DNA of 55,821 nt from assembly GCA_031269245.1 (NCBI GenBank), contig JAISZL010000087.1, positions 1 to 55,821 on the forward strand. The letters are read 5' to 3'. Numbering within the stretch: position 1 is the stretch's first letter; each line of letters begins with the position of its first letter. This DNA comes from Synergistaceae bacterium (lineage in GTDB: Bacteria > Synergistota > Synergistia > Synergistales > Synergistaceae). Below the pieces are notes generated by a model that was given only the letters and a program-made list of their open reading frames with translations, ran no database searches and was not told the DNA's origin. The position numbers and the translations under genes are program-made. Below, in pieces: positions 1-55,821 of the stretch.

Positions 1-556
1 ATCCACGGCAGCGCGCCGTTTGCCATTGACACCGGCCCCCCCCCCCCCCCCCGGATTTAAATTCCCACTCCCGTGCACTCAAATCAAACGGCTCATGATG
101 CAGCCTGCCGTAGATTACCTTGCTCCACGGCGTTACCCACGGCTCAATCATCGAGATAACCCCGCCCGCGGCGACAGCCCTTGCCGATTCCCTGAAAAAC
201 GCGCGTACATCAGGAAGATGATGAAAAACATCCGTCATCAAAATCGCCCTCAGCGCTCCGTCGTCGAACGGCAGATGCCCGCACGCATCCAAAACCATAT
301 CGATGCCATCGCACTCGAAGACCTCTGACGTGATTACCTCGCTGTTCAAATCCTTTAAAAAACCAGCCCCGGATCCTAATTCCAAAATACGGCCGCGCAC
401 AGGAGGAACGCTATTTAGCAGACATCCATACCACTCCTCGTACAGTTTCCTGAGAAACGGTTTTTCGCGCAGAATACGGCGCCTCATCAGCGTCGTATTC
501 GGGTCGTCGATATCCATGCCCCTTGTCAATGGATGAGACAGCATTCCGCGGATCAT
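1..556 (-). CDS. class I SAM-dependent methyltransferase, 3' end outside window, frame broken at a poly-G tract
   Basis: The reading frame starts at ATG 556 (an in-frame GTG at 565 would overlap the upstream stop) and runs off the left edge. The SAM-binding motif I ILELGSGAG follows an N-terminal helix rich in Arg and Leu, then come DACGHLPF and a DVFHHLPD motif, as in small-molecule or glycan methyltransferases of Methyltransf_11 type. After WEF the gene meets a run of 17 G (positions 52-36). In the entry frame the sequence beyond the run is meaningless; shifted by one base it reads PVSMANGALPW, which fits the NGALPW motif of the family. With 17 bases the copy is therefore out of frame; 15 or 18 would restore it. 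It lies immediately downstream of a methyltransferase-glycosyltransferase gene, so a role in decorating a surface glycan or polyprenyl-linked sugar is inferred. The substrate is unknown. Confidence 0.72.
   Translation of the reverse strand, partial: MIRGMLSHPLTRGMDIDDPNTTLMRRRILREKPFLRKLYEEWYGCLLNSVPPVRGRILELGSGAGFLKDLNSEVITSEVFECDGIDMVLDACGHLPFDDGALRAILMTDVFHHLPDVRAFFRESARAVAAGGVISMIEPWVTPWSKVIYGRLHHEPFDLSAREWEFKSGGGGGGRCQWQTARCRG
36..52 (-). repeat. poly-G tract (17 bases) inside a methyltransferase gene
   Basis: An uninterrupted run of 17 C on the + strand (G in the coding sense) within the glycine linker of the methyltransferase. The length is not compatible with the frame on both sides. 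Runs of this kind mutate by slipped-strand mispairing and are classic contingency loci; a sequencing or assembly length error is the main alternative. Confidence 0.85.
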
Positions 557-561
557 CGCCG

Positions 562-2016
562 TCACACGAATTTTATCTTGAACGCGGCGTAGGCTACCAT
601 CTTAAGGAGCATCCAACCGTGCCTCCAACGATTGATGTTGGTGTCCCCATAGGTTCTGTCGCGATAGCGCACGGGCAGGTCGACTATTCTCAAGTTCAGT
701 TTCGCCGCGCCGAAGATGAGGTCGAAATCTCCGAAGGGGTCGAAGTCCCCGAAATAGGCCCTGTTTTGGACTATGCGCTCGTAGTTGGACTTGGTCAGCG
801 CTTTCGTCCCGCAGAGCGAATCCCTCAGGGTCTGGCCGAGCAGCCATGAAAACGCCCCGCTGAAAAACTTGTTCCCGAGCAGGTTAAAGAACCTCATCGC
901 CCGCTCCTGCATAGGATATACCAGGCGAACGCCGTTCACAAACTCCGCGCGCCCGGAGTAAATCGCATCGTAAAAGCGCGGCAGGTCCTCCGGCGGAACC
1001 GTCATGTCGGCGTCAAGAATCATCAGTATGTCGCCGTTCGCCTTTGCGAAACCGGTCCTGACCGCGTCTCCCTTGCCCCTGCCCGGCTGCCTGTACAGGA
1101 CGCAGTTCCGCTCGCTCTCCTCGATCGCGCGCGTTATGACCTCGTATGTGTCATCCGAGGAATTCCCCTCCACAAATATTATCTCCGTCCCCCCCCCCCC
1201 CCCCCCCATCTCTGGAATTCTATCCAATATGGCCATGATGTTGCCGGCCTCGTTGCGAGCTGGGACCAAGACGCTGACCGTAGGGGGATTCTGTTTCCAT
1301 GCGCGTCTGACCGACGGTTTTGGGCGGGCTATCATGAAATTCGTCAGGTCGAATATCTTGAACGGCCATATCTTGGCGAGGAATTTGTTGAGAAAATCGG
1401 AAACGATAGGAATTCCAACCGGAAATAAAAATTCCGACCACGACCGAAAGACCTCGTAGCCGGACAGATACAGCAGGTTCGCCATATCCTCCCTCGTCAG
1501 CCAGTTCTGCCGGAGAGTCGGAGTCGCCAAACCGAGGCGGCGCGCGAAATTAAGCGGCCCCTTCCAGAGATGGCTGAAGAAGTTGAAAATGATCTTGGTC
1601 TCGTTGCGGCAGAGCGGATGCAGTTTCTCCAAAATCGTCTGGACATCCCATACGTCGTTCAGCACATCGGATAAAATTATATAGTCAAACTCCCCCTCTA
1701 TCTCCAGACAGTGGGCATCCGCGCATTCGAACCGCAGGCCGGGATAGCGTTTTTGGGCCGCGGTTATCATGCTTTGGGAAAAATCCACGCCCACCCCGTA
1801 TGAGGGCTTGAGCGACGCCAGGAGGAAGCCCTTTCCGCAACCTATCTCGAGCACCCTGGCCCCTTCAGGGATGCAAAAACGATAGACCCGCGTCAGGTAT
1901 TCCCTATAATATCTGGGACACTTTTTATCCCTATCGAGATTTGCCGCGCCATCCCAGTTATGACGTCTCTCATCCGAGTATTTCTTGAAATATGGATCGT
2001 TAGGCCACAAATACAA
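562..2016 (-). CDS. bifunctional SAM methyltransferase / GT2 family glycosyltransferase
   Basis: About 484 residues. The N-terminal half is a class I methyltransferase (motif VLEIGCGKG, then GVDFSQSMI and ILSDVLNDV). The C-terminal half is a GT2 domain of the dolichyl-phosphate-mannose synthase type: VSVLVPARNEAGNI, FVEGNSSDDT, GKGDAVRTG, the metal-binding ILDADMTVP and the acceptor-side SLCGTKAL. No ATG lies near the true N terminus. The preceding membrane-protein gene stops at 2025 and TTG at 2016 (or 2010) follows a GGGTGG stretch, so I use 2016; the frame upstream of that is a shadow. A run of 19 G (1207-1189) supplies the last base of an ATG plus six Gly codons just before FVEG, and here the frame is kept. 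It probably moves a sugar onto a polyprenyl phosphate and methylates a product; both substrates are unknown. It ends a few bases before the next methyltransferase gene. Confidence 0.85.
   Translation of the reverse strand: MYLWPNDPYFKKYSDERRHNWDGAANLDRDKKCPRYYREYLTRVYRFCIPEGARVLEIGCGKGFLLASLKPSYGVGVDFSQSMITAAQKRYPGLRFECADAHCLEIEGEFDYIILSDVLNDVWDVQTILEKLHPLCRNETKIIFNFFSHLWKGPLNFARRLGLATPTLRQNWLTREDMANLLYLSGYEVFRSWSEFLFPVGIPIVSDFLNKFLAKIWPFKIFDLTNFMIARPKPSVRRAWKQNPPTVSVLVPARNEAGNIMAILDRIPEMGGGGGGTEIIFVEGNSSDDTYEVITRAIEESERNCVLYRQPGRGKGDAVRTGFAKANGDILMILDADMTVPPEDLPRFYDAIYSGRAEFVNGVRLVYPMQERAMRFFNLLGNKFFSGAFSWLLGQTLRDSLCGTKALTKSNYERIVQNRAYFGDFDPFGDFDLIFGAAKLNLRIVDLPVRYRDRTYGDTNINRWRHGWMLLKMVAYAAFKIKFV
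1189..1207 (-). repeat. poly-G tract (19 bases) inside the GT2 glycosyltransferase gene
   Basis: A run of 19 C on the + strand, coding for six Gly in a loop between the first beta-alpha unit and the FVEG strand of the GT2 fold. The frame is open on both sides at this length. It is the second such tract within 1.2 kb, which argues for a phase-variable locus. Confidence 0.85.
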
Positions 2017-2024
2017 ACACCACC

Positions 2025-3020
2025 CTAGTCTTTTTTCCTTTTTATTCCAAGAAATCCGGCCTTCCCAACAAACAAAACGACAAGAGCGGCTAACGTCGGT
2101 ACTAATTGTATCATACGCAACAAAAATGCGATACCCAATGCGGGCTCCTGCCCCACGCCGAACAGGGACAGTCCCCACACCACTGACGCCTCGAACACCC
2201 CCAGGGAGCCGGGGGCGGTAGGCAGAAGCTGGCCCGCGGCGGAGATCAAAAACACCTCGGCGGCGGCTTTGATTGAAATATTGAAATCGCCCACGCGCAT
2301 TAACGCGTAAACAGTGTAAGCGAAGTACACCGCCCATACGGACAACGTGGCTGCCCACGCCTTCAAGAGCTGGCGTGACGTCATGTCACGCAGGAGATGT
2401 CTCTTGAGCCCGTCAAAAAATTTGACGCCCCGGAGCTTCGGCATCGCTCCCCAAATAGCATCGAACCGCTCAGGGCGGCATCTGAAAAAGATCAGAAGGA
2501 ACCAGCAGACCGCAAAAACAACGCCCATCCGCCGTATCAATGAGCCCTTGGCTATGTCAGTCAACGTCAGCGCGATCAAGAGGTAAAGGCAGTTCGCGTC
2601 GAAGAAACGTTCGAAAAAAACCGCGGCGGCGGCGGCGTGCGCCGGTCTGCTCAGCGACTTATTCACGTAAACCACCTTGAGCACCTCCCCGCCCTTCGCG
2701 GGAAGCACATTGTTGAGGCCGAGCCCGAGAACCGTAACCCTCAATGCCTCCCACAACCCGAGGGGAGGTTCGAAGAGCAGGGAAAGGCGCAACGCTTGAA
2801 GCCATATGCAGAGAATGCTTATAAGCACAGCCGCTGCCACATGGAATATCGAGTAGTTTTTTACAGCTCTCCGCAATAAATCGGAGTCAATTCCCTTTAA
2901 CGCGTAGATCAGACATATAGCGGAAACCGCCAGCTGCAGCGAGAACGTCAATATACGCGGGATACTCCATCCCATTCTCCCGGACGGAAATTTCCCCGGC
3001 CCAGTTCCCCGGCTATCCAA
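2025..3020 (-). CDS. LPG_synthase_TM / UPF0104 family integral membrane protein (flippase-like)
   Basis: 331 residues with multiple hydrophobic helices. The sequence has hallmarks of the lysylphosphatidylglycerol synthase TM / AglD-like family: a cytoplasmic RLSLLF helix end, GLGLNNVLPAKGGEVLKVVYV after the third segment, a FFERFFDA motif, and a C-terminal region with ISAAGQLLPTAPGSLGVFEA. Family members are polytopic proteins next to glycosyltransferases, and some take part in lipid-linked sugar transfer. Its stop lies 8 bases before the TTG start of the methyltransferase-GT2 gene, so the two are probably co-transcribed. The N-terminal 15 residues before MGWSIP may not be translated; ATG 2975 is an alternative start. 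Membrane location is clear, substrate is not. Confidence 0.8.
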   Translation of the reverse strand: MDSRGTGPGKFPSGRMGWSIPRILTFSLQLAVSAICLIYALKGIDSDLLRRAVKNYSIFHVAAAVLISILCIWLQALRLSLLFEPPLGLWEALRVTVLGLGLNNVLPAKGGEVLKVVYVNKSLSRPAHAAAAAVFFERFFDANCLYLLIALTLTDIAKGSLIRRMGVVFAVCWFLLIFFRCRPERFDAIWGAMPKLRGVKFFDGLKRHLLRDMTSRQLLKAWAATLSVWAVYFAYTVYALMRVGDFNISIKAAAEVFLISAAGQLLPTAPGSLGVFEASVVWGLSLFGVGQEPALGIAFLLRMIQLVPTLAALVVLFVGKAGFLGIKRKKD

Positions 3021-3065
3021 ATGCCTCAGTTCCCCGAGCTGAGGTTATACGCCCTATTTGAGAGA

Positions 3066-4028
3066 TCAACCGGACGTGTCTTCCCTCGCCGCATCAAGCA
3101 GCATCTCCCGCAGTTCAGCCCAGCATCCGGCGCTCGACAGATCGAGCCAGAATATCTTGGCTTTTTCATACCGCTCGCGCCTGAACGCCAAGCGGTCCCT
3201 GGCTACCGCGGCGTAACCGGGCTCCAGTCGGGTGAAGGGGCGCGTGGTGCCGAAATATCGCGTCGTCCTGCGCAGCTCGCGGGCCGACAGTCCAGGCACG
3301 CTCTCGACCCACACGTGGGCGTCGTGCAGGTCGCCCAGCAGGTCCTGTATCCTCCTGGCCGTCGCTATGTGAGGGGCCATCACGTCGCCGAACAGGCCCG
3401 AGGCGATCTCCATCGCGTACCTCAGACGCTTCGTCTCTATGCGCAGCTTGTGATGCGCTTCGTGCGCTTCGGGGACGCCGAGCGACGAGGCAAGCCGGAC
3501 GATGAGGTCGATCCGCATGATCATGGCCCGCGCGATATGCCAGCCGTCGTCAGCGCGCCGGCCCGCGCCCTGAATCTCCATGTCGCACTTAGCGCCGCGC
3601 AGGGACTGGAGCGCGTCCCTGAACGCGCCGCACCGCGAAAAGCCGGAGAGCGTTTTCGCCGCTCCTCCTTGAAGTTTCTCCCTCCTCTGGGAGAGCCGGA
3701 GCGCCAGGCGCCTCACGCCCGGCTTCTCGCGGGGGGAACACGCGCCTGCAAAGTTCCCCAGCCACATCGTCTGCACGTCCAGGTCTCGGACCGCGCCCAG
3801 CGCGCGCGCCACGGATCGGATTGATTTGAGGAGACCGGCGTCGTCGGGCAAACCCGCCCTCACGCCCAGGAGCCGGAGGGCCAGTTCGAGCCTGCGAGAC
3901 GCCACCCTGGCCCGGTGCAGCCCCTCCGGGTCGTCTGACGACGCGCCCGGGATCTCCCTCATCAGGCCGTCGGCTCTGTCCAATACAGCGCCGACGGCGA
4001 AGGCCGACGCGTCAGGCCTGCAGATCAT
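3066..4028 (-). CDS. CHAD domain-containing protein
   Basis: 320 residues. The protein is a nearly all-helical CHAD domain: the conserved histidine-rich helices appear as DDPEGLHRARVASRRLELALRL near the N terminus, AHEAHHKLRIETKRLRYAMEI in the middle, and IQDLLGDLHDAHVW toward the C terminus. CHAD domains bind polyphosphate through conserved His, Arg and Lys residues and often lie beside polyphosphate enzymes. Here the ATG overlaps the last 17 bases of ppk, so the two are translationally linked. No CYTH domain is fused, so it is a stand-alone CHAD protein, probably localising to or regulating polyphosphate granules; that role is inferred from the family. Confidence 0.88.
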   Translation of the reverse strand: MICRPDASAFAVGAVLDRADGLMREIPGASSDDPEGLHRARVASRRLELALRLLGVRAGLPDDAGLLKSIRSVARALGAVRDLDVQTMWLGNFAGACSPREKPGVRRLALRLSQRREKLQGGAAKTLSGFSRCGAFRDALQSLRGAKCDMEIQGAGRRADDGWHIARAMIMRIDLIVRLASSLGVPEAHEAHHKLRIETKRLRYAMEIASGLFGDVMAPHIATARRIQDLLGDLHDAHVWVESVPGLSARELRRTTRYFGTTRPFTRLEPGYAAVARDRLAFRRERYEKAKIFWLDLSSAGCWAELREMLLDAAREDTSG

Positions 4029-6192
4029 CGGGGATGCCCATGCCGGGGCTCTCTATCATCCAGCGCTGCGAATCGACCGCGGGGCCTCCGTCGGGCGGAA
4101 CGAGCCGCCTGTAGCCGCCGGAGGACTCCAGCTCGCTGCACTGGATGTTGTCCCTAAGGTGAACCGGGAGTATCGACTCCATTATCCGCCGCCGCAGGGA
4201 CGCGTCCTCCACCGGGTAGAGGCACTCCACCCTGCGGTCGAGGTTGCGCGTCATGAGGTCGGCGCTCCCGAGATACAGCTCCTCATCCCCGCCGTTGCGG
4301 AAATAGAAAGCCCTCGTGTGCTCCAGGAAACGCCCGACGATGCTGGTGACGGTCGTGTTCTCGCTCAATTCCGCGGCGCCGGGGCGCAGGCAGCAGATGC
4401 CGCGCACCTGCAGGTCGATCTTCACGCCCGCCATCGAGGCGCGGTACAGGGCGTCGATGCTCTCCCTGTCGGAGACAGCGTTCAGCTTGAAGATAAGGTG
4501 CCCCCCGCCGCATAGGCCGTGGGACTCGATCTCGCGGTCTATGCGCGAGATTATCTCCCCGCGCAGAGTATGCGGGGCCACCAGGAGTTTCCTGTACTCG
4601 GTCTGCTTGGAGTAGCCGGTGAGGACGTTGAAGAGGTCCGAGACGTCCGCGCCGATCTCCGGGTTGGCGGTGAACAAGCCGAAATCCGTGTAAATCCCCG
4701 CCGTGACGGCGTTGTAGTTCCCCGTTCCGAGGTGGACGTAGCGCCTTATGCCGCCCTTCTCGCGGCGCACGACCATGCAGAGTTTCGCGTGGGTCTTGAG
4801 CCCGGGCAGGCCGTAAACGACGTGGACTCCCGCGCTCTCCAGCGACCGCGCCCATCCGATGTTGTTCTCCTCGTCGAAGCGCGCCTTCAGCTCGACCAGC
4901 GCCGCTACCTGTTTGCCCCTCTGGCAGGCCTCCTTCAGCGCCTCCACTATCGGCGAATTCGTCCCGGTCCTGTAGAGCGTCTGCTTTATGGCAAGCACGC
5001 CGGGGTCGCGCGACGCCTCCCGTATGAAGTCCGCGACGGGCTTGAAGCTGTCGTATGGGTGATAGAGCAGTATGTCCCGCTCCGCTATGGCCTCGAATAT
5101 GCCGCGAGGCTCCGATAGCTCCAGGGGGACCCTCGGCGTGAACGGAGGGAACTTCAGATCCGGCCTGTCCAGCTTGAAGAGCTGCATGACCGACGACAGG
5201 CCCACCGGGTTCTTCATCGAGTACACCTGAAACAGGTCCAGCTCGAGGTTTCGCGTCAGTATGCCCCGTATGTGCTTAGGCGCCTCCTTCTCTATCTGGA
5301 GGCGCACCGCGGACCCGAACCTGCGCCTGTCCACGCTCTCGACGATGGAGTGCAGCAGGTCCTCCGCCTCGTCCGACTCTATCTCGAAATCCGCGTCCCT
5401 CGTGACCCTGAAGAGAGCCGCGTCGACTATCCTCATGCCGGGGAATAGCATCCCCAAGTTGGCTTTTATGACGTCCTCCAGCCAGATGAACTTGTCCACC
5501 CTGGCCGACTGGCGGAGGCCCATCCTCTCCATCTTGCCCTCCGAGTCGTCCGGCAGCGGGATCAGGCGCGGGAACGACTCCGGGATCTTGAGCCTCGCGA
5601 AGAGCTCGCGCCCGCACTCGTCGCGGAGTGCCAGCGCGAAGTTCAGGCTGAGGTTCGATATATGGGGGAAAGGGTGCCCGGGGTCGAAGGCGAGCGGGGT
5701 CAGGGTCGGGAATATCTCACCCTTGAAGTAATTGTCGATATACCTGCGCTGCTTGTCCTTCAGGTCGCCGAACCCCAGTATCTCTATTCCGCTGTCGCGC
5801 AGCTCCCGCAGCATCTCGCCGCGCCAGTGGTCGCCCTGGCGTTTCACGTCCGCGATGATCGCTTTTCGGATCGCCGCGAGCTGCTCCACCGGGGTCATGC
5901 CGTCCGGCGGCAGGTTGACCACGCCGTCGCGAAGTTGCCGGATCAGACCGGAGACCCGGATCATGAAGAACTCGTCGAGGTTGTTGGCGAAGATCGACAT
6001 GAACTTCACCCGCTCGAGCAGAGGCTTGGACCTGTCGAGCGCCTCGTCCAGGACCCGGCTGTTGAAGCGCACCCAGCTGAGCTCCCTGTTGATGTACCTG
6101 ACGGCCCTCTCGGAACCGTTCTCCCCGCCGCCCTGCTTCCTCTCTAGTTTCAGCGCTTTGTCCGCCCCCTTGGCGGGCTCTCCAGCCTCCAC
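4012..6192 (-). CDS. ppk1: polyphosphate kinase 1
   Basis: About 726 residues, full family length. PPK1 makes inorganic polyphosphate from ATP reversibly. All four domains are visible: the N-terminal helical domain with YINRELSWVRFNSRVLDEA, an LDEFFMIRVSGL motif, the phospholipase-D-like core beginning with LAIKQTLYRTGTNSPIV, and the autophosphorylated His in GLKTHAKLCMV, followed by the HLGTGNYN motif. The C-terminal domain keeps a SADLMTRNLDRRVECLYPV block. Two GTG codons compete: the first (6201) sits directly on the GGGGAGG Shine-Dalgarno, the second (6192) lies 8 bases after it, so 6192 is preferred. The stop overlaps the CHAD gene. The about 70 bases upstream, before the DUF2400 gene, are AT-rich and hold no gene. 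Confidence 0.97.
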   Translation of the reverse strand: MEAGEPAKGADKALKLERKQGGGENGSERAVRYINRELSWVRFNSRVLDEALDRSKPLLERVKFMSIFANNLDEFFMIRVSGLIRQLRDGVVNLPPDGMTPVEQLAAIRKAIIADVKRQGDHWRGEMLRELRDSGIEILGFGDLKDKQRRYIDNYFKGEIFPTLTPLAFDPGHPFPHISNLSLNFALALRDECGRELFARLKIPESFPRLIPLPDDSEGKMERMGLRQSARVDKFIWLEDVIKANLGMLFPGMRIVDAALFRVTRDADFEIESDEAEDLLHSIVESVDRRRFGSAVRLQIEKEAPKHIRGILTRNLELDLFQVYSMKNPVGLSSVMQLFKLDRPDLKFPPFTPRVPLELSEPRGIFEAIAERDILLYHPYDSFKPVADFIREASRDPGVLAIKQTLYRTGTNSPIVEALKEACQRGKQVAALVELKARFDEENNIGWARSLESAGVHVVYGLPGLKTHAKLCMVVRREKGGIRRYVHLGTGNYNAVTAGIYTDFGLFTANPEIGADVSDLFNVLTGYSKQTEYRKLLVAPHTLRGEIISRIDREIESHGLCGGGHLIFKLNAVSDRESIDALYRASMAGVKIDLQVRGICCLRPGAAELSENTTVTSIVGRFLEHTRAFYFRNGGDEELYLGSADLMTRNLDRRVECLYPVEDASLRRRIMESILPVHLRDNIQCSELESSGGYRRLVPPDGGPAVDSQRWMIESPGMGIPDDLQA

Positions 6193-6269
6193 GGTTCGCA
6201 CCTCCCCGCGACTTGATATAAATTTATCCGCGAAACAACCTTCGAAAAATTTTTAAAATATTTTGCCCC

Positions 6270-7076
6270 TCACAGTCCCCTGAACTTCTCCAGCAGCTCC
6301 TCGTCGGACATCCCGGCGCGTATGCCGAAGCGGGTGAGCGCGAAGTCATACCTCACCGGGTCGTCCGGCCTGATCGAGCGGAACCCCTCGGTGGCCTCCA
6401 ACGCGGCCAAGCCGTCCGCCGCGTTTCGCCTGACCATCCCCAAGCCCTTGGCTATGCGAAACATGTGCGTGTCAAGCGGAATAATAATATCACAAGGCGA
6501 GACGAGCCTCCATCCCCCGGGGTCGACGCTGTCACTTCGTACCATCCATCTCACGTAGAGGGCGAGGCGCTTGCAGGCGCTCCCCCTCATCGCCAGGGGC
6601 AGCAGCTGCGACGAGACGAGCCCCGCGTAACGCAAAATGGACTCGGCGAAAGCGTTCATCGCGGCTATGATGGGGGGCGCGGCATGGCCGCCGCGCGGAC
6701 CGGCGGCGGCCATGCCGGAATGGAAGAGGTTTTCGAGGTTCCCATGCTCGCGCACCGCCCGCCCGATCCCGCTCAAAAATTTGGACATCTCGGCCGCGTC
6801 GTTGAAGCGGTGCTTGAAGCCGCGCAGCCGGTCAAACAGCTCCGCGGGGCCCGTGCGGGACAGGGCGTCCGCCGGGTGAGCGCCGAGGACGTCCAACACC
6901 CTCCGAACGCTCGCCAATATGGATGCCACGCGCCCATACGCGAGCGACGAGGCGATCAGCCCGACCACCTCCCTGTCCGCCGGGTCGTCATACAGATAGA
7001 GGAACTCCAGCGGATCGGGGGAGACGTACTCCCTCCTGTTGTAATCCGCGTAGAGCTCCTCCAGTAATTCGTACAT
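6270..7076 (-). CDS. TIGR02757 / DUF2400 family protein
   Basis: About 268 residues from ATG 7076. The sequence carries family features: YADYNRREYVSPDPLEFLYLY at the N terminus, then DREVVGLIASSLAYGRVASI, a CKRLALYVRWMVR helix in the middle and a PLDTHMFRIAKGLGM block before the C terminus. The general look is that of an HhH-type DNA glycosylase-like fold (the PLDTH helix resembles the region that carries the catalytic Asp in those enzymes), but no iron-sulfur cysteine cluster is present and the family has no proven function. The frame extends 17 codons upstream to a TTG (7127); neither start has a convincing Shine-Dalgarno. It lies between ppk and hemL on the same strand. Confidence 0.78.
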   Translation of the reverse strand: MYELLEELYADYNRREYVSPDPLEFLYLYDDPADREVVGLIASSLAYGRVASILASVRRVLDVLGAHPADALSRTGPAELFDRLRGFKHRFNDAAEMSKFLSGIGRAVREHGNLENLFHSGMAAAGPRGGHAAPPIIAAMNAFAESILRYAGLVSSQLLPLAMRGSACKRLALYVRWMVRSDSVDPGGWRLVSPCDIIIPLDTHMFRIAKGLGMVRRNAADGLAALEATEGFRSIRPDDPVRYDFALTRFGIRAGMSDEELLEKFRGL

Positions 7077-7132
7077 GCCGCCGCGCTTCGCTTCGCTTTC
7101 TATTTCAAACAGCCCCCGTCTTCGCAATCCGC

Positions 7133-7166
7133 CCCATCCCGGCGCCGCGCGAGCGCGCGGGATGGG
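7133..7166. other. GC-rich hairpin between hemL and the DUF2400 gene
   Basis: A 9-bp perfect stem (CCCATCCCG at 7133-7141 with CGGGATGGG at 7158-7166) just downstream of the hemL stop. The loop is itself GC-palindromic. No T-run follows on the minus strand, so it is at best a weak terminator or RNA-stabilising structure. Confidence 0.5.
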
Positions 7167-7178
7167 ACAAGGGTTATT

Positions 7179-8465
7179 CTACAGCGAATTCGCCAGTTTT
7201 GCGAAGACCGCCTCGGAATTAGCGACTGTGGCGTCTATTATCTCGTCGGTGTGCGCGGCCGATACGAACATCGCCTCGAACGCGCTGGGCGCGAAGTAGT
7301 CCCCCCGCTCCAGCATCCCGTGGAAGAAGCCCGGATAAAGGTCTCCCCTCGTCGCCTGGACGGACTCCAGGTCCGACGGCACGGATTCAGAGAAGAACAT
7401 GCCCAGCACGGAGCCGAGCCGCGAGATCGCTATGGGGAGCCCCGCCCTCCCGGCGGCGGATTTAAATCCGCGCTCCAGACGGGACGCAGCGCGCTCCAGG
7501 CGGTCATACGCCGATTCGGTCAAGCTCTTCAATGTGGCGATGCCCGAGGCCATAGCCAGCGGGTTGCCCGATAGCGTGCCAGCCTGGTACACCGGGCCGA
7601 TGGGCGACAGGCGCTCCATCAGGCCGGCCCTGCCTCCAAGCGCGCCGACCGGCAGACCGCCGCCGATTATCTTGCCGAGGCACGTGATGTCCGGCGCGAC
7701 CCCGACGACGTTCTGCACCCCTCCCTCCGGGACGCGGAAGCCCGTTATGACCTCGTCGAATATCAGGAGCGCGCCGCGCTCCCGCGTAATTTCGCGCAGG
7801 CCTTCGAGGAAACCCGGAGCGGGCGGCACGAGGCCCATGTTCCCCGCCCACGGCTCAACTATGACGGCGGCTATCTCTCCGCCGCTCTCCTCGAATATCC
7901 TCCTGACGGAGTCCATCGAGTTAAATCGCGCCACTATCGTGTCCCGCGCCGAGGCCGCAGTGATCCCCGGCGAGGTCGGAACGCCGTGGGTGAGCGCGCC
8001 GCTGCCCGCCGACACCAGCAGGCCGTCGTTGTGCCCGTGGTAGTTGCCGGCGAACTTCACTATCCTATCCCTCCCCGTGCAGCCCCTGGCGAGCCGCAGG
8101 GCCGTCATCGTCGCCTCCGTGCCGGAGCTGACGAAGCGAATCAGGTCTATCGACGGGAACCTGCCCTTTATCATCTCGGCGAGCTCGACCTCGCCGACGC
8201 ACGGAGCGCCGTAGGAAGACGAGCGCGCGGCGGCCTCCGAGACCGCCCGCACCACGTCCGGGCTGGCGTGGCCGAGTATCATCGGCCCCCAGCTCGACAC
8301 GTAGTCGCGGTACTCCGCGCCCTCCGTGTCGCGCAACACGGCCCCCGCGGCGGAGTCGATGAATATCGGCGTGCCCCCCACCGACTTCCACGCCCTGACA
8401 GGGCTGTCGACGCCGCCGACAAGGCTCCCGCACGCTCGCGCGTATATTTCCTCCCTCTTGATCAT
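7179..8465 (-). CDS. hemL: glutamate-1-semialdehyde 2,1-aminomutase
   Basis: 428 residues, full length. The enzyme converts glutamate-1-semialdehyde to 5-aminolevulinate with pyridoxal or pyridoxamine phosphate, the second step of the C5 tetrapyrrole route. Visible features are the N-terminal SPVRAWKSVGG, the WGPMILGHASPDVV block, VSSGTEATMTALRLARG, the NYHGHNDGLLV histidine motif, the LIFDEVITGFR cofactor-binding aspartate, and CLGKIIGGGLPVGA with the Schiff-base lysine. GAGGTG seven bases before ATG 8465 supports the start. It is the last gene of the haem/cobalamin block, and the glutamyl-tRNA reductase that supplies its substrate lies three genes upstream. A dispersed repeat separates it from cobA-hemD. 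Confidence 0.97.
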   Translation of the reverse strand: MIKREEIYARACGSLVGGVDSPVRAWKSVGGTPIFIDSAAGAVLRDTEGAEYRDYVSSWGPMILGHASPDVVRAVSEAAARSSSYGAPCVGEVELAEMIKGRFPSIDLIRFVSSGTEATMTALRLARGCTGRDRIVKFAGNYHGHNDGLLVSAGSGALTHGVPTSPGITAASARDTIVARFNSMDSVRRIFEESGGEIAAVIVEPWAGNMGLVPPAPGFLEGLREITRERGALLIFDEVITGFRVPEGGVQNVVGVAPDITCLGKIIGGGLPVGALGGRAGLMERLSPIGPVYQAGTLSGNPLAMASGIATLKSLTESAYDRLERAASRLERGFKSAAGRAGLPIAISRLGSVLGMFFSESVPSDLESVQATRGDLYPGFFHGMLERGDYFAPSAFEAMFVSAAHTDEIIDATVANSEAVFAKLANSL

Positions 8466-8516
8466 CGTATCACCTCGCCAAATTTATCGAACACTCGCGC
8501 ACTCGTTCCTAAGAAG

Positions 8517-8580
8517 CCTGAAACCACAGGATCAAGACCGCGGGCTCTGCCCGCGGTTCGAGAAAGAAGGCTGATTTACT
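8517..8580. repeat. dispersed intergenic repeat, short copy
   Basis: This segment contains CTGAAACCACAGGATCAAG followed by CCGCGGGCTCTGCCCGCGG, a near-perfect hairpin, and ends in GCTGATTTA. The first 36 bases match 25257-25292 almost exactly, and the core resembles segments at 33.8, 46.8 and 48.15 kb. It fills most of the 116-base gap between hemL and cobA-hemD. Confidence 0.75.
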
Positions 8581-8581
8581 G

Positions 8582-10057
8582 TTATATGCCTAACTTAAGC
8601 AGGCCCTCGAGCGCATGAATCAAGCCATCCATGTCCGGGGTCAGCATCTTGACCGCGCGGCGCCCGAAATTAGCCTCGGCCGCATCGGCGCACGCAGTGC
8701 CCCACGCTATCACGGACGAGCCCTCGGGAGGAGAGCCTATTACGCGGGCGTACTCCTCGACGAGCGCGGAGCTGCCGAACACCACCGCGTCCACCCCGCA
8801 GGATTCCCACTGCTCGCGCATCACCTCCAGGCCGGGCACGCGGCTGGGAACCATCCTGTACGTGGAGAAAGACGAGACCTCGGCTCCGGCAGCCCTCGCG
8901 GCGTCCGCCGCGACGCTCGAACCGCGCTCGTTTCGCGCGAACAAAACCCTCTCGCCGGGGGACACCAGTCCCGTTAATTTCTTCGCAAGCTCATCACTGC
9001 TTCCGCCCGCAACGTGGTCCGGGACGATCCCGATGGAGCGGAGGGCCTCGGACGTGCCGTTGCCGATGGCTACGACTCGCGCGCTCACGCGCCTCAGATC
9101 CTCCACGGCCTCCCGCAGCTCGGACGCCCCCCTCGGACTGGTGATGACCAGCCAGTCGGCGGACTCCAGCGCCGAGCGGGCCTCGCGGTCCAGGCGCATC
9201 GGCTCCAGCGCGAGCAGGGGCACCCCGTAGCAGTCCGCGCCCATAGCCTCCAGCGCCCTGCCAACCTCCCAGCACTTGGGGTACGGCCTGCATATCTGAA
9301 TCTGCATCCCCGCGAGCCGGCCCGGCTCGGGTGACAGGTTTATGCGCGACACCTCCCCTATGTATATTATCGACGGGTTGGGCAGGCCGCCGCCGCGGGC
9401 AAGGCGCCCCACGCTCCCCAGCGTGCCGTCGATACGCGCGGAGCGGCCCCAGCCGCCCCACTGTATGACGGAGACCGGAGTGTCCGGGGACATGCCGTGG
9501 GACACCAGCCTGTCCGCCGCGCCGGCGAAGTTGGACGTGCCCATGTAGAGGGCCACCGTGCCCTCCGCCGCCGCTATGCCCCTCCAGAAGCGCTCCTCCT
9601 CCCCTGTGGCCGCGTCGAACCTCCTATGGCCCGTCGCAAGCGTCAGCGAGGAGGCGGCGTTCCTGTGAGTGGCGGGCAGCCCGGCGCAGAGCGCGCCGCC
9701 GACGGCGGACGTGACGCCCGGCACCGCCCTCCACGGTATCCCGTTTCTCTCCAGAAACTCCGCCTCCTCGCCGCCCCTCCCGAATATGAAGGGGTCCCCT
9801 CCCTTCAGCCGCACGACCGTCTCGCCGCTTCGGCCGAGCTCGGCCAGGAGAGCGTTTATCTCATCCTGCGAGAGTGTGTGGTCACTTTCGCGCTTTCCGG
9901 CCAGGTGAAATTCGCACGCGCCAGGCGCCAGTTGCAGCAGATCAGGGTGTATGAGCCTGTCGTAGACTATATGCCTCGCGGACGCGATCGCCGAAGCGGC
10001 CGCCAACGTGATCAGTCCCGGTGAGCCGCAGCCGGCCCCCACCAGATAGACGCTCAC
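8582..10057 (-). CDS. cobA-hemD: fused uroporphyrinogen-III C-methyltransferase / uroporphyrinogen-III synthase
   Basis: 491 residues. The first half (about 1-245) is SUMT: YLVGAGCGSPGLITLAA, VYDRLIHPDLL, VVRLKGGDPFIFGRGGEE and AVPGVTSAVGG are the diagnostic blocks; it methylates uroporphyrinogen III to precorrin-2. The second half (about 248-491) is HemD-like: the WLVITSPRGASELREA strand-helix and the VVFGSSALVEEYARVIG block fit the weakly conserved synthase that closes the ring from hydroxymethylbilane. The GTG start overlaps the TGA of the SirC-HemC gene (GTGA), so the enzyme making hydroxymethylbilane is translated just before the one that uses it. CobA-HemD fusions are known in clostridia and related anaerobes. 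Confidence 0.95.
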   Translation of the reverse strand: MSVYLVGAGCGSPGLITLAAASAIASARHIVYDRLIHPDLLQLAPGACEFHLAGKRESDHTLSQDEINALLAELGRSGETVVRLKGGDPFIFGRGGEEAEFLERNGIPWRAVPGVTSAVGGALCAGLPATHRNAASSLTLATGHRRFDAATGEEERFWRGIAAAEGTVALYMGTSNFAGAADRLVSHGMSPDTPVSVIQWGGWGRSARIDGTLGSVGRLARGGGLPNPSIIYIGEVSRINLSPEPGRLAGMQIQICRPYPKCWEVGRALEAMGADCYGVPLLALEPMRLDREARSALESADWLVITSPRGASELREAVEDLRRVSARVVAIGNGTSEALRSIGIVPDHVAGGSSDELAKKLTGLVSPGERVLFARNERGSSVAADAARAAGAEVSSFSTYRMVPSRVPGLEVMREQWESCGVDAVVFGSSALVEEYARVIGSPPEGSSVIAWGTACADAAEANFGRRAVKMLTPDMDGLIHALEGLLKLGI

Positions 10058-11439
10058 GGCCGGGCCTCCCCGCGGCTAGACGAGAGGCTCCTCATCAAGG
10101 GCTTGTCGCACACCTCGTCCCAGAGGCGCGACGCTATGAGACGCGCCTCCTCCTCCGAGCCGGCCTTCCCCCTGATGCGCGCCGTGATCCGCCCCCCGTC
10201 AGAGTCCTCCGAGCGCTCGAAGGGAAATACGTCCGCCGTGAGCTCGAGCGTCCCGCCCGCGTACTCCCCGCGAACCCCTATGGGGCACACGCAACCCAGC
10301 CCCATGTGGGCCAGGAACGCTCGTTCGGCCGTCACCTCGTACCACGTCGGGACGTGGTTGAACAGCCGCAGCACGCCCTCCAGCGGGGAACCGGCCCTGA
10401 CCTCCGCGGCTATGGCGCCCTGTCCCGCCGATGTGACGAACGGTAGCCTCTCGGCGAAATCCAGTGCCTTGCCCAACCTGTTCAGCCCGGCCTCCGCCAA
10501 AACCAGCGCGTCCACCTCCCCGTTTTTCAGCTTGAAGAGCCTGGTGTCGATGTTGCCCCTGCACGACACGCACTCCAAATCCGGCCTGACGCTCAATATC
10601 TGCGCCCTCCTCCTGACGCTCGACGTGCCCACCCTGCCGCCAGGCGGCAGCGAGTCGAGCGGCGTCCCGTCCCTGGTGACCAGCAAGTCGTGGACCGCGC
10701 CCCTGGGCAGCACCGCCGCGATGACGCAATCGCCGGGCAGAGTGGACGGCATGTCCTTAAGGCTGTGAACCGCGCAGTCGCCGACCCCGTTCAGCAGGTC
10801 GTCCTCCAGGGCCTTCACGAAGGCCCCAAAGCCGAAGCTCGACAGATCGCTCGTCCTGTCCCTGTCGCCGTGGCTCGTCACCGCGCGGAGAACAGCCGAC
10901 ACGCCTACAGCGGACATGGCCTCTATCCACATCTCCGACTGAGCGATGGCGAGCGGGCTGTTTCTCGTCAGCAGCCTGACCGGCTTGGTCCTTCCGGCCG
11001 CCATGATATCCCGCTTGAGCAGGGCCGCCCTCGACGGGTCCCGCCCGCCGCTCGACACCCCGACATAGCAGCCGTCGGTCTCGAACTGCGCGCAGAGGGC
11101 GAAGTCCCCCTTGGCGCCGTCGGAGCAGACGTCAACGAGACAGCCCGCGCCGCGGGCCATCGCCGCTATCGCGTCCGCGTCCGCGTCCCGAACCGCGACG
11201 ACGGCGAAATCATGCCGCTCGAAGTCCTCCCTGACGACCTCGCGGCACTCCCACGTCACGTCTCCCTCACCCGCCATGTCCTCGATGACCCAGGTGGCAT
11301 CGGGGGAGACGAGCCTCACGCGAGCCCCGCTTCGAATCAGCGTCCTGGCCTTGCGCTCCGCGACCTCTCCGCCGCCGACGACCAGTATCTCGTGGCGGTC
11401 CAAGTTGACGGATACCATCAGTCTGTATGGACCTGACAA
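10054..11439 (-). CDS. hemC: fused precorrin-2 dehydrogenase (SirC/Met8-like) and porphobilinogen deaminase
   Basis: 461 residues. Residues about 1-150 resemble the NAD-binding N-terminal domain of siroheme synthase: ILVVGGGEVAERKARTLIRSG, RLVSPD, FAVVAVRDADADA, then the conserved GDFALCAQFE. From about 154 it is HemC: VRLLTRNSPLAIAQSEMW, CAVHSLKDMPSTLP, RVGTSSVRRRAQ, CRGNIDTRLFKL and LGCVCPIG, whose first Cys would carry the dipyrromethane cofactor. So one protein oxidises precorrin-2 to sirohydrochlorin and makes hydroxymethylbilane. The start is TTG 11439, 7 bases after GGAGGGAG; the open frame further upstream lies inside hemA and is a shadow. The order of activities means the product of its second half returns to its first half after passing through CobA-HemD. 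Confidence 0.92.
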   Translation of the reverse strand: MSGPYRLMVSVNLDRHEILVVGGGEVAERKARTLIRSGARVRLVSPDATWVIEDMAGEGDVTWECREVVREDFERHDFAVVAVRDADADAIAAMARGAGCLVDVCSDGAKGDFALCAQFETDGCYVGVSSGGRDPSRAALLKRDIMAAGRTKPVRLLTRNSPLAIAQSEMWIEAMSAVGVSAVLRAVTSHGDRDRTSDLSSFGFGAFVKALEDDLLNGVGDCAVHSLKDMPSTLPGDCVIAAVLPRGAVHDLLVTRDGTPLDSLPPGGRVGTSSVRRRAQILSVRPDLECVSCRGNIDTRLFKLKNGEVDALVLAEAGLNRLGKALDFAERLPFVTSAGQGAIAAEVRAGSPLEGVLRLFNHVPTWYEVTAERAFLAHMGLGCVCPIGVRGEYAGGTLELTADVFPFERSEDSDGGRITARIRGKAGSEEEARLIASRLWDEVCDKPLMRSLSSSRGEARP

Positions 11440-11456
11440 TTTATCTCCCTCCACGT

Positions 11457-12623
11457 TCAACGCTCCTCGTACTCCTCGTATTCGCCTGACAGTATCCTCC
11501 ACGCCCTGGCGCTGTGCGCGGCCTTCGACGATACCAGCGGGTGCAGGAACTTTTTCAGGATGGACGCCCCGAATGCCTCGAGGTCTTTCTCCGCGACGCC
11601 GAGCCTCCTGGACGACGCCTCCGATCTCTCGCGCACAAGCGTCCGCGCCCTGGCGAGCGCCAGATGCTTCCACGTGTCGTCCGTCAGCATGGATATTTCC
11701 GTCAGGAGCGCCGACGAGCTCTTCTCCGCCTCGGCCTCCAGCATCTCCAGGGATTTGCCGTAGTCCGCCATCAGCCTAGAGGATATATCCCTCAAGTCGT
11801 CCAGCGTGACGCGCGCGCCAGCGGCGCGGGGCTCGCTCTGATGGGGCGAGCCGAGGTCGATTATCCACGTGTCCGGCATCCCGTCCCCTTCATCCCCGGA
11901 GAGCACGGGGGACTCCGCGCCGGTGCAGAGAAAGACGACGTCGCACTCGGACGCGGACGCGCGCCATTCGCCCCACGGAACGAGCGCGGCCCTGGCTATC
12001 TTCTTGTCCGCCTCGCGCGCGCTCCTGTTCGCCGCGCGCACGTCTACGCCCATCTGAAGCAGTATCGACGCGGTCTCCTGCCCGAGCGTGCCGAGCCCGG
12101 CCACCATCGCCCTTGGGCGGCGGCCGTTCCCACTGGTCGCTATCTCCTTCACAAAGTGGCTCGCGGCGATATACGGGATGGACGGCTCCCTCCCGGGGTG
12201 GTAGCAGGCGCGCAGGGTCGCGGCCATGCCTATCGCCCGCTGGAAGAGCCTGTGGAGCACCTTGCCGCAGCTCTCCGCCGACGCGTAGGCCGACTTCACC
12301 TGAGAGACTATGTGGGACTCGCCTCGGGCCATGCTCTCCAGCCCCAGCAGCACCCTCAGTATGTGCCGCACCGCGTCGCGGTCGTACAAGACCCTGGCCC
12401 CCCCCGGGGGTGAGAGGGCGGCGGCTCCCCGGTCGTCGTCGTCGAGATTAGGCAAGACCATGTAAAGCTCGCTTCTGTTGCATGTGGACAGGCTCATGTA
12501 CTCGCTCACGAGGCCGCGCGACACGACTTCTCCGACGCCTCCCCATCCGTCGATGAGGCATTGGACCCGCTCACTCACGGTGGAGGCGTTGTGATCCATC
12601 GTTATCACGCATATTCTACCCAT
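11457..12623 (-). CDS. hemA: glutamyl-tRNA reductase
   Basis: 388 residues from ATG 12623, which lies six bases after GGAGGTGG. It reduces glutamyl-tRNA(Glu) to glutamate-1-semialdehyde with NADPH. The catalytic Cys48 sits in MSLSTCNRSELY; LLGLESMARGESHIVSQVK is the family signature, followed by KVLHRLFQRAI, the NADPH-binding AMVAGLGTLGQETA and the C-terminal dimerisation helices. The preceding membrane-protein gene ends with TGA two bases before this ATG, so translation is coupled. It is the entry enzyme for the whole tetrapyrrole pathway, and its place inside the riboswitch-led block puts precursor supply in the same transcription direction as cobalamin synthesis. No N-terminal degradation signal was recognised. 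Confidence 0.96.
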   Translation of the reverse strand: MGRICVITMDHNASTVSERVQCLIDGWGGVGEVVSRGLVSEYMSLSTCNRSELYMVLPNLDDDDRGAAALSPPGGARVLYDRDAVRHILRVLLGLESMARGESHIVSQVKSAYASAESCGKVLHRLFQRAIGMAATLRACYHPGREPSIPYIAASHFVKEIATSGNGRRPRAMVAGLGTLGQETASILLQMGVDVRAANRSAREADKKIARAALVPWGEWRASASECDVVFLCTGAESPVLSGDEGDGMPDTWIIDLGSPHQSEPRAAGARVTLDDLRDISSRLMADYGKSLEMLEAEAEKSSSALLTEISMLTDDTWKHLALARARTLVRERSEASSRRLGVAEKDLEAFGASILKKFLHPLVSSKAAHSARAWRILSGEYEEYEER

Positions 12624-12624
12624 A

Positions 12625-13575
12625 TCAGACCACCTCCGTAACGCACCAGGCGATGAAGATAGACAGGGACTCAAGCGTCAGGGTCATGGCGAGGTGTCTT
12701 TTCACCAGACCCGGAATCATCTCTCTGGGGAATATCCCCATCCAATACCCGACGTTCTGCCGCATGGCTCGAGTGAGCGAGCCAACCATGCTGCCGACGA
12801 GCAGGGCGAGCACCGCCTGGGAAACCCCGAGCGACCCCGCCGCGAGCGCCCCCCGCGCGGACGAGAGAGCCGCCGTGACGTGTGCCAGCGCGCTCACGGC
12901 GACGGCCCAGCCCTGGGCGGGGAGAAAGGAGTAAAACCCCCACTCGGCTATGTGGTCCGTGAACGCCCTCTCCGCGAACGGGACGAGCACATAGGTGAGC
13001 GAGAAAAAAAACCACGCCCACGGCAGCGATACAGCCATCGTCTTGAGGAGACGCGCGCGGCGCGCCCCATGCCCCGGCGCTTTGAGCCCGCCCTCCGCGA
13101 GGGAGGAGACCTCCCTCCCTCTTCCGTGCCTCGAGAGCAGGGTGACGACCCATATAAAGCGCACAGCGCTTCTCACTATCAGCACCATTGAATATATGAA
13201 GCCGGCCATTCCGGCGATTCCGGCGGCCACCGCGACCGTGCCGGCCCACCTGCGGAGGTAGCCGGGGAACGCGAGTGACATCGTCCCGTAGGTCGCCTCC
13301 TCCCTGGTGATATCCCCGTCCGTATAGCTCGCGGCTATGAGCGCCGCGCCGGACCTGGGAGACCCGAGCGCTATCAGCATGGCAGCGGCTATCCTGCTGT
13401 GTATCCCCAGACGAGAGAGGCGCGGTATCACTGGCTCGAACACGCGCTCCACCACACCCAGGCTCAGTATCAGCTCCCCCACCGCGAGCCCGGCCGCGAC
13501 GTTCCACGTCAGGACGGCCATAGCCCGCAGAAGAGCTCCCCAGAACTCTGGGGACGTTATCGAGACTACGTTCAT
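12625..13575 (-). CDS. polytopic membrane protein of the cobalamin/haem block, possibly nucleoside-recognition (Gate) family
   Basis: 316 residues with about seven hydrophobic segments. The sequence LIALGSPRSGAALIAASYTDG is followed by an acidic helix (REEATYGTMSLAFPGYLRRW), then paired membrane helices, a basic cytoplasmic loop and a last pair of helices before LVKRHLAM. The general pattern (membrane helix, GSP-x-SG re-entrant stretch, FPxxLR) recalls uncharacterised nucleoside-recognition/Gate proteins such as the COG3366 group, but I cannot confirm this without a profile search. It sits between cbiL (19 bases upstream) and hemA (two bases downstream), so it is clearly co-expressed with tetrapyrrole enzymes. 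Transport of cobalt, a corrinoid or a tetrapyrrole intermediate is a guess from context only. Confidence 0.8.
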   Translation of the reverse strand: MNVVSITSPEFWGALLRAMAVLTWNVAAGLAVGELILSLGVVERVFEPVIPRLSRLGIHSRIAAAMLIALGSPRSGAALIAASYTDGDITREEATYGTMSLAFPGYLRRWAGTVAVAAGIAGMAGFIYSMVLIVRSAVRFIWVVTLLSRHGRGREVSSLAEGGLKAPGHGARRARLLKTMAVSLPWAWFFFSLTYVLVPFAERAFTDHIAEWGFYSFLPAQGWAVAVSALAHVTAALSSARGALAAGSLGVSQAVLALLVGSMVGSLTRAMRQNVGYWMGIFPREMIPGLVKRHLAMTLTLESLSIFIAWCVTEVV

Positions 13576-13594
13576 CGCGGGAGCGCGATGCGGA

Positions 13595-14293
13595 TTACCC
13601 TCTATCCCTCCAGAGCAGCAGAACCGATAGATAGTCGTCGGTCGGCTGGGTCGCCTCGTCTCCGGTGACCACCCGCTGCTCCGGCAGGCCGGCGCGGTGC
13701 ACCCGGACGGCCCTGCCCCAAGGGCCGGTCGAACCCACCAGCGCGGTCAACATATCCCCGACCGCGGACGGCTTGTAGAGCGCCACGCAATCGGAGGCCC
13801 TCATGGATTCCGCGAGGCGCTCCACGTCCGGCGACCCCGGAAGTATGGAGAGCCGTTCGGCGCCCATGGCCAAAAATTCGCCGGAGAGACAGCTGGAGAG
13901 AGAGTGAGCGGATATGCCGGGCAGGAGCCTTAGATCGAGGTCCGGGCACATGTCACGCCACACGGTGTAGAGATACGCCACGGTCGCGTAGAGCGCGGAG
14001 TCCCCTATGACGGGAAGGGCCACACAACCGGCTCCCTCCCACGCGGGGCGCAGCAGGTCGAGCTGCGCCCTTATACCGGCGTCCCGCGACGCGGCGTCCG
14101 TCGTCATCGGGAAGGTAAACGGATGCGTCTTTCTCCCGCCGCCGAGACGCGCGTAGATATCACCCGCGACGCTTCTCCTGCCAAAATCAGAGACCGGAAT
14201 GAACACCACATCCGCCGAGTCCAAAACGCGAACAGCGCCTATGGTCATGAGATCTGGATCCCCCGGTCCAACACCGACACCATATAAAATCAA
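13595..14293 (-). CDS. cbiL: cobalt-precorrin-2 C20-methyltransferase
   Basis: 232 residues. CbiL methylates C20 of cobalt-precorrin-2, the first step after cobalt insertion. The tetrapyrrole methylase pattern is clear: YGVGVGPGDPDLMTIGAVRVL at the N terminus, VVFIPVSD, the PMTTD block specific to the C20 enzymes, VALPVIGDSALYATVAYL and LLPGISAHSLSSC. The start is TTG 14293, placed by AAGGAGTGG nine bases upstream; the first in-frame codons read LILYGVGVG. It lies 41 bases after the cbiG-cbiH-cbiJ gene and 19 bases before the membrane-protein gene on the same strand. Methylase family assignment is certain; the C20 position is inferred from the CbiL-like N terminus and from the set of other methylases present. 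Confidence 0.92.
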   Translation of the reverse strand: MILYGVGVGPGDPDLMTIGAVRVLDSADVVFIPVSDFGRRSVAGDIYARLGGGRKTHPFTFPMTTDAASRDAGIRAQLDLLRPAWEGAGCVALPVIGDSALYATVAYLYTVWRDMCPDLDLRLLPGISAHSLSSCLSGEFLAMGAERLSILPGSPDVERLAESMRASDCVALYKPSAVGDMLTALVGSTGPWGRAVRVHRAGLPEQRVVTGDEATQPTDDYLSVLLLWRDRG

Positions 14294-14334
14294 AACGAAC
14301 CACTCCTTTTACGATGTAGTCTCCGGCAGCTCGA

Positions 14335-16929
14335 TCAGCGCTTCCTTATCTTTATTATACCCATGCACCAGCCGAGCAGGTCGTCCGTCGCGGAGAAGCT
14401 CGGGACGCCGGGCGGCTCGTCGGGCCTGCCGATCAATACCAGAGGGATGCCCAGACGCTCCGCGGCCAAGGCCTTCGCCTCTATGCCGCCCAGCGCGCCG
14501 GACTCCTTGCTTAAGATGAGGCGCACGCCGCGCTCCCGGCAGAGGGACTCGTTGAACTCCGCCCCTCCCGCGCCCCACATCGCCACTATCTCCCTCGGCT
14601 CCAGACCGGCGGCCTCGGCCCGCCTCATGCTCTCGGCCGTTGGCAGCATTCGCGCCGTAACCCGCCGCCGCGCGTCCCTGAGGCGCGGCAGTACGCGCGG
14701 CAACGGGTTGACCCCTATGGCGAGCAGTATGGCGTCTCCCGGGGACGTGAGCTCTATTGCCATCGACAGCGCCTCGTCCAAGGACGAGGCGAATTTCGCG
14801 CTCTCCGGCACGACGCTGGGCCTGACAAATCTGCAAAGGGGCACGCGCGCGTCCCTGCACGCGCAGGCTATCTCCCTGCTAGCGTTCTCCGCGAAGGGGT
14901 GCGTGGCGTCTATGACGCCCGCCAGATGCGAGCCGGTCTCCGGGTTTTTCATGAGCTTGATCCATTCCCCGGCGTTCCTCGCGCCGACGATGAACCCCGC
15001 GCCGTCCGGCACGGTCGCCATCCCCTCGCCGCGAGCGACGGAGACCGTCACGCTCCACCCCTCCCCCATTACGGCGTCCGACGCGGCGCGCCCCTCGGTC
15101 GTGCCGCCCAGCACGAGGAACCGCCCCAACGGCCCAGTCTCCTGGACGCCGGGGCTCTCCGATATCTCGGAGTCATATCCCCTCGCCTCCAGCCATATCT
15201 TCTTCAGGGCCTTGCCGGGAGACGCCTTTTCGCGCGCGTTAGGCGACAGTATCAGCACGAGTGTCCTCATGTCGATGGAATGCTCGTCCAGCTCGTCCGC
15301 CGGCAGTTCCCTGCTCGACTCCTCCGGTCTGCCGGCGTCGCGCGTCAGGATGGCGCGCCTGCCGCGGAATATCCTGCGCACGGCGGCGATTTTCTCGGAC
15401 AGCCCCCGGCTCACCGGGTTGTAGACCGCGACCGCCAGACCGCTCTCATACGCGCCCTCGAGGGCTTTTTCGACGTCGCACCAGGGCTGAAGGTAATCCG
15501 AGAGCGAGATCAGCGCCAGCCCATTCGAATATGGCGCCCCGAGGGACGCTCCCGCCGCCTGGGCCGCGGTGATGCCGGGAATTACCCTCACCCTGCCGAT
15601 GCCTACGCTGTCCGGCAGCATCGAGAGAGAGAGCGACGCCAAGCCGAAAAGCGTCGGATCGCCGCCGGAGACGAGGGCCACCCTGTAGCCCCTCTCCGCG
15701 TAATTGATGGCGCTTCGCACGCGCTTCTCCTCCTCGCCCATTCCGTAGCGCTCCACGATCTTGCGGCGGATCCACGGCTCCGGGAGAAGGTCGACGTAGA
15801 GTTTGTACCCTATCAGCACCTCGCACGAGGTTATGGCGTCGCGCGCCTCCGCGGTGACGAAACGCGCGTCTCCCGGCCCCGTGCCGACCACGGCCAGCTC
15901 CCCGCGCTCGACGGGGCGCGAGATCGACAGCGCCACGGTGACGCCCGTCTCGGCGACGCGAGGCCCCAGAAGCGCTCCGGCGCTCGCGGCGGACGGCTCC
16001 GATACACCGGGAAGCCCAACGTGCCGCGCGGCCGCGGACGGGGAGAAATCCTCGTCCATGGACAGTATCTCCGAGTCCGGGACCACCGTGAGCGGCAGCG
16101 AATAGTTCGCCGCGAGGCGCAAGAGGCCCTCCTCGTCCTCCTTGACCTCGGCTGTTCTGAAACCGGCCAGAGCCTCCGCGAGAAACGGACCTCTCCTATT
16201 CGCCGACAGCGCTTTCCGTAGCACCCTGTCCAGCGCCTCCTCTGGCACCCCCCTCCTGCAGCCGATGCCCGCGGTTATCACCCTCGGAACTATCTGCGGC
16301 TTGGCGCCGACGAGCTTCTGCACGCTTCGTGGAGATATCATCAGGTCTGCGTTTCTCTGATCGCTAACCTCTTTGTATCCGAACGGCAGGGGCAGCGATA
16401 TGTCGTTTTCGGCGAGGATGGGGTCTACCCAGACCGATATCTCGCCCGCCGTCTTGAGTTTCATTATCAGGGAGACAAGGCCGCCGCGGAGCAGTATGCC
16501 GTACCCCCTTCTGGATGCCCAGAGATCCGGCGCGATATAGCCGGCTCTGTCGCTGGCGGTGGTGGGGATGTATGCGGCGTCCCTGCCCGACAGTATCTCG
16601 GCGCACTCGCGGGCGAGGTCGGTGGCCAGGCCTATGTGGCCGGATATGACGGGTATGGCCGCCCCTCCGTCCTCCGGGACGACCACCAGCGCCGGGTCAC
16701 GCGACTTGTCCTCCAGCAGCGGCGCCACGGAGCGCACCGCGATTGCGAGCGCCCCGATGAACACAAAGGCGTCCCCATCGCTCCATCTCGACTTGAAGGC
16801 CGCGGCGGTTCCCTCCTCAGATATCGGGACGTTCTCGGCCCCCAGCGCGTTCGACAGCTCAGAGGCGACCTCCCCGCCGGCCGAAAAGCTAAAGACGTAA
16901 ACCTTCCTATCGTCCCCGGTCCTTCTCAT
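14335..16929 (-). CDS. cbiGHJ: trifunctional CbiG-CbiH-CbiJ: cobalt-precorrin-5A hydrolase / precorrin-3B C17-methyltransferase / precorrin-6A reductase
   Basis: 864 residues. Residues 1-345 are CbiG: FVFIGALAIAVRSVAPLL, PVISGHIGLATDLAREC and ITAGIGCRRGVPEEAL. Residues about 346-600 are the C17-methyltransferase CbiH: LAVVGTGPGDARFVTAEA, VIGYKLYVDLL-like, VALVSGGDPTLFGLASL, VIPGITAAQAAGASLGAP and VAVYNPVSRGL. From about 604 the protein is CbiJ/CobK: LVLGGTTEGRAASDA, VIDATHPFAENASREI and PLCRFVRP. The three activities act at ring contraction (CbiH), ring opening of the lactone (CbiG) and reduction of the macrocycle (CbiJ); they are not all consecutive. ATG 16929 overlaps the TGA of cbiF (ATGA); a GTG three codons upstream is also possible. 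Pairwise CbiG-CbiH and CbiH-CbiJ fusions are known; the triple arrangement is less usual. Confidence 0.93.
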   Translation of the reverse strand: MRRTGDDRKVYVFSFSAGGEVASELSNALGAENVPISEEGTAAAFKSRWSDGDAFVFIGALAIAVRSVAPLLEDKSRDPALVVVPEDGGAAIPVISGHIGLATDLARECAEILSGRDAAYIPTTASDRAGYIAPDLWASRRGYGILLRGGLVSLIMKLKTAGEISVWVDPILAENDISLPLPFGYKEVSDQRNADLMISPRSVQKLVGAKPQIVPRVITAGIGCRRGVPEEALDRVLRKALSANRRGPFLAEALAGFRTAEVKEDEEGLLRLAANYSLPLTVVPDSEILSMDEDFSPSAAARHVGLPGVSEPSAASAGALLGPRVAETGVTVALSISRPVERGELAVVGTGPGDARFVTAEARDAITSCEVLIGYKLYVDLLPEPWIRRKIVERYGMGEEEKRVRSAINYAERGYRVALVSGGDPTLFGLASLSLSMLPDSVGIGRVRVIPGITAAQAAGASLGAPYSNGLALISLSDYLQPWCDVEKALEGAYESGLAVAVYNPVSRGLSEKIAAVRRIFRGRRAILTRDAGRPEESSRELPADELDEHSIDMRTLVLILSPNAREKASPGKALKKIWLEARGYDSEISESPGVQETGPLGRFLVLGGTTEGRAASDAVMGEGWSVTVSVARGEGMATVPDGAGFIVGARNAGEWIKLMKNPETGSHLAGVIDATHPFAENASREIACACRDARVPLCRFVRPSVVPESAKFASSLDEALSMAIELTSPGDAILLAIGVNPLPRVLPRLRDARRRVTARMLPTAESMRRAEAAGLEPREIVAMWGAGGAEFNESLCRERGVRLILSKESGALGGIEAKALAAERLGIPLVLIGRPDEPPGVPSFSATDDLLGWCMGIIKIRKR

Positions 16930-17690
16930 TCTCTCCACCCGTGCGAAAAACCGCCGTCATACAGCAGACTGCGGGCGGAGGCGTCGCGATCGAGGCACTC
17001 GCCGACCACGATGAGGGCGTGTTTGGTTATTCCCGCATCGGAGACGGACCGCGGCAAATCTTTCAAGGTAGTGACGCACACGCGCTCGTCCTCCCACGTC
17101 GCCCGATACACCCAGGCTGCCTTCGAGTCGGGGCTCATCCCCGCCGCGACGCACTTCCTCGCCAGCTCGCCGCACATGTCCGCGGAGAGGAACACGGCGA
17201 GCGTGGCACCGTGAGCGGCGAGCGACTCTATGTCCTCCGCCTCCGGGACGGGGGTGCGCCCCGCCATGCGCGTGCAGATCAGGGTCTGAGTCCCGCCCGG
17301 CACCGTGTACTCGACGCCAAGCCGCGCAGCGGCGCCCTGAAGACTCGAAACGCCCGGCACTATCTCAAAATCTATATTTCTTTCATCAAGCCCGCGTATC
17401 TGCTCCGATATGGCGCCGTAAAGACTCGGATCCCCGGTGTGGAGGCGGACAACCGTCCCGCCCGAGCCGACGGCCCCGCTCATGGCCTCGACCTGCTCCT
17501 CCAACGTCATCTCAGCGGTGTTCATGATCTCACATCCCTCGCGGCAAAATGAGAGTATCTTCTCGTTCACAAGACTGCCCGCGTAGAGCACGAGGTCCGC
17601 CGATTCCAGAAGGCGGGCCCCCTTCAGCGTCAAGAGCTCCGGGTCGCCGGGCCCGGCGCCCACTATATACACCTTTCGCGTAGCCTCCAC
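16926..17690 (-). CDS. cbiF: cobalt-precorrin-4 C11-methyltransferase
   Basis: 254 residues. It methylates C11 of cobalt-precorrin-4. The C11 family signature is complete: VYIVGAGPGDPELLTLKGARLL, DLVLYAGSLVNEKIL, MTLEEQVEAM, VVRLHTGDPSLYGAISEQ and VPGVSSLQGAAARLGVEYT, then the TQTLICTRMAGRTPVPE block and an FLSADMC strand. The start is GTG 17690, right after the cbiT stop (one base between them); the stop overlaps the ATG of the cbiG-cbiH-cbiJ gene. The tight spacing of cbiD-E-T-F-GHJ shows one operon. Confidence 0.97.
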   Translation of the reverse strand: MEATRKVYIVGAGPGDPELLTLKGARLLESADLVLYAGSLVNEKILSFCREGCEIMNTAEMTLEEQVEAMSGAVGSGGTVVRLHTGDPSLYGAISEQIRGLDERNIDFEIVPGVSSLQGAAARLGVEYTVPGGTQTLICTRMAGRTPVPEAEDIESLAAHGATLAVFLSADMCGELARKCVAAGMSPDSKAAWVYRATWEDERVCVTTLKDLPRSVSDAGITKHALIVVGECLDRDASARSLLYDGGFSHGWRE

Positions 17691-17691
17691 C

Positions 17692-18291
17692 TCATTTATC
17701 CCCCCATATCAAGTCGATGGGATTGTTCCCCTGGAGCAGCCAGTCCGACGCGGTCTTGCGCCCCACGGAGGAGTGTATCCTCCAGAAGCCCGCGCTCACC
17801 CCCAGCCCTCCGAGATAGGAGAGCGCGCGCGACGCGGTTCCGGGCATCAAGGCCGTCAGGAGCAGCCTTCCGCCGTCGTTGAGCCTCGCGAAGCACTCCC
17901 CTATTATGACCTCGAGAGCCTCTCCGTGGCCGCCGATGAACGCCGCGTCGTACGTGCCGTCCGGCATGTGCTTCGGCGCCTTGCCAGCTGTCAGCTCAAC
18001 CCTGTCCGAGACGCCGGCGCGCTCAAGATTCGCGCGCGCTACTCCCAGAGCCAGGGGGGACGCCTCAACGCTCGTGACCCGGCCCGACCGCCCGACCGCC
18101 CTCGCAAGCTCGACGGTGACGGCCCCCGTCCCGCTCCCTATCTCCAGGACGGACGCTCCCCGCAGGGGCGACAGGAGGGAGACGATCATGGATCTCAGGG
18201 GCGCCTTGGTCATCGGAACGCGATCGTTCCTCAGGAACCACTCGTCATCAATCACGCCCCTGCCGAGCGCGGCTTGGCCCTCCTCCAGCAT
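17692..18291 (-). CDS. cbiT: cobalt-precorrin-6B C15-methyltransferase (decarboxylating)
   Basis: 199 residues. CbiT methylates C15 and decarboxylates the acetate chain at C12. The sequence begins with GVIDDEWFLRNDRVPMTKAP, the conserved CbiT N-terminal stretch; then come motif I VLEIGSGTGAVTVELA, VTSVEASPLAL, the DAAFIGGHG strand and the C-terminal IHSSVGRKTASDWLL. In many bacteria it is fused to CbiE as CobL; here the two are separate neighbouring genes in the order cbiE-cbiT with a 19-base gap. ATG 18291 follows an AGGGGGACG stretch, and the gene ends one base before the cbiF GTG. Confidence 0.94.
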   Translation of the reverse strand: MLEEGQAALGRGVIDDEWFLRNDRVPMTKAPLRSMIVSLLSPLRGASVLEIGSGTGAVTVELARAVGRSGRVTSVEASPLALGVARANLERAGVSDRVELTAGKAPKHMPDGTYDAAFIGGHGEALEVIIGECFARLNDGGRLLLTALMPGTASRALSYLGGLGVSAGFWRIHSSVGRKTASDWLLQGNNPIDLIWGDK

Positions 18292-18310
18292 CGTTCGTCC
18301 CCCTCCCTTT

Positions 18311-18952
18311 TTATGCCTCCAGCCACAGCAGGGATAACCTGCCCACGTACTGGCCGTCGATCAAAGTCCTCAGGCTAGGCGCGTCGCGCACCCGCTCACC
18401 GGGCAATCCGAGATCGCACCCCAACGCGGCCCAAGCGCCGCCCAGCTCGTCGTCCGACGCCAGCCACCTCATGTGGTCCATCGCGCGCGGCATCTCCCCG
18501 AGGAGCACCGCCAACGCCGGGGCCGAGCGCAGCTTGCCGCTCAGCTCCGATATATCCGGCAGCCGCCTGCCGTGCAGTGTGACGCTCGCCACGTTCGCCC
18601 ACGACCTGCCGATGCGCGAGGCCATTATCTGCAGGGACGATATCCCCGGTATCACCCTGACGCGCTCCATGCCGAAATGCCCTATCACGCGGCGCGCCAA
18701 GCTGTAGAAGCCTGGGTCACCGCTCACCAAAAGGACAGCGTCCCCGGAGCGGGACTCGCGCTCCAAAATCTCCACCGCGGCGTCCGACATGCCGCTCGGG
18801 GGCAGTTCGACACACCTCGTCCCCCCAGACACGCCAAGGGACTCGATCAATCTCCCTCCGGAGACCACCACGCCCGCGCCGGATATGGCGCGCGACGCCT
18901 CCGCGGTCATATAATCGCCATTCCCCGGGCCCGCTCCGACTATATATATCAT
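18311..18952 (-). CDS. cbiE: cobalt-precorrin-7 C5-methyltransferase
   Basis: 213 residues. It methylates C5 of the corrin ring. The tetrapyrrole methylase motifs are IYIVGAGPGNGDYMTAEA, VVVSGGRLIESL, AVLLVSGDPGFYSLARRV and VIPGISSLQIMASRIG; the ASVTLHGRR sequence following them is typical of CbiE/CobL N-terminal domains. ATG 18952 overlaps the TGA of cbiD. Its partner cbiT follows directly, so the two CobL activities are produced as separate polypeptides. Confidence 0.94.
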   Translation of the reverse strand: MIYIVGAGPGNGDYMTAEASRAISGAGVVVSGGRLIESLGVSGGTRCVELPPSGMSDAAVEILERESRSGDAVLLVSGDPGFYSLARRVIGHFGMERVRVIPGISSLQIMASRIGRSWANVASVTLHGRRLPDISELSGKLRSAPALAVLLGEMPRAMDHMRWLASDDELGGAWAALGCDLGLPGERVRDAPSLRTLIDGQYVGRLSLLWLEA

Positions 18953-20070
18953 TTCAGGATTTTCGCGTTCTCCTTGATCTCTTCTATCAACCTGCCGAGG
19001 TTGTCAGTGCGCGACAGCTCCCTGTCGGGGAGCGAAAAGGTCAGGCACGCGCACTCCGATATGCCCACAGCCCCTGTCAGCGCGGTCTTGACAATCCTGT
19101 CCGCCAGCTCCTTCAGCGCGGCCGCGCCCCAGTCGGTCCTCGATATGCGCGTGCCCACCTCGTCCGCCATGGTGCTGTCCAATATGCTCCGCACGTCATC
19201 GCTGCCCGCTCCGTGAAGCGCCGCATAGGCCGCTATGGCCTCCAGGCGCCCGTCGCTGCGAGTGCTGTGGGTGTCCAGGGAGCCCGCGGACAGCTTCGAG
19301 AACTTCCCGATCTGGCCGACCAACACGAGCTTCTCGAAACCTACGTTGCCCACCATGCTGAAGGCCTCTCCGGCGAAGTTGCTGATGTTCACGATCATGT
19401 TGTCCGGGATGCCGAGCAGCATGGCCATCCGCCGCCCGTAGTTGCCGGGGACGAGGCACGCTATCCTGGCACCAGCCGCGTTGAGGACCGACAGCTCGGA
19501 TTTTATCGTGCCTATTATCGCCTCTGTGCTCATCGGGGAGACTATGCCGGTCGTTCCGAGGATGGACAGCCCGCCGACTATCCCCAGCCTCGGGTTGTAG
19601 GTCCGCTTCGCCAGCTCCTCCCCGTCGGGCACGGAGAGAATGACCCGCGCGCCCTTGCCCTGCGGCAGCTCCATGCCCAGCGACTTGCGTATCAGGGTCA
19701 TCGGGCCGGGGTTGATAGCGGCCTTGCCGGGCTGCACCGGCAACCCCGGCTTGACCACGACTCCAACGCCCTTGCCGCCCAGCACCGTTATGCCTATGTC
19801 ATCGGATATGCGGACCTCGGACGCCACCACCACCCCGTGGGTGATATCGGGGTCGTCCCCCGCGTCCTTGGTGACCCACGCCTCCGCGCCCTCCTCGGTT
19901 TTGCGGCAGCCCGTTATGGGCACCACTATGTTCCTTCCGCCGGGCAGCGAGAGTTTGACCACGGAGCAGCTTTTGTCCAGAATAAAACGCACCGCGGCCG
20001 CGGCGGCGGCCGCCGCCGCGCTCCCAGTGGTGAAACCGCTCGACAGGCCGGACCTATCCATCCGATCCAT
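18949..20070 (-). CDS. cbiD: cobalt-precorrin-5B C1-methyltransferase
   Basis: 373 residues. CbiD is the C1 methyltransferase specific to the anaerobic route. The N terminus has the diagnostic SSGFTTGSAAAAAAAAA stretch; then VVKLSLPGGRNIVVPI, PGLPVQPGKAAINPGPM, the GGLSILGTTGIVSPMS block and VLVGQIGKFSKLSAG. The start is ATG 20070, six bases after GGAGG, which lies within the last codons of the upstream binding-protein gene (17-base overlap); an in-frame GTG at 20100 is less likely. The stop overlaps cbiE by four bases. Confidence 0.97.
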   Translation of the reverse strand: MDRMDRSGLSSGFTTGSAAAAAAAAAVRFILDKSCSVVKLSLPGGRNIVVPITGCRKTEEGAEAWVTKDAGDDPDITHGVVVASEVRISDDIGITVLGGKGVGVVVKPGLPVQPGKAAINPGPMTLIRKSLGMELPQGKGARVILSVPDGEELAKRTYNPRLGIVGGLSILGTTGIVSPMSTEAIIGTIKSELSVLNAAGARIACLVPGNYGRRMAMLLGIPDNMIVNISNFAGEAFSMVGNVGFEKLVLVGQIGKFSKLSAGSLDTHSTRSDGRLEAIAAYAALHGAGSDDVRSILDSTMADEVGTRISRTDWGAAALKELADRIVKTALTGAVGISECACLTFSLPDRELSRTDNLGRLIEEIKENAKILK

Positions 20071-21022
20071 TGAATTCCTCCCTCCCCTCGACAAGTTCAC
20101 GAAGGGCTTCGACTATCCCTCTCCTAAGGCGCAAAAGGGACGGGCGCGAGATATCGGCCTCCGCCACGTCGAAAACCATCCCGGCACGAACGGCCCTGAG
20201 CCCCGAAAACCTGGAGTCCCTCATGAATTCGGCGGCCCTGGTGGCGTTCATAGCGCCCTGCTGCAACAAAATCACGTCCACCTCTCCGTCCGAGGCGAGC
20301 AGGCGCTCCGCCCCGAAGGGCGCTATGACGCTACCCTCCGACACCGGCTCGGCGTCCGCCGCCGCGTTCCTCAAGCCCGCTGACCTCAAGATATGCGCCG
20401 CCCACGAATCGGGCGTGCACGTTGACATCGTCCTTCCAACAGTGATCAAAAGCACGCCTCGCCCCACATCCCCCGAGAGCCCATCCCCCTCCAAGGCCCT
20501 CAGCTCCGCCGCGGCAGCGGCGCCCGACTCGGGCGCCATCCCCGTCACCCGTGCCAGGATATCCACATATGCCGGAAACTCGTCCCACGCGGGGGGGTCC
20601 AGCGCCAGCACCTTCACCCCGAGGGATCTCAGCCTGCCGTAGAGGGCGGGCTGCCCGCGAACGTACATGGGCCTGCTCAGAACGAGGTCGGGCTTCAGAG
20701 CGATTATCTGCTCCACTCCGGGCCTGGCCCCCAGATTAGGCATCGAGCCGCGGCCCGTCTCGTCGTCCCCCTGCCCCGTGCCCACCAACAGGCTCCCCGC
20801 GCCGATGGCCATCAAGTTCTCCGTATGTCCGGGGTATAGGGATATTATCCGAGACGCCGGGGCGCCGAATAAAACTTTATCCCCGATATCGTCCTCCGCT
20901 TGCGGTTCATCGGTTGCGGCGAAGCAAGAACATGCGGGGAATAACAACATCAAAACCAGTATAACCCCTAACAGTTTTTCACGCCAGAATGGCTGAGCTT
21001 TTGATTTATTTAACGAATTCAC
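20054..21022 (-). CDS. BtuF/FecB-type periplasmic substrate-binding protein, no partner permease nearby
   Basis: 322 residues. A signal sequence is visible (WREKLLGVILVLMLLFPAC, then SCFAATDE); LFPAC could be a lipobox, so the protein may be a lipoprotein. The mature part is a helical-backbone metal/corrinoid-binding protein: RIISLYPGHTENLMAIGAG, QIIALKPDLVL, VLALDPPAWDEFPAYVDILARVTGM, and a C-terminal lobe with DVILLQQGAMNATRAAEF. The start is GTG 21022, six bases after GGGAGG. It lies inside the cobalamin operon between cbiK and cbiD, and its end overlaps the cbiD start. No BtuC or BtuD gene is in the window, so the binding protein must serve a transporter encoded elsewhere or have another periplasmic job. 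Ligand (cobalamin, cobinamide, cobalt or haem) is unknown. Confidence 0.85.
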   Translation of the reverse strand: MNSLNKSKAQPFWREKLLGVILVLMLLFPACSCFAATDEPQAEDDIGDKVLFGAPASRIISLYPGHTENLMAIGAGSLLVGTGQGDDETGRGSMPNLGARPGVEQIIALKPDLVLSRPMYVRGQPALYGRLRSLGVKVLALDPPAWDEFPAYVDILARVTGMAPESGAAAAAELRALEGDGLSGDVGRGVLLITVGRTMSTCTPDSWAAHILRSAGLRNAAADAEPVSEGSVIAPFGAERLLASDGEVDVILLQQGAMNATRAAEFMRDSRFSGLRAVRAGMVFDVAEADISRPSLLRLRRGIVEALRELVEGREEFNGSDG

Positions 21023-21044
21023 CGGCCGCCTCCCAAAGTTATAC

Positions 21045-21067
21045 CCACAAAGTGGATAACTTTGTGG
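21045..21067. promoter_or_regulatory. perfect inverted repeat upstream of the binding-protein gene, with a DnaA-box-like core
   Basis: CCACAAAGT (21045-21053) and ACTTTGTGG (21059-21067) form a perfect 9-bp inverted repeat with a five-base spacer, 23 bases upstream of the GTG start. On the minus strand its centre reads TTATCCACT, one mismatch from a DnaA box. No T-run follows, so it is more like an operator than a terminator. Confidence 0.45.
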
Positions 21068-21124
21068 AAAATCCCCCTATTTCTAGGCATTTTCTCATAG
21101 TAGATACTGTTGATAACTCATTCT

Positions 21125-21178
21125 AAAAACCGTCTTTATGGAGAAGGCCCCCAGATATTGCGCCGGGGGCCGGTTTTT
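21125..21178 (-). terminator. hairpin after cbiK, possible intrinsic terminator
   Basis: GGCCCCC (21146-21152) pairs with GGGGGCC (21165-21171); outer arms AAAAACCG (21125-21132) and CGGTTTTT (21171-21178) extend it imperfectly. On the minus strand the outer arm ends in CGGTTTTTAG. It may attenuate transcription between cbiK and the rest of the operon. Confidence 0.5.
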
Positions 21179-22104
21179 TACATGGCGCCCTCGTCCCACG
21201 CCTCGCGGAGCTTGTCCAATATCAGGCTTTGGACCGCCTTGTTCTGGCCCAGCCCTGACAGCACCGGCGTCACCCTGAAGCCCTCGGCCGTGAGCATGGA
21301 CTTCCAGGAGTCCTCCTCGTCCCCGGCTATGTCGTTGTGCGCGTGGTCGCCGGCGACCAACATGGCTGGGGCTATGAGCGCGTTCTTCACCTTGCTCGCC
21401 TTTATCCTCGCCAGGACGTCGTCGTATGACGGCATCCCCTCGATCGTTCCCACGTAAAAATTAGGGGACTTGCGCCACAGCGCCATCTGAAGCGCGCTGT
21501 AGGCGGCATCCGCGAAGTGGTGCGTGCCGTGGCCGACGAATATCACCGCGCCGTTCCTGCCCCGCTCGGAGTAGGTGTCCGTCAGGGCCTGCGCCAGGCG
21601 CTCGAAATCCCGCAAATTGGAGAGAAGCGGGAGGGACAGGGATATCCTCCTGAACCCGGCCTTCGGACCGCCGCCGCTCATGAGGCGGAAGCCGTCTACC
21701 ACCGACTTGAGATCGTCGTATTCGGCCCCCGGGATGACGTGGGTCGAGACCACGGTCACATCCGTGAAGCCCTCGTAGGCCATCTTGGCAAGGGCTATCG
21801 CCGGCTCGTCGACTGTCTTGTTCCGCTCGCGCGCGATTTTCCGCATGATTATCCGCGAGGTGTAGGACACCCTTACCTCAACACCAGGGTACGCGGCCTT
21901 GACGACGTCGGTGACCGCGTTTATGCCCTCCTCCCCCTCCGGCATACTGCTTCCGAAGGCGACGAGCAGTATGCCCTTCTTCACGTCAGAGCCCGGCTCC
22001 GGCGTGAACGCCTCGGCAAGAGCGGCGTGAGCCGCGGTCAACGCGCACACCAGCAGCAGGATGCGCGGCAGACTCTCCAGAGCCCTTAAAAACGTCCTTT
22101 TCAA
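21178..22104 (-). CDS. cbiK: sirohydrochlorin cobaltochelatase CbiK with an N-terminal signal peptide
   Basis: 308 residues. CbiK inserts Co2+ into sirohydrochlorin. The chelatase core is clear: GILLVAFGSSMPEGEEGIN, the VSYTSRIIMRKI helix, VSTHVIPGAEYDDL, VIFVGHGTHHFADAAY with the metal-site histidine, FYVGTIEGMPSYDDV and MLVAGDHAHNDIAG. Before the core stands a typical Sec signal (KR, then LPRILLLVCALTAAHAALA). Exported CbiK proteins exist in Desulfovibrio, but here it is the only chelatase of the cobalamin block, where a cytoplasmic enzyme is expected. An in-frame GTG (SDVKKGILL) just before the core could give a cytoplasmic form. The start ATG 22104 follows GGAGGGG. Confidence 0.94.
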   Translation of the reverse strand: MKRTFLRALESLPRILLLVCALTAAHAALAEAFTPEPGSDVKKGILLVAFGSSMPEGEEGINAVTDVVKAAYPGVEVRVSYTSRIIMRKIARERNKTVDEPAIALAKMAYEGFTDVTVVSTHVIPGAEYDDLKSVVDGFRLMSGGGPKAGFRRISLSLPLLSNLRDFERLAQALTDTYSERGRNGAVIFVGHGTHHFADAAYSALQMALWRKSPNFYVGTIEGMPSYDDVLARIKASKVKNALIAPAMLVAGDHAHNDIAGDEEDSWKSMLTAEGFRVTPVLSGLGQNKAVQSLILDKLREAWDEGAM

Positions 22105-22150
22105 CTGAAATTCCCCCTCCTATGATTTGAACTATGATGAGCCTCACAAT

Positions 22151-22777
22151 TCACACCATCCGCAGGAGAGCGTTTACGCACGCGGCGCACAAACCCGAGC
22201 CGCCCCGAGGCCCCTTCATCAGGATCGACGGGATGCCGGACGAGGCCAATGCCTCCTTGCTGTCCGCGGCGCCGACGAAACCGACCGGCATCCCGCAGAC
22301 GAAGTCAACCCGCGCGCCCTCACGGGCCCGCTCGACGAGGCGGAAGAGCGCCGTTGGGGCGTTGCCGAAGGCGAACATCCTGACGCCCAGTTCCAACGCC
22401 CTGTCCACTGACGCCATCGCCCTAGTCACGCCCAGCTCGGACGATGACCTTCCGACCTCCTCGTCGTGGATATACGACTTGGGCTCCAAATTCAAACGCG
22501 CGCACTCCTCGCGGGAGATGCCGGACTTGAGCATCTCTACATCGCAGTACAGGACTCCTCCTCTGGATAGAGCTCCGCGGGCCGCCTCCAGGCCGCCGTT
22601 TTTGGCCTCGATCAGGTTCGCCAGGGAAAAATCCGCCCCAGCGTGCACGACGCGGACAGTCACGTCGATCAGTGACTCGTCCACAGCGTAGCACGAGAGG
22701 GCGTTCCTGATTATCTCGAAGCTTCTTTCCTCGATGCTCAAGGGCTTTCGCTCGTAATTCCCACCAATGCCGTCCAA
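22151..22777 (-). CDS. cbiC: cobalt-precorrin-8 methylmutase
   Basis: 208 residues. It moves the methyl group from C11 to C12 to give cobyrinate. Motifs are PLSIEERSFEIIRN, the catalytic histidine in VRVVHAGADFSLANLI, GVLYCDVEMLKSGI, IAFGNAPTALF-like (here MFAFGNAPTALFRL) and FVCGMPVGFVGAADSK. The start is TTG 22777, six bases after AAGGAGGGAG; the open frame upstream of it belongs to the riboswitch expression platform and is not coding. It is the first gene after the cobalamin riboswitch, although it performs the last step of the block. Confidence 0.95.
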   Translation of the reverse strand: MDGIGGNYERKPLSIEERSFEIIRNALSCYAVDESLIDVTVRVVHAGADFSLANLIEAKNGGLEAARGALSRGGVLYCDVEMLKSGISREECARLNLEPKSYIHDEEVGRSSSELGVTRAMASVDRALELGVRMFAFGNAPTALFRLVERAREGARVDFVCGMPVGFVGAADSKEALASSGIPSILMKGPRGGSGLCAACVNALLRMV

Positions 22778-22799
22778 CTGTCTCCCTCCTTTCGATAAA

Positions 22800-22834
22800 C
22801 AGAAGCGCCTCATTTGCTCAACGAGGCGCTTCTG
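22800..22834 (-). terminator. 12-bp hairpin in the riboswitch expression platform
   Basis: CAGAAGCGCCTC and GAGGCGCTTCTG form a perfect 12-bp stem with an 11-base loop, between the B12 aptamer and the cbiC Shine-Dalgarno. On the minus strand it is followed by TTTATC, a weak T-run, so it could be an intrinsic terminator or could act on the adjacent ribosome-binding site. Confidence 0.7.
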
Positions 22835-22884
22835 CCATGGCGGAACCCCGGACTTAGATCCCTTGACCACGATCGCAGCGCCTA

Positions 22885-23068
22885 CCCACGCAGGACACTA
22901 TACCGCGACATTTAGACGTTGGCCCGATTTCCTGGCTACCCTTCATCCTACTCCCGCGCCTTCCCAAAAACCCCGATACGGATTCTCAGTGGCATCGTGC
23001 GGTTTCGTCCGAGCAACAGTGGCGGGGCCGCTCCGGTTTGACCGGATTCCCGGTACGCAACGTCGGCA
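22885..23068 (-). ncRNA. cobalamin riboswitch (AdoCbl class aptamer)
   Basis: The minus strand carries the conserved blocks in order: GGGAATCCGGTCAAACCGG and GGCCCCGCCACTGT (23052-23016), then GATGCCACTGAGA, GGGAAGGCGCGGGAGTAGGA, and the B12 box AGCCAGGAAATCGGGCC (22937-22921). The order and spacing fit the cobalamin riboswitch family. It lies directly upstream of cbiC, so high adenosylcobalamin should shut down the cbiC-led operon. The hairpin at 22800-22834 is the likely switch element. Confidence 0.95.
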
Positions 23069-23131
23069 TGAATTAACCTAACCAATTATAACAGATTATG
23101 CGAGGAATTATGAAAACTTTAGAGGAATATA

Positions 23132-24064
23132 TTATTTCGTGTAAGAGCTTTCTATAGCACGAATTATTTGTGTAAGGACCGTGTTGACTGGGACTGGTTT
23201 TTTATGTTTGAGGCCCAGCTCCACGACGGCGCCGCCAAAAATGCCGACCTCGGTGGGTCGGCGCGCCTCGATATCCTGGAGCATGGAGGTCTTGCCGGAC
23301 GGGGAGAGACCGTCCAGGATGGGGAAGCAGGACTCCCTGTCGCGCTCGGTCAGGCAAACGCCCTCGCTGGGGGCGATATTCACTACCTCGTCCATCGCCC
23401 CCCGCACGAGCTCCAATGCCTCCGGCACCCTCCGCATGACCCCGTAGGGCGCGCGGAGGACCGCCGACACCTGGTTCAATCCGACGTTTATCATGAATTT
23501 TTTCCAGAGGGCAAACCTCATGTCGTCCGGTATCTCGTAATTTACGCGCGCCCTGCCTAAGAACTCGGCCACGCGCCTCACGTCGGGCGAGAGCTCGCCG
23601 GGTGCGTTCCTCTCCTCCCCGAAGATGATCGACCCCAGCGTCGAATAGACCGTGCTGCAGGACGCCCGGGTCGCGTCAACGCCGATGACGAAGCTGCGGA
23701 GGACCTTGCCGGACCCGTAGGCGCCGGCTATGATCCGCTCGCTCGTTATGCCGTTCAGCAGCGACAGGATAACGGTGTCCGGGCCGACGTGTCCCTCGGC
23801 GTCGGCGATGGCCTCGCGCAGATCGTAGCTCTTCACCGCGAATATCAGGAGATCGGCCGGAGACTCGCTCCGTCCCGGCTCGCAGACCCGGAAGAAGTAC
23901 CTCCTCCCGTTGACCTCCACGCCCCCCGATCTGTATCGCTCAGCCCTCTTCCCAGAGGCTATGACACGGATGCCGCCGACGGGAATCGTCTCGGATATCC
24001 TGGCCGAGTACGCGCTGCCTATGGCGCCGAGTCCTATGATCGAAACCGTCTCGATGCCGTCCAT
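23132..24064 (-). CDS. panE: 2-dehydropantoate 2-reductase (ketopantoate reductase)
   Basis: 310 residues from ATG 24064; the frame further upstream lies inside the neighbouring gene. PanE reduces ketopantoate with NADPH in pantothenate synthesis. The Rossmann start VSIIGLGAIGSAYSARI, the LIFAVKSYDLREAI block, LSLLNGITSE, the substrate-binding lysine region WKKFMINVGLNQVSAVL and the C-terminal KTSMLQDIEARRPTE with its EVG extension are all present. It follows the nitronate-monooxygenase-like gene by 16 bases, so the two form an operon, and is separated from cbiC by the riboswitch. Some family members act on other 2-oxo acids; specificity is inferred. Confidence 0.9.
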   Translation of the reverse strand: MDGIETVSIIGLGAIGSAYSARISETIPVGGIRVIASGKRAERYRSGGVEVNGRRYFFRVCEPGRSESPADLLIFAVKSYDLREAIADAEGHVGPDTVILSLLNGITSERIIAGAYGSGKVLRSFVIGVDATRASCSTVYSTLGSIIFGEERNAPGELSPDVRRVAEFLGRARVNYEIPDDMRFALWKKFMINVGLNQVSAVLRAPYGVMRRVPEALELVRGAMDEVVNIAPSEGVCLTERDRESCFPILDGLSPSGKTSMLQDIEARRPTEVGIFGGAVVELGLKHKKPVPVNTVLTQIIRAIESSYTK

Positions 24065-24080
24065 CACCGAGTTTTCCCCA

Positions 24081-25166
24081 CTAGTCCCGGGGCGCCGGCT
24101 GCCCCACGAGCTCCCTGAAAATCTCCTCAACTGACTCCATACGGACGCATTTGACCACGTTGCTGCCCACGAAGAACAGCCCGGACTCCCAGTCACCGGT
24201 GTACGAGTCCACCAGGGCCTGCGCGATGCAGAAGGACGACCTGTCCTTAAGGTACGAGCAGTGCGAGAGACAGGCCGCCAGGCACGGCTTGCTGTCCACG
24301 TGCCCCGCCATGTAGCGCTCTACGAAGGGGTTCTTGAGCGCGCGGCCTGGTATGCCGACGGGGCTCATGATTACGACGACGTCCTCCTCCTTGGCGTCGA
24401 TGTACGCCTGCTTGAACCTGTCGCTGGCGTCGCCCTCGACGGTGCAGGCGAACCTGGTCCCCATCTGCACGCCTCGCGCGCCCATCTCGAACGCGCGCAT
24501 CATGTCCGCGCGGTCCCATATGCCTCCGGCTGCGATTACGGGAATGTCAGCCCTCACGGTATCGCCAATGTACCTGACCAGCTCCGGGACGACCGTCTCC
24601 AGCGAAAACGCCTCGTCGGTCACGTGCTCCATCCTAGTGGCCCCCAGATGCCCGCCGGCGTAGAGCGGCGTCTCGACCACTATCGCGTCGGGCAGCCTGT
24701 CGTACAGCTTGCCCCACTTGCGGACTATGAGATCCGCCGCCTTGACGGAGCTCACTATCGGAACCACCGCCACATCGGGGAAGTCCTTCGTGTACTCAGG
24801 CAGCTTCATGGGCAGCCCGGCACCGGAAACTATCATGTCGACCCCCGCCTCGCAGGCGCTGCGCACCTGCCTATCATAGTCCGTCAACGCTACCATGCAG
24901 TTAACGGCTATGACACCCTCCGGGAACGCCTCCCTGGCGGCCCTTACGGACTCGGCCACCGCTATCTCGTTTATCTCAAAATAGTTTCTTCCAGTGAACA
25001 TAGGATGATCACAGGCGAGACCCACGCTGGCTATTGTCCCCACTCCGCCGTTCGCCGCAACCGCCCCGGCGAGGCGGGCTCCAGATATCTTCACGCCCAT
25101 TCCGCCCTGAACCACTGGATACCTCGGCGCGTGTTTCCCTATTTTGAGTGTTGGTAAATTTGACAA
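24081..25166 (-). CDS. nitronate monooxygenase / 2-nitropropane dioxygenase family FMN protein
   Basis: 361 residues. It has the FMN-binding TIM-barrel pattern of the NMO/FabK family: YPVVQGGMGVKISGARLAGAVAANGGVGTI at the N terminus (quoted motif in parts: VVQGGMGVKI, GGVGTIASVG), VNCMVALTDYD, MIVSGAGLPMKL, IPVIAAGGIWDRADM, ARGVQMGTRF. A C-terminal extension contains several Cys (CLAACLSHCSYL), which is seen in a subgroup of anaerobes and might bind a metal. The role may be nitronate oxidation, a flavin-dependent enoyl reductase activity, or something else. The start is TTG 25166 after GGAG; the adjacent ATG is out of frame. It is co-oriented with panE. Confidence 0.85.
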   Translation of the reverse strand: MSNLPTLKIGKHAPRYPVVQGGMGVKISGARLAGAVAANGGVGTIASVGLACDHPMFTGRNYFEINEIAVAESVRAAREAFPEGVIAVNCMVALTDYDRQVRSACEAGVDMIVSGAGLPMKLPEYTKDFPDVAVVPIVSSVKAADLIVRKWGKLYDRLPDAIVVETPLYAGGHLGATRMEHVTDEAFSLETVVPELVRYIGDTVRADIPVIAAGGIWDRADMMRAFEMGARGVQMGTRFACTVEGDASDRFKQAYIDAKEEDVVVIMSPVGIPGRALKNPFVERYMAGHVDSKPCLAACLSHCSYLKDRSSFCIAQALVDSYTGDWESGLFFVGSNVVKCVRMESVEEIFRELVGQPAPRD

Positions 25167-25580
25167 TGCATCACTGCTCCTTCAGGCCCGGCCCTTTAAA
25201 TTCGCCCCGCTTACGCTCCCGGCGCGGACGCGCTTCGCGCAAGCATCCGCTTCAAACCTGAAACCGCAGGATCAAAACCGTGGGCTCTGCCCACACTCGC
25301 CAGGGAGACAGCTCCCTGGACCCTTTTTACATTTTTATTTTCACCCGCAGGGTAAAAATAAAAATGATAACGGGGTCAAGGGGACCAGTCCCCTTGCGGG
25401 GTTCGGGGCAGAGCCCCGAAGTCTTGATCCTGGTTCGAGGTCAAAAAGTCCGTTCCGCTCGTCATCGAAGCTCTCAGGTAAGTATATTGCAATTTCCCCA
25501 AAAGCAAAGCGTGTTTTTTAAAAACAGTCAAAACAACCCGCGCCCCCGACGCCATTCTCATACCGGTTCGCGCATCGTAC
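25167..25580. repeat. intergenic dispersed repeat cluster (long copy)
   Basis: This 414-base gap holds no gene. From 25256 it contains CTGAAACCGCAGGATCAA (shared with 8.5 kb), the hairpin CCAGGGAG/CTCCCTGG (25300-25319), a hairpin of ATTTTTATTTT against AAAATAAAAAT (about 25331-25365), and a GC-rich block at 25371-25440 built of the arms GGGGTCAAGGGGACC / GTCCCC and TTCGGGGC / GCCCCGAA. The last two parts match 48.18-48.29 kb closely. The rest (25441-25580) is unremarkable. Confidence 0.8.
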
Positions 25581-26060
25581 TCATTCACCGCGCATTACGC
25601 GGCAGCGCGCGATCCTCATGACCAGCTCCGGATCGAGGCCGGAGTGCCTCGACATAATGTTCGCGCACGCCTCGCCTATCCTCTCCCCCTCCGCGTCCCC
25701 GAGCCGTCTGGGCACGCACGGCGCCAGCGGGGCGGATTTGGACCGGCGGGGCGGCCGCGCGTTCACCCGTCCAATCTCCGCCCTTATGTCCTTTATCTCG
25801 AGCGACGCCCTGTTCAATATGGCACTCCTAATGGCGCCTTTCCTGAAGTTCAAGTCCTGCAGGGCGGACTGCCCTGCGACGGTGACCACCAGGACGCCGT
25901 CCTCGAACATCCGCGGGGCGCTCCTGTCAGCCAGCGCATCGCCCACGATGGAGCGCCACTCGCGCTCCATCGCGACCAAGGCCGCGCACAGCCGGCAGAG
26001 GGATCCGGACGGCAGCAGCGCGCTGAACAGAGGGCGCTCCCAGCCCTGTCGATGTCTCAA
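25581..26060 (-). CDS. dciA: DUF721 / DciA-like helicase-loader protein
   Basis: 159 residues. The central part matches the DUF721 domain: MEREWRSIVGDALADRSAP, the VLVVTVAGQSALQDLNFRK strand-helix and AILNRA. DUF721 proteins include DciA, the ancestral loader of the replicative helicase. Its position beside recF, dnaN and dnaA supports a replication role. The start is TTG 26060, overlapping the TGA of mnmG (TTGA). The C-terminal 60 residues are basic, proline-rich and then acidic-helical. It is short for DciA of proteobacteria but fits DUF721 proteins of Gram-positive and deep-branching bacteria. Confidence 0.8.
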   Translation of the reverse strand: MRHRQGWERPLFSALLPSGSLCRLCAALVAMEREWRSIVGDALADRSAPRMFEDGVLVVTVAGQSALQDLNFRKGAIRSAILNRASLEIKDIRAEIGRVNARPPRRSKSAPLAPCVPRRLGDAEGERIGEACANIMSRHSGLDPELVMRIARCRVMRGE

Positions 26061-27934
26061 ATCAAGCGTCCTTCGCGAAACCTCTCTATCGCGACCTGAA
26101 CCAGCTGAATGTCAGCGCCGTTGACGCCTGGAACGCGGGACGCCTGGCCTATGGTCCTCGGGATCACGCGGGAGAGCTTGTCCAGCGCCTCCGCGGAGAG
26201 CCCCGGAATATCCGAGTACGACAGGTTCTCCGGGATCTTGAGCTGCTCCATGGAGGCCATCTTCCTCACCCTCCTGATCTCTCGCTCTATGTAGCCGCCG
26301 TAGCGCGCCTCGACCTCCATATGCCTGCCCTCCCCTCTGTTCGCGTCAACGCCGCACACGCGGGAGAGAACGGACCACGACACCTCCGGGCGTTTTAGAA
26401 GCTCCATAGCCGGGACCGGCGCGGACAGAGGGGAGGAACCGGCTTCCTCCAGGACGGAGTTCACCTCCTTAGACGCCGGGACCTTGATGGACGACAGGCG
26501 CTCCCTCATGTCGTCTATGGCCCGCCATTCGCGCAAGCGCGCGCTCCACCGGCCGTCGCTTATCAGTCCCAGATCCCTCCCCACTTCGCAAAGACGCCTG
26601 TCCGCGTTGTCGTGCCTCATTATCAGCCTGTGCTCGCAGCGGCTGGGGAGCATCCTGTAGGGCTCGTCGGTGCCGCGCGACGTGAGGTCGTCTATCAGAA
26701 CGCCGATGTACGCCTGATCCCTGCCCAGCACCAGCGGATCCCTGCCCTGAACCGAGAGCGCCGCGTTGACCCCAGCGATGAAACCCTGGGCCGCAGCCTC
26801 CTCGTAGCCCGACGTGCCGCATATCTGCCCGGAGCAGTAGAGCCCCCTGACGGCTCTGACCTCGAGCCACGGCTCGAGCTGGGTGGGCACGACGTAGTCG
26901 TACTCTATCCCGTAGCCTGGGCGCAGCATCAGAGCGCGCTCGCAGCCAGGCAGGGTGTGTATAGCCTCTAGCTGGACGTCGGGGGGCATGTAGGTCGAGA
27001 AGTTCTGCATGTATATCTCGCGGCTGTTCCTGCCCACGGGCTCCAGAAACACCGGATGGGACTCCTTGTCCGGGAATTTTAAAATTTTGTCGTCAAGGGA
27101 CGGGCAGTAGCGGGGGCCCTTGACGTCTATCTCCCTGGTGGCCAGGGGCGAGCGGCTCAGCGCCGCCTTCAGGATGTCGTGAGTTCTGACCGACGTCCTC
27201 GTGCGAGCGCAGTAGTGCCCGGAGTAGGCTCTCTTCTCGCTCCAGTGCGAGAACGCCTCCGGCTCCGGGTCGCTCGCCTGGAGTTCGAGAGAGTTCCAAT
27301 CCACGCTATGCCGGCATATTCGCGGCGTAGTGTCCGTCCTGAAGCGCCGGAGCTCCACGCCGGCGCGGATGAGGGACTCGGACAGGCTCGCCTCCGATGG
27401 GACTTGTCCCACCGGGCCGGACGGAAAGCTGACCATGCCCATGTGCACGCGGCCCCTCATGTAAGTTCCAGACGCCAGGACGACCCTCTTGGCGCCGAAC
27501 TTCTCCCCGGATCTCACCACCACCCCCTTAACCCTCCCCGAGTCGATCGCTATCCCCTCCGCCATCCCCTGATAGACGTGCAAATTAGGGGCCTCCGCTA
27601 GCGCCCTGGAGTAGTGCGCGCCGTAGTCCTTGAGGTCGCACTGAGCGCGGAGAGTCCTGACGGCGAAACCCTTGGACGTGTTGAGCCACCTCAGATGCAG
27701 CGTGGACGCATCCGCCGCTATGGCCTGCTCCCCTCCCAGGGCATCCAGCTCCCTCACGAGGTTTCCCTTGGCGGGACCGCCTATCGCGGGGTTGCACGGC
27801 ATCAAAGCCATATTGTCGAGATTGTGGTTGAGCAAGAGAGTCCCGCAACCCATCCTGGCTGAACTCAACGCCGCCTCGCACCCGGAGTGACCGCCCCCTA
27901 TGACAATAACATCATAATCATTGTTCTCTGCCAT
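26057..27934 (-). CDS. mnmG: tRNA uridine-5-carboxymethylaminomethyl modification enzyme MnmG
   Basis: 625 residues, full length. With MnmE it modifies U34 of some tRNAs using FAD, NADH and folate. Visible features: FAD-binding VIVIGGGHSGCEAALSSARMG, CNPAIGGPAKGNLVRELDALGG, the catalytic Cys region LRTLRAQCDLKDY-like, GPRYCPSLDDKILKFPDK, and the C-terminal RAEHRLIMRHDNAD-like (here CEHRLIMRHDNADRRL) and the YSDIPGLSAEALDKL helices. It follows recF by two bases and overlaps dciA. MnmE is not in the window. The gene is a standard neighbour of the origin in many bacteria. Confidence 0.97.
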   Translation of the reverse strand: MAENNDYDVIVIGGGHSGCEAALSSARMGCGTLLLNHNLDNMALMPCNPAIGGPAKGNLVRELDALGGEQAIAADASTLHLRWLNTSKGFAVRTLRAQCDLKDYGAHYSRALAEAPNLHVYQGMAEGIAIDSGRVKGVVVRSGEKFGAKRVVLASGTYMRGRVHMGMVSFPSGPVGQVPSEASLSESLIRAGVELRRFRTDTTPRICRHSVDWNSLELQASDPEPEAFSHWSEKRAYSGHYCARTRTSVRTHDILKAALSRSPLATREIDVKGPRYCPSLDDKILKFPDKESHPVFLEPVGRNSREIYMQNFSTYMPPDVQLEAIHTLPGCERALMLRPGYGIEYDYVVPTQLEPWLEVRAVRGLYCSGQICGTSGYEEAAAQGFIAGVNAALSVQGRDPLVLGRDQAYIGVLIDDLTSRGTDEPYRMLPSRCEHRLIMRHDNADRRLCEVGRDLGLISDGRWSARLREWRAIDDMRERLSSIKVPASKEVNSVLEEAGSSPLSAPVPAMELLKRPEVSWSVLSRVCGVDANRGEGRHMEVEARYGGYIEREIRRVRKMASMEQLKIPENLSYSDIPGLSAEALDKLSRVIPRTIGQASRVPGVNGADIQLVQVAIERFREGRLI

Positions 27935-27936
27935 AT

Positions 27937-28995
27937 TTAAGTAAACCTTCCATTATTTATTCTATATGCCGCAATTCCATTATAGTCCAGCGCGTCAGTA
28001 GCGGCGGCGAAGACCTGGCATCCGGTGGCCAGCAGCGCGTCGACTATGGCCTCCCTTCCGGACTCGTCCAACTCCGACGTCATCTCGTCGAATATGAGAA
28101 CCGGTTTCCTTCCAAGGCAGCGTTCGACGAGACGCGCGCAAGCCAGCATCAACGCCGCCGCCGTCCTCCTGCTCTGGCCTCTCGAGAGGGCTGCGGACGC
28201 ATCCCTGCCCCCGCACGAAAACCTGACGTCGTCCCTCTGAGGGCCAACCAGCGGCGCCCTGGAAGCTCTCTCCCTGTCCCTTCTCGCGGCGAGGGAGAGT
28301 TTGAAATCCTCAGCCGGATCCTTCTCCAACCCTCCGCCCCCTCTCTCGAAAAAAAACTCCAGCGGCGCGGGAAGGAGCTCGGAAAAAAAAATCAACTCGG
28401 AGCAGATCATCCTCGCTATCTCCTCCCTTGTGAGCCAAAGCCAGCTTCCCAGGGAGGCCAAAACCCCGTCGACCGCCCTGGCGTCCCGGTATCCGCGGAG
28501 CAGAGCCGTCTTCTGCCTCAGCGCGCGCCTGTAGTCGTAAAGCCTCTTGGCGTAAGGCGTGCTTATGAGTGCCCCAACCCTGTCAATCATCTGCCTTCTG
28601 TGCGATGCCCCGCCCTTTATCAATGACATGCTGCCGGACAAAAACGACAGCACGGGAACGCGCCGCCTCATCTCGGTCGCCCCCGACGGCTTTCCATCGC
28701 ACTTCAGCTGGCACCTCGACGACAGTGACGCGAATATCTCGTATCGCCCCTCGCCGTCCAATCCCCCCCAAAGGGACGCCCCACCCGTCCCGGATTCGAG
28801 GCCCCAGCGAACGAGGCCGGAAATTTTCGCTGAGCGCTCGAAAGGGCCCCAGCCGGATATGAGGTTGAGGCCCTCGAGAAAGTTCGTCTTTCCAGCACCG
28901 TTCGGCCCTGTCACGAGGTTGAAGCCGTTGTTCCACTCGCGGCGCTCGCTGGTCAAATTTCTGAAATTATAGAAATATGTCCCTCTAAAGAACAT
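27937..28995 (-). CDS. recF: DNA replication and repair protein RecF
   Basis: 352 residues. RecF is an ABC-type ATPase that loads recombination proteins at gaps and arrested forks. The Walker A motif GPNGAGKTN is at residues 30-38, preceded by the typical LTSERREWNNGFNLVT stretch; DRVGALISTPYAKRLYDYRRAL is the family helix; the signature ALSRGQSRRTAAALMLACARL and Walker B VLIFDEMTSELDESGR lie near the C terminus. The ATG overlaps the end of dnaN by 11 bases, so it is translated as part of the dnaA-dnaN-recF-mnmG-dciA operon. Confidence 0.97.
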   Translation of the reverse strand: MFFRGTYFYNFRNLTSERREWNNGFNLVTGPNGAGKTNFLEGLNLISGWGPFERSAKISGLVRWGLESGTGGASLWGGLDGEGRYEIFASLSSRCQLKCDGKPSGATEMRRRVPVLSFLSGSMSLIKGGASHRRQMIDRVGALISTPYAKRLYDYRRALRQKTALLRGYRDARAVDGVLASLGSWLWLTREEIARMICSELIFFSELLPAPLEFFFERGGGGLEKDPAEDFKLSLAARRDRERASRAPLVGPQRDDVRFSCGGRDASAALSRGQSRRTAAALMLACARLVERCLGRKPVLIFDEMTSELDESGREAIVDALLATGCQVFAAATDALDYNGIAAYRINNGRFT

Positions 28996-30148
28996 CTACC
29001 TCTGGGCCCGAATCACGCTCCATGATCTCATCCTTGTTCAGATCGACCGGCGCCACCAAGCAGAGGAACGAATCCGAGTCCTTGGCCCGGACGAGCATGT
29101 GGCCCTCCCTGCCGGAGAAGAGCAGACAGGCGTACTGATCGTCGAACACCTTCACCGCGTCGTGGAAGAACCTGTTATTGAAGCCCATGAAGACCGGATC
29201 CCCGTCCATGTCGCACGATATGTTCTCGACGGCTTCGCCGAACTCCTGGGCCCTTCCCGTCAGCCTGCAAACGTTGTCCGAGCCCGTGTTCATTATCACA
29301 GTGCGGTTGTAGTCCCTCACCACCACGTCGACTCGCTCTATCGCGGATATCAGGGAGGCCCTGTCGATGTAAACGACGGTGGTGTGCGTGGTTGGGATCA
29401 GCTTAGCGTAAAGCGGAAACTTGGACTCCACCCTGCGGACGGCGAACTCCATGCCCTCCGCGGCGAAATATGCCTGGGCGTCGTCCAGTATTATGCGTAC
29501 GATGGTGTCGGGCTCGACCATCCCGAGTATCCTCTGAAGCTCCTTCAGCCCCTTCATCGGAAGCAGCACTGGGTCGCCGCCGAGACCGTCCGTCACCTCG
29601 CTCTTGGCTACGGCAAGCCTTCTCTTGTCGGTGGAGACCACATTCAGAAGCCCGTCGTTCATCTCCAAAAGAGCGGACGACAGATATTGCGGATACTCGT
29701 CGCCGGACGACGCGCAGATAGTTCCCCTCTCCAGAGCCAGCGCGAGGTTGGATGACGTGACGGAGCAGAATGGCGTCCCGCCGGACGAAGACGGCAGCTT
29801 TGGAAACTCGCTGACGGGGTATGTGGAGAACTTGTACCTGCTCCTGCCCGATACCATCGTGGCCTTTCCATCGTCTATTTGAAGGGTGAATTCGGCGGCT
29901 CCAGCTTTTTTGAAGAGATCCGAAACCCCTTTTATGGGTATGACAGCCTCTCCGGGCTCCAAAACCGTGACCCCGCGCGCCTCGCATATTATCGAGGTCC
30001 TTATGTCCGTGGCCCGCAGATCGACCCTGTCCTCGTTCGCCCGCATCATTACGGCGGAGAAGATATTCATCGACCCCGACGTTCCGGCGCTTCTTTCGGC
30101 CAAGCTCCAGCTCTTTATGAAGGGTTCCTTGTCTACCGATATTTTCAT
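28985..30148 (-). CDS. dnaN: DNA polymerase III beta subunit (sliding clamp)
   Basis: About 387 residues from ATG 30148; an upstream in-frame extension is rejected because the strong AAGGAGGT lies between it and this ATG. The clamp begins MKISVDKEPFIKSWSL, then LRATDIRTSIICEARG, the FKKAGAAEFTLQID strand, the KFPLYAKLIPTTHTT block typical of the second and third domains, and ends in the LCLVAPVDL stretch with a short acidic tail. It forms a ring dimer around DNA and binds polymerases. It lies 270 bases downstream of dnaA, a gap containing DnaA-box-like sites. Confidence 0.97.
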   Translation of the reverse strand: MKISVDKEPFIKSWSLAERSAGTSGSMNIFSAVMMRANEDRVDLRATDIRTSIICEARGVTVLEPGEAVIPIKGVSDLFKKAGAAEFTLQIDDGKATMVSGRSRYKFSTYPVSEFPKLPSSSGGTPFCSVTSSNLALALERGTICASSGDEYPQYLSSALLEMNDGLLNVVSTDKRRLAVAKSEVTDGLGGDPVLLPMKGLKELQRILGMVEPDTIVRIILDDAQAYFAAEGMEFAVRRVESKFPLYAKLIPTTHTTVVYIDRASLISAIERVDVVVRDYNRTVIMNTGSDNVCRLTGRAQEFGEAVENISCDMDGDPVFMGFNNRFFHDAVKVFDDQYACLLFSGREGHMLVRAKDSDSFLCLVAPVDLNKDEIMERDSGPEVDVL

Positions 30149-30417
30149 CCTGTGAGAACTACCTCCTTGGTGCATATGTTCACCGGTCCTGTTCCTTCTC
30201 ATACTATCATTATAATATAAGAAGGATCAGCAGTAATAACAGTAGGGCCTGTGTATTTGTGGAAACGTGCACTGGAGCGCCGCCGCCAGGGCATTTTTCC
30301 TGTGGAAAGTTCAGGTCCGCTTATTCAAAAGTTACTCACACTATCCACAGAATTATGGTGGAAATCAGAAATTTATCTGGAAATAAGGGTTAAAATTCAC
30401 ATGAAATACACGCGTTT
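30149..30417. promoter_or_regulatory. dnaA-dnaN intergenic region with DnaA-box-like sites
   Basis: This 269-base gap contains CTATCCACA (30341-30349), the inverted TGTGGAAAG (30301-30309) and TTTGTGGAA (30258-30266), each one or two mismatches from TTATCCACA, plus an AT-rich stretch near 30360-30417. It may hold a second DnaA-binding subregion and the dnaN promoter. No gene is present. Confidence 0.55.
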
Positions 30418-31740
30418 TTACATCTTATTCCTGATGTTGTCCACAATCGTCTTCACCCTGATGTTGGTCTTCATCATCTCTTCTATCTTCTTGCAGGCGT
30501 GGAGCACTGTGGTGTGGTCCTTTTTGTTGAACGCGAAGCCTATTTGTTTCAACCCTTCGGAGAGATAGTCCCGGGCGATGTACATCGCTATCTGCCTCGC
30601 TAGTGCCAGTTCCGACGTTCGCTTTTGCGATACCAGATCCTCTATGGTTATGCCGAAGCTCTCGGCCGTGAGCTGCTGGATGTAGTCTATGCTCGCCTGA
30701 CCCTTGGTGTTGTTGCGGATGAGGTCCTTGAGCCACATCCCCAGGTTCTCCGGGTCCATGGGTTCCGAATTTATCTCCGAGTAGTGGACCACCCTGTTGA
30801 GCGCTCCCTCCAGCTCCCTTATGTTGCTTGGTATGTTTTGGGCTAGGTAGAGTATCACCTCTTCTGGTATCCTGTGCCCCTTCATCTCCGCTTTTTTTTG
30901 GAGGATCGCGACCCTGGTCTCGAGGTCGGGTGACTGTATGTCCGTGACCAGCCCCCAGTCGAAGCGCGACACGAGGCGCTCCTCGACCCCCCTTATCTCC
31001 TTAGGCGGCCGGTCGGAGCTTATCACGATCTGCTTGTTTGCCTCGTACAGGCTGTTGAAGGTGTTGAAGAATTCCTCCTGGGTGTTCTCCTTGTCGGATA
31101 TGAACTGGATGTCGTCAACCAGCAGGACGTCCAGGTTTCTGTATCTAGCCCTGAACTCAGGGGTGCTGGTGTCCCTTATGGCGGTTATGAGGTCGTTGGT
31201 GAACTTCTCGGAGCTCACGTAAAGTGTGCGGGCGTCGGCCATGCCGCGCTCGACCTGATGTGCTATGGCGTGCATCAGATGGGTCTTTCCGAGCCCCACC
31301 CCGCCCCATATGAAGAGAGGGTTGTATGCCGCGCCGGGGGATTCGCTCACGGCAAGGCTCGCGGCGTGGGCAAGGCGATTCGACTTGCCCACGACGAACG
31401 AGTCGAACACGTAATTTGGGTTGAGCCCGTTTTTTTTCTGAACGGTCTGGGTCCTTATGACGCTTCGCGCGCGTTCCTGCTCCTGCGGGGTCTCGTCCGA
31501 GGAGCGCACCTCCACTGACTCGGCGTAGTTTTTCCCCTTGAGGAACTTCACGAGGGGCTCCTTGATCTTCGTCTCCATCCTGATTTTAGCGAAGGAATTC
31601 GCGGCCTCTATCAGCAGGTTTCCGTTCTCTATGGACACCGGGACGCACGTGGCGAGCCACATGTCGTTCGCGTCGTGCGGTAAAAACTCCCTCGCGCTGG
31701 AGAGGACTTCATGCCATATTGCTTCCAGGTCTTTTTTCAA
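30418..31740 (-). CDS. dnaA: chromosomal replication initiator protein DnaA
   Basis: 440 residues. The N-terminal domain I (LEAIWHEVLSSAREFL) leads into a short linker; the AAA+ domain begins about residue 110 (YVFDSFVVGKSNRLAHAA), with Walker A GGVGLGKTHLM at about 146-156, Walker B VLLVDDIQF and the arginine-finger region. Domain IV, the DNA-binding helix-turn-helix, carries SELALARQIAMYIARDYL and the signature KKDHTTVLHAC. It starts replication at the adjacent oriC. The ATG at 31740 is preceded by GAGGTG. Domain II is short. It leads a cluster with dnaN, recF, mnmG and dciA. Confidence 0.98.
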   Translation of the reverse strand: MKKDLEAIWHEVLSSAREFLPHDANDMWLATCVPVSIENGNLLIEAANSFAKIRMETKIKEPLVKFLKGKNYAESVEVRSSDETPQEQERARSVIRTQTVQKKNGLNPNYVFDSFVVGKSNRLAHAASLAVSESPGAAYNPLFIWGGVGLGKTHLMHAIAHQVERGMADARTLYVSSEKFTNDLITAIRDTSTPEFRARYRNLDVLLVDDIQFISDKENTQEEFFNTFNSLYEANKQIVISSDRPPKEIRGVEERLVSRFDWGLVTDIQSPDLETRVAILQKKAEMKGHRIPEEVILYLAQNIPSNIRELEGALNRVVHYSEINSEPMDPENLGMWLKDLIRNNTKGQASIDYIQQLTAESFGITIEDLVSQKRTSELALARQIAMYIARDYLSEGLKQIGFAFNKKDHTTVLHACKKIEEMMKTNIRVKTIVDNIRNKM

Positions 31741-31799
31741 ATCGATACACCTCGTCCATGCGCGAGCGCATCAATATCGCCTAGCATCGCTAGTAAGCT

Positions 31800-32130
31800 C
31801 CGATATTCTAGCACGATAATTTACAACCGCGCAGCGTGATGGAAGTTCTAAAAAAAATGAGCCAAATTGCGCAATTTATCCACCAAATTTATACACATAT
31901 TCACAAAATTTTCACCGCGCCTGTGGATAATATAAATCCTTGATATATCTTATATCATGTTGCGGCGAAATACGCAAAAAAAATGGCCGGCTTCTGAGAC
32001 TGCTCAGTATCTCGCTGGGAAATGCGTGGAAAAAAGTCATAAGTTATACACATATGTGTACAGACTTAGTGGAAAAGGAACGGGACAGCGCTGATTCACC
32101 AGCCCCCTTAAAAGTTATGCGCGTTTTTAC
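31800..32130. other. chromosomal replication origin oriC
   Basis: Upstream of dnaA lies an AT-rich gene-free stretch holding TTATCCACC (31876-31884), TTATACACA (31889-31897), TGTGGATAA (31922-31930, a perfect DnaA box on the minus strand) and TTATACACA (32044-32052) followed by its near-mirror TGTGTA. Genes to the left all run leftward and most of those to the right for the next 14 kb run rightward, which fits divergent forks from here. The exact limits and the unwinding element (AT-rich at about 31840-31920 or 31930-31985) are inferred. Confidence 0.85.
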
Positions 32131-32222
32131 ATTCGAAAAATAGACATATGACGAGTTCCTTGGCCTGGCCGCGCGATAGAGGGCGGTTAGGCCGGAGACA
32201 TGTTGGACCGGCTTTTCGCCCT

Positions 32223-32870
32223 TTACCGCGCGTTTCGCCTGTAAGCCAGCAGCGCGTGGCAGACCGCGGGGACGAAGACGCCCGCCGCTATTGCCTCCGG
32301 TATGCCGTTTCCTATGATGACCCCAATTACAAAGGAGTAGACGGCGGCTTCAGGGATGTTCAGCGCCGCGGCGCAGGCATCCTTGAATATGAAGAATATC
32401 AGGTGCATGACGAGCAGCGTGTTGGTCATGGAGCCGGCGACTCCGGCGGCGGAGAGCGATATCAAGCGTATCGTCCGCCTCGATGACGACAGCAGTTTGT
32501 TCGTGTAGTATGGGACCACCCCCACCAAAACGCGCGGGCCGAAACAGACCAGCAGGGCCAATATGTTGCCGCCGCCCTCCGCGGACCCTGGGATTGGGAT
32601 GATCGGTGAGAACGCGAACGACATGAACGACGGGTTGATGTGCGCGTTGATGAGGCTCGTCAGGCCGAAGAGAGCGCCCAGGAGAGCTCCGCGCGCCGGT
32701 CCGAGCGTTATCGAGCCTATTATGACCGGTATGTGGACTATGGTGGCCTTCATAACCCCGAAGTTTATGAACCCTATCGGCGTGAAAGCCAGTAGGAAAA
32801 TGACTGCCGCGAACATCGACGTAACGGCGAAATCCCTGACTGCCACGGAGTTTTTTTTCGAACTCTTCAT
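32223..32870 (-). CDS. ECF transporter S component (vitamin-binding membrane subunit)
   Basis: 215 residues from ATG 32870 (AGAGGTG upstream). About six hydrophobic helices. The sequence FAVTSMFAAVIFLLAFTPIG, then ATIVHIPVIIGSITLGPARGALLGALFGLTSLI is the signature pattern of energy-coupling-factor S components, in which the HIP and LGPxxG motifs mark the second and third helices. ECF S subunits bind one vitamin or metal and share an energising module. The substrate cannot be told; the later helices (SMTNTLLVMHLIFF) recall pantothenate- or folate-type S subunits, but this is weak. No ATPase or T component is in the window, so it would use a shared module. A promoter-like TATAAT lies at about 32900. 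Confidence 0.82.
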   Translation of the reverse strand: MKSSKKNSVAVRDFAVTSMFAAVIFLLAFTPIGFINFGVMKATIVHIPVIIGSITLGPARGALLGALFGLTSLINAHINPSFMSFAFSPIIPIPGSAEGGGNILALLVCFGPRVLVGVVPYYTNKLLSSSRRTIRLISLSAAGVAGSMTNTLLVMHLIFFIFKDACAAALNIPEAAVYSFVIGVIIGNGIPEAIAAGVFVPAVCHALLAYRRNAR

Positions 32871-33110
32871 TGCGACACCTCTCACTGAAAAATAATCCTG
32901 TAGATTATACGTGAAACGACGGAAAAGTTCAGAGCTCATTCCTGTATTATATAATAATATAGTCGTAAATTTATTATAGCAGTAAACGTCACAAAATTTT
33001 GAAAGGAATTAATGTTAAAGTTATAGAAATAATCGGACATAAAAACGATCTGCGAAAAATCGGACACGAGGGGCTGTGTGATTGCTGCCGCGGCGTTTGG
33101 GTGATATATC

Positions 33111-33667
33111 ATGAAAAAACGTTTATTATCAATAAAAGACAGCTTCTTCAGGAAACATACTGGCGAGCAGAACATTATCAGACGGCGCTGCACGATAATC
33201 GTTCTGCTTGTTGTATTCGTGAACGCCGCGATCGCAACCGTCGTAGGAGAAGTGTTCTCCACCCGCGAGATAAGGAACTCCGTCAAAAACGACATGGAAC
33301 TCGTGAGCGAAATAGCGGGGCAGTTCATTTCTTTCACCGTCACGACTCAACAGCGCAACTCGACAAAAATCGGAAAGGATATGTACGCCCCTTACGAAAA
33401 AGTGTTGACGACCCAAAAAAATCCCTCCTACGACTTGATTTTGATGACGTTCAAATGCCCGTTATGGACGGTTTAGAAGCTACGAGACAACTTCGCGCTT
33501 CCTCCGCTCCCAATGCGGCATTTGTTCCCATAATCGCGATGACCGCGAACGTGTTCAAAGAAGATGTGGATAAATGCATCTCAGCCGGCATGAACGGGCA
33601 CCTGGGCAAACCTCTGAACCTACAGGAAGTGATCGGCGTTTTGAAGGAATATTTGCTCCAACTTTAG
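33111..33667 (+). pseudogene. decayed hybrid sensor kinase: N-terminal membrane part joined to half a receiver domain, frameshifted
   Basis: From ATG 33111 the frame gives a basic start, one transmembrane helix (IIVLLVVFVNAAIATVV) and the start of a sensor region (STREIRNSVKNDMELVSEIA), then at about residue 103 it passes straight into NPSYDLILM, the third strand of a response-regulator receiver. A one-base shift here is needed to continue as DVQMPVMDGLEATRQL, with a C-terminal IAMTANVFKEDVDKCISAGM and GHLGKPLN to the stop at 33667. The histidine-kinase core and the first half of the receiver, including its acidic pocket, are missing. It looks like a large internal deletion plus a frameshift in a hybrid kinase. 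An upstream AT-rich stretch (32940-33110) holds nothing else. Confidence 0.82.
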
Positions 33668-33680
33668 GCTCCTATTTCCA

Positions 33681-33937
33681 GGGAAACGCTGGTTAATTCG
33701 CCTGGATGGCATTTAAGGTTTTATTTTTTTCTATGTATTGAAAGAAAAAATCGTTTAATATATTATTGAGCAACTGCGATGGAAGGGATAGGGAAACGCC
33801 GATTCCGGCCTTAAACCACGGGAAAAAACCGCGGGCGCTGCCCGCACCCGCCAGGAGGCTAGCCCCCTGGCGGGTGCGGGGCGGAGCTCCGAGGTTTTGC
33901 CTCCGACCTGGGCCCTTGACGATAAATCAGCGTTCCC
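33681..33937. mobile_element. MITE-like element carrying the dispersed GC-rich repeat
   Basis: The left end GGGAAACGCTGGTTAATTCG (33681-33700) and the reverse complement of the right end, GGGAACGCTGATTTATCG (33937-33920), match over about 17 positions; a second left-end-like copy is at 33791. Inside is a perfect 15-bp stem, CCCGCACCCGCCAGG (33841-33855) against CCTGGCGGGTGCGGG (33866-33880), and the shared GGGCGCTGCCCGCACCC core. No transposase is encoded, so it would be a non-autonomous element or the remains of one. Confidence 0.55.
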
Positions 33938-33970
33938 ATAAACAATTCTAGAACGAGGGCGGTATGGAGC

Positions 33971-34726
33971 ATGAGTCGTGACGCCATTGGGCGAGGGCAC
34001 GGGATATTTAAGGCCATCGCCGTCATTTTTATCGCTGCCGCGTGCCTGGCCGAAGAGTCGCCCGCGTTCGCCGACCCGTCCGAGAGGAAGTTGGCCGACA
34101 CGCTCGTGAGGCTTCTGGGCGAAAAATTCGCCCCCGAGTCGCTGGAGGTCACCGTCGCCGGAGGACGGGCTTACGCGGAGATGCGGGGGGTCGTCTTAAG
34201 CGGGATCAGGATAGACGCGATGAAACTCGACGCCCTCCTGGTCGACGCGGGCAGGGTCGAGGCGGCGGACGTCAGCTCCCTGGCATCGCTCATCGGCTAC
34301 TCGAGGGGCGAGCTGGTGCTGTTGGAAAGGGACGTCAACGCCTACTTCGACTCGAACGACACGAGGGGGTTCTCCAATCTGGCGTTCGACTTCTCGAACG
34401 GCGGCTTTCGGGCGAACGGGATATTCACGGCGTCGTTCCTGTTCACCTTCCGAATAAGGCTGGCCGCCTCGGGGCGCCTCGCTCTGAGGGCGAATGGAGT
34501 GGATCTCGACGGTGTGGCCATTTACGTCGAGAACATCGAGCAGCCCGCGAGCCTGACGGACAAGATACTGTCGCGCGTCAACCCCCTGATAAAGTGGGAT
34601 TCCATCCCATTCAGGGTGGCGTTCAAGGATATTTTCATGGACGACGTCTCAGCGGTGATGACCGGGTATCCCGAGAGGATAGAGAGCGGCGAGACCGCCG
34701 CGTGGGAGGAGGGGGTTGTGAGATGA
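33971..34726 (+). CDS. exported DUF2993 / LmeA-like protein
   Basis: 251 residues. A signal peptide (IFKAIAVIFIAAACLAEESPAFA) is followed by a domain that resembles DUF2993: KLADTLVRLLGEKFAPESLEVTV, MRGVVLSGIRIDAMKLDALLVDAGRVEA, and a RLALRANGVDLDGVAIYV strand. DUF2993 proteins are lipid-tunnel or lipid-binding beta-rich folds acting in the envelope (LmeA of mycobacteria); function here is unknown. ATG 33971 has a close GGAGC; the right edge of the MITE-like element is 33 bases upstream. The stop overlaps the hemB ATG (ATGA), so this envelope protein and an enzyme of haem synthesis are co-translated, an unexplained pairing. Confidence 0.75.
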   Translation: MSRDAIGRGHGIFKAIAVIFIAAACLAEESPAFADPSERKLADTLVRLLGEKFAPESLEVTVAGGRAYAEMRGVVLSGIRIDAMKLDALLVDAGRVEAADVSSLASLIGYSRGELVLLERDVNAYFDSNDTRGFSNLAFDFSNGGFRANGIFTASFLFTFRIRLAASGRLALRANGVDLDGVAIYVENIEQPASLTDKILSRVNPLIKWDSIPFRVAFKDIFMDDVSAVMTGYPERIESGETAAWEEGVVR

Positions 34727-35742
34727 GCCGCTTTCCGACGGTGCGCATGAGGCGCGTCAGGGAGAACGCCACCCTGAGGAATATGCTGACGGAGGTCGTG
34801 TTGGAGCCGCGCCACCTGATTCTGCCGGTCTTCGTCTGCCCGGGGAAGGGTGTCTCGAATCCGATACCGTCCCTGCCTGGCGTATCGCACTGGAGCGTGG
34901 ACCGTCTGCCGGAGGTCGTGGAGCCCGCCGCCGCGGTTGGGGTGAGGGCGTTTTTGTTCTTCGGCCTGCCCACGTACAAGGACTCGGACGGGACGAGCGC
35001 CTTCGACCCGGAGCAGCCCGTCCAGAGGGCGATGCGCCGCTTGAGGTCCATGTACCCCGACGTACTCCTGATAGCGGACACATGCATGTGCGAGTACACG
35101 TCGCACGGTCATTGCGGACACCTTCGGCCGGACGGGGGCGTCGACAACGACGAGACCCTCTCCCTGCTCTCGAGGGCCGCGGTCAGCCAGGCTGAGGCCG
35201 GGGCTCACATGGTGGCGCCGTCCGACATGATGGACGGCCGGGTGTCCGCCATACGCGCCGCGCTGGACGCCGCGGGCTTTTCGGGGGTCGGGATAATGAG
35301 CTACGCGGCGAAGCTGGCGTCCGCCTTTTACGGGCCGTTCCGCGACGCGGCGGGGAGCGCGCCGAGCTTCGGCGACAGGCGCGGTTATCAGCTCCCCCCC
35401 TCCAACCCTAGGGAGATAATGCGGGACGCTCTGATGGACGTGGGCGAGGGCGCGGACATGCTCATCGTAAAGCCGGCCGGCCCGTGCCTCGACATAGCGG
35501 CCCGCCTGAGGGAGCGCACGGACCTCCCCCTGGCCGGGTACGTCGTCAGCGGCGAGTACGCGATGCTCCATGCGGCGGTTTCCGACTGCTCGCTCGACAG
35601 GACGCGCGCCCTCCTGGAGTACCACACGGCGGTGAGGCGCGCCGGATGCGACCTGGTCATCACCTACTTCGCGGCGGAGTTGGCGGCCCTGGCGGCCGAT
35701 CAGGCCTCCCAGCGAGGCCTCGTATTCCCGATAACCCTATAA
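34723..35742 (+). CDS. hemB: delta-aminolevulinic acid dehydratase (porphobilinogen synthase)
   Basis: 339 residues. It condenses two 5-aminolevulinates to porphobilinogen. The metal-binding cysteines are in DTCMCEYTSHGHCG (zinc-type site); the active-site lysines are in SYAAKLASAFYGPFRDA and MLIVKPA. Other blocks are LILPVFVCPG, LFFGLPTYKD, GAHMVAPSDMMDGRV and the C-terminal LVITYFAAELA. It is the one enzyme of the C5 route missing from the main tetrapyrrole block at 7-23 kb, and is on the opposite side of oriC. The start overlaps the stop of the DUF2993 gene; a longer frame in the same phase upstream is a shadow. Its 3' end overlaps the convergent DUF2156 gene by six bases. Confidence 0.97.
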   Translation: MSRFPTVRMRRVRENATLRNMLTEVVLEPRHLILPVFVCPGKGVSNPIPSLPGVSHWSVDRLPEVVEPAAAVGVRAFLFFGLPTYKDSDGTSAFDPEQPVQRAMRRLRSMYPDVLLIADTCMCEYTSHGHCGHLRPDGGVDNDETLSLLSRAAVSQAEAGAHMVAPSDMMDGRVSAIRAALDAAGFSGVGIMSYAAKLASAFYGPFRDAAGSAPSFGDRRGYQLPPSNPREIMRDALMDVGEGADMLIVKPAGPCLDIAARLRERTDLPLAGYVVSGEYAMLHAAVSDCSLDRTRALLEYHTAVRRAGCDLVITYFAAELAALAADQASQRGLVFPITL

Positions 35743-36636
35743 TTTGATCCTGACGGTATATTTTTTGACGAAGCCCATAGGGTGGTACGACAGTTTAGCG
35801 TCCCTGAGCCCGGGGTCCCCCATGTCCTCCTCGCGGTTGACTGTGGCGTATCTTGCCCCCTCGTGCAGCAGGAACTCCCTGTTTATAACCTGATACGCGG
35901 CGTTGAATTCGAGGCTCGCCTTCTCGAAGTGGATCATCACCGTGCCGCCGTCGGCCTCCTCGGCGATGGTGTACGCCGCGATGCGCCCCATCGTCTCTAT
36001 CGCCCCGCCCGTCATGTTGGGGAGCCTGCCCCAGTTTCCGAGTATGTTTCGGATTATTCCCTCGCTCTCCTTCTCTATGCTGCCGGAGTCGTCGAACGCC
36101 TTGTACGAGTCGCACCATTCCCGCTGGAACTGAACGATCCTCGGTATCTCGCCCGCGGTTATGGGGATGTAGCTGTACGGGTTCTGCTTGCTGAATTGGT
36201 TTATGCGGTTGCGCTTGCGCATGTACTTGTTTCCTGACAGGCTCGACAGGTCCTGGACCTTGTGCAGGTACTCCCAGCTCGCCCGGTTCTCCTCCGCCTC
36301 GACGGCGCGGCCCAGCTGGGCGCGCCATATTTCGACCAGGTCTTCGGGAACTATCTGGAAGGCGGCGTCGCGCCCGAAACGAGCGCCTATGATCTCCTCC
36401 CAGTCATCGTGATCGTCCCACTTGCCGACAGGGGCCAGGAAGTGCTCCATCGGCGACGTGCCGCGAATCCAGACGAGCCCGTCGTCCTCCTCGAAGGCGA
36501 ACTGATATCCCAGCGCCCTCTCCCAGCAGAGCAGCACCCCCGCCGAGTAATCGGACGATTTTTGCGGAGCGGTCCTCCACAAGCCAAGGTACGGAACTAT
36601 TGTGTCAAGGTTCACGGATTTAAAAAGTAATCTCAC
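35737..36636 (-). CDS. DUF2156 family protein (GNAT-like phosphatidylglycerol lysyltransferase C-terminal fold)
   Basis: 299 residues, no membrane helices. The sequence resembles stand-alone DUF2156 proteins: LTFANLYLWR-like (here VPYLGLWRTAPQKSSDY), WIRGTSPMEHFLAPVGKWDD, the KYMRKRNRINQFSKQNPY stretch with its basic helix, FQREWCDSYKAFDDSGSIEKE, the AAYTIAEEADGGTVMIHFEKA strand and AAYQVINREFLLHE, NREEDMGDPGLRDAKLSYHP at the C terminus. The fold is related to GNAT and to the soluble domain of MprF; substrates are unknown. It is convergent with hemB and divergent from ftsZ. The 3' overlap with hemB by 6 bases leaves no room for a terminator. Confidence 0.85.
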   Translation of the reverse strand: MRLLFKSVNLDTIVPYLGLWRTAPQKSSDYSAGVLLCWERALGYQFAFEEDDGLVWIRGTSPMEHFLAPVGKWDDHDDWEEIIGARFGRDAAFQIVPEDLVEIWRAQLGRAVEAEENRASWEYLHKVQDLSSLSGNKYMRKRNRINQFSKQNPYSYIPITAGEIPRIVQFQREWCDSYKAFDDSGSIEKESEGIIRNILGNWGRLPNMTGGAIETMGRIAAYTIAEEADGGTVMIHFEKASLEFNAAYQVINREFLLHEGARYATVNREEDMGDPGLRDAKLSYHPMGFVKKYTVRIKL

Positions 36637-37010
36637 TTAAAAGCCCCCATGTTTTATTGCAATTCATCCAGTTACACTATCACATTTTACTGTTGTTTGA
36701 AATAGGCCGGCGCTCTTTGGCGCCCTACCCAGGCCGGCGGCAATCGCGCGTCTTTTTATGATAATACTCCCTCATCTCACTTGACAGCGTAATCGGCACT
36801 TTCTATGATAAGGGCCGCGATTGAGATTTCAGGAAGAGGGGCGCGTATTTATACCAGCTTTTAAATCAAAGGCCTGAAGGGTGAAGCGTTGAGACAGGGT
36901 TGGAGGACCGCTTTATCCACATAAAAGACAGCCTGTTGATCGCGAATTGGTATTATATTCCGGGCGCGCGGGACAATGCTGGTGTATGGAGACATAAGGA
37001 GGAGTAGAGC
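36637..37010. promoter_or_regulatory. divergent region between the DUF2156 gene and ftsZ, with a perfect DnaA box and a GC-rich structured segment
   Basis: This 374-base gap contains TTATCCACA at 36913-36921, a perfect DnaA box 90 bases upstream of ftsZ. At 36705-36740 lies a GC-rich folded segment: GGCGC (36709-36713) pairs with GCGCC (36720-36724), and the palindrome GGCCGG occurs on both sides of it, followed by a T-rich stretch near 36751. It may be a leader or terminator structure; I recognise no known riboswitch. No gene was seen. Confidence 0.5.
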
Positions 37011-38189
37011 GTGGAGAATTCTGCCCTTGTTTTTATGGACGACGATTCGAAGAATTTAAGCAGCCGCGCGCAAAATGAGGGCAGCGGTTCGGCGCTTCCC
37101 CTGGGGCAGAGGACATTCAAGGAGAGGATAAAGGTGGTCGGCGTTGGAGGGGGCGGCAACAACGCGCTCGACCACATAATAAGGTCCGGCGCCGCGGGCG
37201 TCGAGTTCCTCGCGGTGAACACCGACGCGAAGTGCCTTGAGAAGTGCCTGTCCGCGGAGAAGCTGGTGATAGGCGAAAAGCTCACGGGCGGACACGGCGC
37301 CGGGGCGAAGCCCGAGATAGGGGAGCAGGCCGCTAACGAGTCGCGCGACGCCATACGCGATTGCTTCAAGGGCTGTGACATGGTGTATCTGGCGGCGGGC
37401 ATGGGAGGCGGGACCGGGACGGGCGCACTGCCCGTCATAGCTTCGATAGCGAAGGACATGGGCATATTGACGGTCTCGGTCGTAACTAGGCCGTTCAGCT
37501 TCGAGGGCAGAAAGAGGACCCTCTACGCGAGCACCGGCATAGAGAGGACCAAGGGCATCGTGGACGCCCTGATAGTGGTCCCTAACGACCGTCTGCTGAA
37601 CCTCTCGGAGCGCACCACCACCATCACTGAGGCCTTCGCGATGGCGGACGGGGTGCTGTGCCAGGCCGTGCAGAGCGTGACCGACCTCGTGACGAGGCCG
37701 GGCGAGATAAACGTCGACTTCGCGGACCTGAAGAGCATAATGAAGCACTCGGGGGGCGCGGTTATGGGCGTCGGGGCCGGAAAGGGGGACAACCGTGCGG
37801 ATGACGCGCTGAAGCGCGCGATGGAGAGCCCTCTTATGGAGAGCTCCGTCACCGGGGCGAAGGGCGTCATACTGAACGTCACCGGGGGGCCGGACATCGG
37901 CATCTTCGAGGTCCAGGCGGCCGCCATGAAGCTCCAGGGCCTCATCGACCCAGATGCTAATTTCAAGCTGGGCCTCATTCGCGACGAGAACATGGGGGCC
38001 GACTCCTCGGACGAGATACAGATGGTCGTCATAGCCACCGGCTTCAACATGGGCTCTGAGCCCTCAGCCCCCGCGCCGGCCGCGCCCCTCAAACTCCAGA
38101 AGGTCTCTCCCCCGGAGGGGGAGGCTCTGTTTTCCATAGATTCGCCCATGGACACCCCCTCGTACCTGCGCCGCCGGCCGCGAAAATAG
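37011..38189 (+). CDS. ftsZ: cell division protein FtsZ
   Basis: 392 residues. FtsZ is the tubulin-like GTPase that forms the division ring. After a short acidic N-terminal tail the core starts at IKVVGVGGGGNNALDHII; the tubulin signature is GMGGGTGTGALPVIA; the T7-loop region appears as VNVDFADLKSIM-like (here INVDFADLKSIMKHSG). The variable linker is short (about 40 residues) and the C-terminal peptide DTPSYLRRR fits the site that binds FtsA and other partners. The start is GTG 37011, seven bases after AAGGAGGAG. It stands alone, without the ftsQA genes; dacA follows 39 bases downstream. Confidence 0.98.
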   Translation: MENSALVFMDDDSKNLSSRAQNEGSGSALPLGQRTFKERIKVVGVGGGGNNALDHIIRSGAAGVEFLAVNTDAKCLEKCLSAEKLVIGEKLTGGHGAGAKPEIGEQAANESRDAIRDCFKGCDMVYLAAGMGGGTGTGALPVIASIAKDMGILTVSVVTRPFSFEGRKRTLYASTGIERTKGIVDALIVVPNDRLLNLSERTTTITEAFAMADGVLCQAVQSVTDLVTRPGEINVDFADLKSIMKHSGGAVMGVGAGKGDNRADDALKRAMESPLMESSVTGAKGVILNVTGGPDIGIFEVQAAAMKLQGLIDPDANFKLGLIRDENMGADSSDEIQMVVIATGFNMGSEPSAPAPAAPLKLQKVSPPEGEALFSIDSPMDTPSYLRRRPRK

Positions 38190-38228
38190 GAGCCTGACCC
38201 TATACAAGCATGATCGGGAAGTGATTGG

Positions 38229-40082
38229 ATGCAAGCGTTTCGAGTTACGTGCGTTTTTCTAGCGGCGGCTCTGTTTCTGTCGGCCGCGTTCGTTCGCGCG
38301 TCCGCCGGCGCGGGGATAGAGGCTAGGGGAGCCGCGCTGATGAACGTGAAATCGGGGAGCGTGCTGTACGTGCAGAGCGAGGACGAGCGGATACCGCCCG
38401 CGTCATTGGCGAAGATAATGACGCTTCACATCGCGATGAACGACGTGGAATCGGGCTTGGTGTCACTCTCCGACGAGGTGAGGATCAGCCGGAGGGCGGC
38501 CATTCAGCCCGGTGCCAGCATGAACCTCAAGGAGGGCGAGCGCGTCTCGCTGGACCTTCTGCTGAAGGGGGTGGCCGTGGCCTCCGGCAACGACGCGGCC
38601 GTCGCGGTGGCCGAGCACGTGTCCGGTTCGGTCGAGGCGTTCGTAAGGCGGATGAACGAGGAGGCGGCCTCCCTCGGGATGAAGCGCACCGTCTTCAGGA
38701 ACCCGAACGGACTGCCCTCGGATAACCAGGCGACCACCGCCCGCGACATGCTCGCCCTCTCCAGGAAATACATCGAGAGCCACCCGGAAGCCATGCCGTA
38801 CCACTCCATGCCAGAGGTGACGCACCGGGGCGTCACCGTCACGAACAAAAACCCGCTGCTCAGGACCCACCCGCGCGTGGACGGACTCAAGACGGGCTGG
38901 ATCAGGGCATCCAAGCACAACCTCGTGTCCACCGCTAAGAGCGGCGACGTCCGGCTGATATCGGTGGTCCTGGGCGCACCCACGTCTCATGACCTCGCCG
39001 GCGAGTCCGCCTTTCTCATAGACGCCGGCTTCAGGACCGTCGAGAGCGGAGGGAGGATGAAGGTCGTCCGCCAACTGGAGAGCCGCGCCGCTTCGGAGGA
39101 CAACGGCGTGTCCCCGCCGGAGGGGGGGCGTTACGGGGGCAAAGAGCCTAGGTCCTCCGGCGGCATCGATGAAATCGCCCCGGGGGAGACTCCGCCGGGC
39201 CCTGATGGCTCCGGCGATGCGCGAAAGGATGGTGCGACTGTGAGGGAAATCGACGCGCGCGACGTGGAGACGGCTGTGGCCAAACTCTGCGTCGACGCGA
39301 ACTATCGCATAAGCGAGGACATAAGGGAGGCCCTGGTCCAGGGCGCCGAGAGGGAGACGGGGGAACTGGCCCGCGAGGTCCTGGGCTCTCTGGTGCTGAA
39401 CGCCGTGATAGCGTCCGAGGGGGAGCTCCCGCTCTGTCAGGATACGGGGATGGCCGTCGTCTTCGTGGAGCTGGGACAGGACGTCCGAGTCGTCGGCGGG
39501 TCGCTGCGCGACGCGATAAACGAGGGGGTGAGAAGGGGCTATAGGGAGGGCTACCTTCGCGCGTCGGTGGTCTCCGACCCGATCGACAGGGTCAACACCG
39601 GGGACAACGCGCCCGCCGTGATCAACTTCGACGTGGTCCCTGGGGGCAAGCTGAGGATAACGGTCGCGCCCAAGGGCTTCGGCAGCGAGAACATGAGCCG
39701 GCTGGTCATGCTCACGCCGTCCCAGGGGATAGCCGGGGTCAAGGACTTCGTCGTGGACACGGTCAAGCTGGCCGGCCCCAACCCATGTCCCCCCGTGATC
39801 GTGGGCGTGGGGGTCGGCGGTACGGCGGACTACGCTGCCCTCATGGCCAAACGGGCGCTCCTCAGGCCCGTCGGCGTACACAACGAGAGTCAGCTCTGGC
39901 ATGTCATAGAGCGCGACCTGCTGGCCGAGATAAATTCGCTTGGCATAGGCCCGGCCGGGCTTGGGGGCGAGACCACCGCTCTGGCCGTGAACATAGAGAC
40001 GTTCCCCACCCACATAGCCGGCCTGCCCGTGGCCGTCAACATCGGCTGCCACTCCACAAGGCATGCCGAGATCACCCTGTAG
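38229..40082 (+). CDS. dacA: D-alanyl-D-alanine carboxypeptidase reading in frame into a fumarate hydratase alpha subunit
   Basis: The open frame covers 617 codons. Residues 1-25 are a Sec signal. Residues about 30-290 are a class A DD-carboxypeptidase (PBP5/6 type) that trims peptidoglycan side chains: the catalytic PPASLAKIMT, SGN in VASGNDAAVAVAEH and KTG in DGLKTGWI. Then comes a Gly/Pro/acidic linker (about 295-337) and from Val338 a complete fumarase/tartrate-dehydratase alpha subunit. A periplasmic wall enzyme joined to a cytoplasmic iron-sulfur enzyme makes little sense, so this is probably two genes: the GTG at 39240 is a fitting start for the second. In the next frame the DNA ends ...CTG TGA, overlapping that GTG (GTGA), as if dacA once stopped there. 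A one-base change, perhaps in the G7 run at 39122-39128, could have merged them. Confidence 0.82.
   Translation: MQAFRVTCVFLAAALFLSAAFVRASAGAGIEARGAALMNVKSGSVLYVQSEDERIPPASLAKIMTLHIAMNDVESGLVSLSDEVRISRRAAIQPGASMNLKEGERVSLDLLLKGVAVASGNDAAVAVAEHVSGSVEAFVRRMNEEAASLGMKRTVFRNPNGLPSDNQATTARDMLALSRKYIESHPEAMPYHSMPEVTHRGVTVTNKNPLLRTHPRVDGLKTGWIRASKHNLVSTAKSGDVRLISVVLGAPTSHDLAGESAFLIDAGFRTVESGGRMKVVRQLESRAASEDNGVSPPEGGRYGGKEPRSSGGIDEIAPGETPPGPDGSGDARKDGATVREIDARDVETAVAKLCVDANYRISEDIREALVQGAERETGELAREVLGSLVLNAVIASEGELPLCQDTGMAVVFVELGQDVRVVGGSLRDAINEGVRRGYREGYLRASVVSDPIDRVNTGDNAPAVINFDVVPGGKLRITVAPKGFGSENMSRLVMLTPSQGIAGVKDFVVDTVKLAGPNPCPPVIVGVGVGGTADYAALMAKRALLRPVGVHNESQLWHVIERDLLAEINSLGIGPAGLGGETTALAVNIETFPTHIAGLPVAVNIGCHSTRHAEITL
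39240..40082 (+). CDS. fumarate hydratase / tartrate dehydratase alpha subunit (probable independent start)
   Basis: 280 residues from GTG 39240, full length for the alpha subunit (TIGR00722 type). It carries the iron-sulfur half of a class I fumarase: SEGELPLCQDTGMAVVFVELG with the first cluster Cys, VVPGGKLRITVAPKGFGSENMS, the PNPCPPVIVGVGVGGTADYA block with the second Cys, and GLPVAVNIGCHSTRHAEITL with the third at the C terminus. The beta subunit follows nine bases downstream. Together they would interconvert fumarate and malate (or act on L-tartrate). Translation may start here or the domain may only be made as part of the dacA frame; AAGGATGG about ten bases upstream is a weak ribosome-binding site. 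Confidence 0.85.
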   Translation: MREIDARDVETAVAKLCVDANYRISEDIREALVQGAERETGELAREVLGSLVLNAVIASEGELPLCQDTGMAVVFVELGQDVRVVGGSLRDAINEGVRRGYREGYLRASVVSDPIDRVNTGDNAPAVINFDVVPGGKLRITVAPKGFGSENMSRLVMLTPSQGIAGVKDFVVDTVKLAGPNPCPPVIVGVGVGGTADYAALMAKRALLRPVGVHNESQLWHVIERDLLAEINSLGIGPAGLGGETTALAVNIETFPTHIAGLPVAVNIGCHSTRHAEITL

Positions 40083-40091
40083 GCGCCGGAT

Positions 40092-40658
40092 ATGGATACG
40101 CGCTCGACTGACGGCTCCGAAGGCGGCGTCCGCAAAATTACGATGCCGCTGACCGACGGCGTCATACGCGGTCTGTCCGTAGGCGACTTTGTGTCGCTCA
40201 CCGGCGTCTTATACACCGCCCGGGACGCGGCCCACAAGAGGCTGACCGAGATGCTGGAGCGGGGCGAGGAGCTGCCGTTCTCCCTGCCGGGGAGCGCGGT
40301 GTATTACGCCGGTCCCAGCCCGGCCCGTCCGGGAGCCGTCATCGGCTCCATTGGTCCGACCACGAGCGGCCGCATGGACGCCTACTCCCCCGCTCTGATC
40401 TCCCGCGGCTTGAAGGTCATGATAGGAAAGGGGCGGCGCGGCGACGCGGTGAGGCGTGCCATAGCGGAGCATTGCGGCCTGTACCTCGTAGCCGTGGGCG
40501 GCGCGGCGGCGCTCATCTCGCGCAGTGTCAGCGGCGCCGCCGTGATAGCGTTTCACGACTTGGGAACGGAGGCCATACGCCGCCTTGAGGTCGGCGGATT
40601 TCGAGCGGTAGTGGCCATAGACTCGCGGGGCCGCGACATCTACAGTCGATTGCCCTGA
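40092..40658 (+). CDS. fumarate hydratase / tartrate dehydratase beta subunit
   Basis: 188 residues. It is the small subunit of the two-gene class I hydro-lyase (TIGR00723 type). Motifs: GDFVSLTGVLYTARDAAHKRL near the N terminus, VYYAGPSPARPGAVIGSIGPTTSGRMDAYSP (in parts: GPSPARPG, GPTTSGRMD) and MIGKGRRGD. The C-terminal strand LEVGGFRAVVAIDSRGRDIY matches family ends. It pairs with the alpha subunit nine bases upstream. Malate or fumarate use fits the malic enzyme and the dicarboxylate genes that follow; tartrate cannot be excluded. No clear Shine-Dalgarno precedes ATG 40092. Confidence 0.92.
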   Translation: MDTRSTDGSEGGVRKITMPLTDGVIRGLSVGDFVSLTGVLYTARDAAHKRLTEMLERGEELPFSLPGSAVYYAGPSPARPGAVIGSIGPTTSGRMDAYSPALISRGLKVMIGKGRRGDAVRRAIAEHCGLYLVAVGGAAALISRSVSGAAVIAFHDLGTEAIRRLEVGGFRAVVAIDSRGRDIYSRLP

Positions 40659-40732
40659 GGATTTACAGGACGCCGCTCGGCGCGGCAGCCAGGCGTTGAT
40701 TTCTTGAAAAAACGGGGAGGCCAGGTTTTGTC

Positions 40733-41293
40733 ATGAGGGAGAAGATCAGGAACATGCTGCCGGAGATCGAGTGGATAGGTGACAGGGAGCTGCGAGAGAG
40801 GGTCGTGGACTGCTATGAGGACGCGCTCAAGACGGGCGGCTGGACACCGGAGGATATGGACAGGATACCGTTCACGCTTCTGATACCCGACTGCCCGGCG
40901 TCGTACCTCACCCACGTCCGGGGCGTGACCAGGATGGCGTACCACGCGATGAAGGAGTTCAACTCCCTCTACGCGTCGCCGGACGGCAGGTTCAGGATGG
41001 ACGGCGACTTGCTCGTGGCGGGCGCGCTGCTCCACGACGTGGGCAAGCTGGTCGAGTACGAGAGGTCGCCGGACGGCGGCACGGTAAAGTCCCAGATGGG
41101 CCGCGATCTGAGGCATCCGTTCTCCGGCACGGTGATAGCGCTCCGCAACGGCTGCGGATCGGCGATAGGGCACATAATAGCTAACCACGCGCACGAGGGG
41201 GACGGCACACTCCGCAGCCCCGAGGGGGTGCTCGTGAACAAGGCCGACTTCATGAACTTCGAGGGCCTGAAGAGTTTTCTGGGGATGAAGTGA
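40733..41293 (+). CDS. HD domain phosphohydrolase
   Basis: 186 residues. It has the HD signature: SYLTHVRGVTRMAYHAMKEF supplies the first His, LLVAGALLHDVGKLVEYE the His-Asp pair, then HPFSGTVIALRNGCG and a NHAHEGDGT stretch, with KADFMNFEG near the end. HD proteins hydrolyse phosphate esters or nucleotides with a bound metal. The substrate is not recognisable. It lies 74 bases after the fumarase beta gene and 68 bases before the first LeuC-like gene, so it probably belongs to the same transcript; why a phosphohydrolase stands among hydro-lyases is unclear. Confidence 0.85.
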   Translation: MREKIRNMLPEIEWIGDRELRERVVDCYEDALKTGGWTPEDMDRIPFTLLIPDCPASYLTHVRGVTRMAYHAMKEFNSLYASPDGRFRMDGDLLVAGALLHDVGKLVEYERSPDGGTVKSQMGRDLRHPFSGTVIALRNGCGSAIGHIIANHAHEGDGTLRSPEGVLVNKADFMNFEGLKSFLGMK

Positions 41294-41308
41294 TTTTTTG
41301 AGTTTTAA

Positions 41309-41323
41309 GGAAGCGCTGATTAA
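41309..41323 (+). repeat. short dispersed motif GGAAGCGCTGATTAA
   Basis: Intergenic, between the HD gene and the first LeuC-like gene. The core GCGCTGATTAA recurs at 49835 upstream of htpG, and close relatives (CGCTGATTTA or CGCTGATTCA) occur at 8570, 32090, 33937-33920 and 48122. It matches the ends of the MITE-like element at 33.7 kb, so it may be the remains of element ends. Confidence 0.5.
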
Positions 41324-41361
41324 ATGGCCGATCAGTTTTTTAAAGGAGGGGATCGCTGGGC

Positions 41362-42654
41362 ATGGGCAAGACTGTGATCATGAAGATCATGGAGCGCGCC
41401 TCCGGCAGGGAGGTAAAGGTCGGGGAGAGGGTGTGGTGTGGCATAGACTGGTCGACCGCCAGGGACTTCGGCGGGGCCAGCTGCGCGCTCCAGTTTGACG
41501 AGATAACCGAGGGCAGGGGGCACGTGTGGAACCCCGACAGGATCGCCTTCACGTTCGACCTTCAAGCGCCGTCGCACTCCGAGAAGGTGTCGAACAACCA
41601 GAAGACGATACGCGAGTTCGCGCGCAGGCAGGGCATAACCCGTTTGTTCGACGTCAACCACGGGATAGGACAGCACGTCCTGCTGGAGCGCGGCCTGGTC
41701 AAGCCGGGGGACGTGATACTGGGCACCGACAGCCACATGAACCTGCTGGGCTGCGTCGCGGCCTTCGCGACCGGTGTTGGCAGCACCGACATCGCCGCGT
41801 CATGGCTCTCCGGCACGAACTGGTTCCGCGTGCCGGAGACGATGAGGGTCGAGGTGACGGGGGAGTTCCAGCGCGGGGTGTCGATGCGCGACTTCCTTAC
41901 CATGCTGGTGGGCGGTTTGGGCGCGGGGGGGATGGACTTCCTGTCGGTCGAGTTCACCGGTGATACGATAGAGCGCAGCCTCCTGTCCGAGCGCGTAACG
42001 CTCTGCTCGATGGTGACGGAGATGAGCGGCAAGATCGGCCTCATACTGCCCAACGGCCCCGTCCTCGACTGGCTGGCGGAGCGCGCCGGGCCGGAGGTCA
42101 GGGAGCGCGCGGCGGCGATAGCGCCGGACTTGGACGCTCCTTACACCGAGGTCCGCCGGTACGACGTCTCCGAACTGGAGCCGATGGCATCGTGCCCCGA
42201 CGCGCCGGACAACGTGAGGCCGGTCAGGGAGGTCGCAGGGGTGCCGGTGGACCAGGTTCACATCGGGAGCTGCACGAACGGCCGTTTCGAGGACATAGCC
42301 GCCGCGTTCGAGGTGCTGAAACTCAGCGGGTTCAAGGTTTCGCCGGGCGTCAGGACTATAATAACCCCCGCCACCCGCGAGGTGATGATCCAGGCCGCGC
42401 GCGCCGGCATGATCGAGAGGTTCCTGGAGGCCGGCGTCGTCTTCACGAACCCGACCTGCTCGCTCTGCACGGCGGAGCACTACGGCGCACTGCCGAGCGG
42501 CGACGTGGGCTGTTCCACCACGAACCGCAACTTCATAGGCAAGGTCGGCAAGGGGAGCCATACCTACCTTATGAGCCCAATGAGCGCTATGGCGGCGGCG
42601 GTGCGCGGGGTGATAACCGACCCTCGCGACATAGTCTGCCAGGGGAGGGATTGA
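41362..42654 (+). CDS. aconitase/LeuC-family hydro-lyase, large subunit (first copy)
   Basis: 430 residues. A large subunit of 3-isopropylmalate dehydratase, homoaconitase or 2,3-dimethylmalate dehydratase type. The substrate pocket GIGQHVLLERG, the LGTDSHMNLLGCVAAFATGVGSTD block, and the iron-sulfur cysteines in IGSCTNGR and NPTCSLC (the last two of the cluster) are present. The histidine usual in the H-GIGHQ block reads NHGIGQHV. It lies eight bases upstream of, and pairs with, the LeuD-like gene at 42656. The lack of leuA and leuB of a standard leucine operon makes isopropylmalate uncertain; aconitase-like isomerisation of a tricarboxylate is the alternative. A GGAGGGG ten bases upstream supports ATG 41362. 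Confidence 0.9.
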   Translation: MGKTVIMKIMERASGREVKVGERVWCGIDWSTARDFGGASCALQFDEITEGRGHVWNPDRIAFTFDLQAPSHSEKVSNNQKTIREFARRQGITRLFDVNHGIGQHVLLERGLVKPGDVILGTDSHMNLLGCVAAFATGVGSTDIAASWLSGTNWFRVPETMRVEVTGEFQRGVSMRDFLTMLVGGLGAGGMDFLSVEFTGDTIERSLLSERVTLCSMVTEMSGKIGLILPNGPVLDWLAERAGPEVRERAAAIAPDLDAPYTEVRRYDVSELEPMASCPDAPDNVRPVREVAGVPVDQVHIGSCTNGRFEDIAAAFEVLKLSGFKVSPGVRTIITPATREVMIQAARAGMIERFLEAGVVFTNPTCSLCTAEHYGALPSGDVGCSTTNRNFIGKVGKGSHTYLMSPMSAMAAAVRGVITDPRDIVCQGRD

Positions 42655-42655
42655 G

Positions 42656-43180
42656 ATGAGCGGGATACTGAAAGGGCGGGCGTGGGTGTTCGGGGACGAC
42701 GTGGACACCGACCTCATCTACCACAACAAATATCTCGCGGAGACGGACCCCAGGAACATGCCCCAGTACTCGTTCGAGTACTACCCCGGGAAGGAGAGCT
42801 TCGCGCGCGAGGTCAAGCCCGGAGACTTCGTCGTGGCCGGCAGGAACTTCGGTTGCGGCTCGAGCCGCGAGCACGCGGTGCACTGCCTCAAGGAGGCGGG
42901 AGTGCCCGTGATATTGGCGGAGACCTGCTCCAGGATCTACTACCGGAACGCCATAAACAACGGCTATCCCGTGCTGTTCGTGAAGGGCATATCCAGCGCG
43001 ATCAGGGACGGCTGTATCAAGGACGGCGACGAGCTGGAGGTGGAGCTGGAGACCGGTACGATAAGGGACATGACGAGCGGGCGCTCGTACCACGGCGACG
43101 CGGTCAGCGACCTGGAGAGGGAGATAATGTCCGCCGGCGGTTTGATCCCGTACCTCAAGTCACGAAGAAAAGAGGGGTGA
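42656..43180 (+). CDS. aconitase/LeuD-family hydro-lyase, small subunit (first copy)
   Basis: 174 residues. The small swivelling subunit: [21 protein letters not shown] at the N terminus, [22 protein letters not shown] with the GSSRE motif that positions the substrate, and [22 protein letters not shown]. This is the archaeal/anaerobe short LeuD type. The ATG follows the LeuC stop within a TGAGATGAG, so the two subunits are made together. It ends five bases before the ATG of the second large subunit, so both hydro-lyases are one operon. Confidence 0.93.
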
Positions 43181-43185
43181 ATGTC

Positions 43186-44442
43186 ATGGGACGTACTTTC
43201 GCTGAATATGTGCTCGGCAGGGCCGCTGGCCATCCCGTGAGCGCCAACGAGGTGGTGACCGTCGAGCCCGATTTCTGCATGAGCCACGACAACACCGGCC
43301 CCATATCGCGCACGTTCAAGAGGATAGGCGTCAAGAGGGTTTGGGACCCGAACCGCCTGGTGGTCATCCTCGACCACGGGGTGCCCGCCCCGTCCAGCGA
43401 CCACGCGATCAACCACAAGGAGGCGCGGGAGTTCATGCGCGGCCAGGGCGCGCCGCACTTTTACGACGTGACGAGCGGCGGCGGCGTCTGCCACCAGAAG
43501 TTCTGCGAGGAGGGCTTCGCCCTGCCCGGGCAGGTAGTCATAGGCAGCGACAGCCACACCTGCACCTACGGGGCGTTCGGCACGTTCGCTGCCGGCATCG
43601 GGCGCACCGAGATGGCCGCGGCATGGGCGACGGGCGCCATATGGCTTAAGGTGCCGGAGAGCTTCAGAATAGACGTATCGGGAGAGCTCAGGGATGGCGT
43701 CTCCGCCAAGGACTTCATCCTCAAGGTCATGGGAGACGTCAGATCCGACGGCGCCGACTACATGAGCGTCGAGTTCCACGGCGAGGGGATAAGCGCCATG
43801 AGCGTGGCGGAGCGCATGACGCTCTGCAACCTCGGCATCGAGATGGGAGCTAAAAATGCGGTATGCAAGCCGGACCGGAAGGTGTTCGATTTCATAAGGG
43901 GCCGGGAGAAGTCCTCCGATTGGGAGGCGCTGTGGGCGGACCCCGACGCGGAGTACGCCCGCGCGTTGAGCTACGACCTGAGCGGCATAACGCCCGGCGT
44001 GGCGAGGCCTCACACCGTTGACAACTACGCGCCCGTCGAGTCGGCGCGCGGCGTCCGCATCGACCAGGCGTTCATCGGGACGTGTACCAACGGGCGCCTG
44101 GAGGACCTGCGGGACGCCGCCCGGATACTGAAGGGGCGCAGGGCCGCGGTGCGCACTATAGTGATCCCCGCGTCGTGGGAGGTCTATCGGGCCGCCATGC
44201 GCGACGGCACTCTGGACGTGCTGATCGACGCCGGCTGCGTAGTCTGCAACCCCGGCTGCGGGCCGTGCCTCGGCGCGCACATGGGCACGCTAGCACCCGG
44301 CGAGACCTGTATCAGCACTGCCAACCGCAACTTCAAGGGCAGGATGGGGGACAAGGAGAGCTTCATCTACTTGGCCAGTCCGCTCACGGTGGCGGCGAGC
44401 GCGCTGAGGGGCGAGATATCCGATCCGAGGGAGGTTATGTGA
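43186..44442 (+). CDS. aconitase/LeuC-family hydro-lyase, large subunit (second copy)
   Basis: 418 residues from ATG 43186 (AGAGGGG upstream); the longer frame upstream runs through the small-subunit gene and is a shadow. The protein is LeuC-like: TVEPDFCMSHDNTGPI, VVILDHGVPAPSSDHAINHK, VIGSDSHTCTYGAFGTFAAGIGRTE (in parts), the first cluster Cys in IGTCTNGR and the other two in CNPGCGPCLGAHMG. It resembles archaeal-type isopropylmalate/homoaconitase large subunits more than the first copy does (HGVPAP, GCGPC). Its small subunit follows three bases later. The two pairs probably work on different substrates of one route, or together form successive hydration steps. Confidence 0.93.
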   Translation: MGRTFAEYVLGRAAGHPVSANEVVTVEPDFCMSHDNTGPISRTFKRIGVKRVWDPNRLVVILDHGVPAPSSDHAINHKEAREFMRGQGAPHFYDVTSGGGVCHQKFCEEGFALPGQVVIGSDSHTCTYGAFGTFAAGIGRTEMAAAWATGAIWLKVPESFRIDVSGELRDGVSAKDFILKVMGDVRSDGADYMSVEFHGEGISAMSVAERMTLCNLGIEMGAKNAVCKPDRKVFDFIRGREKSSDWEALWADPDAEYARALSYDLSGITPGVARPHTVDNYAPVESARGVRIDQAFIGTCTNGRLEDLRDAARILKGRRAAVRTIVIPASWEVYRAAMRDGTLDVLIDAGCVVCNPGCGPCLGAHMGTLAPGETCISTANRNFKGRMGDKESFIYLASPLTVAASALRGEISDPREVM

Positions 44443-44445
44443 GGG

Positions 44446-44940
44446 ATGAGGATCCGCGGGAAGGTCTGGAAGTACGGCGATGACGTGAACACCGACGTCA
44501 TTTTCGCCGGCAAGTACACCTATACCATCAAGGACAGAGCCGAGATGGCGCGTTACGCATTGGAGGACCTCGACCCCGAGTTCGCCAGGAGCGCGTCCCC
44601 CGGCGACATCATAGTCGCGGGCAGGAACTGGGGCTGCGGGTCGAGCCGCGAGCAGGCCGCCATCTGCCTGAAGGAGCGCGGGATAGGGGCCATCATAGCC
44701 CGCAGCTTCGCCCGCATACACTACCGCAACTGCCTCAACGAGGGGCTGCCCATAATAATAAGTTCGGAGATACAGGACCTGGTCAAGAGCGGAGACGAGG
44801 TGGAGGTGGATTTCGAGGGGGGCGAGATCACGGCCGCCGGCGTAACCATAAAGTTCCCCCCGTACCCCGAGTTCGTGCAGGGACTGGTGAACGACGGAGG
44901 TCTCGTGCCGCATGTCAAAAAGACACTGGGCCTTACGTAA
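44446..44940 (+). CDS. aconitase/LeuD-family hydro-lyase, small subunit (second copy)
   Basis: 164 residues. GKVWKYGDDVNTDVIFAGKY, VAGRNWGCGSSREQAAICLK, ARIHYRNCLNEGLPIII and VTIKFPPYPEFVQGLVNDGGL-like C-terminal end mark a LeuD/IPMI-small protein. The GSSRE loop is intact. The residue after it (Q in SSREQ, against H in the first copy) may bear on substrate choice. The gene follows the second large subunit by three bases. A 60-base AT-rich gap leads to the next gene; it may hold a new promoter (TTGAGT / TATGCG region). Confidence 0.93.
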   Translation: MRIRGKVWKYGDDVNTDVIFAGKYTYTIKDRAEMARYALEDLDPEFARSASPGDIIVAGRNWGCGSSREQAAICLKERGIGAIIARSFARIHYRNCLNEGLPIIISSEIQDLVKSGDEVEVDFEGGEITAAGVTIKFPPYPEFVQGLVNDGGLVPHVKKTLGLT

Positions 44941-45022
44941 AGTGTATTTGAGTTTTATATGCGGCAAATAATTATGTGATAGAATACCTCTCAGTAAGTC
45001 AATGTCGTGGGAGGGGATAGTT

Positions 45023-45463
45023 TTGAGGTCTGATGAATTCAGCGACAGGGAGACAAAGGCTAGGGCAGAGAAGATTCTATCCGGCGTCAAGACGGTTTAC
45101 ATGGGCACCAACGGATCTCATGGGCACCCCAACGTCAGGGCAATGTCTCCGTCCAAGGTCGAGGGGGCGGATACGCTCTGGTTCGTCGCGGACCTGAACT
45201 CGAGCAAGATAATCGAGCTGGTGAAGGACAGCAAGGCTGTCATATACGCGCTGGGGCCTCGGAATGCCGCGGAGTGCCGTCTCTGGGGCAGTGTGACGAT
45301 TCTGGACGACGAGGCCTCCAAAAAGATGGTATGGAGCGACGAGTACAAGAAGCACCTGTTCCCCGACGGCGTGAACTCGAGCAACATGCGCGTGCTGCGC
45401 TTTGACGTGTCGAACGGGCACTACCGAGGCAAGGGCGGTAAGTACGGCGAGTTCAAGAACTGA
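45023..45463 (+). CDS. pyridoxamine 5'-phosphate oxidase-like flavin-binding-fold protein
   Basis: 146 residues from TTG 45023, which has GGAGGGG seven bases upstream; an in-frame ATG at 45002 gives seven more residues but has no such site. The split-barrel fold is indicated by ILSGVKTVYMGTNGSHGHPNVRAM at the start and LWFVADLNSSKIIELVKDSKAVIYALG, as in general stress protein 26 or PNPOx-like proteins. It ends in a basic GGKYGEF tail. Such proteins bind FMN, F420 or haem; the cofactor here is unknown. It stands between the hydro-lyase operon and the dehydrogenase gene, so it may be part of the same transcription unit. Confidence 0.82.
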   Translation: MRSDEFSDRETKARAEKILSGVKTVYMGTNGSHGHPNVRAMSPSKVEGADTLWFVADLNSSKIIELVKDSKAVIYALGPRNAAECRLWGSVTILDDEASKKMVWSDEYKKHLFPDGVNSSNMRVLRFDVSNGHYRGKGGKYGEFKN

Positions 45464-45537
45464 CCCGGGCGCTGTCGTTAAAATCTTTATAACTTCAGGC
45501 CCCTATTTTGAAAACTGAGTATGAGGAGGATTTCGCG

Positions 45538-46797
45538 GTGCATCATGACGTTATGAAGGTAAAGGAGAAGAAGGACCGCTACAGGGTGTGTTACATGTCG
45601 GGGGACGACTCCGGGTACGACATGATGGAGGGTGCGCTGCTGGTCCTGGAGGCGATGGACCTGCCGATAGACTGGGTGCGAGCGGATCTCGGCTGGTGCA
45701 TGTGGGAGAAGTCGGCCGCTAAGTTCGGGGAGGGCGACCCAAGGTGCGACACGGTCCCGCCGGAGACGATAGAGTCCATTAGGAACACCGACGCCGCCCT
45801 CATGGCCGCGATTACGTCGAAGGCCGGGGTGAAGGGATTCAAGTCCGCGATACTTCAGCTGAGGCAGCTGTTCGATCTCTACATCAACCTGCGCCCGGCG
45901 AAGTCCCTTCCGGGGATAGGGACGCCGCTCAAGGGCGATCCGAAGATAGACATCGTGATGTTCCGCGAGAACACCGAGGACCTGTACTCGGCGGTGGAGT
46001 TCTACCCGCTGCCCGCCGAGCAGTTTGACCTGCACCCGGGGATGGAGCGTTTCAAGAAGTGCGGCGAGGTGGCCGTATCCTGGAGGGTGTTCTCCGAGGA
46101 GGGGTGCCGGCGCATAATACGCGCCGCGTTCGAGTACGCGCTCAGAACGGGGCGCAAGACCGTCCACTGCTGCAACAAGGCCAACGTGATCAGGCAGACC
46201 GACGGGATGATGAAGCGGATATTCCTCGAAATGGCCGCCGAGTACGAGCGGCACGGTATCAGGGGGATAGAGGAGAACGCCGACGCCACCGCGATGTGGC
46301 TCATAAAGAACCCGCAGGACTACAGCGTCATAGTCGCGAGCAACGTCTTCGGCGACATTCTCTCCGACGAGGCGAGTCAGCTCACCGGCGGGCTGGGCTT
46401 CGCGCCGAGCGGCAACATCGGCACGGGCGCGGCCCTCTTCGAGCCGTCTAGCGGGTCGGTCCCGAAGTACGCGCACAAGTACCGCGTCAACCCGTCCGCC
46501 ATGCTGCTCACGTCAAAGATGATGCTGGAGTACCTAGGGCTGGACGAGCACGCCGCGAGGATAGAGCGCGCGATCGGGGAGGTGTTGGCGGCGAACGAGC
46601 CCGGCACCCTCACATACGACATACTGAGGGACTTCCGGGGTGACCCGGACTGGGAGAAGAACGCCGCCGGCACGATGGACATGGCGGCCGCCATAGCCCG
46701 CAGGGTAGACCCGTCGTTCGTGGGAGCGCGCCTGGAAAGCGCCAAGGCCAAGGTCCGCGCCATGTGCGACTGGACCGAGACGGTGGGCTTCGAGTAA
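45538..46797 (+). CDS. isocitrate/isopropylmalate dehydrogenase family protein
   Basis: 419 residues from GTG 45538 (GAGGAGGA nine bases upstream). The family core is present: DIVMFRENTEDLYSAVEFYP, the catalytic-lysine segment CCNKANVIRQTDGMM, the metal aspartates in ASNVFGDILSDEASQLTGGLGFAPSGNIG (in parts: NVFGDILSD, GGLGFAPSGNIG), and a C-terminal CDWTETVGFE. The usual N-terminal GDGIGPE is replaced by GDDSGYDMM, and the substrate-binding loop is LYINLRPAKSL, so the exact substrate (isocitrate, homoisocitrate, isopropylmalate or another 2-hydroxy acid) is open. Given the two aconitase-like pairs upstream, decarboxylating oxidation of their product is likely. It ends in a hairpin-rich gap that serves as terminator. 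Confidence 0.9.
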   Translation: MHHDVMKVKEKKDRYRVCYMSGDDSGYDMMEGALLVLEAMDLPIDWVRADLGWCMWEKSAAKFGEGDPRCDTVPPETIESIRNTDAALMAAITSKAGVKGFKSAILQLRQLFDLYINLRPAKSLPGIGTPLKGDPKIDIVMFRENTEDLYSAVEFYPLPAEQFDLHPGMERFKKCGEVAVSWRVFSEEGCRRIIRAAFEYALRTGRKTVHCCNKANVIRQTDGMMKRIFLEMAAEYERHGIRGIEENADATAMWLIKNPQDYSVIVASNVFGDILSDEASQLTGGLGFAPSGNIGTGAALFEPSSGSVPKYAHKYRVNPSAMLLTSKMMLEYLGLDEHAARIERAIGEVLAANEPGTLTYDILRDFRGDPDWEKNAAGTMDMAAAIARRVDPSFVGARLESAKAKVRAMCDWTETVGFE

Positions 46798-46798
46798 A

Positions 46799-46898
46799 AG
46801 ATAAGACCGTGGGCGCCTCCCGCACCCAGCGGGGAACTCGTTCCCCGCGCCCTGTTTTATAAAAATGAGGTCAAGGGGACTACGTACGTTCCCTTGAC
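46799..46898. terminator. convergent terminator region made of dispersed-repeat parts
   Basis: GCGGGGAA (46829-46836) and TTCCCCGC (46841-46848) form a perfect hairpin followed by GCCCTGTTTTAT, fitting a + strand terminator of the dehydrogenase gene. GTCAAGGG (46870-46877) and CCCTTGAC (46891-46898) form a second hairpin; read on the minus strand it is followed by CTCATTTTTAT and would end the malic-enzyme transcript. The first part (ACCGTGGGCGCCTCCCGCACCC) is related to the repeat at 33.8 and 48.15 kb. Confidence 0.75.
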
Positions 46899-48071
46899 TT
46901 ATATTCGTGCCACCCCGCTGCGTCTGGCGGCGCCGGCCACCGCCGAGGCGACGGCGTCCCGCACCCTAGGGTCGAAGGGGGCGGGTATTATGTAGCCGGG
47001 CCTCAGCTCGTCGTCGGATATCAGGTTCGCCAGGGCGCGCGCCGCCGCGATCTTCATCTCGTCGTTGATGTCGCTCGCGCGGACGTCGAACGCGCCCCGG
47101 AAGATGCCGGGAAACGCCAGCACGTTGTTTATCTGGTTCGGGAAATCGCTGCGCCCCGTGCCCACCACGGCGGCGCCGGCCTCTTGAGCTAGGCTGGGCA
47201 TGATCTCGGGGACCGGGTTGGCCATGGGGAAGAGTATCGCGCCGCTTGTCATGGAGCGGACCATGTCAGGCGTTATCGTGCCAGGGCCGGACACGCCAAT
47301 GAATACGTCGGCCCCGGCTATGACAGAGCCGATAGTCCCGCGCTTCATCAGCTTGTTCGATATCTCCGCCATCTCCGCCTTCTCCGGGTTGAGCCCCTCG
47401 CGTCCCCTGTATATTGCCCCGTGCCTGTCGCACATGACGACGTCCTTCAGGCCTATCGCCATGAGCAGCTTTATTATGGCGACGCCAGCCGCCCCGGCGC
47501 CGCTCGTGACGACGCTGATGTCCTCCATGTTTTTGCCTGTGACCTTGAGCGCGTTGATGAGCGCCGCCAGCGTGACCACCGCCGTGCCGTGCTGGTCGTC
47601 GTGGAACACCGGTATGTCGACTCTCTCCTTGAGCTTGCGCTCAATCTCGAAGCATCTCGGGGCGGAGATGTCTTCGAGGTTCACGCCGCCGAAACTTCCC
47701 GCCAGCAGGGCTATGACGTTCACTATCTCGTCCGCGTCATGCGATCTGATGCAGAGCGGTATCGCGTCCACGCCGCCGAATGCCTTGAACAGCACGCACT
47801 TCCCCTCCATCACGGGCATACCCGCCTCCGGTCCTATGTCGCCCAGCCCGAGGACCGCCGTGCCGTCCGTCACGACGGCCACCGTGTTCCACCTGCCCGT
47901 GAGCTCGTAAACCTTGCTCGGATCCCGCTGTATCTCGAGGCATGGCTCCGCGACCCCTGGCGTGTAGGCGATGGAAAGGTCGTCCTTCGTCTTGACGGGA
48001 ACCTTGGGCGTGATCTCCAGCTTACCCCTCCACTTGCGGTGCATCTTCATTGCTTCGGCTGCGTAATCCAT
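46899..48071 (-). CDS. NAD(P)-dependent malic enzyme (malate dehydrogenase, oxaloacetate-decarboxylating)
   Basis: 390 residues, the short bacterial form without a phosphotransacetylase domain. It converts malate to pyruvate and CO2. Motifs: SIAYTPGVAEPCLEI, VAVVTDGTAVLGLGDIGPEAGMPVMEGK (in parts: TDGTAVLGLGDIGP, PVMEGK), the FGGVDAIPLC stretch, the metal-binding VFHDDQHGTAVV, and the nucleotide-binding VTSGAGAAGVAI. The ILFPMANPVPEI and GRSDFPNQINNVLAFPGIFRG blocks are also present. ATG 48071 follows GGGAGGG nine bases upstream. It is convergent with the dehydrogenase gene. The fumarase encoded upstream would supply its malate. Confidence 0.97.
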   Translation of the reverse strand: MDYAAEAMKMHRKWRGKLEITPKVPVKTKDDLSIAYTPGVAEPCLEIQRDPSKVYELTGRWNTVAVVTDGTAVLGLGDIGPEAGMPVMEGKCVLFKAFGGVDAIPLCIRSHDADEIVNVIALLAGSFGGVNLEDISAPRCFEIERKLKERVDIPVFHDDQHGTAVVTLAALINALKVTGKNMEDISVVTSGAGAAGVAIIKLLMAIGLKDVVMCDRHGAIYRGREGLNPEKAEMAEISNKLMKRGTIGSVIAGADVFIGVSGPGTITPDMVRSMTSGAILFPMANPVPEIMPSLAQEAGAAVVGTGRSDFPNQINNVLAFPGIFRGAFDVRASDINDEMKIAAARALANLISDDELRPGYIIPAPFDPRVRDAVASAVAGAARRSGVARI

Positions 48072-48117
48072 ACAATCGCCCTCCCAAATAGCAATGCTGA
48101 CCCCAAAATGTTTTTTA

Positions 48118-48290
48118 GAAACCGCTGATTTATCGTCAAACGCCTAAACCGCAGGCGCTGCCCGCACCCTTTTCCTATTTTTGTTTTCACCTGCGGGGTG
48201 AAAACAAAAAATCAAACGGGGTCAAGGGGACCCAAGTCCCCTCGCGGGGTTCGGGGCGGAGCCCCGATGTGGTTTTGGGTCGAGGAGAGC
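48118..48290. repeat. dispersed repeat, long copy reaching into the 3' end of argH
   Basis: The segment begins with AACCGCTGATTTATCGTC (like the MITE end), then AAACCGCAGGCGCTGCCCGCACCC, a hairpin TTTTGTTTTCACC / GGTGAAAACAAAA (about 48179-48209) and the block GGGGTCAAGGGGACC ... TTCGGGGCGGAGCCCCGA. From 48217 to 48285 it matches 25371-25440 closely. The malic-enzyme/argH gap (48072-48211) contains nothing else. Confidence 0.8.
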
Positions 48291-49654
48291 CACTCGGCCC
48301 CCGCCGTTATCTGTCTTTGAACCTCCGTGGGCGCCGTACCGCCGAAGCTTGTCCTGGCCCTCACGCAGCCCATCATGGACAGGTCGGGGAGGGGCATGGA
48401 CTCGAAGCGCGGGTCGATCGAGACGAGGTCCGCCGGTTCGAGGTCGGCGAGACCGCGGGAGTTCCTCTCGCACAGCTTGACCATCTTCCCGACGATGCCG
48501 TGCGATTCTCTGAAGGGGATGCCCTGCCGGACGAGATAGTCGGCCATGTCGGTGGCGTTTGGGAAGCCCTTGGAGAGGTGCCTTTGAATCGCGTCCGGGT
48601 TGAACCGGGTCTTCTTTATCATAGCGGCCAGTATCGAGACCGACGTCCTCCAGGTGTCCGCGGCGTCGAACAGCGGCTCTTTGTCCTCCTGGAAGTCCTT
48701 GTTGAACGACAGGGGCGTGCCTTTCATCACCGTCAGCATCCCCATCAGATCCCCGTATACCCTGCCGACCTTCCCTCGGAGCAACTCGGCGATGTCCGGG
48801 TTTTTCTTCTGGGGCATCATGCTGCTGCCGGTGCAGAAGCTGTCGTCTATGGATATGTACCCGAACTCCTGCGAGCTCCAATAGACAAATTCCTCCGCGA
48901 AACGCGAGACGTGCATCATCGATATGGAGGCGGCGGAGAGAAATTCGATGATGTAGTCGCGGTCACTGACGGCGTCCATCGCGTTTTCGGCCGGGGCGTC
49001 GAAGCCCAGCAGCTCTGAGGTCCTGTGCCTGTCTATGTTGAAGGACGTCCCCGCCAGCGCCCCCGAGCCCAGAGGGTTTTTGTCGGCGCGCCGGCGCGCG
49101 TCCATGAGGCGCTCTATGTCCCTGCGAAACATCTGAAAGTATGCCATCATGTGAAAACCTATGCTCACCGGCTGGGCGTGCTGCATATGGGTGAACCCCG
49201 CCATCAGCTCGTCCCTGTTATCCGCGGCCTTCTCCAGCAGGGCCCTCTCCAAGTCCGTCAGGGCTTCCAGTATCTTCTTCGTCTCCCTCATGAAGTAGAG
49301 CCTCACGTCGACCTGGCTCTGGTCGTTGCGGCTTCGCGCGGTGTGCATTTTTTTGCCCGTCGGCCCTATCCTGGCGATCAATGCCTCCTCAATCGCCATG
49401 TGTATGTCCTCCTGCTTGGCGGTGAACGCGAGTCCGCCGTTCGCGATATCCTCCCTTATGCCCTCAAGGGCGGAGACGATGCTGGCCCTTTCCTCGGCGG
49501 TCACTATGCCCTGCTCGCCCAGCATGGTCACGTGGGCGATGCTGGCGTCTATATCGCAGTTGTAGAGCCGTTTGTCAAAACTGATCGACGCGTTGAACTC
49601 CTCCACGATCGCGTCCATCTCCTTTTCGAATCTCCCGCCCCATAGATTGCCCAC
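48212..49654 (-). CDS. argH: argininosuccinate lyase with a repeat-derived C-terminal tail
   Basis: About 480 residues. The last step of arginine synthesis, argininosuccinate to arginine and fumarate. Features: LWGGRFEKEMDAIVEEFNASI, DVHMAIEEALIARIG-like (here DIHMAIEEALIARIGP), TARSRNDQSQVDVRLY, HMQHAQPVSIGFHM and the family signature GSSMMPQKKNPDIAEL. After EWLSST the last 21 or so residues (QNHIGAPPRTPRGD...) are coded by the dispersed repeat at 48.2 kb and do not belong to the family. The start could be ATG 49663, which lies on GAGGAG itself; GTG 49654, nine bases after it, is preferred. The rest of the gap to htpG has a promoter and a short repeat motif. Confidence 0.95.
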   Translation of the reverse strand: MGNLWGGRFEKEMDAIVEEFNASISFDKRLYNCDIDASIAHVTMLGEQGIVTAEERASIVSALEGIREDIANGGLAFTAKQEDIHMAIEEALIARIGPTGKKMHTARSRNDQSQVDVRLYFMRETKKILEALTDLERALLEKAADNRDELMAGFTHMQHAQPVSIGFHMMAYFQMFRRDIERLMDARRRADKNPLGSGALAGTSFNIDRHRTSELLGFDAPAENAMDAVSDRDYIIEFLSAASISMMHVSRFAEEFVYWSSQEFGYISIDDSFCTGSSMMPQKKNPDIAELLRGKVGRVYGDLMGMLTVMKGTPLSFNKDFQEDKEPLFDAADTWRTSVSILAAMIKKTRFNPDAIQRHLSKGFPNATDMADYLVRQGIPFRESHGIVGKMVKLCERNSRGLADLEPADLVSIDPRFESMPLPDLSMMGCVRARTSFGGTAPTEVQRQITAGAEWLSSTQNHIGAPPRTPRGDLGPLDPV

Positions 49655-49938
49655 GCGCAACATCTCCTCAACTTTCGCCGTAATCGACAGAGGTTAAGAC
49701 CCCGGCTTCGCCGGGGACGCAGCCAGTTTATGTCACAGCGGCTGGGATTGCAAGTGCCGCGCGGAGCGGATTCCAAAATATCTGACGCGCGAAGGCAAAT
49801 CATTTGACTTTGATTGACCTTTCTTGTTATAATTGAAGCGCTGATTAAGTAACGGGGTTTGAATCTTTACCCTTCAGGTACTCGGCTATGAATCAGCTTT
49901 TTCATTGACCAGGAAATACGCGCAGGGGAGGACACACG
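49655..49938 (+). promoter_or_regulatory. htpG promoter region between argH and htpG
   Basis: On the + strand TTGACT (49804-49809) and TATAAT (49828-49833) are 18 bases apart, a good sigma-70 type promoter. The dispersed motif GAAGCGCTGATTAAG (49835-49849) starts right at the expected transcription start. No CIRCE or other heat-shock operator is visible. The remainder of the gap (49664-49800) holds no gene. Confidence 0.65.
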
Positions 49939-51846
49939 ATGCAGGACGCTGTAAAAATGGAGTTTCAAAGCGAAGCGAAACAGGTGTTGGAATTGATGAT
50001 CCACTCGGTATACTCCAACCCAGATATTTTTTTGAGGGAGCTGATATCGAACGCATCGGACGCGCTCGACAAGCTGAGGATAGAGAGCCTCAGCTCGGGT
50101 GGAGAGGAGGAACCCGCGTCCGCTGGCCGCATCTCGGTCAGGGCGGACAGGGAGGCCGGGACGGTCACGGTCTCGGACAACGGGATAGGCATGTCGCGCG
50201 ACGAGCTCGTCTCGTACCTCGGGACGATCGCCCGCAGCGGCACAAAGGAGTTCATCCGCGCGATGCGGGAGGCTCCGCGCGGGGACGGCGACATGATAGG
50301 CCAGTTCGGGGTTGGGTTCTACTCGAGCTTCATCGTCGCGGATAGGGTCACGGTCTCGACGCGCCGGCACGGCTCGGGCGAGTCGTGGCTATGGGACTCG
50401 TCCGGTGACGGGACTTACACCATCGAGCCGGGGAACAGGGCCGAGAGCGGCACCGACGTGACGCTGCACTTGAGGGGGGCGGGCGAACCGGACGAGGACG
50501 AGAGAACCGGCTCCAAGGATTACCTCTCCAAGTGGGCGCTGCGCGAGATAATAAAGAAATACTCCGACTTCGTCTCGCACCCCATATATCTCGAGGACGC
50601 GGGGGACAAGAAGGAGGATGGGGAGAAGCCGGAGCCCGTTAACTCGATGAAGGCCCTGTGGGTTCGCCCTGAGTCGTCCGTCTCGGAGGACGAGTACAGG
50701 GAATTTTACAAGCACGTCACGCACGACTGGGAGGACCCGATGGAGCGCATAGCGTACAGGGCAGAGGGGACGAACGAGTTTCACGCGCTGCTCTACATCC
50801 CCTCCCGCCCGCCGTTTGACCTCTATTACCGCGAGGGCGCGCACGGGGTACAGCTTTACATAAGGCGCGTCTTCATAATGAACGACTGCAAGGAGCTCAT
50901 TCCGGAGTACCTGCGCTTCGTGCGCGGCGTGGTTGACTCCGAGGACCTGCCCCTCAACGTGTCGCGCGAGATATTGCAGCAGGACAGGCAGACCGCGATG
51001 ATCAAGCGGAGCCTCACCAGGAAGGTGCTGGATACCCTCAAGCGCATGAAGCAGGAGCGACCCGAGGACTACGCGAAGTTCTGGGACAAGTTCGGCCCGG
51101 TTCTGAAGGAGGGGATAGTCTCCGACGCGAAGAACAGGGAGGCCATAATGAGCCTGTGCCTCTTCCACGGCTCGAAGAGCGGGAGAACGAGCCTCGATGC
51201 CTACGCGGCGGCCATGAGGGACGGGCAGAGGAGCATATACTACCTCTCCGGGGGAGCCCCCTCCGCGCTGACAGAGTCCCCGAAGCTCGAGGCGTTCTCC
51301 GAGCGGGGGCTCGACGTCCTCCTGCTAGGAGAACCGGTGGACGAGATATGGATCGCCGCCGCGCCGGAGTTCGAGGGGCACCCGTTCGTCTCCGCGTCTT
51401 CCGCCGACATCGAGATAGAGGGCGGCCCGGGCGGCGGAGGCCCTGAGGCAAAGAAAATCGAGGAGAGCGGTCTAGTCTCCAGTCTCAAGAACGTTATCGC
51501 CGGCATGGACCTGGGCGTGAAGATCGAGGACGTCAGGCTCTCGTCGAGACTGGTCGACTCCCCCGCCACCTTCGTCCAGAAGGGCGAGCCCATATCCCCT
51601 CAGATGAGGAACTTCTTCAAGGCCATGGGACAGGAGGCACCGCCCGAGCGGAGGGTGCTCGAGATCAACCCTGCCCACCCGCTGGTTCGGAGGATGGCCT
51701 CCCACGCCGAGGAGCATCCGGACGATCCCGGCGGCCTGGGCGAGTGGGCGGCGCTCCTGGCGGGGCTCGCCTCGATAACCGACGGCGAGGCCGTCCCGAA
51801 TGGAAAGAGCTTCGCCCGCACAATAGAGAAACTGCTGTCGAGGTAA
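49939..51846 (+). CDS. htpG: chaperone HtpG (Hsp90 family)
   Basis: 635 residues, full length. The N-terminal ATPase domain has FQSEAKQVLELMIHSVYSN, IFLRELISNASDALDKLR, VSDNGIGMSRDEL, and GQFGVGFYSSFIVADRV. The middle domain has PLNVSREILQQDRQTAMIKR with the conserved catalytic arginine region; the C-terminal dimerisation domain ends in KSFARTIEKLLSR. It is an ATP-dependent cytoplasmic dimeric chaperone. ATG 49939 follows GGGGAGGA. A Gly-Gly stretch (EGGPGGGGPEAKK) marks the middle-to-C-terminal linker. It ends in a strong terminator hairpin convergent with the aminotransferase gene. Confidence 0.97.
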   Translation: MQDAVKMEFQSEAKQVLELMIHSVYSNPDIFLRELISNASDALDKLRIESLSSGGEEEPASAGRISVRADREAGTVTVSDNGIGMSRDELVSYLGTIARSGTKEFIRAMREAPRGDGDMIGQFGVGFYSSFIVADRVTVSTRRHGSGESWLWDSSGDGTYTIEPGNRAESGTDVTLHLRGAGEPDEDERTGSKDYLSKWALREIIKKYSDFVSHPIYLEDAGDKKEDGEKPEPVNSMKALWVRPESSVSEDEYREFYKHVTHDWEDPMERIAYRAEGTNEFHALLYIPSRPPFDLYYREGAHGVQLYIRRVFIMNDCKELIPEYLRFVRGVVDSEDLPLNVSREILQQDRQTAMIKRSLTRKVLDTLKRMKQERPEDYAKFWDKFGPVLKEGIVSDAKNREAIMSLCLFHGSKSGRTSLDAYAAAMRDGQRSIYYLSGGAPSALTESPKLEAFSERGLDVLLLGEPVDEIWIAAAPEFEGHPFVSASSADIEIEGGPGGGGPEAKKIEESGLVSSLKNVIAGMDLGVKIEDVRLSSRLVDSPATFVQKGEPISPQMRNFFKAMGQEAPPERRVLEINPAHPLVRRMASHAEEHPDDPGGLGEWAALLAGLASITDGEAVPNGKSFARTIEKLLSR

Positions 51847-51868
51847 TCGAGACGTGCCAGTGCAATGA

Positions 51869-51913
51869 AATCCTGCGGCCGGCGTGAATGTGTTTCGGCC
51901 GCAGGATTATTTT
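51869..51913 (+). terminator. intrinsic terminator of htpG
   Basis: AATCCTGCGGCCG (51869-51881) pairs perfectly with CGGCCGCAGGATT (51896-51908), then ATTTTTC. A 13-bp stem with a T-run just after the htpG stop. The convergent aminotransferase gene stops 19 bases further on. Confidence 0.9.
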
Positions 51914-51931
51914 TCAGGAAAACGCGGTGAG

Positions 51932-53116
51932 CTACCTCAGCCTCGCCGCGAAGCTGGCCATGCGGATCATCGCCTCCCTGATCTCGTTCTCCGGGCGGCA
52001 GTACGTGATGCGCATATAGCCGTCCTCGACGCCGAAGGGCTGCCCGGGCACTGTTGAGACCCCCTCCTCCTCCAGCAGGCGGCGGCAGAAGTCCTCTGAG
52101 CTTATGCCGAGCCTCTTTATGCACGGGAACACGTAGAACGCGCCATTGGGTGTAGGCACGTCTATGCCGTCCATCGTCCGCAGCATGGAGACCATCAGGT
52201 CGCGCCTCCTCCTGTACTCCCCGATCATGCGCTCCACGTCGGGCGAGCAGCTCCTGAGCGCCTCGGCGGCGCCTGCCTGCGCGAAGGAGTTGGCGCAGGT
52301 GGCGAGCCCCTGGTGGCACTTCATGAGGTACATCTTGAGCGGCGCTGGGTGCACGAGCCACCCTACCCGCCAGCCGGTCATCGAGAACGTCTTCGACACC
52401 GCCGATATGGTGAACGTGCGCTCCCTCATGTCCGGCAGCGATGCCATGCCGATGTGCGGGGTGTCCGCGTCGTAAGCGAACTTCTCGTAGCTCTCGTCGG
52501 AGATGACGAGCAGACCGTGCTTCTGCGCGACCTCGGCGATGCCCCGCAGCTCCTCCAGCTTGGACGTGGCGCCGGTCGGGTTGTTGGGCGAGTTGATCAG
52601 GATTATGCGGGTCCGCGGCGTGACGGCTCGTTCGATGTCCTCCGGCTGCGGCCTGAAGCCGTTCTCTATCCTGCTCTGGACGCTTCGCAGGACGAACCCC
52701 CCCGTTTTGAGCTGGTCCTCGTAAGCTGGGAAGTACGGCGCCGGGACCAGCACTTCGTCGCCGTTGTTCAGCATGGTCATGAACACTGTCATGAGCGCTT
52801 CTATAGCCCCGGCGGTGACGATCACCTCGCGCTCCGGGTCCACGTCCATCCCGGCCTCGCGCTTGTATTTCGCGGCTATCTCCCCGCGAAGCTCGAGGGA
52901 ACCGGTCATGTCGGTGTAGTGGACGGCCCCGGACTCCAGCGCGCGGATCGCCGCATCCTTGGCCCGCTTGGGCGAGTCGAAGTCCGGACGGCCTATCTCC
53001 ATGTGCAGGATGTCGCGTCCAGCGCGCTCCATCGCGTCGGCCTGAGCCAGTATCTCGCGGATTCCCCCTCCGTAAATTATCTCCCTCATGTTGTTGTTTG
53101 GCGCCTTGTAGTCCAT
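51932..53116 (-). CDS. pyridoxal-phosphate-dependent aminotransferase, class I/II (aspartate aminotransferase-like)
   Basis: 394 residues. Fold type I: ILHMEIGRPDFDSPKRAKDAA, VHYTDMTGSLELRGEIAAKY, the PLP-phosphate-binding VTAGAIEALMTVFM, INSPNNPTGATSKLEEL, the YEKFAYDADTPHIGM stretch and SAVSKTFSMTGWRVGWLV, whose lysine forms the Schiff base, as in subgroup I-gamma aspartate or aromatic aminotransferases. The C-terminal arginine region (YMRITYCRPENEI) would bind the substrate alpha-carboxylate. Specificity is not settled. The start ATG 53116 follows GGAGGTCG. It is on the minus strand, convergent with htpG. Confidence 0.92.
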   Translation of the reverse strand: MDYKAPNNNMREIIYGGGIREILAQADAMERAGRDILHMEIGRPDFDSPKRAKDAAIRALESGAVHYTDMTGSLELRGEIAAKYKREAGMDVDPEREVIVTAGAIEALMTVFMTMLNNGDEVLVPAPYFPAYEDQLKTGGFVLRSVQSRIENGFRPQPEDIERAVTPRTRIILINSPNNPTGATSKLEELRGIAEVAQKHGLLVISDESYEKFAYDADTPHIGMASLPDMRERTFTISAVSKTFSMTGWRVGWLVHPAPLKMYLMKCHQGLATCANSFAQAGAAEALRSCSPDVERMIGEYRRRRDLMVSMLRTMDGIDVPTPNGAFYVFPCIKRLGISSEDFCRRLLEEEGVSTVPGQPFGVEDGYMRITYCRPENEIREAMIRMASFAARLR

Positions 53117-53129
53117 TCAAGCACGACCT

Positions 53130-53450
53130 CCGATGACAGATGATGTATGTTTTTGCCAGACGGCCCCCAGTTTTTCGCCGGCCGCCCCACCGCTGACCGC
53201 TGTTTGACGACGGCGTCTCAACCATTGCCTTGGCGGCTTCCGTACTCGCGGATTGCCCTCCGGCAGGCTCATGCGGTTCCCCGTCCTCAGCCCCTTTCGC
53301 GTCAGGAGCGCCCGTTTGGACTGGCCGCCTCCGGCACGCCTTCTTCCTTTTTGCTTAACGCGCTTCCTGAAACGCGTCATCATCGACGGGTCGAAGGGTG
53401 CTCCGCTGTCATAACCCCGCATCCCTCAGGAATACTGCAAAGATTACTAA
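53130..53450 (-). pseudogene. remnant of an IS5/IS1182-type transposase
   Basis: The minus strand encodes LQYS-stop-GMRGYDSGAPFDPSMMTRFRKRVKQ, which resembles the N-terminal LQYF...APFDPSLMVHFRKR region of IS1182-like DDE transposases. The in-frame stop in YS*G and the lack of the catalytic part show it is dead; after about residue 26 the sequence no longer looks like a transposase and is basic and Arg-rich. It marks the start of the more AT-rich, gene-poor right end. Confidence 0.6.
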
Positions 53451-53464
53451 TGGTAAGAAAAACG

Positions 53465-53489
53465 AAAAACCGGTAAAATACCGGTTTTT
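53465..53489. terminator. bidirectional hairpin with A- and T-runs
   Basis: AAAAACCGGTA (53465-53475) and TACCGGTTTTT (53479-53489) form a perfect 11-bp stem with a three-base loop; T-runs exist on both strands. It has the form of an intrinsic terminator working either way. No clear gene ends here. Confidence 0.75.
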
Positions 53490-53823
53490 CATAAACAGTT
53501 TGTTGCCACTGATAATATTCTGGTGGGCCCACCAGATACCGAACAAATTATATAAAGCGCCTTTGTGCCGGAATAATTGCAAATAAAAAACAAGGCTTAC
53601 CCGGTATTTTACCCGGCTTCGGAAGTCGCTGAAAAATCTTATGGGCGGACACCAATTCGATTCTCCCTCTTCTCTTAGAATTCTTACCTGCCAGCTCTAT
53701 CATTTTACCGTGTGCTTGATCTTCACTATCGCCAAATCTAGCTCGAACATCGTTTCATCGCCAGTCACCTCTACACCTCGAAGCATGATAAAATGTGTTA
53801 GTAAATAAAGGAGGTGTTAAATA
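53490..53823. other. gene-poor region with a 16-bp palindrome
   Basis: This 334-base stretch has no recognised gene. CTGGTGGGCCCACCAG (53520-53535) is a perfect palindrome. TACCCGGTATTTTACCCGG (about 53599-53617) partly echoes the hairpin at 53465. On the minus strand a frame through 53540-53750 reads DVRARFGDSEDQAHGK and KNSKRRGRIELVSAHK but has no start codon; it may be the remains of a gene. A TGATAAAAT at about 53786 is the probable -10 of the next gene. Confidence 0.5.
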
Positions 53824-54036
53824 TTGGAATACGTTTACAAATCCATCCAAAAAATATGTTCTTGCGTGTCGTTTTGCGTCCTTCTTTATTTTGCTGTCGT
53901 CCACCTGTCCGGAATAAAATCATTTGCGTTGATTCTTTTTGCCGGGCTCCTCTTGAATGCTCATTGGCATATTACATATCATCATCCGCATGAAACCTGG
54001 AAACTCCAACGGGAGCTTGACTCATTGAAAAAATAA
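53824..54036 (+). CDS. small membrane protein of unknown function
   Basis: 70 residues from TTG 53824, which lies seven bases after AAGGAGGTG, a nearly perfect ribosome-binding site; this is the best evidence that it is a real gene. There are two hydrophobic stretches (CVSFCVLLYFAVVHLSG and SFALILFAGLLLNA), then a His-rich segment HWHITYHHPHETWKL and a charged C-terminal helix. It is not a family I recognise. The two helices and the histidine cluster suggest a small inner-membrane protein; metal binding is only a possibility. It is flanked by gene-poor DNA on both sides, with 219 bases free of genes before the convergent surface-protein gene (54037-54255). Confidence 0.7.
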   Translation: MEYVYKSIQKICSCVSFCVLLYFAVVHLSGIKSFALILFAGLLLNAHWHITYHHPHETWKLQRELDSLKK

Positions 54037-54255
54037 TTTAAGCTACCTCGGTCATCACAACACTGACCTCGGATTCTTCGGGGCTGGATATATCTTCAAA
54101 ACCAGGCGGCCACAGCTACCCCCTATTAGGCCTTCCCCACTCCCCCATCGCTTCTCCTTGTTATTGCAATCTGTAAACGTAACCTCAGTTAATATAGCAG
54201 TGATCAGAGCAGTGTCGCTCATGGTGATTTACTCTCTGCGGCAACCCTGCCTCAT

Positions 54256-55821
54256 TCAATTCAACAGAGCGGTCAATCGTTTTCTTCCGAGCACTACAAA
54301 AACGAGCGATACTAACACTAAAGCCGGAAATCCAGAATCGCAGCCGCCTTTCTCGTGCATAATTGTGCTGGAACCGGGAGGAGAACCCGGCTCAGCGCAT
54401 ACAACGATGTGGCTTAACATTAATGGCCCATTGGATGTCCAATATACTTCTGGGGATAAATTGTATTCGGAGTTGAATGGAATCCATATATCGTCTTGGA
54501 AAGCAGAATCCACAGTGATATATCCTTCTTTGATGAGGTCATACGAACCCTCTTTTGTTTCCGCATAGACTGTTATTTTATAATCGGTCTCATTTGTGGG
54601 CTTTCCTTTGACGGTCACTATCATCGGAACAATTACATTTGACAAGGGATCATAGGACGAAAGATTTTTAACAACGGAATACGCGCCAAAGGCGGTTATG
54701 CAGTTTGGAAACTTTTCCCTCATTTCGGCAGTGTCAGTAAAAACGGCGCGCGCATTATGTGCGTACGGCGCGGAAACACGCGCGTCCAGATCGTTTAAAA
54801 CACCAATTTCGTCTTTTACACTGGTCGACGAAAGCGTTACGTATTTGTAAACCGACCCTCCGTTTAAATCGTTCAACGTAAAAAGAAAACTGTCACTCGT
54901 GTTCTCAGGCAATTTACAGACGACGGATATTTTACCGTTGAAGTGATAAGCCTCTTCCATGAGATAATCCACACTGACCCAAGGTAAATAATAAGAATAA
55001 TTTTCCATATCTGTTTCCGCTCTGAGTGTGTTTTTGTAAGGCCAAGTTATTGAGAACTCCTTATTGGGGATAATTTTTGAAATATCTTCTATCGCACTCC
55101 CATCGAGATACTTAATCTCCGGAGCCTCACCAACGAATTCCGGTTGCGCCGCATCGGGTTTGCGGAAAGCGTCGTATCTTTCAATCTTTGCATATTGATT
55201 TCCCTCGCTGTCATAAACATAGGCGCGAACTTCCATGTTTCCCGTCGTGTCGCTTTCGATGAATAACTCAAGATTATCGAGACTGTATGAATTACTCGCC
55301 GGGTCATATGTCAATGGGCCTAAAAAACGTCCTCCTGATAAATAGCCGCTACCCTGAATATATTCATAACTCGCACAATCCCCATACGAGGAACCGATGT
55401 CCAGCGCGCCCCATACCGCTACGGTTGTGTGCTCATATTGGTCCGTCTCGGAATTGAAAACATACCGCTCCGCATTCCCCGAATACCACCACTCGCCGGG
55501 CATTTCGTCCTCGTCTTCATCAGGCACTGTACCTTCCGTGGCTCTTAATATAACTTCCTCACTCGCGGTTCGGTTATAGGCGTCCCGCACCGTGAACGTA
55601 ATAGTAAGCGATTCTTCCGACGATAACGTAAAATATTCGTCGATAAAGAACGGATTAGGATTCCCCATGTGAGTGCGATCTCCTGTTATAATACCTCGCT
55701 CTGATTCCAAGGTATACGTTATTGAATTCGTTATCGAATTCGAATCGGCTTCCACCTGAAACGTAATCATAAATTCACGATATGGCTTGATTTCTGTAAG
55801 AGGACTGGTACTGTAATTACT
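54256..55821 (-). CDS. surface or secreted protein with a SYNERG-CTERM sorting signal, 5' end outside window
   Basis: At least 521 residues; the frame is open to the right edge, so the N terminus is missing and the ATG at 55770 is not the true start. The visible part is rich in beta-strand-like, Asn/Ser/Thr/Tyr-rich sequence with acidic stretches (PDEDEDEMPGEWW), consistent with Ig-like or other extracellular beta domains, e.g. ITFTVRDAYNRTASEEV near the start. The C-terminal end GGCDSGFPALVLVSLVFVVLGRKR is a Gly-Gly-Cys motif, a hydrophobic helix and a basic cluster, the SYNERG-CTERM pattern seen in Synergistota. The gene is visibly more AT-rich than the rest of the window, which may mean recent transfer or different selection. 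Anchoring to the outer surface after processing is inferred. Confidence 0.85.
   Translation of the reverse strand, partial: SNYSTSPLTEIKPYREFMITFQVEADSNSITNSITYTLESERGIITGDRTHMGNPNPFFIDEYFTLSSEESLTITFTVRDAYNRTASEEVILRATEGTVPDEDEDEMPGEWWYSGNAERYVFNSETDQYEHTTVAVWGALDIGSSYGDCASYEYIQGSGYLSGGRFLGPLTYDPASNSYSLDNLELFIESDTTGNMEVRAYVYDSEGNQYAKIERYDAFRKPDAAQPEFVGEAPEIKYLDGSAIEDISKIIPNKEFSITWPYKNTLRAETDMENYSYYLPWVSVDYLMEEAYHFNGKISVVCKLPENTSDSFLFTLNDLNGGSVYKYVTLSSTSVKDEIGVLNDLDARVSAPYAHNARAVFTDTAEMREKFPNCITAFGAYSVVKNLSSYDPLSNVIVPMIVTVKGKPTNETDYKITVYAETKEGSYDLIKEGYITVDSAFQDDIWIPFNSEYNLSPEVYWTSNGPLMLSHIVVCAEPGSPPGSSTIMHEKGGCDSGFPALVLVSLVFVVLGRKRLTALLN

What the first reader, a model, noticed from the sequence alone, without database searches (positions are those of the whole stretch)
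36..52. Methyltransferase gene apparently switched off by a 17-base poly-G tract
The frame before the tract carries a good SAM methyltransferase (ELGSGAG, DVFHHLPD) and the frame after it, shifted by one base, carries NGALPW, which I recognise as a family motif. With 17 G the two halves are out of frame; 15 or 18 would join them. This is the pattern of a phase-variable contingency gene caught in the off state. Phase variation by poly-G is well known in Campylobacter and Neisseria; I know of no description in this lineage, but cannot check that.
Basis: partly seen in the sequence, partly recalled or inferred. Interest (0 to 1): 0.75.

Follow-up and report, generated by a model that had tools for sequence, protein, structure and literature searches.

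The report
Poly-G switch in surface-sugar gene pair
Two neighbouring genes that probably modify a cell-surface sugar each contain a long run of G that can gain or lose bases and so switch the gene on or off, and such runs turn out to be common in surface genes across this little-studied phylum (Synergistota), where I found no report of this kind of switching.

Summary
Window 36-52 is a run of 17 C (G on the coding strand) inside a SAM methyltransferase gene. Two orthologues, about 70% identical, read through this point without a tract (FEP-AGPLSGANGALPWIVF, FES-TGPLSGANGALPWIVF), so the assembled copy is out of frame. It is in frame and adds exactly three Gly to a conserved GGG loop. The window is a whole contig of a Synergistota genome. 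That genome has nine G runs of 11 or more and no A run that long; most lie in glycan or secreted-protein genes. In another family the same operon carries a 14-G tract elsewhere in the same methyltransferase. Many Synergistota carry several to about 50 such tracts, in glycosyltransferases, methyltransferases, LicD, fucosyltransferases and flagellins; where both sides look coding about one third are in frame, as free slippage predicts. Length variation within one population could not be tested, so actual switching and the exact length 17 are inferred. Best reading: slipped-strand phase variation of a surface-glycan operon, a known mechanism in a phylum where the held library has no report of it.

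The parts
36..52 (-). 17-G tract inside the methyltransferase gene, at the site where orthologues read FE(P/S)(A/T)GPLSG; assembled length puts the two halves out of frame
1..565 (-). SAM-dependent methyltransferase, 3' part missing (contig ends); start codon overlaps the end of the upstream gene
   Evidence: orthologues 69-70% identical in G072 and G098
1189..1207 (-). 19-G tract inside the partner gene; the first G belongs to ATG, the other 18 encode six Gly where homologues have GGG or GRK; in frame
562..2010 (-). methyltransferase + GT2 glycosyltransferase fusion (482 aa), 77% identical to G072, 74% to G098, 58% to two Syntrophaceae copies; GT domain most like polyprenyl-phosphate sugar transferases
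2025..3020 (-). LPG_synthase_TM membrane protein upstream of the pair, possibly the same transcript (inference)

Best explanation
The two poly-G tracts make the glycosyltransferase-methyltransferase pair a phase-variable (contingency) operon. Slipped-strand mispairing during replication adds or removes G residues. In the methyltransferase, lengths that are a multiple of three join the two halves and give a full-length enzyme; other lengths end it early. In the fusion gene the tract lies in a Gly loop, so in-frame lengths only change the number of Gly and other lengths truncate the GT2 domain. The pair probably transfers and methylates a sugar of a surface glycan, so the population would hold cells with unmodified, glycosylated, or glycosylated and methylated surfaces, useful against phage or other selection on the surface. 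Shown: the tracts, the frames, tract-free orthologues, surface bias of the tracts in this genome and phylum. Inferred: slippage in living cells, the glycan function, the selective reason.
For: (1) Two tracts in one overlapping gene pair. (2) Orthologues have intact frames without these tracts; the fusion-gene tract is an exact +3 Gly insertion. (3) The same operon in G098, another family, has a 14-G tract at a different site of the same methyltransferase, an in-frame insert of six residues; one genome's chance of a tract in this gene is about 0.3-0.5%. (4) Own genome: nine G runs of 11 or more, three of them 17-19, against 31 of length 8 and 16 of length 9; no A run of 11 or more. (5) Own tract genes: both window genes, a WbuX-type sugar amidotransferase and a GNAT protein in a NeuC/LegB/flagellin locus, a TPR-beta-barrel protein, two secreted repeat proteins; genes with G8-10 runs are mostly housekeeping. 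(6) WbuX orthologues have no tract and an intact N-terminus; the own copy is out of frame there. (7) Phylum: 98 of 188 genomes have a run of 11 or more, up to 51 per genome, in glycosyltransferases, methyltransferases, LicD, FucT, GT11, pyruvyl transferase, adhesin-like proteins. (8) Of 51 tracts with long open frames on both sides 16 are in frame. (9) Four flagellin homologues share the tract site with 18, 13, 13, 11 G, one in frame.
Against: No length variation within one strain or sample could be examined. The tract is at a contig end of a fragmented assembly. The tract is not conserved at this site in the two orthologues. Most species in the same genus have 0-1 tracts of 11 or more. One relative's poly-G runs are plain sequencing artefacts, so counts from draft genomes must be read with care. 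The glycan substrate is unknown.
Confidence: 0.8

Rival explanations
1. Assembly or sequencing artefact: the tract, or at least its length, is wrong, and the gene is simply intact.
For: The tract lies 35 bases from a contig end; 17-19 base homopolymers are hard to count; G072 has poly-G runs that are clearly artefacts next to a hairpin at contig ends.
Against: Unlike those, this tract has true gene sequence on both sides (the ANGALPW motif after it); a second tract lies 1.2 kb inside the contig with homologous sequence (77% identity over the protein) on both sides; a finished genome of the phylum also holds such a tract (Thermanaerovibrio acidaminovorans, 16 G); the excess is G-specific and biased to surface genes. 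An error of one or two bases in the length is not excluded.
Confidence: 0.08
2. The methyltransferase is a decaying pseudogene and the tract is a neutral expansion.
For: The assembled frame is broken; the operon is sporadic in the family (orthologue in one other genome); tracts are gained and lost quickly.
Against: 171 residues before the tract are open and 70% identical to the orthologue with the methyltransferase motifs kept; the partner gene with a longer tract is in frame; the same operon gained a tract independently in G098 and is in frame there; about one third of tracts are in frame, not none.
Confidence: 0.08
3. The tract works at the RNA level: polymerase slippage on G17 or ribosomal frameshifting gives a constant mixture of full-length and short enzyme, without DNA-level switching.
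For: Long homopolymers can promote transcriptional slippage (PMC3711429 names homopolymers of eight or more as typical sites).
Against: Tract lengths differ between homologous copies and tracts sit at different places in orthologues, which a conserved recoding signal would not do. Both could act together.
Confidence: 0.04

Closest known systems
Campylobacter poly-G contingency genes (phasome; glycan and flagellin-modification loci)
   Same: G-specific tracts, mostly inside ORFs, many in glycosyltransferases and methyltransferases; the own genome has tracts in a NeuC/LegB/WbuX/flagellin locus.
   Different: Campylobacter tracts are mostly 9-10 G, rarely 13-15 (PMC6321876); here 11-19 were studied. 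Experimentally proven there, not here. Different phylum.
Helicobacter pylori futA/futB (GT10) and futC (GT11) fucosyltransferases with poly-C tracts
   Same: GT10 and GT11 genes of Synergistota G111/G114 carry G/C tracts.
   Different: Not in the window; the comparison with H. pylori is from established knowledge, no sequence comparison was made.
Neisseria / Haemophilus simple-repeat phase variation (e.g. lic, opc, hmbR)
   Same: Frame or promoter switching by repeat slippage; LicD-family genes carry tracts in Synergistota too.
   Different: Haemophilus uses mainly tetranucleotides (PMC2651432 abstract); species and loci differ.

Membership tests
Poly-G/C simple-sequence contingency (phase-variable) genes | Homopolymer longer than chance | tested here: met
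Poly-G/C simple-sequence contingency (phase-variable) genes | Tract within the ORF or promoter so that one base more or less changes expression | tested here: met
   Frames fixed by homology for the methyltransferase, the fusion gene and WbuX
Poly-G/C simple-sequence contingency (phase-variable) genes | Bias towards surface-structure genes | tested here: met
   G111: 9 of 15 tract genes are glycan transferases against 1 of 21 genes with short G runs, Fisher p = 0.0004; own genome 4 of 9, p = 0.02; classified by hand (families)
Poly-G/C simple-sequence contingency (phase-variable) genes | Tract length differs between homologous loci | tested here: inconclusive
   Met for flagellin and FucT homologues elsewhere in the phylum; for the window genes no orthologue has a tract at the same site
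Poly-G/C simple-sequence contingency (phase-variable) genes | Length variation within one strain or culture | not testable with these tools
   no reads, one genome per species
Poly-G/C simple-sequence contingency (phase-variable) genes | Reversible change of phenotype | not testable with these tools
   needs cells or a reporter
SAM-dependent methyltransferase (class I, Methyltransf_11/25) | Glycine-rich SAM motif and family profile | tested here: met
   ELGSGAG; PF08241 above cut-off
GT2 glycosyltransferase | PF00535 profile and DxD-like motif | tested here: met
   PF00535 E 7e-23; LDADMTVPPED

The most novel reading that the evidence does not exclude
Synergistota as a phylum use poly-G slippage on a Campylobacter-like scale (up to about 50 tracts per genome) to vary surface glycans, adhesin-like proteins and even flagellins, in lineages not known as pathogens and in genomes that keep MutS; tracts are gained repeatedly and independently in the same operon.
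Probability: 0.6. Interest if true: 0.72.

Novelty: new member of a known kind. Interest (0 to 1): 0.62.

Why it matters
Poly-G phase variation is known mainly from mucosal pathogens. A large, G-specific, surface-biased set of tracts in Synergistota, including the window's GT-methyltransferase operon, would extend it to a phylum of anaerobes from guts, mouths and digesters, suggests phage or niche fluctuation rather than host immunity alone as the driver, and can be tested at once from existing read sets. It also warns that gene callers will miss or split surface genes in these genomes.

Tried and rejected
Looked for the missing 3' part of the methyltransferase, and so a second copy of the tract with another length, elsewhere in the assembly: none. 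Loss of mismatch repair as the cause: MutS_I is present in this genome and in the tract-rich genus g24, absent from g38 (tract-rich) and from f9 (no tracts), so it does not track tract load. G072 first looked the richest genome of the family (33 runs) but its runs are hairpin-plus-poly-G junk at contig ends and were discarded. Orthologues of the own TPR-barrel gene in three congeneric genomes have no tract. Structure models were too poor to use for the methyltransferase (pLDDT 39); for the fusion gene (pLDDT 57) the tract falls in a coil between a helix and a strand, weak support only. Paper searches for phase variation with Synergistota, Synergistetes or Fretibacterium gave no relevant report; the library lacks most subscription journals. 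Contig starts lie near tracts more often than expected (10 against 2.1), but some of these are artefact runs at edges, so this is only suggestive.

Full report
What is there. The window is a complete contig (C11, 55,821 bases) of a 2.34-Mb draft genome in 98 contigs. On the minus strand two genes overlap at 562-565: a 482-residue methyltransferase-GT2 fusion (2010-562) and then a SAM methyltransferase (565 to the contig end). The methyltransferase holds 17 G at 52-36; the fusion gene holds 19 G at 1207-1189. The shuffle control gives about two 9-G positions in a window of this composition against 20 found, all of them in these two tracts.

Lineage. The window therefore comes from Synergistota, in the family that holds Thermanaerovibrio.

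Frames. In the methyltransferase the motif frame after the tract (PVSMANGALPW) is joined to the upstream frame only if the number of G is a multiple of three; 17 is not. The orthologue in G072 (same family, 70% identical) reads WKFEPAGPLSGANGALPWIVF without a break and without a tract; that in G098 (another family, 69%) reads WEFESTGPLSGANGALPWIVF. In the fusion gene, four homologues have PEMGGGTE, PDMGGGTE, PEMGGGTE or PEMGRKTE, while the window has PEMGGGGGGTE: an exact insertion of three Gly, in frame. The homologues in G072, G098, a Smithella MAG and a Syntrophaceae MAG are 58-77% identical, which suggests exchange of this gene between phyla. In G072 the pair sits among GDP-mannose dehydratase-like, fucose-synthase-like, mannose-1-phosphate guanylyltransferase-like and dTDP-glucose dehydratase-like genes (named by eye from their sequences), i.e. 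in a polysaccharide locus.

Independent tract in the same operon. In G098 the same methyltransferase carries 14 G after HHLPNV, a site where the window and G072 have none; it is an in-frame insert of six residues. Tracts have thus arisen at three sites of this gene pair in two lineages. The chance that any tract of a genome falls in this gene is about 0.3-0.5%.

The rest of the genome. G runs on either strand: 31 of length 8, 16 of 9, 2 of 10, 4 of 11, then 13, 14, 17, 17, 19. The decay from 8 to 9 predicts about 0.02-0.1 runs of 17 or more; three are seen. A runs of 11 or more: none. Tract genes are the two above; a WbuX-type N-acetyl sugar amidotransferase (TIGR03573, E 1.6e-100) and a GNAT/FemAB-like protein in one locus with NeuC, LegB, an SDR and flagellin, plus a run in what looks like an SDR fragment there; a TPR protein with weak beta-barrel matches, tract just before the signal peptide; two secreted repeat proteins, tract at or before the signal peptide; and a radical SAM protein, tract near the C-terminus. 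For WbuX, orthologues without a tract give the true N-terminus (MK-YPR--DIDYSKYA-DIP, then EAK-GLP), and in the window's genome that part is out of frame with the rest at 13 C, although an alternative ATG lies just before the tract. The TPR gene has no tract in three congeneric orthologues, so tracts turn over fast.

The phylum. 98 of 188 Synergistota genomes have a G run of 11 or more; one genus (g24) has up to 51. Families among 82 tract-bearing fragments: methyltransferases, GT1, GT2, GT4, GT10 and GT11 fucosyltransferases, LicD, capsule synthesis, pyruvyl transferase, TylF and FkbM methyltransferases, GLUG and beta-helix proteins. Forty-six genes with runs of 8-10 G in the window's genome show TsaD, GcpE, SRP54, Rho, DnaX, tRNA synthetase and the like. 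By hand, 9 of 15 tract genes of G111 are glycan transferases against 1 of 21 controls (Fisher p 0.0004). Where both sides of a tract are open for 60 codons or more, 16 of 51 are in frame, close to one third; this count takes the longest frames and is not all confirmed by homology. Four flagellin homologues in G098 and G099 keep a tract at one site with 18, 13, 13 and 11 G, of which one is in frame. FucT genes of G114 and G111 share a tract position with 11 and 14 G, one in frame and one out. Thermanaerovibrio acidaminovorans, a finished genome, has 16 G in the region between two divergent genes.

How it most likely works. Slipped-strand mispairing changes the number of G during replication. 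Lengths in frame give full-length enzyme, others a truncated one. The fusion gene is assembled in frame, the methyltransferase out of frame. The glycan role is inferred from the enzyme families, the locus in G072, and the GT domain's best matches to polyprenyl-phosphate sugar transferases, all far below those families' cut-offs.

What is not shown. No reads and no second strain were available, so variation within a population, the exact lengths and the phenotype are untested. Draft assemblies can miscount homopolymers and one relative (G072) has false poly-G ends. MutS is present here, so loss of mismatch repair is not the explanation.

Against the literature. The mechanism is that of Campylobacter phasomes, where most tracts are 9-10 G and 77% lie in ORFs (PMC6321876). 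The library holds no paper joining Synergistota or Fretibacterium with phase variation, and the few on Synergistetes do not describe it as far as their titles, abstracts and the passages read show. I therefore rate it a new member of a known kind, in a new phylum as far as this library shows.

Noticed in passing
L158 1494-1511, L159 1501-1511, L247 2047-2059, L250 2054-2066: Flagellin genes of G098 (three copies) and G099 carry a G/C tract at one conserved site (18, 11, 13, 13); only one is in frame, which suggests switching between flagellins.
   Followed up: partly
L220 2033-2043 and L232 2041-2054: Fucosyltransferase (GT10) homologues in G114 and G111 share a tract site; one in frame, one out.
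   Followed up: partly
L085 (G000 contig C69) 1-19483: Legionaminic/neuraminic-type sugar locus with NeuC, LegB, WbuX and flagellin, carrying three G/C runs of 11-14, one in what looks like a broken SDR duplicate.
   Followed up: partly
L182-L211 (G072): Contig ends with a repeated hairpin GACCGTGGGCGCCGCCCACGCCC followed by poly-G/poly-C junk: a sequencing artefact, probably at a dispersed hairpin repeat.
   Followed up: partly
window 562-2010; L149, L150: The fusion gene is 58% identical to copies in Syntrophaceae MAGs and sporadic in its own family: probable transfer between phyla.
   Followed up: partly
G097-G099 (genus g38), f9 genomes, G031: MutS_I not found in these Synergistota although some are 99% complete.
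   Followed up: no
L075 1502-1513 and L229 2050-2061: Amino-acid permease homologues in G055 and G114 share a 12-G tract at the very C-terminus, a non-glycan use.
   Followed up: no
L073 (G032) 1502-1513 and L072 (G012) 1502-1517: G runs of 12 and 16 in upstream or intergenic regions of two genomes of Thermanaerovibrio's genus, possibly acting on promoters.
   Followed up: no
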